DNA from: Candidatus Brocadiia bacterium
Lineage (GTDB): Bacteria > Planctomycetota > PUPC01
Reading direction: 5' to 3'
NCBI GenBank assembly: GCA_030605345.1
Contig: JAUWIN010000017.1
Span: 1 to 33,222 of the forward strand
DNA: 33,222 bases
The translations under genes and the position numbers were made by a program. The notes beneath the pieces are model-generated. The model ran no database searches. It saw only the letters and a list, made by a program, of their open reading frames with translations, and was not told where the DNA came from. Each line of letters begins with the position of its first letter. The stretch's first letter is position 1. Of the stretch, positions 1-33,222 are shown in pieces.

Positions 1-583
1 CTCGGCGCTCGACGACTTCGACATAGGCCGGCAGACTGAGTGCAGCACCTTCGCTGTGCCGCGGAGACGTGGTGCAATCCTGGACGAGCTGCGGGAGCAC
101 GACTGGGTTCCTCGCACCGCCCGGCGAAGAGCCGCCGAGCTGGACGCGGCGCTGGAAGCATCGCGCGGTGAGGGCGTCTGCGCAGGCGCCGACCTGGGCA
201 AGGCCGCCAAGCTGATGGGGATGAGCAGGTCGAACCTGGGAAAACTGATATCCAAGCCACAGTTGGCTGCGTTCGTGCCGCTGGACCACTCCGAGGACGA
301 CGCCAGTGAAAGCGGGATGAGCGTGGTCCGGCTCCTTGCCGACCAACGCAGTGAGAATCCCGGGGCTGGGGCCGAACTGGCCGACCAGTGCGACGCCGTC
401 CGGGCAACGCTTGCAACCCTGCCGGAAGTCGAGCGCACCGTACTTGTGGGGTACTATTTCCAGCAGCGGATGCAGAAGGAGATCGCCAAGGATCTCAAGG
501 TCTCGCGGTCGCGGGTGTCGCAGATTCACAACCGGGCAATCAGCACGCTGCGCGACCGGCTGGGCGCCGAGGGAGCCGCATGA
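1..583 (+). CDS. FliA/WhiG-type sigma-70 family factor (5' truncated)
   Basis: This is an RNA polymerase sigma factor of the group 3 (FliA/WhiG/SigB-like) type, cut by the left edge of the window. The frame is open from base 2, before the first in-frame GTG at 56. The residues read there (LDDFD, then FAVPR, RGAILDELR and DWVPR) match the end of region 2 and start of region 3 of this family, so the real start lies outside. The last 50 residues (LPEVERTV, EIAKDLKVSRSRVSQI, STLRDRL) form the region 4 helix-turn-helix that binds the -35 element. The visible part is 193 residues. It lies just upstream of the prepilin-like genes, but they have their own near-consensus promoters, so regulation of them by this factor is not shown. 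Family assignment is confident; FliA versus another group 3 factor is not. Confidence 0.9.
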   Translation, partial: SALDDFDIGRQTECSTFAVPRRRGAILDELREHDWVPRTARRRAAELDAALEASRGEGVCAGADLGKAAKLMGMSRSNLGKLISKPQLAAFVPLDHSEDDASESGMSVVRLLADQRSENPGAGAELADQCDAVRATLATLPEVERTVLVGYYFQQRMQKEIAKDLKVSRSRVSQIHNRAISTLRDRLGAEGAA

Positions 584-648
584 CGGCGACGACACAACCC
601 GCGGCAGACTCAGGCCAAGCCGCCCCGGAAGTTTTGGTGGAAAACCGT

Positions 649-676
649 TTGACACCACCTGTGAGGATGCTATACT
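649..676 (+). promoter_or_regulatory. Promoter of first prepilin-like gene
   Basis: A perfect -35 TTGACA (649-654) and -10 TATACT (671-676) are separated by 16 bp, about 80 bp before the start codon at 757. The bases before the -35 (TGGAAAACC) recur before the second prepilin promoter, so the whole upstream region was duplicated. Confidence 0.85.
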
Positions 677-756
677 TGGCGTGAAGTCCGTCCGCGTGGG
701 CGGAGTGTGTTTGCTGTTTTAGATACTAATGGAAAAGTGAGTGGAGGTGAGAAAAG
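677..756 (+). promoter_or_regulatory. Conserved leader of first prepilin-like gene
   Basis: This untranslated leader ends in a strong Shine-Dalgarno sequence (GGAGGTGAG, 743-751). It contains a small hairpin around GCGTGGG and the block GATACTAATGGAAAAGTGAG, nearly identical in the leader of the second copy (about 1525-1604). No known riboswitch class was recognised. The conservation may reflect recent duplication or a shared post-transcriptional control. Confidence 0.45.
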
Positions 757-1389
757 ATGAGAAGGCTGAAAGGCTTCACCATCATCGAGCTGCTGGTCGT
801 AATCGCAATCATCGCTATTCTGGCAGGCATGCTACTTCCTGCCCTCGGCAGAGCCCGTGAGGAAGCCCAGAAAGCAAAGTGCAAGAGCAACCTCAGGGGT
901 ATTGCGCAGGCTATGGCACTCTACCTCAGCACCGAGGGGGGCAACAGCTTGTACCCTGTGCCGACTGACTCCTTCCGCGGCGACGCATGGCTGTGCTCGC
1001 TGTATTGGAGCGATGTCCTCGAGGAGCCGAAAATGTTCCGCTGCCCTTCTTCGGGCGATGGCGATGATGTGCCCAAGGATCAGCCCAGCAGCCTGGACAA
1101 CACCGCCGCCGTGCCCACGAAGGCGTGCAGTTACGCGGGCATCGCTTACAACTCTACCGGGTTCGCCAACGACGTCGATTCCATGGCCGAGTCCTCGTTC
1201 AGCAGCGCCTCGCCGATGGCGTGCGATGATGTCGATTCCAGCAGCTCCGATGCATCTGACCAGAACCATCCAACCGGGTTCAGCGCCGTGTTCTTCGACA
1301 CTCACGTCGAGTTCAGCTCGGACAACGATGTTCCGCACTCTGACATCGGGAGTTCAGGCACCTACGAGCAGATGGACAGTGGCGACTAA
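757..1389 (+). CDS. Prepilin-like protein with type IV N-methylation motif, copy 1
   Basis: This 210-residue protein begins with a class III (type IV prepilin) signal: basic residues, then the cleavage site G6/F7, glutamate at +5 (E11), and a hydrophobic helix of about 20 residues. A prepilin peptidase would cut after G6 and the mature pseudopilin would be held in the inner membrane. The C-terminal part carries [17 protein letters not shown], which resembles the H-x9-DG type ending of pseudopilins common in Planctomycetes, Lentisphaerae and Verrucomicrobia; here the usual DG is replaced by DTH. The start is set by the SD at 743-751. It has its own promoter and terminator and is followed by a paralogue. 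Function beyond pseudopilin is unknown; it may be a T2SS-like or surface-display component. Confidence 0.85.
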
Positions 1390-1417
1390 GCAGTATGCAA
1401 GGTAGCGGCAGATCAGG

Positions 1418-1452
1418 CCCGCGGCGGTTATTTATCGCCGCGGGTTCTTTTT
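1418..1452 (+). terminator. Intrinsic terminator after prepilin copy 1
   Basis: A perfect 9-bp stem, CCCGCGGCG (1418-1426) with CGCCGCGGG (1436-1444), encloses the loop GTTATTTAT and is followed by TTCTTTTT. The same stem and loop follow the second copy. Confidence 0.9.
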
Positions 1453-1496
1453 ATCCGCGTGGCGGCCACACCGAGCCGATTTCGCTGGAAAACCTT

Positions 1497-1524
1497 TTGA
1501 CGCAACCTATGGATGTGGTATTCT
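1497..1524 (+). promoter_or_regulatory. Promoter of second prepilin-like gene
   Basis: The -35 is TTGACG (1497-1502), the -10 is TATTCT (1519-1524) and the spacer is 16 bp. The arrangement and flanks parallel the promoter of copy 1, so each copy is its own transcription unit. Confidence 0.8.
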
Positions 1525-1604
1525 TGAACGTCGCTTGGCCCGCGTGGGTGAAGCATGTTAGTCGTTTTGGATACTAATGGAAAAGTGAGAGGAGGTGAGA
1601 AAAA

Positions 1605-2237
1605 ATGAGGAGACCGAAAGGGTTCACCATCATTGAGCTGCTGGTCGTAATCGCAATCATCGCTATTTTGGCAGGCATGTTACTTCCTGCCCTCCGCAGA
1701 GCTCGTGAGGAAGCCCACAAAACGGAGTGCAAAAACAACCTGCGCACTATTGCGCAGGCCATGGCACTCTACCTCAGCACCGAGGGGGGCAACAGTCTAT
1801 ACCCTGTGCCCGCTGAGAAGTTCCGCGGCGACGCCTGGCTGGTGTCGCTGTATTGGAGCGGTACCCTCGAACAGCAGGACGTGCTCCGCTGCCCGTCTTC
1901 GGGCGATGGTGCTGCTGTGCCGGAGACACAACCCGCCAACCTGGACACGACCGGCGCTGTGGCCACAGACGCGTGCAGCTATGCTGGCATTGCTTACAAC
2001 ACGACCGGGTTCGCCAACGACGTCGATTCCATGGGCGAGTCCGAGTTCAACAGTGCTTCGCCAATGGCGTGCGATGATGTCGCTGTCGGCAGCACCGACG
2101 CAGATGACCAGAACCATCCAACCGGGTTCAGCGCGGTGTTCTTCGACAGTCACGTCGAGTTCATCTCGGAGAACGATGTTCCGCACTCTGACATCGGGAG
2201 TTCAGGCACCTACGAGCAGATGGACAGCGGCGACTAG
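1605..2237 (+). CDS. Prepilin-like protein with type IV N-methylation motif, copy 2
   Basis: This is a 210-residue paralogue of the preceding gene and exactly the same length. The N-terminal helix ([20 protein letters not shown]) and the last 16 residues (ending [10 protein letters not shown]) are the same in both copies, while the middle (roughly residues 75-175) has many substitutions. The prepilin site is G6/F7 with E11 at +5. The strong SD (GGAGGTGAG) sits just before the ATG. Constant ends and a varying centre suggest a recent tandem duplication with divergence of the exposed part, or gene conversion of the ends. The exact role is unknown. Confidence 0.85.
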
Positions 2238-2263
2238 AGAGTATGCAAGGTAGCGGCAGCTCA

Positions 2264-2301
2264 GGCCCGCGGCGGTTATTTATCGCCGCGGGCCCTTTTT
2301 T
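2264..2301 (+). terminator. Intrinsic terminator after prepilin copy 2
   Basis: An 11-bp GC-rich stem (2264-2274 with 2284-2294) and a 9-nt loop are followed by CTTTTTT. It is the longer sibling of the terminator after copy 1. Confidence 0.92.
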
Positions 2302-2377
2302 ATCTCCTCAGCAACTTCGCGAATTTCGGGTGTTGCTTGGTAAGCAATTCCTCACACGTAAGACCGCAGGATTTGTG

Positions 2378-2406
2378 TTGAGGGCGGGAGGGTTTTCGGA
2401 TAAACT
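2378..2406 (+). promoter_or_regulatory. Promoter of tRNA-Glu
   Basis: The -35 is TTGAGG (2378-2383) and the -10 is TAAACT (2401-2406), with a 17-bp spacer. The tRNA begins about 50 bp downstream. Confidence 0.65.
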
Positions 2407-2457
2407 ACGCCGCCGGTTGAGCAGATGCCGACCTGTCCCTCGGCAGACACGCAGTGC

Positions 2458-2535
<78 letters not shown>

Positions 2536-2632
2536 CTCGATGCCGCCGCTGCCCTATCGGCACAACGGGCCTTACTCGTGGGACACCACCCTGGGTAGCT
2601 GCGGTCTTGGTATCAATCGCGCCGCATCGAGT

Positions 2633-2667
2633 GCCCTGAGCGACCAAAGGGAGTCGAAGGCCTTTTT
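2633..2667 (+). terminator. Possible imperfect terminator or short palindromic element after tRNA-Glu
   Basis: CGAC (2641-2644) can pair with GTCG (2653-2656) inside an imperfect outer GCCCT/AGGC pairing, followed by TTTTT (2663-2667). The string also resembles the GCCCTGAGCGA-AGTCGAAGGGC short repeat seen in many bacterial genomes, so it could be either. Confidence 0.35.
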
Positions 2668-2748
2668 ACTTGAGCCAGTTCTACCTGTACATTTTGCGCT
2701 GTTCTGACACCGAAAGGGCTCAGATAAAAGCCTGTGCCTCGCCGGGCG

Positions 2749-2759
2749 TGTGATACAAT
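2749..2759 (+). promoter_or_regulatory. Possible extended -10 promoter for the GT9 gene
   Basis: TGATACAAT (TG at 2749-2750 or 2751-2752, TACAAT at 2754-2759) fits an extended -10 element. No good -35 is visible. If used, the transcript would have almost no leader before the ATG at 2770. Confidence 0.35.
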
Positions 2760-2769
2760 CGCCTCGAGA

Positions 2770-3867
2770 ATGATATCGGACGCGAAGAGAATCTGTGTTA
2801 TCCGGCTCGGTGGGCTGGGCGACGTGGTGAACACCCTCCCGGCGCTGGATGCGGTGCGTGCGGCCTGCCCCGATGCCCACATCGCCTGGCTGGTGGAGGC
2901 GGCGTGGGTTGGCGTGCTCCCTGCTCCGCCGAGGCTCGACGAGGTAATCGCCGTACCCAAGCGAGAGTGGCTCTCGCGGCTGCGGCATTTCGACGGCGCG
3001 GTTTCGCTGCCGGGCGAGCTCGGTTCGTTTGTCACGCAACTCCGCAGGCGCAAGTTCGACCTCGCGATTGACTTCCACGGCAACCTCCGCAGCGGGGTGG
3101 CCGCACTGTTGACCGGAGCGAAGAACCGCGTCGGATACGCACCCGGCTTCTGCAAGGAGTTCAATTACCTGTTCACAAACCGCCACTATCCTGGGGGCGG
3201 CGGGCGGGTCCACAGGGTGGAGCGGGCGCTGGCGCTGGCGGAAGCCGGCGGCGCAAAACGCCAGACCGACACGCCCAAGGCAGAGGTCGGTCACGCGGCG
3301 CTGAAGTTCGCACGCGGGGTCTTCGAGGAACACGCCCTCCGTGGCCGCCCAGTGGTCGCGGTTCACCCCGGCACCAGCAAGTTCGGCCGATACAAGCGGT
3401 GGCCGTTAGAGCGATACAACCAGGTCGTTCGGCTGCTGGGCGAGCGGGGATTCGGCGCCCTGGTGACGTGGGGCCCGGACGAATACGACCTCGCATCGGC
3501 AGCGGCGGCGGGGACAGACGCAGTGGTCTCGCCGGTGACGAATTCGGTCGCGGAACTGGCCGCGGTGTTGAGCTTGTGCGAATGCTTTGTCGGCGCCGAC
3601 ACCGGCCCGGGGCTTCTTGCGGCCGCAGTGGGCACCCCGCCCGTCAGCATCTTCGGCCCGAAGGACCCGGCGGTCTATGCGCCGCGGCATCCGCGGGCCC
3701 GTGTGGTGGAGGTGCCAATGGAGTGCCGGCCGTGTAAGAAGCGTGAATGCGACGACCCACAGTGCGTGCTGCGCATCAGCGTCAGGCAGGTCGCAGACGC
3801 CATATTTGCCGTGCTCGGGGAGACCGAAGGAAACGCACCCGGCAGCGCGAGCTATATGAATATGTAG
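2770..3867 (+). CDS. Glycosyltransferase family 9 (heptosyltransferase-like)
   Basis: This 365-residue enzyme probably transfers a sugar from an ADP-heptose-like donor during assembly of LPS core or a related surface glycan, at the cytoplasmic face of the inner membrane. The N-terminus (ICVIRLGGLGDVVNTLPAL) is the typical GT9 acceptor-domain start. The donor domain has AVHPGTS, then FVGADTGPGLLAAAVGTPPVSIFGP, the family's donor-side signature. A cysteine-rich segment (CRPCKKRECDDPQC) sits where heptosyltransferases often have one. I chose ATG 2770 over the upstream in-frame GTG (2734) because the family motif then starts within ten residues. The SD is weak. Its 3' end overlaps the convergent radical SAM gene by 16 nt. 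Acceptor and donor are not determined. Confidence 0.88.
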   Translation: MISDAKRICVIRLGGLGDVVNTLPALDAVRAACPDAHIAWLVEAAWVGVLPAPPRLDEVIAVPKREWLSRLRHFDGAVSLPGELGSFVTQLRRRKFDLAIDFHGNLRSGVAALLTGAKNRVGYAPGFCKEFNYLFTNRHYPGGGGRVHRVERALALAEAGGAKRQTDTPKAEVGHAALKFARGVFEEHALRGRPVVAVHPGTSKFGRYKRWPLERYNQVVRLLGERGFGALVTWGPDEYDLASAAAAGTDAVVSPVTNSVAELAAVLSLCECFVGADTGPGLLAAAVGTPPVSIFGPKDPAVYAPRHPRARVVEVPMECRPCKKRECDDPQCVLRISVRQVADAIFAVLGETEGNAPGSASYMNM

Positions 3868-4718
3868 TTCAGTTTGTCGCAGCTGGCGCAGAGCGGATAT
3901 TTCTGGAACTGGTGCTTCCTGTGGGCGAGCCTGAACGCACGGAACTCCGGCCCGTTCCAGATGTCGGCGATGTTCTCCTCCAGTGCGTTGCCCATCTTCA
4001 GCACGCCGTTGAAATCGTAACAGCAGGGCACCACGTCGCCGTTCACCAGAATATAGACCACCGACCGTCTCAGGGGGCGGCAGGATTTCATGAACTCAGG
4101 CCGCCTCACCCTTGAGATGGGGTTGTAGTTCCTCCCGGTCGAGTAGTTATGGAATCTGCCTGGGATCACCCCGCAGGTGGGCCAGTATTTGATCCATTGC
4201 CGCCAAAATCGGATGAAGCCCAGCGGCTTGCCTATGTATCTCAAGGTGATTTTGGGCCTGTTCCCGCCGCGGCGTTTCTTGGCGTTGATCAGCCCGTGAA
4301 CGTTTTCCATGGTAGATTCGTAGTTCAGCCCTACGTGAACACTTTCGTATTCTTCAGCCGTGGTCCCGGTGAAACTGATTTTGATTCGGTCCAGCCCCGC
4401 GGCGATGAGTTCTTCCGAACGCTCCGGCGTCAGGAGCGAGGCGTTGGTGACGAAGAAGGTCTCTTCGATTCCCTTTTCTTTGGCGTAAGCGATTTTTTCC
4501 GCCAGGTGTTCGTCCAGCAGCGGCTCCCCGAAGTTGTGGAGGCTCAATCGGCTGGCGCCCGCCGCCATGCTGTCGTCGAGGAGTTTCCGGAAGGTATCGA
4601 CATCCATGAACTCGATTTTTCTGCGCAGTTTTTCGCGAGGGCAGAAAACGCACCTGGCATTACACGCAGTGGTGTTCTCGATCGCAACTCGTTTGGGGAA
4701 CCTTCCCTCGCCGGCCAT
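3852..4718 (-). CDS. Radical SAM/SPASM domain protein
   Basis: This 288-residue radical SAM enzyme has the iron-sulfur motif C-x3-C-x2-C (C19, C23, C26), which binds a 4Fe-4S cluster and cleaves S-adenosylmethionine. The next blocks (HNFGEPLL, FFVTNASLL, IKISFTG) fit the TIM-barrel core. The C-terminal part (NGDVVPCCYDFNG, then LCASCDK) is a SPASM-type auxiliary cluster region like those of peptide-modifying and anaerobic sulfatase-maturing enzymes. The start is supported by GGAG a few bases upstream and by a promoter at 4751-4779. No candidate precursor peptide is visible beside it. Neighbouring glycosyltransferases suggest a sugar or envelope role, but the substrate is unknown. Confidence 0.9.
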   Translation of the reverse strand: MAGEGRFPKRVAIENTTACNARCVFCPREKLRRKIEFMDVDTFRKLLDDSMAAGASRLSLHNFGEPLLDEHLAEKIAYAKEKGIEETFFVTNASLLTPERSEELIAAGLDRIKISFTGTTAEEYESVHVGLNYESTMENVHGLINAKKRRGGNRPKITLRYIGKPLGFIRFWRQWIKYWPTCGVIPGRFHNYSTGRNYNPISRVRRPEFMKSCRPLRRSVVYILVNGDVVPCCYDFNGVLKMGNALEENIADIWNGPEFRAFRLAHRKHQFQKYPLCASCDKLNYIFI

Positions 4719-4750
4719 TTGGCTCCCGACTCCTCAGTGAAACAAGCGCT

Positions 4751-4779
4751 TTATTATCACCCTCCGGGCGAAAAATCAA
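4751..4779 (-). promoter_or_regulatory. Promoter of radical SAM gene (minus strand)
   Basis: Read on the minus strand, TTGATT (4774-4779) and TAATAA (4751-4756) are 17 bp apart, and TGA just before the -10 makes it an extended -10. It lies back to back with the promoter at 4803-4831. Confidence 0.7.
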
Positions 4780-4802
4780 GGCTCAACAGACGCCTCGCAA
4801 AC

Positions 4803-4831
4803 TTGAAACCGGGCCGCCCATAAGGTACAAT
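4803..4831 (+). promoter_or_regulatory. Promoter of the glycosyltransferase operon
   Basis: TTGAAA (4803-4808) and TACAAT (4826-4831) are separated by 17 bp, about 40 bp before the start codon at 4870. Confidence 0.75.
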
Positions 4832-4869
4832 TCGCCGACTCAAAACTCTGGTAAGGGGGTTATAGGCTA

Positions 4870-7203
4870 ATGTCCGAGGAGCGCCAATTGAACTCTATCG
4901 CCGTAATCGGCACCTACCAGCCGCGCCAGTGCGGCATCGCCACGTTCACCACCGACCTGTGCCACGCCCTGGCGGAGGTGTTTCAGCCGGGGCGCCTGCT
5001 GGCACTGGCGCTGGACGACGTGCCGGAGGGCTATGCATATCCCGACGAGGTCTGCTTCCAGATCCGCGCCGCCCAGCGGGTAGACTACCGCCTGGCGGCG
5101 AACTTCCTCAACATCAACCAGGTGGACACGGTGGTGGTGCAGCACGCGTTCGGCATCTTTGGCGGACCCGCCGGCTCGCATCTGCTCCGGCTCATCCAGG
5201 ACCTGACCATGCCCGTGATCGCGAACCTCCATACCCTGCTCACCGAGCCCAGACAGGACCAACGCGCAGTGGTCACCGAACTGGGCAGGCGCTGCACCAG
5301 GCTGCTGGTGATGAGCCACCGGGCCTCGGACATGCTGAAGTCTATCTATAAGGTCCCCGAACATAAGATCAGGTTCATCCCGCACGGGATACCGGACATG
5401 TCCTTCATCGACCCGAATTTCTACAAGGACAAGTTCGGCGTGGAGGGCAAAAAGGTAATCCTCACTTTCGGCCTGCTCTCGCCCAACAAGGGAATAGAGT
5501 ACATGATCCAGGCCATGCCCGAGGTGATGAAGCGTCATCCGGAAGCGGTCTACCTGGTGCTTGGCGCCACGCACCCTCAGGTAAAGCGCACGGTAGGCGA
5601 GGAATACCGGCAGGGGCTCCAGCGGATGGTGCGGGAACTGGGCCTGACCGAGAACGTAGCGTTCCAGAACCGGTTCCTCACACTGGAAGAACTGTGCCAA
5701 TATATCGGCGCGGCCGACATCTACGTCACGCCATATCTCGCCCCAGAGCAAATCACTTCCGGGACGCTCGCCTATGCGGTAGGCGCGGGCAAGGCCGTGG
5801 TCTCCACACCCTACTGGTACGCAGAGGAGATGCTGGCGGACGGCCGCGGCTGCCTGGTGCCGTTCAGGAACTCGAAAGGGCTCGCCGACAAGGTGAACTA
5901 CCTTCTCGACAACGAAACCGAGCGCCACGCTATGCGCATCCGGGCCTACGAATTCGCCCGCGGGATGACCTGGCAAAAGGTGGCCTCGGAATACGTGCAA
6001 GTGGCGCGTGAAGCCGCCGAGGAGCGCCTGCGCCAGCCCAAACCGCTTGCCGCGGCCTTCATGCCCACCAAGACCGCCGAAAACCTGCCAGAGCCAGACC
6101 TGCGCCACCTCCGAGCAATGACCGACGACACCGGAATCCTCCAGCACGCCTTGTATTCCATCCCAAACCGCAAACACGGCTACTCGCTCGACGACAACGC
6201 CCGCGCCCTGAACGCCGTCTCGCTATACTACCAACTCTACCAAGACGACAGCGTGGCCCCTCTAATCGGAACTTACCTCGCCTTCCTGGTGCACGCCTTC
6301 AACAGCGACAATAAGCGGTTTCGTAACTTCCTCTCATACGACCGCCGCTGGCAGGAAGAAGAAGGCAGCGAAGACTCGCACGGCCGGGCCCTCTTGGGGC
6401 TCGGCGCCGCCGCGGCCAACGCACCCGACGCCTCCATCCTCAGCCTCGCCGTCCGCCTGTTCGCCGAGGCCCTCCCCCCCACCGAACACTTCACCTCGCT
6501 GCGGGCTATCGCCTTCACCCTCATCGGCATACATGCCTACCTCGAACGATTCGCCGGCGACGCCACCGCGAGGCGAATGCGAGCGACTCTGGCCGAGAAG
6601 ATGTTCGCATATTTTCGCCAGAACGCCACCGACGACTGGCCCTGGTTCGAGCAGAAAATCACCTATGCAAACGCCCGGCTCCCCCACGCCCTCATCCTCT
6701 CCGCACAATGGATACCCAACCAGGAGATGGGCGATGCCGGACTCCGAGCGCTCAGATGGCTGCTAAAGCAACAAACCGCAGACAACGGCCACATCTCCAT
6801 CATCGGCAATCACGGCTGGTACCCCAACGGCGGGGAGCCGGCACCGTTTGACCAGCAGCCCATCGAGGCGATGGCCCTGATTGAGGCCTGCGCCGAAGCC
6901 TGCGTATGGACCCGCAGCGAATACTGGCTCGACGAGGCCCGCCGCTGCCTCGACTGGTTCATCGGCAGAAACGACCTCAACGTGCCGCTCTGCGACTTCA
7001 AGACCGGCGGCTGCTGCGACGGGCTTCAGCCGGACGGCCCCAACCAGAACCAGGGGGCCGAATCAACCCTCGCCTGGCTTATTTCGCTCCTGGCACTTTT
7101 GAGACTAATCGGAACGAGGAATCTCGCCGATAATACCACCAGCGAAACTGGTGAAAATGAAACCAGTGACAACGATGACCAACATGAGGATGCCGACGAA
7201 TGA
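4870..7203 (+). CDS. GT4-type glycosyltransferase fused to a C-terminal all-alpha domain
   Basis: This is a 777-residue two-domain protein. Residues 1 to about 385 are a GT-B glycosyltransferase: QPRQCGIATFTTDL near the N-terminus, HGIPDMSF, then LTFGLLSPNKGIEYMIQAM, and the donor-site segment PEQITSGTLAYAVGAGKAVVS (near residue 295, where the family has its E-x7-E region). Residues from about 395 to 745 form a second domain with SLDDNARALNAV (D441, D442, N443) and many repeated helical segments, resembling an alpha/alpha toroid as in glycan-processing enzymes. The last 25 residues are acidic and polar. The next gene starts in an ATGA overlap and encodes a related GT, so the two are probably co-translated and work on one glycan. 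Donor and product are unknown. Catalysis by the C-terminal domain is inference. Confidence 0.85.
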   Translation: MSEERQLNSIAVIGTYQPRQCGIATFTTDLCHALAEVFQPGRLLALALDDVPEGYAYPDEVCFQIRAAQRVDYRLAANFLNINQVDTVVVQHAFGIFGGPAGSHLLRLIQDLTMPVIANLHTLLTEPRQDQRAVVTELGRRCTRLLVMSHRASDMLKSIYKVPEHKIRFIPHGIPDMSFIDPNFYKDKFGVEGKKVILTFGLLSPNKGIEYMIQAMPEVMKRHPEAVYLVLGATHPQVKRTVGEEYRQGLQRMVRELGLTENVAFQNRFLTLEELCQYIGAADIYVTPYLAPEQITSGTLAYAVGAGKAVVSTPYWYAEEMLADGRGCLVPFRNSKGLADKVNYLLDNETERHAMRIRAYEFARGMTWQKVASEYVQVAREAAEERLRQPKPLAAAFMPTKTAENLPEPDLRHLRAMTDDTGILQHALYSIPNRKHGYSLDDNARALNAVSLYYQLYQDDSVAPLIGTYLAFLVHAFNSDNKRFRNFLSYDRRWQEEEGSEDSHGRALLGLGAAAANAPDASILSLAVRLFAEALPPTEHFTSLRAIAFTLIGIHAYLERFAGDATARRMRATLAEKMFAYFRQNATDDWPWFEQKITYANARLPHALILSAQWIPNQEMGDAGLRALRWLLKQQTADNGHISIIGNHGWYPNGGEPAPFDQQPIEAMALIEACAEACVWTRSEYWLDEARRCLDWFIGRNDLNVPLCDFKTGGCCDGLQPDGPNQNQGAESTLAWLISLLALLRLIGTRNLADNTTSETGENETSDNDDQHEDADE

Positions 7204-8429
7204 GCAAAGCCCCTGTGGTGATGATATCCAGTTACCCACCTCGTCTCTGCGGCGTCGGGACCTTTTGCGAGGAAGCACGCGAGTTCATCCAAAAACGCGA
7301 CCCCGACCGTGATGTGTTCGTCATCAGCCATACCGACGGCGCCGGAGAAGGCGTCTTCCCCCTCATCGCCATGAGCCGCCGGGACTGGTGGCGGCCGGTG
7401 GTGGAAAAGGTCCGCGAACTCCAACCCTACGCCGTCCACATCGAACACGAATACGGCCTGTACGAGTTCATCGACTCGCGCGGCCGCGGCGACGGCAACA
7501 TGGGATTCATCGAGATGCTCGACGCCCTCTCGGAATACCCCACCGTGGTCGAGCCACACACCATCCACGGCCGCCTGACGGAGTACGAGGCGGACTTCAT
7601 CTTCAAGATGTGCAAGCGCGCCGACGTCGTTCTGTTCAAGTGCCACTATCAGAAATGGCGGCTCGATTGGAACTTCCACCAGTTCGGCTGGGAGATGCCC
7701 GCCAACATAATGATTGTCCCCCACGGCTCCAGGCCGGACCGCCGCTACGGGCTTGACGAAGTGCCGAAACTCCGCGCTGAGCTGGGGCTGGACAAGCTCC
7801 CTTACCTCTCAAGCCACCTCGTCGGACTCATCGGATGGATCCAGGCAAACAAGCGGTGGGACATATTGACCTCGATGTGGGAGGACATCTCGGCGGAGAT
7901 TAAACAACGCACCGGCGAAGAATGGGACCTGCTCGCTGCAGGAGCAATGCGCGACCCCGCCCACCGCCAGGACTACGAAAAATACAAGAACGGGGTCGAA
8001 CTCCTCGAAAAAAAACACCTCGCACACTACTACGAGTTCGTCCCGCGCGGAGAACGTTACTACAAAACCATGGCCATCTGTGACTTCATCGTCCTGCCAA
8101 CTACCGACGAGACCCAATCGGGCACCCTGGCCAGGATCATGGCCCTGAACAAACCGTTCGTCGCCACCGCACCAATGGAAGGCCTCACCGCCCAGACCCT
8201 CGAAAGCGCCGGCGGGCTGCTGTTCACAAACAAGGAAATGCTCCGAAACGCCGTAATCCGCCTGGCCTGCGACGAAGACCTCCGACTCGAACTCGGCTGG
8301 CGCCTGAAGCAATACGTTGACAAGGTCGTCTCCTGGGAGGTCGTCACCGAGCAGTACTGCGAGGCCTACGAACTCGCCCGCGGAGCGAAGAAAACGCAGA
8401 AACCCGTCGAACTCCCCTCAGAGTTCTGA
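7200..8429 (+). CDS. GT4-like glycosyltransferase
   Basis: This is a 409-residue GT-B glycosyltransferase. Its N-terminus (SSYPPRLCGVGTFCEEA) shares the P-R-x-C-G-[IV]-x-T-F pattern with the preceding enzyme, so the two are paralogues at least in this domain. Other landmarks are VHIEHEYGLYEF, HTIHGRL, the C-terminal donor-domain start VGLIGWIQANKRW, and PTTDETQSGTLARIMALNKPFVA, which corresponds to the nucleotide-sugar binding region. The ATG overlaps the stop of the upstream gene (ATGA), so translation is coupled. It lacks the large C-terminal domain of its partner. The substrate cannot be read from sequence. Confidence 0.85.
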   Translation: MSKAPVVMISSYPPRLCGVGTFCEEAREFIQKRDPDRDVFVISHTDGAGEGVFPLIAMSRRDWWRPVVEKVRELQPYAVHIEHEYGLYEFIDSRGRGDGNMGFIEMLDALSEYPTVVEPHTIHGRLTEYEADFIFKMCKRADVVLFKCHYQKWRLDWNFHQFGWEMPANIMIVPHGSRPDRRYGLDEVPKLRAELGLDKLPYLSSHLVGLIGWIQANKRWDILTSMWEDISAEIKQRTGEEWDLLAAGAMRDPAHRQDYEKYKNGVELLEKKHLAHYYEFVPRGERYYKTMAICDFIVLPTTDETQSGTLARIMALNKPFVATAPMEGLTAQTLESAGGLLFTNKEMLRNAVIRLACDEDLRLELGWRLKQYVDKVVSWEVVTEQYCEAYELARGAKKTQKPVELPSEF

Positions 8430-8474
8430 AACCTGCCGGCCGTCCTCCCGTCCCGGTTGCATCCCAAACCGAGC

Positions 8475-9584
8475 TCAGGGGTCAAGTGTGCCTTCCTCCA
8501 GCCCGGTCGGCAATGCCGCCGGACGGTCGCAGGTGCTCTCAAGTTCCACGTGCGTGCCGCGGTCGGAAGCATCGTGGAACGCGTGCATAATGTCGAGGAC
8601 GTGATAGGCCAGCTCGCCGCTGGCGCGGTGCGGCCTGCCGGAGCGGAGTGCGTGCGCCATGTCGGCCACGCCGATGCTGCGGTTGTTCCCGGTGTGTCCG
8701 TGGCTGAGCGGCGGCTCGGTCCAGTCGGCATCTCCGGCCCGGCGATAGCGGACAGCCCCGCCGAACCCGTTGGGGTCGGGCACGCAAATAGTGCCCTCGG
8801 TGCCGTAGATTTCGATGACTGGCACGTTTGCGGCCCAGACGTCGAAACTGGTGATGATGGTGCCCACCGCACCGCCGGCGAAGTCCATCAGCCCCGCGAT
8901 GTGGGTCGGGACCTCGACGTCGATTACGTTCCCACTGAACGGCTCGCTGGTGATGGTGCGTTTGGGGAAGGAAATTTTCGTGCAGCCCGTGACACGCCTG
9001 ACCGGGCCCAGCAGCATCACCAGGTCGGTGAGATAATACGGCCCCATGTCGAACATCGGGCCGCCGCCGGGCTTGTAGTAAAATTCGGGGTTCTGGTGCC
9101 AGGTCTCGACGCCATGGCTCATCATGAACGCCATCGCTGCGACGGGTTTGCCGATGACGCCGTCGTCGATAAGTTTGCGACAGGTCTGATGGCCGCCGCC
9201 GAAGAACGTGTCGGGGGCGCCGCCCACCAGCACGCCCTTCGCCTTAGCCGCCGCCAGCACTTTCTTGGCATCCTCGCGAGTGACGGCGAGGGGTTTTTCG
9301 CTGTATGCGCATTTCCCCGCCTCTACAGTCGCCAAGGCGACTTCCGCGTGAGCCTTCGGGATGGTCAGGTTGACCACAATCTCGATTTCCGGGTCAGCCA
9401 GAAGTTCCTCGGTGGTGCACGCCTTCGGCACGCCGAACTCCTCCGCCTTCGCCCGCGCCCTGTCCATTTCCAGGTCCGCACAAGCCGTAATATCGAGGAT
9501 GCCGAACTTCTTGCTGGCGCTGAAATATGTGCTGCTGATTGCGCCGCAGCCCACAACTCCGACTTTTACCTTTTCTTCAGGCAC
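8475..9584 (-). CDS. Gfo/Idh/MocA family oxidoreductase
   Basis: This 369-residue NAD(P)-dependent sugar or cyclitol dehydrogenase-like protein has an N-terminal Rossmann fold with GVVGCGAIS (G9, G12, G14) and the family's EKP motif (E96-K97-P98) containing the conserved lysine. The C-terminal alpha/beta domain has [16 protein letters not shown] and EIYGTEGTI, both typical. The GTG start is preceded by GGAGGAG at ideal distance. It lies about 100 nt downstream of a ThuA-like gene on the same strand, a pairing common in carbohydrate catabolic clusters of Planctomycetes and relatives. It is convergent with the glycosyltransferase operon. Likely cytoplasmic; the substrate is unknown. Confidence 0.92.
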
Positions 9585-9683
9585 GTTTCTCCTCCTGTGA
9601 ATAGAAATTAGACGGGGTATTTATTTGCGATCATGCGACGGCCTGTGGCGCAAGCCTCGTGTCTCACATTTACCCGCAGCCAT

Positions 9684-10331
9684 TCAGTCCCGGCTGGCCC
9701 ACACCATCCCGCGCTTCGTTATCTCCATCAGCTCCGGCACGCCGAACTCCTCCGCCGCGTGCCCCAGCGAGCTATAGAATACCCGGCCCTCGCCATACAT
9801 CCGCTTCCACACGACAGGCATCACGCAGCCCTCAATCCAGGGATACGGATCGGCCCCGACCGTGGTCGTGGCCAGGACCTCGTTGGACGGGTCAACGTGC
9901 ATGTAATACTGTTCCGAGTGCATTTTGAAATCCGAAATGCCGGCCACGATTGGGTCGTCCGGCTTGGTAATGTTCACCGTGTAGTCCACCATGCCGCCCG
10001 GATGAGCCACCCACTGGCCGCCGACCATGAACTGGTATTCGGTCTCCTGGCGGAACGAATCTGCCATGCCGCCGTGCCAGCCGGCGATTCCGACGCCGCT
10101 CTTCACCGCGCCCAGCAGCCCCTGGGACTGGTCGCCGGTTATCTCGCCCATCGTCCACAACGGCACGACCAGGCTCAGCGACCTCATCTTATCCTCGTCG
10201 AGGTAGGCGTCGAGCGTATCAGAGATTTCGACCTCGAACCCCGCGGCTTCCAGTTGTGGCGCCACCACGTCGACGCACTGCTTCGGCTCGTGGCCTTCCC
10301 ATCCGCCCCAGACAAACAACGCAGATTTCAT
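9684..10331 (-). CDS. ThuA-like domain protein
   Basis: This 215-residue protein of the ThuA/trehalose-utilisation family has a class I glutamine-amidotransferase-like fold. Landmarks are [11 protein letters not shown] at the N-terminus, [15 protein letters not shown] in the middle, AHPGGMVDY, and the late [14 protein letters not shown] that marks this family. The ATG at 10331 was chosen because GGAGAAAAGG lies just upstream; the longer frame from 10370 would translate the SD itself. It is probably co-transcribed with the Gfo/Idh gene that follows it. ThuA of rhizobia is linked to disaccharide oxidation (3-keto sugars), so a joint role in sugar redox metabolism is plausible but inferred. Confidence 0.88.
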
Positions 10332-10378
10332 ATCCTTTTCTCCTTTTCCCGGCTCCCTCCTGGCTTCCAAACCACGGC

Positions 10379-10407
10379 ACGTTACTCAACCCTTCTCAGT
10401 TTGTCAA
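10379..10407 (-). promoter_or_regulatory. Possible promoter of the ThuA operon (minus strand)
   Basis: On the minus strand a perfect -35 TTGACA (10402-10407) is followed after 17 bp by TAACGT (10379-10384), a poor -10. The position, about 50 bp before the ATG, is right. Confidence 0.45.
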
Positions 10408-10496
10408 GTCGCGCGGACGCGGTACGTAAAGAGGTGTTCATGCCCGCTTTTCACAGGACATCGCGGATATGTGTGTAAGTGAGGAACTTATCTCAT

Positions 10497-10531
10497 GGAA
10501 TCTCGCTGCCGGACCTCGGTGCCCGGCACCG
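10497..10531. repeat. REP-like palindromic element, left copy
   Basis: GGAATCTCG (10497-10505) is followed after 9 nt by CTCGGTGCCCGGCACCG (10515-10531), whose core CGGTGCC-C-GGCACCG is a perfect 7-bp palindrome. A matching unit lies on the far side of the TcmP pair at 12398-12429, in the same orientation. Confidence 0.65.
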
Positions 10532-10583
10532 GAAACTTCGAGCTTGAACGGGAGGATGCTCTGACCTATCATCATCTTGACGT

Positions 10584-10642
10584 CGTTGGTGATGTTGAGA
10601 AAAATTTTTCATTTCCCATATTACCCGGCCACATCACCAACG
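10584..10642. repeat. Perfect 12-bp inverted repeat with nested palindrome
   Basis: CGTTGGTGATGT (10584-10595) and ACATCACCAACG (10631-10642) are exact reverse complements, 35 bp apart. The spacer contains the 12-bp palindrome GAAAAATTTTTC (10599-10610). ATTTTTT follows the right arm after a few bases, so as RNA it could act as a terminator shielding the cassette. As DNA it could be an operator or recombination site. Confidence 0.7.
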
Positions 10643-10698
10643 CGGCGATTTTTTACACGCCACAAAACCATAATAAACATATTGCGGCCCGTTGGGGC

Positions 10699-10726
10699 TT
10701 GACGCAGCGCGCCACAATCATACCAT
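10699..10726 (+). promoter_or_regulatory. Promoter of the TcmP/three-Cys pair
   Basis: TTGACG (10699-10704) and TACCAT (10721-10726) are 16 bp apart. Transcription would begin only about 10 nt before the GTG at 10743, with the SD GGGAGG (10732-10737) in between. Confidence 0.55.
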
Positions 10727-10742
10727 AGAGTGGGAGGTAAGC

Positions 10743-11579
10743 GTGGGACGGGTCAAACTCGACGAAGTGGGTCGTTGGACGGAGATCAAGCTCCAGATCT
10801 TACGGGAGTATTCGAAGGCTTATTCCAAGATTCTCAGCAAGCAGCGAAGCATCCAGCACTACGCCTACATCGACGGTTTCGCTGGCGCGGGGAGCCATAT
10901 TTCTAAAGCAAGCGGGCAAGAGATCGACGGGAGCCCCGCTATCGCGCTTCGGCACCAGTACACGCACTACCATTTCATAGACGTTGATGGGCAGCGCGCG
11001 AATCGTCTGCGACAACTCGCAAGCGGTCGTTCCGATGTGACGGTGTACGAAGGCGACTGCAATAAGGTTCTTCTTAATCAGGTGCTTCCTGAGTGCCGCT
11101 ACGAAGATTACAGGCGAGCTTTGTGCCTGCTTGATCCATACGGTCTTAGCCCGAAATGGGAAGTGGTTGAGAGGATCGGGAAGATGAGGAGCGTCGAGAT
11201 ATTCCTCAATTTCATGATCATGGACGCGAATATGAACGTGTTGTGGACCGACCCCAGTCGCGTTGCCGACAGCCAGCGGGCCCGCATGAACGCATTTTGG
11301 GGCGACGAGACGTGGAAGGATGCAGCATATAGCACTCGCTTAGGCCTGTTTGGCGATATGCAGGAGAAGAGGACAAACGATGCGGTCGTTGCCGCCTATC
11401 GTCAGCGTCTCAGGGAGGTGGCGGGTTTCGAGTATGTCCCGGAGCCACTGCCGATGAAGAACCGGAGAGGAGCAGTCGTGTACTATCTGTTCTTCGCATC
11501 TCACAACGCGACTGGCGACAAGATCGCCCGAAAGGTGTTCAATAATTATAGGAACCGAGTACCAGGCAATGGGAACTAA
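10743..11579 (+). CDS. tcmP: TcmP-like three-Cys-motif partner protein
   Basis: This 278-residue protein resembles TcmP, defined by pairing with a three-Cys-motif protein, as it does here. The sequence has Rossmann methyltransferase-like landmarks: HYAYIDGFAGAGSH (like motif I, near residue 40), HFIDVDGQRANRLRQ (like the acidic end of beta-2), and CLLDPYGLSPKW (in the place of a DPPY-type motif IV). A nucleic-acid methyltransferase-like role is therefore possible but unproven. The GTG start was chosen because GGGAGG precedes it. The 3' end overlaps the next gene by 11 nt, indicating translational coupling. The gene is less GC-rich than its neighbours (about 52% in a sampled 60 nt, against 68% in the HPS-RraA gene) and lies between REP-like repeats, suggesting horizontal transfer. 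Confidence 0.8.
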   Translation: MGRVKLDEVGRWTEIKLQILREYSKAYSKILSKQRSIQHYAYIDGFAGAGSHISKASGQEIDGSPAIALRHQYTHYHFIDVDGQRANRLRQLASGRSDVTVYEGDCNKVLLNQVLPECRYEDYRRALCLLDPYGLSPKWEVVERIGKMRSVEIFLNFMIMDANMNVLWTDPSRVADSQRARMNAFWGDETWKDAAYSTRLGLFGDMQEKRTNDAVVAAYRQRLREVAGFEYVPEPLPMKNRRGAVVYYLFFASHNATGDKIARKVFNNYRNRVPGNGN

Positions 11580-12288
11580 ATCAAGAATCGAGTGGACAGA
11601 GTCCACTTGGAATCCGGTAACGGGATGCACCAAGATTAGCCCCGGCTGCAAGCACTGCTATGCAGAACGCATGGCGAAGAGGCTTCACGCCATGGGGCAA
11701 CCAAATTACGCGAATGGGTTTTCACTCACCGTGCATCCTCACGTACTGGAAGCCCCGCTGTCGTGGAAGACTCCACAGGTCATCTTCGTGAATTCGATGA
11801 GCGACCTTTTCCACAACCACGTGCCCCTGGGATTCATCCGCCAGGTGTTTGACGTCATGAATCGAGCCCACTGGCATCAGTTCCAGATACTGACCAAGCG
11901 ATCAGGACGGCTGCTTCAGCTGAGCTCCTGCGTGTCATGGGCCGATAACATCTGGATGGGGGTGTCCGTCGAGACGCACCGATACAAACACCGTATTGAC
12001 CACCTGCGGCAGACCAGCGCGGCTGTTAGATTTATCTCGCTGGAACCGTTGCTCGGCGCGTTGCCTGGTCTTGATCTGTCAGGCATAGATTGGGTCATCG
12101 TTGGCGGCGAGTCGGGACCATGCGCTCGCCCAATGAAAGAGGAGTGGGTTCTCGATATCCGGGACCAGTGCGCCGATCAGGGTATGCCATTCTTCTTCAA
12201 GCAATGGGGTGGCACAAACAAGAAGAAGGCTGGTAGACTTCTCGAGGGGCGAACGTGGGACGAGATGCCAGCCGGAGCCGTTGCCTAG
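11569..12288 (+). CDS. Three-Cys-motif protein, Gp37/Gp68 (DUF5131) family
   Basis: This 239-residue protein has the near-N-terminal motif C-x6-C-x2-C (C20, C27, C30) in the context [20 protein letters not shown], the hallmark of the phage Gp37/Gp68 family. The three cysteines probably bind an iron-sulfur cluster as in radical SAM enzymes, and segments such as FVNSMSDLFH, ILTKRSGRL, WMGVSVE and FISLEPLLG fit a TIM-barrel. The C-terminal part has WVIVGGESGPCARPM and FFFKQWGG, also typical. Its start lies inside the end of the TcmP gene, so the two are produced together. The biochemical role is not established. Context in phages and mobile islands suggests nucleic-acid modification or defence, which is inference. 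Confidence 0.9.
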   Translation: MGTKSRIEWTESTWNPVTGCTKISPGCKHCYAERMAKRLHAMGQPNYANGFSLTVHPHVLEAPLSWKTPQVIFVNSMSDLFHNHVPLGFIRQVFDVMNRAHWHQFQILTKRSGRLLQLSSCVSWADNIWMGVSVETHRYKHRIDHLRQTSAAVRFISLEPLLGALPGLDLSGIDWVIVGGESGPCARPMKEEWVLDIRDQCADQGMPFFFKQWGGTNKKKAGRLLEGRTWDEMPAGAVA

Positions 12289-12397
12289 GGTCCGTGGCGG
12301 CAGACTGGTGTTGCTAGGCAGCGTGGCTCCTGTCTTCGGTGCTCATCGCCAGCGCCGTGTACGAGGCAATTGTTTCCCAACTAAGACTTACTTGTGC

Positions 12398-12429
12398 GGA
12401 ATCTCGGAATCTCGGTGCCTGGCACCGAG
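12398..12429. repeat. REP-like palindromic element, right copy
   Basis: GGAATCTCG occurs twice in overlap (12398-12406 and 12406-12414) and leads into CTCGGTGCC-T-GGCACCGAG (12411-12429), a perfect palindrome with 9-bp arms. Its first 17 bases differ from the left copy at one position, the central base. Confidence 0.7.
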
Positions 12430-12477
12430 CGGGGGTATAAGCGATGGAGCGATAGTGAGTTGCGGCGTCGCGATTAC

Positions 12478-12521
12478 TTTCGGACAGTAATTCCACGCTC
12501 TTTCGGACAGTAATTGCACGC
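12478..12521. repeat. Tandem 21-bp repeat, possible IS end remnant
   Basis: TTTCGGACAGTAATTCCACGC (12478-12498, shown here in prose as TTTCGGACAG then TAATTCCACGC) recurs at 12501-12521 with one change (C to G) and a 2-nt spacer. Multiple short terminal repeats of this kind occur at the ends of IS21-type elements, but no transposase is present here, so the origin is inferred. Confidence 0.55.
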
Positions 12522-12557
12522 CGCACGGGCGGCATTACGTGGGGAGATGAGTTGCCT

Positions 12558-13856
12558 TCATTTATCCCCAACCTTCTCCCATCGGAGGAGATTGGCGACC
12601 TGGGCGAGTGTGGATTTGCCGTCGGTTATCTCGGAGCGGATGCGGTTTTCCTTCTCCAGACAGTCCTGCCCGCGGTTCGCAATCTCGGCGGCGCGCTCCT
12701 TGGGGACGACCAGCACGCCGTCGTCGTCGCCCACCACCCAGTCGCCGGGGCAAACGCGGACGCCGGAGATGAGCACCGGCACGCCGATCTCGCCCATGCC
12801 CTTCGGCTCGCCTGCGTTGGGGCAGATGTGTTTTGCGAAGACGGGGAACCCCAGTTCGCGGATGTCGGCTGTGTCGCGGACGGCACCGTCGATGACCACG
12901 CCCGCGAGGCCCTGCTGGATGGAGCTGTGCGATGCCAGTTCGCCCCACACGGCTGGGGGCACGCCGCCTGCGGCGATGACGATGACCGAACCGGTTTCCG
13001 CCACGGCGATGGCCTCAACCGGCTTGGCCCAGTCGCCCGGATAGGTCCGGACGGTGACGGCGCGGCCGCCCATCTTGACGCCGGGGGTGACCGCCCGGAT
13101 GCCCGCCAGGCCCGGCGCACGGTGGTTTCCGTCGGAGATGTTGGCGGTGGAAGCACGCAGGAAGACCTGCTTGATTTCGGGGCCGGTCGCCCGCTTGTAT
13201 AGGTCGGTCTTTATCGAGACGCCCTCGTCCACCGCCCTGCGCAGTTCGGCGGCGGCTTGGCGGGCGTCGCGGGCCTTGGTGAGTGCGCCGCCGACGATGA
13301 TGATGCTGGCGCCTGCGGCGACCGCCTCGGCGGCTGTCTCGGAGTTAATGCCGCCGGCGACGGAGATTGGAACGTCGGTCGCGGCGGCCACCGCCGCCCC
13401 CCGGTCGAACGAAATCTCGCCCGCCATCTGTTCGTCGATGGCCGTGTGCACGCAGACCTGGTCGATGCCCCACTCGGCCAACTGCCTCGCACGGGCGGCG
13501 AGGTCGCCCACGCCCATGAGGTCGGCGGCCACCTCGATGCCGTAGTGCTTGCCGGCGCGGACGGCGTCACGGATGGTTTCGTCCGGCGCGACGCCCATGA
13601 CGACGGCGATGTTGGCGCCGGACTTCGCCGCCATCTCCATCTCGGCACGGCCCGCGTCCATCGTCTTTGTGTCGCAGACAATCTTCCGGTCGGGAAACTC
13701 CTTCCGCAGTTGCCGGACTGCCTCCATCCCCTCGCTTTTGAGGAGCGGTGTGCCCACTTCGAGCCAGTCGGCCCCGCCCTCGGCGGCCTCACGGGCCAGT
13801 TTCAGCGCCCGGGGCAATTCATCAAAGTCCAGCGCTACCTGAATAATCGGTTTCAT
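12558..13856 (-). CDS. Bifunctional 3-hexulose-6-phosphate synthase/RraA-like fusion
   Basis: This is a 432-residue two-domain enzyme. Residues 1 to about 215 match 3-hexulose-6-phosphate synthase of the OMP decarboxylase superfamily: QVALDFDELPRAL (D10), LEVGTPLLKSEG (E33), the DxKxxD motif (D62, K64, D67), VHTAID, VAGGIN and IIVGGALT. That enzyme joins formaldehyde and ribulose 5-phosphate, or runs in reverse to make ribulose 5-phosphate. Residues from about 240 to 425 are RraA-like (GGRAVTVRTYPGDW, GVVIDGAVRDTADI, GDWVVGDDDGVLVVP), a fold shared by the RNase E regulator RraA and metal-dependent aldolases with an R-D motif. Such fusions are known, mainly in archaea. No 6-phospho-3-hexuloisomerase partner is seen. 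It lies 18 nt downstream of queD on the same strand, probably in one operon. Confidence 0.9.
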   Translation of the reverse strand: MKPIIQVALDFDELPRALKLAREAAEGGADWLEVGTPLLKSEGMEAVRQLRKEFPDRKIVCDTKTMDAGRAEMEMAAKSGANIAVVMGVAPDETIRDAVRAGKHYGIEVAADLMGVGDLAARARQLAEWGIDQVCVHTAIDEQMAGEISFDRGAAVAAATDVPISVAGGINSETAAEAVAAGASIIIVGGALTKARDARQAAAELRRAVDEGVSIKTDLYKRATGPEIKQVFLRASTANISDGNHRAPGLAGIRAVTPGVKMGGRAVTVRTYPGDWAKPVEAIAVAETGSVIVIAAGGVPPAVWGELASHSSIQQGLAGVVIDGAVRDTADIRELGFPVFAKHICPNAGEPKGMGEIGVPVLISGVRVCPGDWVVGDDDGVLVVPKERAAEIANRGQDCLEKENRIRSEITDGKSTLAQVANLLRWEKVGDK

Positions 13857-13874
13857 GTATTCTCACCAGTGAAC

Positions 13875-14240
13875 TCACGGCACATATGTTGCGCCGCAGC
13901 GGTCAGATTCCCACGAAGTCACGCTCTTGACCCCGACGCCCTCGGGCAGCCGCCCGTCAAGTTCCTCGGCGACAGCCTTTGCGATGTTCTCCGTGGTCGG
14001 GGTCACCTCGCTGAACCGATCGAGTTCGTTCAGGAACTTGTGGTCGAACTCGTCCAGCATCTCTCCCAGTGCGGCCTTGGCCTGGTTGAAGTCCATTACC
14101 ATTCCGAGGTTATTGAGGCGCTCGGACTGTAGCACGACCTCGACCTTCCAGTTATGGCCGTGGAGATTTTCGCAGGCGCCTTCATATTCGCGCAGCCGGT
14201 GTGCGGCGGCAAAACCAGTCGTAACGGTCAACTCAAACAT
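13875..14240 (-). CDS. queD: 6-carboxytetrahydropterin synthase (QueD/PTPS family)
   Basis: This 121-residue enzyme converts dihydroneopterin triphosphate to 6-carboxy-5,6,7,8-tetrahydropterin, the second step toward queuosine and other deazapurines. The zinc-binding histidines are H14 (FAAAHRL) and H27 and H29 (CENLHGHNW). The catalytic cysteine is probably C23, and D66-H67 (EFDHKFLN) fit the catalytic pair. PTTENIA and SWESDRC match the later conserved parts. The length is normal for the family. It has a near-consensus promoter and is followed 18 nt later by the HPS-RraA fusion. No other queuosine genes are in the window; a 6-pyruvoyl-tetrahydropterin synthase activity is the alternative. 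Confidence 0.93.
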   Translation of the reverse strand: MFELTVTTGFAAAHRLREYEGACENLHGHNWKVEVVLQSERLNNLGMVMDFNQAKAALGEMLDEFDHKFLNELDRFSEVTPTTENIAKAVAEELDGRLPEGVGVKSVTSWESDRCGATYVP

Positions 14241-14266
14241 TATCCCACCCGTCCTGATACATCGGG

Positions 14267-14295
14267 ATTATATGAGACCCGAATCACGGGGTCAA
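14267..14295 (-). promoter_or_regulatory. Promoter of the queD operon (minus strand)
   Basis: On the minus strand TTGACC (14290-14295) and a perfect TATAAT (14267-14272) are 17 bp apart, about 27 bp before the queD ATG. Confidence 0.85.
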
Positions 14296-14310
14296 ATCTC
14301 TTATTTTGTA

Positions 14311-14339
14311 GTGGCAGTGCGCCTCAAAAGTGGTATCAT
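14311..14339 (+). promoter_or_regulatory. Probable promoter of the aspartate-rich secreted protein
   Basis: GTGGCA (14311-14316) and TATCAT (14334-14339) are 17 bp apart, with four and five matches to consensus. It is divergent from, and only 15 bp away from, the queD promoter. Confidence 0.5.
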
Positions 14340-14391
14340 AGGTTGAGACATATAATGTCCGAATTTGTGGGCGGGTTCAGGAGGGCATACG

Positions 14392-15423
14392 ATGAGCTCG
14401 AAAACGGTTGGCCTTATCCTCCTTGTGTCAGTGTTCGTCGGTCAGAGCCCGAAAGATGCCGCTGCCGCGTCGCAAGCGGGAGAGTCGGGGTTTGATTACA
14501 GCCGAGTGCTTTACACCGTGATGGTGGCGCCGGGCATGCGGTCACCCAGAAGCAATGCTGCCAAGAAATGCTTGACAGCCATTATGGACGGATACTGGAC
14601 CGCATACGGCAAGGGGTTCCGTCCGCTTTCGTTCGTGCGGCACGACGCGCCCCCAAAGGAACTCCTCGGCGAAGCGGTCAAGAAGAAAGCGGGGTTTGCT
14701 CTTGTGGTTGTCATCGGTGACTTCAGGTACGTCGAGCATGAACAGCATCGGTCCGATGATGATGACGAGTGGAACGACGACGATGACAAGGATGACAACA
14801 AGGATGACGAAGATAAAAACAAGGATGACGACGATGACGACGACGAGCGGACATTAGTAAAGGTCAGCTGGGCGGCCCAGCACCAAATGCGGATTAGAAC
14901 AATGGGCAAATGGCGGCCGCTGCTCAAGGGCTCGCAAAAAACCCGGGACTCCTTCGTTCTTGGGGCCGGAGGCCCACAGCTTCACTTAACAACAAGCAAC
15001 CCGACCAGGATCCCGTTCTTCGAGGCCGTGCTGCCCATGAAGTTGGTGAAAGTGACTAAGGCCGGCAAAGGATATAACATTAGAGCGAAGGTTACCAACA
15101 AACTCCCCTTCCCCGTGACGGATGTGTCCCCGGAGGTGGTCTTCAAAGGGCGAGACCGGAGCACTCGCGCTTGGTGCCTGAAATCTCTTACCTGCGACCT
15201 TGCTCGCGACGTGAGAATATTGCCTGGTGAAACGAAAATAATCAGCACGGCTTTGGACGCGACCGCCGCCCAGGTACTCGAAGGGCTCGGGACGCAGTGG
15301 CGTGCGATGAAAATAAGAGCGCGAGCGGCTAAGGGAGAGAACCCGAAGCCGAACAACGATGCGCAGGGCAACGAGGGCCAGGATTCTGACCCGTTCGGCC
15401 CGCGCAAATTGGGAGATTCGTAG
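14392..15423 (+). CDS. Secreted protein with aspartate-rich tract, function unknown
   Basis: This 343-residue protein is not one I recognise. It starts with a probable Sec signal peptide (SSKTVGLILLVSVFVG, then small residues to about residue 27). The ATG at 14392 is supported by AGGAGGG six bases upstream; the longer frame from 14365 would translate that SD. Residues 122-152 contain 20 Asp and 3 Glu among 31, broken by Lys, Asn and Trp. This tract is probably disordered and could bind calcium or other cations. The second half (about residues 210-310) looks like a beta-rich domain, with YNIRAKVTNKLPFPVTDVSP and VRILPGETKIISTALDAT resembling a DUF of immunoglobulin-like type. The C-terminus is charged and low in complexity. 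Export is likely; the role is unknown. Confidence 0.75.
   Translation: MSSKTVGLILLVSVFVGQSPKDAAAASQAGESGFDYSRVLYTVMVAPGMRSPRSNAAKKCLTAIMDGYWTAYGKGFRPLSFVRHDAPPKELLGEAVKKKAGFALVVVIGDFRYVEHEQHRSDDDDEWNDDDDKDDNKDDEDKNKDDDDDDDERTLVKVSWAAQHQMRIRTMGKWRPLLKGSQKTRDSFVLGAGGPQLHLTTSNPTRIPFFEAVLPMKLVKVTKAGKGYNIRAKVTNKLPFPVTDVSPEVVFKGRDRSTRAWCLKSLTCDLARDVRILPGETKIISTALDATAAQVLEGLGTQWRAMKIRARAAKGENPKPNNDAQGNEGQDSDPFGPRKLGDS
14755..14847 (+). repeat. GAT/GAC-rich low-complexity tract inside the secreted protein gene
   Basis: This 93-bp stretch is built mostly of GAT and GAC codons with AAG, AAC and GAA between them. It is in frame and could change length by slippage. Confidence 0.7.
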
Positions 15424-15813
15424 CCGTCTGCGCTCCAATCCCGCGATACACCAGCTCAGATGTAGCGCCGGTCTCTGGCTCCGCCTTTGGCGGATAGGGC
15501 GGGCATCCGACTGGACTGAGCTCGGCGTGGGCTCGCCGCCAGTCGGGGGCGAGACGGCCCCAGACCTGCCTCAGGCGTGCCGAACCGGCGTCCTTACAAA
15601 ACACGCCATTCACTCAACAAAACGGAGCTTCATCATACTCTAATGTTGCTCCAGCCCCCAAAGATTGCGTGGTCTTTGCGTGCGGAGCGGGTCAAACACG
15701 GTTGAAAGAAGCATCTTGGGCGGGCATAATAGCCAGAGGCTGGGTTTGAGCGTCGGCGCGTTCCGTCGCCCCGGTCAACTCAGATTTATTGTGTGAAAAG
15801 CAGGGGGTGTGAA
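15424..15813. other. Intergenic region of 390 bp
   Basis: No supportable gene is present; small frames on both strands match nothing. It holds a short hairpin CCGCC-TTT-GGCGG (15481-15493) without a T-tract, an inverted pair GACTGG/CCAGTC near 15510-15545, and the promoter at 15702-15730. Confidence 0.6.
15702..15730 (+). promoter_or_regulatory. Promoter of the TSUP permease gene
   Basis: TTGAAA (15702-15707) and CATAAT (15725-15730) are 17 bp apart, each with one mismatch to consensus. Confidence 0.65.
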
Positions 15814-16764
15814 GTGCCCGTCGAGGGCCCGCAGCCCGACCCTTCAGGCTTCAGCCCGAGCCTTCAGCCCGAGGGCCGAGGGTTGAGCACAACGCTTCAG
15901 CCCAAGGGCCTCGGCGGCGGACGACGATTATACATCGCCGTGGCGCTGATAGGCGCGCTGACCGCTTTTTTGCAGGGACTTCTCGGTATCGGCGGCGGGG
16001 TTATTATAGTTCCGGCGCTGGTGCTGGTTGCTGGTTTTTCGCAGAAGAGCGCTCAAGCCGCAAGTTTGTGGTATGTGATTCCGACATCGCTGCTGGGCGC
16101 GGTGCTTTATCGGCACAGCGAGGCGGGCAGCGCGGAGTTCCCTTTGCTGATTGCGATGGTGGTTCCCGCTTTTGTGGGGGTGCTGGTGGGCGCGCAGTTC
16201 GTCAAGAACATATCGCAGACGAAACTGAAGCAGATTTTCGGGATTTGTCTCATCGGTATCGCTCTGGTGATGATATGGCGGGCGGACCCGCCAGAGGCGG
16301 GGCGGATTATGGCGGTTGAACACGGCGGCGCCCTTCAGTACGTGGTGCTGGTCTCCACAGGTTTTGCCGCGGGCCTGTTCAGCGGCCTGCTGGGGATTGG
16401 GGGAGGAGTGCTTGTGGTTCCGGCGCTGGTGCTGCTGGCCGGTTTCAGCCAAAAGGCGGCCCAGGGGACGAGCCTGGCATACATCGTCCCGACTGCGACG
16501 TTCGGTGCGCTCCTCTACAGGTTTCACGTGAGGGTCACAATTGAAAAGGCAAAGGTGGCGCTGATGGTGGGGACGGGCCTGATTGGGATTACGGGAGGCT
16601 GTCTGGTGGTCATGGCTATCCCGGACCAGACTCTGCGGCTCACTTTCGCTGCGGCGCTGGTGATTCTTGCCGCGCTTATGGTCTTACAAGCCAGGAAGGA
16701 AACCACGGCCAAGGCCGGCCGCCAAAAACTCAGCCGCGAGCAAAAGATGCAACCAGCGCCGTGA
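15814..16764 (+). CDS. TSUP/TauE-SafE family permease
   Basis: This 316-residue inner-membrane protein is of the sulfite exporter TauE/SafE (TSUP) family, which moves sulfite, sulfonates or other organic anions. About eight hydrophobic segments are visible. The two halves are clear repeats: GLLGIGGGVIIVPALVLVAG with FSQKSAQAASL in the first, and GLLGIGGGVLVVPALVLLAG with FSQKAAQGTSL in the second. GTG 15814 is preferred over the in-frame GTG at 15793 because AGGGGG lies seven bases upstream. The first 30 residues before the first helix are Pro/Gly-rich and come from a degenerate 13-bp DNA repeat, so they are probably not functional. It has its own promoter. The substrate is unknown. Confidence 0.9.
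   Translation: MPVEGPQPDPSGFSPSLQPEGRGLSTTLQPKGLGGGRRLYIAVALIGALTAFLQGLLGIGGGVIIVPALVLVAGFSQKSAQAASLWYVIPTSLLGAVLYRHSEAGSAEFPLLIAMVVPAFVGVLVGAQFVKNISQTKLKQIFGICLIGIALVMIWRADPPEAGRIMAVEHGGALQYVVLVSTGFAAGLFSGLLGIGGGVLVVPALVLLAGFSQKAAQGTSLAYIVPTATFGALLYRFHVRVTIEKAKVALMVGTGLIGITGGCLVVMAIPDQTLRLTFAAALVILAALMVLQARKETTAKAGRQKLSREQKMQPAP
15849..15875 (+). repeat. Short tandem repeat in the permease 5' coding region
   Basis: CTTCAGCCCGAG occurs twice in a row with a 13-bp period, preceded by CTTCAGG and followed at about 15893 by a degenerate CTTCAGCCCAAG. It encodes the low-complexity N-terminal tail before the first membrane helix. Confidence 0.55.
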
Positions 16765-16820
16765 ACATCCGACGACCGGTCGGCGGCGTGCCTGCTTGCT
16801 ATTTTTGCGGCGGTTTTTGC

Positions 16821-16848
16821 TTGACGAGAGGCCGGCGAGGACTATAAT
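16821..16848 (+). promoter_or_regulatory. Main promoter of the S10 ribosomal protein superoperon
   Basis: TTGACG (16821-16826) and a perfect TATAAT (16843-16848) are 16 bp apart. No other near-consensus promoter was found until 31564, so this one may drive some 14 kb of genes. Confidence 0.88.
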
Positions 16849-16902
16849 ACCCGTTTTGTCCGTTGCGGGTGGAGCGTTTACCGCGCCTGTTCGTGTAGAA
16901 CC

Positions 16903-16939
16903 GGGTCAGCCGAAGGTAACCTGACCCACAGCCTGTGGG
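16903..16939 (+). promoter_or_regulatory. Overlapping hairpins in the S10 leader
   Basis: GGGTCAG (16903-16909) pairs perfectly with CTGACCC (16921-16927), and CCCACA (16925-16930) pairs with TGTGGG (16934-16939). The two stems share the CCC at 16925-16927, so they compete. The second lies 11 nt before the rpsJ SD (GGAGAAG, 16951-16957). This layout suits attenuation or autogenous control by a ribosomal protein (L4 in E. coli), but it is not the E. coli structure. Confidence 0.5.
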
Positions 16940-16962
16940 CGCTGCCCGCTGGAGAAGTGTGT

Positions 16963-17274
16963 ATGGCGGAGTCGCAGAAAATCAGAATCCGCATGGAAGC
17001 ATACGACCACGAGGTGCTCGACCATTCAGCCGAGCAAATCGTGAACGCGGTGCTGCGCACCGGCGCCAAGATATCCGGGCCAGTGCCGCTGCCGACACGT
17101 ATCGAGCGCTACACCGTGCTGCGCTCGCCGCACGTCAACAAAAAGTCACGCGAGCAGTTCGAAATACGCACTCACAAGCGCATAATCGACATCGCAGACC
17201 CGACGCCGCAGACGACCGACGCTCTCCAGCGGCTGAGTGTCCCCGCCGGCGTCGGGATAAAGGTGAAGGCATAG
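16963..17274 (+). CDS. rpsJ: 30S ribosomal protein S10
   Basis: S10 is a 30S head protein and, as NusE, a partner of NusB in rRNA antitermination at boxA. The 103 residues are of normal length, with [46 protein letters not shown] (here split as [20 protein letters not shown] and SREQFEIR) and [14 protein letters not shown] all typical. The ATG was chosen for its spacing from GGAGAAG; a GTG six bases earlier is less likely. It is the first gene of the superoperon and is followed after only 2 nt by rplD, where rplC normally stands. Confidence 0.97.
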
Positions 17275-17276
17275 GT

Positions 17277-17924
17277 ATGTTGGAGCTGGACGTGTACAAC
17301 CTGGACGGCGAAAAAGCCGACTCGGTCAAGATCGACGAGGCCATCTTCGGTCAGACCACGAACCGCCCGGTTCTTCGGCAGGCCCTGCTGATGTACGGAG
17401 CCAGCCGCCGGTCGGGCACCGCCTGTGCTAAAAACAGGGCCGACGTGCGCGGCACCCGCAAGAAGCCGTTCCGCCAGAAAGGGACCGGCCGGGCCAGACA
17501 GGGCTCCTGGCTGTCCCCACACCACGTGGGCGGCGGAGTTGCTCACGGGCCTGTACCTCGGGACTACGCCTACTCCATACCCAAGAAAGCCCGGCTCGCC
17601 GCGCTCAAGAGCGCCTACCTCGAGAGGTTCCGAACCGCCACATACGTGGTGGACGAGATAAACATGGAAAGCCCCAAGACCAAGCAGATTGTCCGGCTGC
17701 TGAAAAATCTCAACATCCGGGGCACCTGCCTCATCGCCACTCTCGCCACCAGCGAACCGGTAGCCAAGTCGGTCAGGAACGTGCCCGGCGTCAGCGTCAA
17801 ACGCATTCAGGATGTGAACGCGTACGACCTGCTGCTGCCGAGGGACTTCTTGGTCACCCGGCGGGCGCTGGAGAGCGTCCTCCGGAGGTTCGCCGACATC
17901 CAGGCTGAAGGCGGTGTGAAATAA
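17277..17924 (+). CDS. rplD: 50S ribosomal protein L4
   Basis: L4 binds 23S rRNA and lines the exit tunnel, and in some bacteria represses its own operon. The 215 residues include the long tunnel loop ([20 protein letters not shown], then [11 protein letters not shown]) and the conserved end ([19 protein letters not shown]). The SD lies inside the end of rpsJ (AAGGTGAAGG), so the two genes are tightly coupled. The stop overlaps the rplW start by one base (TAATG). The unusual point is its direct abutment to rpsJ with no rplC. Confidence 0.96.
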
Positions 17925-18229
17925 TGGACGACCCGCGAAAAGTCATACTGAGACCGGTCGTCACTGAGAAGAGCACCGAGCTGATAGAGCGCCTAAACAA
18001 GAAAGGCGAGCCGCAAAATTCCTATGCTTTCAAGGTGAGCCGGCAGGCCACCAAGCCCGAAATACGGCAGGCGGTCGAGGCCATCTTCAACGTCAAGGTC
18101 ACATCCGTCAATACCCTCTGGCGCCCCAGCAAACCGCGGCGCACCACACGCGGCGGCTCGACGCATGTACCGAGGTGGAAAAGCGCGATCGTCACTCTGA
18201 CACAGGGACACAAGATAGAACTACGCTGA
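17924..18229 (+). CDS. rplW: 50S ribosomal protein L23
   Basis: L23 sits at the tunnel exit and is the docking point for trigger factor and SRP. The 101 residues start with [14 protein letters not shown] and contain [32 protein letters not shown] and the basic loop before [12 protein letters not shown], all family landmarks. It overlaps rplD by one base and ends 2 nt before rplB. Confidence 0.96.
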
Positions 18230-18231
18230 CC

Positions 18232-19074
18232 ATGGGCACTAAAAAACGCAAACCAACCACGCCGGGGCAGCGGCAAATGACGTATTCTGACTTTGCCCAG
18301 CTCACAAAAGCGACGCCCGAGAAATCGCTGCTGGCGCCCCTGAAGAGAACCGGCGGTCGCAACTCCTCCGGCCGGATGACCACCAGACACCAGGGCGGCG
18401 GGCACAAGCGCAGATATCGCCTCATCGACTTCAAGCGCGACAAACCGGGCGTGCCAGCAAAGGTGGCGGCCATCGAATACGATCCCAACCGCGGCGTTCG
18501 TATCGCGCTGCTGCACTACGCCGACGGCGAGAAAAGATACATCCTCGCCCCACGAAATCTCCAGATCGGCCAAGAGGTGCTCTCCGGCGAGGACGCCGAG
18601 CCCAAGCCGGGCAATGCGCTCACGCTGGCGAATGTGCCGCCCGGCGTCCCCATACACAACATCGAGCTCACGCCCGGAGGCGGCGGGAAGCTAGCCCGCG
18701 GCGCCGGCATCTCAGCCGTCGTCTCCGCCAAGGAAGGCAAGCACGCGCTGGTCACTCTGCCGTCCGGCGAGATTCGGAAGGTCAACCTGAAATGCCTTTG
18801 CACCGTGGGTCAGCTCGGCAACGTCGAGCACTCCTCAATCCAGCTGGGCAAGGCCGGGCGCAGCCGATGGAAAGGCCGGAGGCCATCAGTGAGAGGCATG
18901 GCAATGAACCCCGTTTCACACCCGATGGGCGGGGGCGAAGGCCGCTCCGGCGGCGGGCGGGCGCCAGTGTCCCCCTGGGGCAAGCTGGCCAAGGGTGGAA
19001 AGACCAGAAACAGAAGCGCGGTATCGAACAAGTTCATCGTGCGCCGCCGCCAGAAAACCAAGAAAACCGGGTAA
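18232..19074 (+). CDS. rplB: 50S ribosomal protein L2
   Basis: L2 is the core 23S-binding protein needed for subunit joining and peptidyl transfer. The 280 residues contain [36 protein letters not shown] and, near the C-terminus, [19 protein letters not shown], which includes the conserved histidine of the peptidyl-transferase region. The ATG at 18232 gives the usual length; a longer frame runs back into rplW. No clear SD, but it starts 2 nt after the rplW stop. Confidence 0.97.
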
Positions 19075-19095
19075 GATTTTGGATGAGGGGTTGAA

Positions 19096-19395
19096 ATGTC
19101 GCGATCGGTGAAAAAAGGGCCATTCGTGGCCGAGAAACTGCTCAAGAAGGGCGAAAAGGCCGGGCAGTCGGCCAGCGCCGAGCCGATAAAAACCTGGTCC
19201 AGGGCCTCAGTCATCATACCCGAATTCGTCGGGTTCATCTTCATGGTCCATGACGGCCGTTCGTTTGCGAGGGTCCACGTCACGGAAAACATGGTGGGGC
19301 ACCGGTTCGGCGAATTCGCGCCCACCCGGACGTTCAGAAAGCACTCGGCCAAGAAAGCAGAAGAACCGGAACGTGAACGCGTCCGCCAAACATAA
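19096..19395 (+). CDS. rpsS: 30S ribosomal protein S19
   Basis: S19 is a 30S head protein near the A site. The 99 residues start with [15 protein letters not shown] and include [34 protein letters not shown] and GEFAPTRTF, as expected. The SD AGGGG lies before the ATG. The charged C-terminal tail overlaps the start of rplV by 23 nt. Confidence 0.96.
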
Positions 19396-19714
19396 GTTCG
19401 CAAGGGTTTCGCCCACAAAGGTCCGGCCGGTGGCCAGGCTGATTGCCCGGATGCCGCTTCCGGCGGCGCTGGACACGCTCCGGGTCAACAACCGCAGGGC
19501 GGCCAAGTTCCTGGAGAAGGTGGTCAAGTCGGCCTGGGCCAACGCCATAGAATCAGGCGGCCGACTGAACGAGGAGGAGTTCTTCGTCAAGTCTGCCAGC
19601 GTAGACTCCGGACCGACCATCAAGCGCTGGAGGCCGGGCGACCGCGGCCGGATGCGACCGATACGCAAACGGAGCTGCCACATTACGGTCGTCCTATCGG
19701 ACCAAGGAGACTGA
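19373..19714 (+). CDS. rplV: 50S ribosomal protein L22
   Basis: L22 binds all 23S domains and lines the exit tunnel, where its loop is a macrolide-resistance site. The GTG at 19373 gives 113 residues starting [20 protein letters not shown], the normal N-terminus; the frame is open further back but without homology. [19 protein letters not shown] and the tunnel-loop segment [16 protein letters not shown] are typical. It overlaps the end of rpsS by 23 nt. Confidence 0.93.
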
Positions 19715-19715
19715 A

Positions 19716-20390
19716 ATGGGTCAAAAAATAAACCCCATCTCTTTCCGGCTGGGCATCAATCAAACCTGGCGCAGCCGCTGGTATGCCGACAAGAGAAATT
19801 TCGGCGACCGGCTGGTGGCTGACCAGAAGATACGCAACTACATCCACAAGAACTACAATTTCGCCGGCATCCCCCGCATCGACATCGAGCGGACAAGCGG
19901 CGAAGCCAGGGTCACCCTCCACTGCGCCAGGCCTGGTGTGGTCATCGGGCGAAAGGGCCAGGAGGTGGACCGACTCCGCTCCGAACTGGAAGAACTGGCC
20001 GGGGGCTCAATCCACATCGACATCAAGGAAGTGCCGAGACCGGAGCTGAACGCGACGCTGGTTAGCCAGGCAATGTCCGAACAACTCCAGAAGCGGGCCT
20101 CGTTCCGGCGGGCCATCAAAAAAGCAGCAGATACCACCATGCAGATGGGAGCAATGGGGATAAAAATAGAACTGTCGGGCAGGCTCGGCGGCGCTGAAAT
20201 GCGACGGTCTGAGCGGGTTGTACTGGGCATGATCCCGCTGCACACCCTCGACGCCGACATCGACTACGGCTTTACCACCTGCGTTACCAAGTCCGGCACC
20301 ATTGGCGTCAAGGTATGGATATACAATGGCCCCAAGCCGCACCGGTCGAAGAAAAACAAAGAAGTGGACGCGGCAGGAGGAACTGACTGA
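19716..20390 (+). CDS. rpsC: 30S ribosomal protein S3
   Basis: S3 stands at the mRNA entry channel. The 224 residues start GQKINPISFRLGINQTWRS, carry the KH RNA-binding loop RPGVVIGRKGQEV and end with the C-terminal domain (GIKIELSGRLGGAEMRRSE, then KVWIYNGP). The gene starts 1 nt after rplV, with an AAGGAG SD. Its stop overlaps the rplP ATG. Confidence 0.97.
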   Translation: MGQKINPISFRLGINQTWRSRWYADKRNFGDRLVADQKIRNYIHKNYNFAGIPRIDIERTSGEARVTLHCARPGVVIGRKGQEVDRLRSELEELAGGSIHIDIKEVPRPELNATLVSQAMSEQLQKRASFRRAIKKAADTTMQMGAMGIKIELSGRLGGAEMRRSERVVLGMIPLHTLDADIDYGFTTCVTKSGTIGVKVWIYNGPKPHRSKKNKEVDAAGGTD

Positions 20391-20809
20391 TGCCCCTGAT
20401 GCCCAAAAGGGTCAAGAACCGCAAGGTCCAGCGCGGCCGCATCAAGGGTCTGGCGACACGCGGCAACTACGTCAGTTTCGGCGACTACGGCCTGCAGAGC
20501 TTGCGGCCGGGCTGGATCACCGCCCGCCAGATCGAGGCTGGCCGAGTCGCGATCACCCACTTCCTCGCCGGCGAAGGGCGGATGTGGACTCGCGTCTTCC
20601 CTCACAAGTCCATCACAGCGCGCCCGGCAGAAACCCGAATGGGCACCGGCAAGGGAGAGCCCGAATTCTGGGTGGCGGAGGTCAAGCCCGGCACCATCAT
20701 CTTCGAGGTAGGTGGCGTCCCGGAAGCCCTGGCCGTCCAAGCGCTCAACCGCGCGGCGCACAAATTTCCCCTGAGAATGAAACTGGCGCACAGGGGGCAC
20801 GCCTGGTAA
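20390..20809 (+). CDS. rplP: 50S ribosomal protein L16
   Basis: L16 positions tRNAs in the A site of the 50S subunit. The 139 residues contain MPKRVKNRKVQRGR, FGDYGLQSLRPGWITARQIE, RMWTRVFPHKSITARP, TRMGTGKGEPEFWVAEVKPG and FEVGGVPEAL, all typical. It overlaps both neighbours by one base. Confidence 0.97.
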   Translation: MPLMPKRVKNRKVQRGRIKGLATRGNYVSFGDYGLQSLRPGWITARQIEAGRVAITHFLAGEGRMWTRVFPHKSITARPAETRMGTGKGEPEFWVAEVKPGTIIFEVGGVPEALAVQALNRAAHKFPLRMKLAHRGHAW

Positions 20810-21063
20810 TGAAACCCGCTGAGATAAGAGCACTGTCCGATACCGAACTGCTCAACGAGTTGGAGAACGCCGTGCAGAAGCTATTCAACTTACGCCTCCA
20901 GAGAACCACCCAGAACCTTGAAAGCACCGCCGAGCTTGGGAACACACGAAGAGACATTGGGCGCATGCGGACCATATTAGCCGAACGTCAGCGATCACCC
21001 GCGGGCAAATCCTCCCCCGTAACCGGCGCACCGGCCGAAGAAAAAGAAACTGCCGAACAATGA
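20809..21063 (+). CDS. rpmC: 50S ribosomal protein L29
   Basis: L29 packs beside L23 at the tunnel exit. The ATG at 20809 gives 84 residues. KPAEIRALSDTELLNELENA and LFNLRLQRTTQNLESTAEL match the family's two helices. The last 15-20 residues are a Pro/Ser/Glu-rich tail not present in most L29 proteins. It overlaps rplP by 1 nt and rpsQ by 4 nt (ATGA). Confidence 0.94.
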   Translation: MKPAEIRALSDTELLNELENAVQKLFNLRLQRTTQNLESTAELGNTRRDIGRMRTILAERQRSPAGKSSPVTGAPAEEKETAEQ

Positions 21064-21326
21064 ACAAAAAGCGAAAACCCGCAAAAACCCTAGTTGGCAC
21101 GGTCACCAGCGGCGCCATGGACAAGACCATCGCGGTCCAGTCAGTCACCACCAAGCAACACAGGCTTTACCGCAAATACATCCGGAGCACGCAGACATAC
21201 AAGGCGCACGACGAAAGCAACGAGGCCCGCGTCGGGGCACGCGTCAAGATCGCGGCCACAAGGCCGCTTAGCAAGACCAAGCGATGGCGGCTGGTGGAGA
21301 TCCTGGAACAAGGCCCCGAAGGATAG
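21060..21326 (+). CDS. rpsQ: 30S ribosomal protein S17
   Basis: S17 is a primary 16S rRNA-binding protein. The 88 residues include KTLVGTVTSGAMDKTIAVQS, KYIRSTQTYKAHDESNEARV and the closing KTKRWRLVEILE, as expected for this OB-fold protein. Start and rpmC stop share ATGA. Confidence 0.96.
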   Translation: MNKKRKPAKTLVGTVTSGAMDKTIAVQSVTTKQHRLYRKYIRSTQTYKAHDESNEARVGARVKIAATRPLSKTKRWRLVEILEQGPEG

Positions 21327-21329
21327 AGG

Positions 21330-21698
21330 ATGATTCAAGCCGAAACCAGACTGGACGTCGCAGACAACAGCGGAGCCAGGCAGGTAGCCTGTATCAAGGT
21401 CCTCGGCGGCACCCGCCGCCGATACGCCAACATCGGCGACATCATCGTCCTCAGCGTCAAGAAAGCCGTCTCGAACTCCGCCATCAAGCAGGGCGAGATG
21501 GCCCGCGGCGTGGTAGTCAGAACTAAAAAGGGCCTGAGGCGACCGGACGGCTCACACGTCAGGTTCGACAGCAATGCCGTCGTCCTTATCGGCGAAGACC
21601 GGAGCCCCCGCGGGACCAGAATCTTCGGGGCGGTCCCGCGCGAGCTCAGAGCCAAAAACTTCATGAAGATAATCTCCCTGGCCACCGAAGTGGTGTGA
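21330..21698 (+). CDS. rplN: 50S ribosomal protein L14
   Basis: L14 forms part of an intersubunit bridge. The 122 residues are the canonical length, starting [20 protein letters not shown] and including [25 protein letters not shown] and [13 protein letters not shown]. It begins 3 nt after rpsQ. Confidence 0.98.
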
Positions 21699-21707
21699 GG
21701 CCGAGCG

Positions 21708-22049
21708 ATGCACATTCGCAAAAATGATACTGTGGTTCTACTCAAAGACTTCAGCGGCCCGTCCCCGTCGAGAAAAGGCGCCACCACCAGGGTGCTGAGG
21801 GTGTTCCCCAAGAAAGGCACGCTTATCGCCGAGGGCGTCAACGTCAAACACAAGCACATCAGGGCCAACACAAACCGCGACTACCCCCGCGGCGGCATCA
21901 TCAAAAAGGAAGCACCCATCAACATCTCCAATGTAGCGCTCTACTGCGCCGCTTGCGCCGCAAAAACCAAAGCCGCAGAAAAGACCGTAGAGGGCCGCAA
22001 AACCCGAATCTGCAGAAAATGCGGAGAGCCCATACAAACGACCGCCTGA
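21708..22049 (+). CDS. rplX: 50S ribosomal protein L24
   Basis: L24 starts 50S assembly. The 113 residues show the KOW-type start (IRKNDTVVLLKDFSG), GTLIAEGVNVKHKHIRA and GGIIKKEAPINISNVALY. The C-terminal part has two CxxC pairs (YCAAC and ICRKC) that could hold a zinc ion, a form seen in several bacterial lineages. SD GAG precedes the ATG. Confidence 0.95.
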   Translation: MHIRKNDTVVLLKDFSGPSPSRKGATTRVLRVFPKKGTLIAEGVNVKHKHIRANTNRDYPRGGIIKKEAPINISNVALYCAACAAKTKAAEKTVEGRKTRICRKCGEPIQTTA

Positions 22050-22066
22050 AGAAGGACAACGCAACC

Positions 22067-22615
22067 GTGAGCAGCGTACCCGGCCTGCTGGAAAAATACA
22101 GAAACGAGGTGGCCCCGGCCATGACCGAACGGTTCGGATACAAAAACCGTCTGGCCGTGCCGGCTCTCGACAAGGTAGTGCTCAACGCGGGCGTGGGACA
22201 GGGCGACAACAAGGAACGTCTGCCGCAGGCGCTCGATGACCTGGCCATCATCAGCGGCCAGAAGGCCGTGGCGACCAAAGCGAGGAAATCGGTCGCAGGG
22301 TTCAAAGTAAGAGCTGGCACCCCCGTCGGCGCCACGGTCACGCTCAGAGGACGCAGAATGTATGAATTTGTCGAACGCCTCATCGGCGTCGCCATCCCCA
22401 GGATCAGAGACTTTCGCGGCCTGTCCCCCAAAGCCTTTGACGGCCACGGCAACATGTCGTTTGGCGTCAGCGAGCAGGGCGTGTTCCCCGAGATTGACCC
22501 CGACAAGGTCAAGGTCAGCCAGGGGCTGCTCATTACCATCGCCACAACCGCCGAGACCGACGACGAGGGCCGAGAGCTCCTTCGCCAGCTCGGCATGCCC
22601 TTCGCAACACCATAA
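22067..22615 (+). CDS. rplE: 50S ribosomal protein L5
   Basis: L5 binds 5S rRNA in the central protuberance. The GTG at 22067 gives 182 residues, the usual length; GAAGAAGGA is the probable SD. Landmarks are [48 protein letters not shown] and [17 protein letters not shown]. The reading frame is open back to 21953 inside rplX, without homology. Confidence 0.96.
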
Positions 22616-22623
22616 AGGAAACC

Positions 22624-22809
22624 ATGGCACGTAAAAGCTGGATCAACAGATGCAACAAGCCGCAGAAGCACAAGGTGCGAAAGTACAACCGCTGTAAGCT
22701 CTGCGGGCGGAGAAGAAGCTACATGCGAAAGTTCAAACTGTGCAGGATCTGCTTCCGCAACCTAGCTTCCACAGGGATGATTCCAGGTGTCAGGAAGGCA
22801 AGCTGGTAA
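22624..22809 (+). CDS. rpsN: 30S ribosomal protein S14, zinc type
   Basis: This is the short 61-residue, zinc-binding S14 with cysteines at 24, 27, 40 and 43 (NRCKLCGR and KLCRICF). It starts ARKSWINR and ends GVRKASW, typical. The SD AAGGA lies before the ATG. Confidence 0.97.
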
Positions 22810-22851
22810 TCCGCCTCGGGTTGGCTTGAAGCTCACAGGAGTTGCCGACAA

Positions 22852-23250
22852 ATGACGATGACCGACCCAATCGCCGACATGCTGACGCGAATACGCAATG
22901 CCCTGCGCAACAAAAAAAGCAACACCGAAATAATCGCGTCCAAAGTCAACCTCGCGGTCGCCGAGGTGCTGAAAAGAGAGGGCTACATCTCAGACTACGC
23001 ACCGCTCGACACAAAGCCCCGCCCGCTCGTCCGAATCTACCTCAAATACGGCCCCGACGGCGAAAAGGTCATCAACAGCATCACGCGGACGAGCACTCCC
23101 GGCTGCCGCGTCTATAGCGGAGCGAGTGAGCTTGGCACCGTAAAAAACGGGCTCGGAATATCCATCGTCTCCACACCCAAAGGCGTGCTCAGCGACCGCG
23201 AGTGCCGAAAACATGGTGTCGGCGGTGAAGTCCTGTGCAAAGTGTGGTGA
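22852..23250 (+). CDS. rpsH: 30S ribosomal protein S8
   Basis: S8 binds the 16S central domain and in E. coli regulates the spc operon. The 132 residues include TDPIADMLTRIRNALRNKKS, the internal RIYLKYGPDG and the signature GLGISIVSTPKGVLSDREC with GGEVLCKVW at the end. SD CAGGAG lies ten bases upstream; a second ATG two codons later could also serve. Confidence 0.96.
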   Translation: MTMTDPIADMLTRIRNALRNKKSNTEIIASKVNLAVAEVLKREGYISDYAPLDTKPRPLVRIYLKYGPDGEKVINSITRTSTPGCRVYSGASELGTVKNGLGISIVSTPKGVLSDRECRKHGVGGEVLCKVW

Positions 23251-23254
23251 AATC

Positions 23255-23869
23255 ATGTCCAGAACAGGAAAAATACCGGTGCACCTGCCTGAGAGCGTAA
23301 AGGTGTCCATCGAAAACAACGTAATCGCCATGGAAGGCCCAAATGGCAAGGCCGAACTGGTCGTCAACCCGGCGCTTACCATCACCCACGACAAGGCCGC
23401 CGCACAAATTGCCGTGACGCTCAGCAAGTCAGCTGACGCCACCTCCCGCGACGACCGCAAACACCGTCCCACATGGGGCACCACCCGAAAACTCATCGCT
23501 AACATGGTGGAAGGCATCACAAAGGGATACACCAGGCAGGTCCAGGTGGTCGGGGTCGGATACGGGGCCAGACTGGAAGGCGGCAACCTCGTGCTCCGGT
23601 GTGGACTGGCCCACGAAGTATCCATCCCCGTCCCCCAGGGCGTCACCGTCGACCCGCCCGAGACCGGCAGCCTAGCTGTCTCCGGCGCCGGGCAGGTACC
23701 GTGCACAACCCTGACGTTTCGCAGCACTGACAAACAACGAGTCGGCCAGTTCGCCGCCGCCGTCCGGCGTGTCCGTCCGCCGGAACCATACAAGGGCAAG
23801 GGCATCCGTTACGTCAACGAAGAAGTCAAGCGCAAGGCCGGCAAGGCACTGGCGGCAGGTACCTCGTAA
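23255..23869 (+). CDS. rplF: 50S ribosomal protein L6
   Basis: L6 lies near the sarcin-ricin loop. The 204 residues start SRTGKIPVHLPESVKVSIEN and include TTRKLIANMVEGITKGY, VVGVGYGARLEG and the signature PPEPYKGKGIRYVNEEVKRK. It is about 20 residues longer than usual because of small loop insertions near residues 60 and 150. The ATG at 23255 lies 4 nt after the rpsH stop. Confidence 0.96.
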   Translation: MSRTGKIPVHLPESVKVSIENNVIAMEGPNGKAELVVNPALTITHDKAAAQIAVTLSKSADATSRDDRKHRPTWGTTRKLIANMVEGITKGYTRQVQVVGVGYGARLEGGNLVLRCGLAHEVSIPVPQGVTVDPPETGSLAVSGAGQVPCTTLTFRSTDKQRVGQFAAAVRRVRPPEPYKGKGIRYVNEEVKRKAGKALAAGTS

Positions 23870-23884
23870 ACAAGCGACACAACT

Positions 23885-24259
23885 ATGAACAAGATGCAAG
23901 AAAAACGACTCCACCGGCTTCGCCGCCACAGGCGAGTGCGCAAAAAAGTGTTCGGAACAACACAGCGGCCCCGCCTTGCCGTTTACCGCAGCCTGCGCCA
24001 CATCTACGCCCAGATCATCGAGGACGCCAGCGCACGCACGCTCACTTCCGCCTCCACGCTCCAGCCGGACGTCCGCCAGCAGCTTCAGAACGCGGGCACC
24101 GGCGGCTGTCCCGCGGCACAGGCGGTCGGCAGGCGGCTGGCAGAGAAGGCGCTCGCTCACGGAATAAAGGCAGTGGTGCTCGACCGCGGCGGATTCAAGT
24201 ATCACGGGCGGGTCAAAGCCCTTGCCGAAGCAGCCCGAGAAAGCGGGCTGAAGTTTTAG
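23885..24259 (+). CDS. rplR: 50S ribosomal protein L18
   Basis: L18 binds 5S rRNA with L5. The 124 residues show the basic start ([15 protein letters not shown]), [33 protein letters not shown] and the closing [20 protein letters not shown]. It follows rplF by 15 nt. Confidence 0.96.
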
Positions 24260-24293
24260 GAAAACCTTCTGGGTCCGTAATCGAGGATAACTC

Positions 24294-24794
24294 TTGGCAC
24301 AAAAAACAAACAAAAAATCGCGCAGCGGCGGCGAACTGCTTGAGACCGTCATAAAAATCTACCGCTCCGCAAGCGTAGTCAAAGGAGGCAGGCGGTTCAG
24401 CTTCTCCGCACTGACCGTCGTCGGCGACGGCAACGGCTCGACGGGCATCGGCTACGGCAAGGCAAAGGAAGTCCCTGGGGCGGTTGAGAAGAGCTTCAAG
24501 AACGCCCGACAGTCAATGAAAAAAATCACCCTCGTAGGCCGCACCTTGCCCCACCAGGTGACCGGCCGGTACCTTGCCTCGCGCGTGTTCATGAAACCGG
24601 CCGCACCCGGCACCGGGATCATCGCCGGCGACACTGTGCGCGCGGTGGTAGAGGCCGCCGGTGTCAGGGACATATTGACCAAATCACTCGGCAGCAACTC
24701 GGCGAAGAACCTGGCCAAGGCAACCATGCAGGGCCTGTTGTCGCTCCGCGACAGGGCAACCGTGGAAAAACTCAGAGGAGTGACCCTCGAGTGA
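24294..24794 (+). CDS. rpsE: 30S ribosomal protein S5
   Basis: S5 takes part in decoding accuracy and mRNA unwinding. The TTG at 24294, with GAGGATA upstream, gives 166 residues. VVKGGRRFSFSALTVVGDGN, GYGKAKEVPGAVEKSFKNAR, MKPAAPGTGIIAG and GVRDILTKSLGSNSAKN are typical. The stop overlaps the rplO GTG by 4 nt (GTGA), so there is no room for rpmD (L30), which often stands here. Confidence 0.95.
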   Translation: MAQKTNKKSRSGGELLETVIKIYRSASVVKGGRRFSFSALTVVGDGNGSTGIGYGKAKEVPGAVEKSFKNARQSMKKITLVGRTLPHQVTGRYLASRVFMKPAAPGTGIIAGDTVRAVVEAAGVRDILTKSLGSNSAKNLAKATMQGLLSLRDRATVEKLRGVTLE

Positions 24795-25234
24795 ACCTCT
24801 CAGAAGCCGTAAGCGGCAGGAAATACAAAAAGGCCAAGCGCATCGGGCGCGGCGCCGGGTCCGGCAGTGGCAAAACTTCTGGCCACGGGCACCGCGGCAC
24901 ACTCGCCCGCTCCGGCGGTTCCATCAGCCCCACCTACGAAGGCGGCCAGATGCCCCTGTTCCGCCGGCTGCCCAAACGCGGATTCAACAACCGCCGCTTC
25001 CAGAAAAGGCCCGCAGTGGTCAACCTTGATGACCTGGCCGACTGGCCGGTGGAAGAACAGGTGACCCCCACCTCGCTGCTCCGCGCCGGCCTCGTGGGTG
25101 ACGTCTCAGACGGGGTGAAGGTGCTGGGCAGGGGCGACGTGCTCAAACCGCTCAGTGTCAAGGTGAACGCTTTCTCCAGGAACGCCCGCGAAAAAATCCT
25201 CGCCGCTGGGGGCAAAACAGAGCCCACCCGGTGA
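24791..25234 (+). CDS. rplO: 50S ribosomal protein L15
   Basis: L15 is a late-assembly 23S-binding protein. The 147 residues include KRIGRGAGSGSGKTSGHGHR, EGGQMPLFRRLPKRGF and VNAFSRNAREKILAAGG. GTG start, overlapping the rpsE stop by 4 nt; the SD (AGAGGAG) lies inside rpsE. Confidence 0.95.
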   Translation: MNLSEAVSGRKYKKAKRIGRGAGSGSGKTSGHGHRGTLARSGGSISPTYEGGQMPLFRRLPKRGFNNRRFQKRPAVVNLDDLADWPVEEQVTPTSLLRAGLVGDVSDGVKVLGRGDVLKPLSVKVNAFSRNAREKILAAGGKTEPTR

Positions 25235-25244
25235 ACGGAAAGTC

Positions 25245-26627
25245 ATGATCGAACCGCTCATAAACTGTTTCCGCATCCCCGAGCTGAGGAAGAAAATCCT
25301 GTTCACCTTCGGCATGCTGGTGGTCTTCCGGATCGGGGCCTTCGTGCCCGTGCCCGGGGTCGATCCTACGGTGGTGGGCGAGGCGGCGGGGCAACTTGGC
25401 TCCGGAGCACTCGGCATCGTCGACATGTTCTCCGGCGGAGCACTCAGCAAATGCGCCGTCTTCGGGCTCGGGATCATGCCCTATATCAGCGCCTCCATCG
25501 TGTTTCAACTGTTGGCGACGGTAATCAAGCCACTGGAAGAACTCCAGAAAGAGGGCGAGCCCGGCCAGAAGAAAATCAACCAATACACCCGCTACGCCAC
25601 TGTGCTGTTGTGCATAGTGCAGGGCTTGTTCCTCGCCAGGATGATCAAGGGGCTCGAGGTCAGCAGCGGTGTATACGTCGTGCCCACCGGCGTCCGCGAA
25701 GGTTTCGGCTTCGAAATTACCTGTATCCTCGCGCTCACCGCTGGCACCATATTCCTGATGTGGATAGGCGAGCAGATTCAGGAACACGGCATCGGCAACG
25801 GCATTTCCCTGCTGATAATGGCGGGCATCGTCGCCCGTATCCCGCCCACCCTGGTGCAGGTGTGGCAGACACAAGTCGACCCCAACCTGGTGAATCCCGC
25901 GGCGGACAAGATCGGCATCGTGGGCCTCGCCGGCATGGCCATCATGTACGTCCTGGTGGTGGTGGGGGTGGTGCTGTTGAACCAAGGCCAGCGCCGCGTC
26001 ACCATCCAGACGGCGAAACAGATCAAGGGCCGGCGGGTGTTCGGCGGCCAGCGCTACTACCTCCCGCTCAAGGTGGGCGCCGCAGGCGTCATCCCCATCA
26101 TCTTCGCCCAATCGCTGCTGATGTTTCCCCAGATGATCTTCAACCGCATGGCCGCGTCCGCCGGCGGCGGGTTCTGGGCTATCGTGTGGCAGAAACTGTA
26201 CGCGCTCTTCAGCTACGAGAGCTTCAGTTACCTGGTCATCTACGTCATCCTGATCATGTTTTTCTGCTTCTTCTGGACTGCGGTTCAGTTCAACCCCATA
26301 AAAATGGCCGACGACATGAAAGAACACGGCAACTTTATTCCCGGCATACGGCCCGGCAAACGCACCTCCGAATATTTCGAGCGGGTGATGACGCGAATAA
26401 CCCTCGCCGGCGCCGCCTTCATCTCGGTTATCGCCATCATGCCGTATATCGTTCAGCGCTCCACTGACATCGGCATGCGCGCCGCATATATCTACGGGGG
26501 AACTGGAATGCGCATCGTCGTCGGCGTCGCACTCGACCTGGTACAGAAAATAGAAAACCACCTGCTGATGAGGCACTACGACGGCTTCCTCAAAGGCGGA
26601 GCAAGGATAAAAGGAAGGCAGGGATAG
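25245..26627 (+). CDS. secY: Preprotein translocase subunit SecY
   Basis: SecY is the channel of the Sec translocon, exporting or inserting proteins across the inner membrane. The 460 residues have about ten hydrophobic segments. ILFTFGMLVVFRIGAFVPVP marks the first helix, SKCAVFGLGIMPYISASIVF the plug and second-helix region, and HGIGNGISLLIMAGIVARIP the fourth. GVIPIIFAQSLLMFP and IRPGKRTSEYFERVMTRITL (cytoplasmic loop toward the ribosome and SecA) are well kept. It starts 10 nt after rplO and ends directly against adk. Confidence 0.97.
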   Translation: MIEPLINCFRIPELRKKILFTFGMLVVFRIGAFVPVPGVDPTVVGEAAGQLGSGALGIVDMFSGGALSKCAVFGLGIMPYISASIVFQLLATVIKPLEELQKEGEPGQKKINQYTRYATVLLCIVQGLFLARMIKGLEVSSGVYVVPTGVREGFGFEITCILALTAGTIFLMWIGEQIQEHGIGNGISLLIMAGIVARIPPTLVQVWQTQVDPNLVNPAADKIGIVGLAGMAIMYVLVVVGVVLLNQGQRRVTIQTAKQIKGRRVFGGQRYYLPLKVGAAGVIPIIFAQSLLMFPQMIFNRMAASAGGGFWAIVWQKLYALFSYESFSYLVIYVILIMFFCFFWTAVQFNPIKMADDMKEHGNFIPGIRPGKRTSEYFERVMTRITLAGAAFISVIAIMPYIVQRSTDIGMRAAYIYGGTGMRIVVGVALDLVQKIENHLLMRHYDGFLKGGARIKGRQG

Positions 26628-27278
26628 GTGGACTTGAGACTCATCTTCCTCGGACCGCCCGGCGTCGGCAAAGGCACCCAGGCGAAGCGCCTCGCCGCCG
26701 ACAAGGGCATCCCACACATATCCACCGGTGACATCCTCCGCACCGAAGTCGAAGCCCACTCCGAACTCGGCAACAGGGCAAAACAATACATGGACGACGG
26801 CAAATTAGTGCCCGACGACCTCGTCGTCGACATGGTGGCAAAGCGCCTCGTACAGCCCGACTGCAACCGCGGGTATCTCCTGGACGGTTTCCCCAGGAAC
26901 ACCGCCCAAGCCGCGGCGCTCGAGGGAAAGCTGGCCCAAAGCGCAAACCAGACCGACAAAGTTCTCTACTTCAGCGCCCCCGACGAGATTCTCATTAAGC
27001 GTCTCTCCGGCCGGCGCGTCTGCCCAGCCTGCGGAGCGAACTACCACCTCGAGACCATGCCGCCAAAGACGCCCGGAGTGTGCGACAAGTGCGGCACCGA
27101 ACTCATCCAGCGCCCCGACGACAGCCCCCAGACCATAAAGAACCGCCTGGAGGTCTACAAAGCGCAGACGCACCAACTCACACAGCAATACGCCTCCGCC
27201 GAGCTGCTGGTGAATGTGGACAGCACCGGCACGGTTGACGAGATCGCCGACGCCGTGGCACGCTGCTTGGAGCTATAA
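26628..27278 (+). CDS. adk: Adenylate kinase, long zinc-LID type
   Basis: The enzyme interconverts AMP plus ATP and two ADP. The 216 residues include the P-loop GPPGVGKGT (9-17), the AMP-site STGD (32-35), DGFPR (86-90) and a long LID with C132, C135, C152 and C155, which should bind zinc. GTG start with no gap after secY. The position after secY is the standard place in the spc operon. Confidence 0.97.
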   Translation: MDLRLIFLGPPGVGKGTQAKRLAADKGIPHISTGDILRTEVEAHSELGNRAKQYMDDGKLVPDDLVVDMVAKRLVQPDCNRGYLLDGFPRNTAQAAALEGKLAQSANQTDKVLYFSAPDEILIKRLSGRRVCPACGANYHLETMPPKTPGVCDKCGTELIQRPDDSPQTIKNRLEVYKAQTHQLTQQYASAELLVNVDSTGTVDEIADAVARCLEL

Positions 27279-27355
27279 AGTGAAATCATGCATGTCCCAA
27301 CGGATACACACAGTTCGGTCAATTATCTACTCGGCTTTTGAAAAGGTCACATAAG

Positions 27356-28129
27356 ATGTTCAGCGAACTACCGCTGAGAACGCCGCAGGAATTAGTCATA
27401 ATGCGAGAGGCAGGCCGAGTTGTTGCCCTCGTGCTTGAGCGGATGAGGGAACTCGTAGCCCCGGGTGTCACCACCGGCGAACTTGACGCGGCAGCCGAGG
27501 AAATCATCCGCAGCCGCGACGGAACGCCCGCCTTCAAGGGCTATGAAGTGCCCGGAAAACCGCCCTTCCCAGGAACTATCTGCGCCTCGGTCAACGACGA
27601 GGTAGTCCACGGAATCCCCGGCGACCGGGCGCTCCGGGAAGGCGACATCGTCAGTATCGACGTCGGCGCCAAACGAAACGGCTACTTCGGCGACGCAGCC
27701 GTCACCCTGCCCGTCGGCCGCGTCTCGGCAGAGGCCGCCAAACTGATGCAAGTCTGTTCACAGGCGCTCCAACTCGCCATCGAGCAGGTAAAACCCGGCA
27801 ACCATCTCTGTGAAACCGGGAAAGCCGTCCAACACCACGTAGAAAAGAATCAGTTTTCAGTAGTGCGCGACTTTACCGGCCACGGCATCGGCACCCAAAT
27901 GCACCAGGCCCCGCAAGTCCCAAACTACGAGACCAAAGGAACCCCAGATGTGAAAATGCAGCCCGGCCTGGTACTGGCCATAGAACCAATGATCAATGCC
28001 GGCGGCTACAAGGTCGAAACGGACGACAACTTCTGGACAGTGCGGACGACAGATGGTAGGCTCTCGGCACATTTCGAGCACACCGTCGCCGTGACGCCCG
28101 GCGGAAACGAAATCTTCACTCTGCGGTAG
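27356..28129 (+). CDS. map: Methionine aminopeptidase, type I
   Basis: The enzyme removes the initiator methionine from nascent proteins after deformylation. The ATG at 27356 (with AAAAGG nine bases upstream) gives 257 residues; an in-frame TTG 18 bases earlier is less likely. The metal ligands are all visible: D102 (SIDVGA), D113 (YFGDAA), H176 (GHGIG), E210 (AIEPM) and E241 (FEHTV), with H85 (VVHGIP) as catalytic histidine. The 77-nt gap from adk holds no clear promoter. The functional partner def lies 3.5 kb downstream. Confidence 0.96.
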   Translation: MFSELPLRTPQELVIMREAGRVVALVLERMRELVAPGVTTGELDAAAEEIIRSRDGTPAFKGYEVPGKPPFPGTICASVNDEVVHGIPGDRALREGDIVSIDVGAKRNGYFGDAAVTLPVGRVSAEAAKLMQVCSQALQLAIEQVKPGNHLCETGKAVQHHVEKNQFSVVRDFTGHGIGTQMHQAPQVPNYETKGTPDVKMQPGLVLAIEPMINAGGYKVETDDNFWTVRTTDGRLSAHFEHTVAVTPGGNEIFTLR

Positions 28130-28147
28130 AGGAACAAAAGCAGCGCA

Positions 28148-28402
28148 ATGCCAAAAGAAGAACCCATAACACTCCAGGCAGTCGTGCGTGAGGCCCTGCC
28201 AAACGCCATGTTCAGCGTCGAGCTGGAAAACGGCCACAGGGTCCTCGCTCACGTCTCCGGCAGGATGAGGATGCACTTCATCCGCATCCTGCCCGGCGAC
28301 ACCGTGACCCTCGAGATGTCACCCTACGACCTCACCAAGGGCCGGATCGTATATCGCGGAATCCGGCGGCAGCGCGAAGAAACCGGAGGGCAACAAAAAT
28401 GA
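28148..28402 (+). CDS. infA: Translation initiation factor IF-1
   Basis: IF-1 binds the A site of the 30S subunit during initiation. The 84 residues carry the OB-fold landmarks [39 protein letters not shown] and [19 protein letters not shown] short C-terminal tail makes it about 12 residues longer than usual. The stop overlaps the rpmJ ATG (ATGA). Confidence 0.96.
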
Positions 28403-28515
28403 AAGTCCGAAGCTCAGTCAAACGCATCTGTGAAAACTGCAAGCTTATTCGGCGCAAGGGCGTCGTGCGAGTAGTTTGCACTAACCCCCGCCACAAACAG
28501 CGGCAGGGGAAATAG
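28399..28515 (+). CDS. rpmJ: 50S ribosomal protein L36
   Basis: This small 38-residue protein starts [14 protein letters not shown] and has the zinc-ribbon ligands C11, C14, C27 and H32, as in the zinc-binding form of L36. The ATG overlaps the infA stop by 4 nt. Its position between infA and rpsM is the usual one. Confidence 0.96.
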
Positions 28516-28542
28516 TCTCAACCGTATCGGAGGTGCCCCAAC

Positions 28543-28926
28543 ATGCCCCGCGTAGTGGGCGTCGACATCCCGGGCAAAAAGCCCATCGAAATCGCGCTGA
28601 CCCATGTCCACGGGATCGGCCGCCACAGTGCGCTGGAGATCACTCGGAGCGCAGGTATCAAGCCCGGCACTCGCGCCGACCAGCTCACCGAAGAACAGTT
28701 CTCCCGCATGGTCTCCATCATTGACCGCAGCCACACCGTAGAAGGCGAACTGCGCCGCATGGTCACACAGAACATCGCCCGGCTGCGCGAGATCAACTGC
28801 TACCGCGGGCAGCGGCACAGGAAAAACCTGCCCGTCCGAGGCCAGCGCACACGAACAAACGCACGAACCAGAAAAGGCCCCAAGAAAACCGTCGCAGTCA
28901 AGAGGGCAGTCAAAGCAGCCGGATAG
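28543..28926 (+). CDS. rpsM: 30S ribosomal protein S13
   Basis: S13 is a 30S head protein that contacts the 50S subunit and P-site tRNA. The 127 residues include RVVGVDIPGKKPIEIALTHV, HGIGRHSALEI, REINCYRGQRHRKNLPVRGQ and the basic tail RTRTNARTRKGPKKT. SD GGAGG lies upstream. Confidence 0.97.
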   Translation: MPRVVGVDIPGKKPIEIALTHVHGIGRHSALEITRSAGIKPGTRADQLTEEQFSRMVSIIDRSHTVEGELRRMVTQNIARLREINCYRGQRHRKNLPVRGQRTRTNARTRKGPKKTVAVKRAVKAAG

Positions 28927-28957
28927 TGCAGCACAGGTCTGAAACCCGGAGAACCAA

Positions 28958-29335
28958 ATGGCGAAAGAGCGAAGACGAATACGGCGGATTTCCTCGCAGG
29001 CCGTCGCCACCGTCAAGGCCACGTTCAACAATACCATTGTGTCCATCGCCGACGTGAACGGCGACGTTCTCTGCTGGGCAAGCGCCGGCACCCTGGGGTT
29101 CAAGGGCTCCCGCAAGAGCACCCCCTTCGCCGCGCAGCGCACCGCCGAAACCGCAGCGGAAAAAGCCCAGAAAATGGGCGTTCGCCAAGTCGAAGTCCGG
29201 GTCACAGGCCCCGGCTCGGGCCGCGAGTCCGCAATACGCGCCCTCCAGGCCGCAGGGCTCGAAATCAAGTCCATCGAAGACGTCACCCCCCTGCCCCACA
29301 ACGGATGCAGGCCAAAGAAGAGGCGCCGTGTATAA
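28958..29335 (+). CDS. rpsK: 30S ribosomal protein S11
   Basis: S11 helps form the mRNA path on the 30S platform. The 125 residues show [56 protein letters not shown] and [18 protein letters not shown], the standard ending. It is spaced 31 nt from rpsM. Confidence 0.97.
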
Positions 29336-29382
29336 GCCCACTGGCGTGGGACGGAAAGCCGGACCAGGTTAGGAGTTGTCAA

Positions 29383-30009
29383 GTGGCACGCAACACAGGA
29401 CCGAAATGCAAACTCTGCCGAAGAGAAGGAGTAAAACTGTTCCTTAAAGGCGCCCGGTGCGACACCGCCAGATGCGCCCTCGAGCGGCGGGAATATCCCC
29501 CCGGAATGCACAGCTGGCGCCGTAGAAAAATCAGCCCCTACGGCCAACAACTACGCGAAAAACAAAAACTGAAAAGATACTACGGTCTCCTCGAACGCCA
29601 ATTCCGGCTGTACTTCCAGAGAGCTGAACACGCCAAGGGCAACACCGGTGAAAACCTCCTCCTGGCGCTGGAGCGCAGGCTTGACAACGTGCTCACCTGC
29701 CTCGGGTTTGCCACCTCGCGAAGTCACGCCCGCCAGTTGGTCCGGCACGAGCACATACTGGTGAATAACAGCAAAGTGACCGTCCCCGCACAGGAAGTCA
29801 AGGTGGATGACCAGATAACCCCGGCCAACAAGGAAAAATCCCAGGGCGCCATCGCCGCAAGCCTGGAAAGCACGCAGAACCACAGCATGCCTTCCTGGCT
29901 GGAAGCAACCCTCGACCCGCCCGTAGGGAAGGTCGTACGCATGCCAACCCGGGAGGATGTGTCCCTGCCGGTCCGAGAGCAACTGGTGGTAGAACTGTTG
30001 TCCAAGTAA
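29383..30009 (+). CDS. rpsD: 30S ribosomal protein S4
   Basis: S4 starts 30S assembly and in many bacteria represses the alpha operon. The GTG at 29383, with AGGAG (29371-29375) upstream, gives 208 residues starting ARNTGPKCKLCRREG. A longer frame from 29305 covers the end of rpsK and is rejected. Cysteines 9, 12, 26 and 31 form the zinc site of the C+ form. The S4 RNA-binding domain (RLDNVLTCLGFATSRSHARQ, then LVRHEHILVNN) is intact. Confidence 0.96.
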   Translation: MARNTGPKCKLCRREGVKLFLKGARCDTARCALERREYPPGMHSWRRRKISPYGQQLREKQKLKRYYGLLERQFRLYFQRAEHAKGNTGENLLLALERRLDNVLTCLGFATSRSHARQLVRHEHILVNNSKVTVPAQEVKVDDQITPANKEKSQGAIAASLESTQNHSMPSWLEATLDPPVGKVVRMPTREDVSLPVREQLVVELLSK

Positions 30010-30051
30010 GGACGCTGAACCCCAAAACCCTTACGCTGTGGAGAAAATGAG

Positions 30052-31032
30052 ATGCGAAAAAGGTGGATGGGATTTGAGCTCCCCGTCAGAGTAGTGTGTG
30101 ACAAAGAAACCCTCACCGATACGTACGGCAAGTTCACAGCCGAACCATTCCAGCGAGGCTACGGCACCACCATCGGCAACGGGCTGCGGCGCGTGCTCCT
30201 GTCCTCACTCCGCGGGGCCGCCCTCACCTCCGTCAGGTTCGAGGGCGTGCAACATCAGTTCCAAACCCTCCCCGGTGTGGTGGAGGACGTCACGGACATA
30301 TGCCTCAACCTCAAGAAGGTACTGGTAAAACTCCATACCGACGAGGCCAAGCAACTCAAACTCGACATACGCCGTAAGGGAGAGGTCACCGCGGCCGACC
30401 TCCAGCACGACGCCGACGTCGAAATCGCAAACCCTGACCTCCACATCGCCACCCTCAGCGAGGGTGGAAAGATCGTCGCCGAACTCGAGGCCCAGCCGGG
30501 CAGGGGATACAAGATCGCCGAAGAACTCGCCAAAAGCGAAATCGGCTACATAGCGCTCGACGCAGTCTTCTCGCCCGTCCACAAGGTAAAACCACTTGTC
30601 GAAAACTGCCGCGTCGGTCAAGTCACAAACTACGACCGCCTCATCCTCGAAATATGGACCAGCGGCACGGTCGACCCAGAAATGGCTCTGGTGGAGGCCG
30701 CCAGAATATTTCGCAAGCACCTCGACACATTCGTTCAGTACTTCGAGCTCGGCCCTCCGGTCGAGGACACCGCCTCACAGCTCGCCGCACAGAAAGAACT
30801 CGAACACCAAACCAAACTCGAGCATAAACTCTCAAAACCGATCGCCGAATTCGACCTCTCGCGCCGTTCCGCAAACTGCCTCGCCGCTCAAAAAATAGCC
30901 ACCCTGCGCGACCTGGTCACCAAAACAGAGGACGAACTCACAGCTCTGCGCAACCTCGGAGAGACCTCGCTCGCCGAGATCAAGGGAAAACTGGCCGAAT
31001 ACGACCTGGAGCTGGGGATGCAGATCGACTGA
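30052..31032 (+). CDS. rpoA: RNA polymerase alpha subunit
   Basis: Alpha dimerises to start polymerase assembly and contacts UP elements and activators. The 326 residues comprise the N-terminal domain (FTAEPFQRGYGTTIGNGLRR, VLLSSLRGAALTSVRFEGV; to about residue 230) and a C-terminal domain (about 255-320) with DLSRRSANCLAAQKIATLRD and LRNLGETSLAEIKGKL. The arginine and asparagine-cysteine segment matches the DNA-contact site. The linker is Gln/Glu/Lys-rich. Confidence 0.97.
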   Translation: MRKRWMGFELPVRVVCDKETLTDTYGKFTAEPFQRGYGTTIGNGLRRVLLSSLRGAALTSVRFEGVQHQFQTLPGVVEDVTDICLNLKKVLVKLHTDEAKQLKLDIRRKGEVTAADLQHDADVEIANPDLHIATLSEGGKIVAELEAQPGRGYKIAEELAKSEIGYIALDAVFSPVHKVKPLVENCRVGQVTNYDRLILEIWTSGTVDPEMALVEAARIFRKHLDTFVQYFELGPPVEDTASQLAAQKELEHQTKLEHKLSKPIAEFDLSRRSANCLAAQKIATLRDLVTKTEDELTALRNLGETSLAEIKGKLAEYDLELGMQID

Positions 31033-31066
31033 CACGCTGGACCGGCAAAAAACAGGAAACTCTCCA

Positions 31067-31537
31067 ATGCGCCACAGGAAAGCCAACAGAAAGCTAGGCC
31101 GCCGCACAAGCCAGCGAAAAGCCCTCATCAGAAACCTCGTCGCCAGCCTGTTCCTCGCACAACCCAGCGAAGACCACGCCGAGCGCATACACACCACCCC
31201 CGAAAAAGCCAAAGTAGCTCGCAGGCTCGCAGAACAACTCATCACCCTCGGCAAAAAGGGCACCCTCGCCGCCCGCCGCCGCGCCCTCCAACGCCTGCCA
31301 AACAAAGCCGCAGTCAGAAAACTCTTCGCCGAAATCGCCCCCAGATACACCAACCGGCAGGGGGGCTATACCCGTATCCTTCACCTGGGCAACCGCCGGA
31401 TCGGCGATGACGCCCCGCAGGCCATCTTCGAACTCGTCGGAATCGCCGAAGAACCAGAAACCCCCGTTCGCCCGGAGGTCACCGTCGAGCCGGAAGACAA
31501 ACCCGAGACCGAAGCCAACCACAAGACCGAGGAATAA
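31067..31537 (+). CDS. rplQ: 50S ribosomal protein L17
   Basis: L17 lies near the tunnel exit. The 156 residues begin MRHRKANRKLGRRTSQRKAL and include IRNLVASLFLAQPSE, TPEKAKVARRLAEQLI and GGYTRILHLGNRRIGDDAPQ. The C-terminal 30 residues are a Glu/Pro/Lys-rich extension absent from short L17 proteins. It is the last gene of the superoperon; no clear T-rich terminator follows. Confidence 0.96.
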   Translation: MRHRKANRKLGRRTSQRKALIRNLVASLFLAQPSEDHAERIHTTPEKAKVARRLAEQLITLGKKGTLAARRRALQRLPNKAAVRKLFAEIAPRYTNRQGGYTRILHLGNRRIGDDAPQAIFELVGIAEEPETPVRPEVTVEPEDKPETEANHKTEE

Positions 31538-31563
31538 CCGACCGGTCAGGCGGCCTATGGGCC

Positions 31564-31591
31564 TTGACTGCCCGCCAGCATCAAGTATAAT
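31564..31591 (+). promoter_or_regulatory. Promoter of def
   Basis: TTGACT (31564-31569) and a perfect TATAAT (31586-31591) are 16 bp apart, leaving a leader of about 28 nt before the ATG. Confidence 0.88.
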
Positions 31592-31625
31592 CCCGACGCA
31601 GCCGAAGTATTTGACCTTCTAAATT

Positions 31626-32132
31626 ATGGTAGAAATAAGAAAATATCCCGACCCCGTCCTAAGCAGGCCAGCCCAGCCGGTCAGGCAAATCGACAAACAA
31701 CTGCTGCGCATGGTGGAGCAGATGTTTGAAACCATGTATGAAAACGGCGGGGTCGGCCTGGCAGCCCCCCAGGTCGGCATGGGCATACGAATATGCGTGG
31801 TCAACTGCACCGGAGAGAGTGGAAGTGAGGTAGTTCTCGTTAACCCCGTAATCGTCGAGACAACAGATGATGAGGCGACCGAAGAGGAAGGCTGTCTGAG
31901 CGTGCCCGGTGTTCGTTCCAACGTCACCCGTGCCGCCAAGATCAAGGTGCGCGCCTACGACCACAGGGGAAAAGAACTTGAGCTAGAAGCCGATGGCCTC
32001 GAGGCACGCGCCATGCAGCACGAAATCGACCACCTCAACGGCCGCCTGTTCTTCCAGACACTCAACGCCGCCGCACGCATGACCATCAACCCCCAGCTGA
32101 AGGCGCTCGAAGAAGAATACAACAAGAAATAA
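31626..32132 (+). CDS. def: Peptide deformylase
   Basis: This metalloenzyme removes the formyl group from nascent proteins. The 168 residues carry the three family motifs: GVGLAAPQVG (42-51), EGCLSVPG with metal ligand C90, and QHEIDHLNG with ligands H132 and H136 and catalytic E133. No good SD precedes the ATG. It has its own promoter between the ribosomal protein and rRNA operons, and acts just before methionine aminopeptidase. Confidence 0.97.
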   Translation: MVEIRKYPDPVLSRPAQPVRQIDKQLLRMVEQMFETMYENGGVGLAAPQVGMGIRICVVNCTGESGSEVVLVNPVIVETTDDEATEEEGCLSVPGVRSNVTRAAKIKVRAYDHRGKELELEADGLEARAMQHEIDHLNGRLFFQTLNAAARMTINPQLKALEEEYNKK

Positions 32133-32179
32133 CCGCCTGGCTGGCTGTAAGATTTTGTGAAAATCTCTGGAACAAGGGC

Positions 32180-32207
32180 TTGACAGGGCAGGAATTCGTG
32201 CTATACT
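32180..32207 (+). promoter_or_regulatory. rRNA operon promoter
   Basis: A perfect TTGACA (32180-32185) and TATACT (32202-32207) are 16 bp apart, about 260 bp before the mature 16S end. Confidence 0.88.
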
Positions 32208-32256
32208 TGTGCATGACGTAGAGTGTGTGTGTTCAATTTGCGCTGCTCTATTGTTC

Positions 32257-32270
32257 TGTTCTTTGACAAT
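32257..32270 (+). promoter_or_regulatory. boxA-like antitermination element
   Basis: TGTTCTTTGACAAT resembles boxA of rRNA leaders (TGCTCTTTAACA in E. coli), where NusB and S10 load onto the transcript. Confidence 0.65.
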
Positions 32271-32468
32271 TGGGTGTTGCGCGTAGCGTTGACGAGTGTG
32301 GAGCTCTCGCAGCCTCTTGTGGGCTGCGGAACTCAATAATCCTACCGCGGTTTGGGCCTTTAGTCAGCCCGTGCCGCGGTGGTGTCTCTCTCCAACGTCC
32401 GGGGGCGATTTTTGCGTCAGGCCCTTTGGTTGGGTCTTTTCGCGGGAATAGACCTCCGGATTAAGATA

Positions 32469-33222
<754 letters not shown>

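Follow-up and report, generated by a model that had tools for sequence, protein, structure and literature searches.

The perfect 12-bp inverted repeat at 10584-10595 and 10631-10642 of the window (the whole 33,222-nt stretch of Candidatus Brocadiia DNA analysed here) is very probably the hairpin of a transposase leader and marks the left end of a decayed, minus-strand IS1380-like insertion sequence, as judged by sequence comparison. We observed dispersed copies of the surrounding element, a common layout of hairpin, Shine-Dalgarno and start codon, and, in two Chloroflexota genomes, IS1380-like reading frames that directly follow this leader. The sequence-only reading had found the repeat not to be explained by any gene, and this was right; the window genes give no explanation. 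It had also proposed that the repeat could act as an insulator or terminator, an operator, or a replication or recombination structure for the tcmP cassette. These roles are unsupported as its origin, and the repeat looks like the 5' leader of a minus-strand transposase gene. An unexplained palindrome would thereby become an identified fossil.

A dispersed element around the inverted repeat

The arms (CGTTGGTGATGT and ACATCACCAACG) are complementary at 12/12 positions and enclose a 35-nt spacer, within which a 12-nt palindrome, GAAAAATTTTTC, occupies 10599-10610. This geometry agrees with the sequence-only reading, as does the distance of 57 bp from the second arm to the tcmP promoter, whose -35-like TTGACG begins at 10699. 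The repeat by itself is not significant: 16/100 dinucleotide shuffles contained one or more perfect 12-bp inverted repeats whose spacer measured 3-60 nt, within chance for a 33-kb window. It is raised above chance by homologous copies elsewhere. The A/T palindrome of the spacer did not retain its palindromic form in the other copies (by eye). We assigned the following features to the element and its flank:

10541-10687, minus strand: putative IS1380-like left-end relic, from homology to six own-genome copies and a leader layout as in other genomes
10674-10687, minus strand: putative left terminal region of the insertion sequence, 5'-CCGCAATATGTTTA, with the proposed terminus at 10687, from comparison of ends; the similarity of the two G002 copies stops at the corresponding position
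10631-10642, minus strand: upstream arm of the leader hairpin, a perfect complement of 10584-10595
10596-10630, minus strand: hairpin loop with a -10-like TAATAT (10618-10623, minus strand), a candidate internal promoter, by direct reading
10584-10595, minus strand: downstream arm, running into the mutated transposase Shine-Dalgarno, from comparison of copies
10537-10572, minus strand: putative transposase start remnant, MIGQSILPFKLE, from its translation and N-terminal resemblance
10649-10654, plus strand: TTTTTT tract beyond the hairpin, terminator-like on the outward strand, by direct reading
10699-10726, plus strand: TTGACG-16-TACCAT, resembling a promoter for tcmP, at 11 nt beyond the proposed terminus
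10743-11579, plus strand: tcmP, a neighbour outside the element (TIGR04474, 198.3 bits; cut-off 53)

The genome-wide search for copies that had been suggested along with the first reading was informative. The repeat sits in a dispersed element that spans ~145 bp (10541-10687). The MAG has six more copies, of which five reach E<=2e-4 and one is weak. BLAST of the own genome with the window as query returned a second copy, C73 (73% identity), and BLAST with C73 retrieved C42, C32, C56 and C93 (E 2.8e-22 to 0.0037). C93 is the weak copy; its right half was clearer by BLAST (E 0.0037), and the covariance model gave E 0.5. C130 was retrieved by the covariance model alone (E 2e-4). This model was built from C95 (the window copy), C73, C42, C32 and one copy from G002, a same-family Planctomycetota MAG. 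On the own genome it returned its four input copies at E<=1e-21, by construction, and C56 and C130 at ~1e-4; the five non-window copies at E<=2e-4 thus include C73, C42 and C32, which are themselves in the model. Weak own-genome matches (L009-L013) were set aside as chance (by eye). The own-genome copies have unrelated genes as neighbours: one is a GMP synthase fragment (Pfam), and by eye the others are aminotransferase-like, a sensor-kinase/O-antigen-ligase-like pair, glycosyltransferase-like and a TetR-like gene.

The G002 genome carries two copies, identical across 116 bp and both cut by contig ends; their divergence begins at the outer terminus. No match at E<=1 with the covariance model was observed in G001, from the genus of G002. 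Among 392 genomes drawn from the phylum, only G000 (the own genome) and G002 gave matches at E<=0.001 under stricter search filters, and matches in G021 and G053 were dropped (by eye). The leader and start codon were also present in three genomes of other phyla, at loci L033, L042 and L084. A pattern scan of genome contigs gave 16 matches, three with the hairpin (G002, the L033 Chloroflexi MAG and the L042 Hydrogenedentota MAG); the other 13 were dropped for want of a complementary arm ~50-62 nt upstream. The R1 covariance model scored the distant members modestly (L033, E 0.0034; L042, E 0.0039). A two-arm pattern found two carriers among 393 genomes of the L033 class, namely the L033 genome itself and G1094 (L084), and the arm pattern was present in 1/68 Hydrogenedentota genomes, the L042 genome. 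Contigs end inside the element or the transposase frame at G002 C117/C96, L033 and L042, as is to be expected when multi-copy elements are assembled from short reads.

Mobile DNA collections gave no confirmed relative. In viral contigs, the first pattern had no match, the second had five matches, all without the arm (by eye), and the transposase search gave seven pattern stretches, none confirmed. None of 19 plasmid records reached 80% query coverage (the best 10 of the 19 cover 26%), and the plasmid protein search returned one distant match (28%).

We also noted other features of the window. At 10743-12288, tcmP (TIGR04474) overlaps a DUF5131 gene (PF07505, E 4.3e-104). A REP-like palindrome, CTCGGTGCCYGGCACCG, flanks this pair at 10515-10531 and 12411-12427; its exact matches among 84 loci were only three, all covering the same window stretch. 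A tandem 22-nt repeat, CTTTCGGACAGTAATTSCACGC, occurs in two copies at 12477-12521, and a 16S rRNA gene at 32469-33222 is cut by the contig end.

The transposase frame and its leader

At L033, the opposite strand reads ...CACCAACGAGGTGAAGTAATGATAACACAA..., the Shine-Dalgarno and start of a frame. Behind the leader and an ATGATA start, a 260-aa stretch matches the NCBIfam model for IS1380 transposases, NF033539 (E 1.1e-21; 76.9 bits, below the equivalog cut-off of 180 bits) and Pfam PF13701 (E 1.2e-6; 27.6 bits, below the cut-off of 34.7). L084 has the same leader, and the frame behind it, interrupted further on, shares 55% identity with that of L033 over 247 aa. This frame passes the PF13701 gathering score (77.4 bits; cut-off 34.7) and matches NF033539 (E 5e-38; 130.8 bits, also below 180 bits). 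L042 has the same leader and the start ATGATACAGCAG at a contig edge. As to membership of the DDE_Tnp_1_4 / IS1380-type transposases, L084 stands above the Pfam cut-off and L033 below it, and the window offers ~12 codons. Next to the Chloroflexi element lies an FRG-domain gene (L033 4105-4953, minus strand; PF08867, E 3.5e-22), faced by a promoter-like TTGACA-17-TATAGT (by eye).

The window retains the remnant peptide from 10572 down to 10537 on the minus strand, and the palindrome CTCGGTGCCCGGCACCG at 10515-10531 lies just past these ~12 remaining codons. The remnant peptide resembles the N-termini MRRQTILPFEIE (L065, a short broken frame) and MRQGVLPFQY (L084); other own copies start MIGRTILPFE (C73), VIGQNIVPFK (C42) and MIEQKRLEFK (C32). 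Over codons 1-10, four own copies showed no third-position excess of changes (15/17/19 differences; C130 left out for a frame shift). A PF13701 or L033-like transposase was not found in G000, G001 or G002, so the transposase link rests on relatives in other phyla and on the ~12 codons. The L033 transposase query matched 8/400 Chloroflexota genomes, its own included, and the PF13701 search matched 6/11 genomes examined; by eye, the PF13701 matches in G393 seem to belong to a different group of transposases. Leaders were readable in five of the seven non-L033 Chloroflexota genomes with matches (G490 and G723 were left out), and the hairpin was not seen in these five (by eye).

Most other copies have CCAACGAGGTGAA before the start codon; the window has CCAACGACGTCAA and C32 has CCAACGAGCTGAA. 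The Shine-Dalgarno of the window is changed from GAGGTGAA to GACGTCAA. Because this site is mutated and ~12 codons are left, the window copy is most likely inert today, a dead, one-ended relic.

The layout suggests how a living element would have worked. In the relatives from the two Chloroflexota genomes, the 3' arm of the hairpin carries the Shine-Dalgarno of the transposase frame. Transcripts initiated outside the element would contain both arms and hide this site, and transposase would be made only from transcripts initiated inside the loop. The hairpin thus probably kept transposase from being translated off read-through mRNA. The loop TAATAT may be the internal promoter, as a candidate without a clear -35; the loops of C42, C130 and C32 hold a -10-like TATAAT or CATAAT.

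We folded eight leaders (C95, C73, C42, C32, C130, one G002 copy, L033 and L042; L084 was left out). For 8/8 leaders, the predictions gave the Shine-Dalgarno a lower accessibility in read-through RNA than in loop-started transcripts. The mean unpaired probability of the Shine-Dalgarno region was 0.16-0.45 with both arms and 0.32-0.60 in loop-started RNA, for a loop start that we chose to place 30 nt before the arm. The minimum-energy fold of C32 lacked the stem. In the consensus fold of four copies, the covariation term was unfavourable (+0.75), with both-side changes in 2/20 pairs, and the outer stem is beyond covariation testing because it is invariant in distant members. Covariation supports neither side, and G-U pairs favour neither strand (counted by eye).

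The proposed terminus and an adjacent promoter box

On the transposase strand, 8/9 ends read CCNN[AG]AT, with C93 as the misfit; the register was set by eye on the same ends, so this tally is a description and not an independent test. The left repeat (IRL) of ISEcp1 is given as CCTAGATTCTACGT (PMC7864471). Matches to it, out of 14, were 11 for G002, 8 for L033, 7 each for L084 and L042, 6 each for C73 and C56, 5 for C32 and 4 for the window; the 11/14 of the G002 end was equalled in 0.0002 of shuffles. No inverted copy of the window end was found within 10371-10760 or 10000-11200. Because this search gave no right terminal repeat, we filed the window element as a one-ended relic and not as an IS copy. 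IS1380 target duplications are reported to be 4-5 bp (PMC12116815); no second end, and with it no such duplication, was identified in any copy.

Other classes of element were compared as well. No Rfam match was relevant and none was above the gathering score. Integron attC sites have the arm order R'' RYYYAAC ... R' GTTRRRY. On direct reading, either strand here has GTT first and AAC second (GTT...AAC), opposite to that order, which does not fit an attC site.

Just outside the element we observed an outward TTGAC[AG] box in 6/10 flanks (200 nt each). It lies at 14-18 nt when measured from our anchors, which puts it 11-14 nt beyond the proposed terminus, and the motif occurs nowhere else in the flanks. 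The box was present at the window copy (C95), C73, C32, C56, G002a (L017) and L033, and absent at C93, G002b, L042 and L084; C42 and C130 were left out of the count, their outer ends being unrecognisable. The pattern has a rough probability of 8e-14 from window motif density and ~6e-8 from clustering alone, figures to be read with four of six carriers coming from one genome and with the pattern having been noticed after the fact. The box probably belongs to the host gene and not to the element, because the spacer between terminus and box is unconserved (by eye) and G002b lacks the box. A speculative and less likely reading is that an IS1380-like element of environmental phyla inserts in fixed register by sigma-70 promoters, so that its left end points at the -35 box of a host gene from a distance of 11-14 nt; the relics would reflect promoter-guided integration or selection for such insertions. 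If the fixed -35 distance were confirmed on more insertions, it would speak for promoter-guided insertion.

Alternative explanations and known systems

Our initial reading of the element was an outward, plus-strand small RNA gene, composed of a promoter (TTGAAC-17-TATCAT, 10544-10572), the hairpin and a T-tract terminator. We now consider this unlikely. The promoter-like match is present, its hexamer pair and 17-nt spacing recur in several own copies (by eye), and the T-rich tract beyond the hairpin recurs in several copies and in L033, L042 and G002 (by eye), other phyla included. The single-sequence fold on the plus strand also lies slightly further from shuffles (z -2.78) than that on the minus strand (z -2.29). 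However, the start ATGATA read on the other strand gives TATCAT, and P-F-K codons underlie TTGAAC, so coding accounts for both hexamers, and L033 has no -35 at such spacing (by eye). Where 0.5 promoter-like sites were expected, the promoter scan gave three within the element plus the one of tcmP, so single sites of this kind mean little, and Rfam held no relevant match. The Chloroflexi locus L033 overturned this reading. Within the insertion sequence, an outward small RNA would be an antisense regulator of the transposase and could act beside the leader hairpin. This version is compatible with the insertion-sequence reading and has a partial precedent in ISPpu9, where the -10 of an antisense RNA overlaps the transposase RBS, though that RNA raises translation (PMC8450116); we give it the same low standing.

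A terminator or operator serving the tcmP/DUF5131 cassette would fit the outward T tract and the 57 bp that separate the repeat from the tcmP promoter-like site, but the element lies at seven places in the genome beside unrelated genes, and ThuA, its neighbour on the far side in the window, is divergent, which together make this role very improbable. The T-rich tract past the hairpin may cause incidental plus-strand termination; tcmP is a mere neighbour, and nothing shows its regulation by the element. A MITE, an internally deleted insertion sequence with both terminal repeats, would account for the similar length of several copies and for three-copy homology that ends 30-38 nt past the start codon. 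An imperfect inverted pair (15 nt, 73%) does lie at 10538-10552 and 10688-10702, but its right arm is beyond the proposed terminus, other inverted pairs in the same repeat searches match about as well, and the terminus itself lacks an inverted copy in 10371-10760. We regard a MITE as improbable.

The insertion-sequence leader is best compared with the IS1380 family, of which ISEcp1/ISEc9 is the best-known member. The proposed terminus CCNNRAT resembles the ISEcp1 IRL (PMC7864471), and in L084 and L033 the leader is immediately followed by an IS1380-like transposase frame, whereas the window copy has no transposase body, right end or demonstrable target duplication. We found no report in the open-access literature of a leader hairpin in the IS1380 family or of IS1380 relics in Planctomycetota. 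The signature CCTCGTTGG...CCAACGAGGTGAA, followed by a start codon, would make IS1380-like elements recognisable in three phyla. ISEcp1 is known for mobilising resistance genes, and the leader would add candidate Shine-Dalgarno hiding to its family.

A block on read-through mRNA is known from IS10, IS30 and IS200, whose families and sequences are presumably unrelated to the window element. Antisense control in these elements works alike, in that transposase translation is limited at the leader (PMC8450116). ISPpu9 of Pseudomonas putida differs in its 244-nt leader, two sRNAs, experimental proof and an antisense RNA that raises translation (PMC8450116), against sequence analysis alone here. Its likeness to the window element is in the arrangement: the ISPpu9 transposase RBS lies within a 5'-leader structure, and the antisense -10 overlaps that RBS (PMC8450116).
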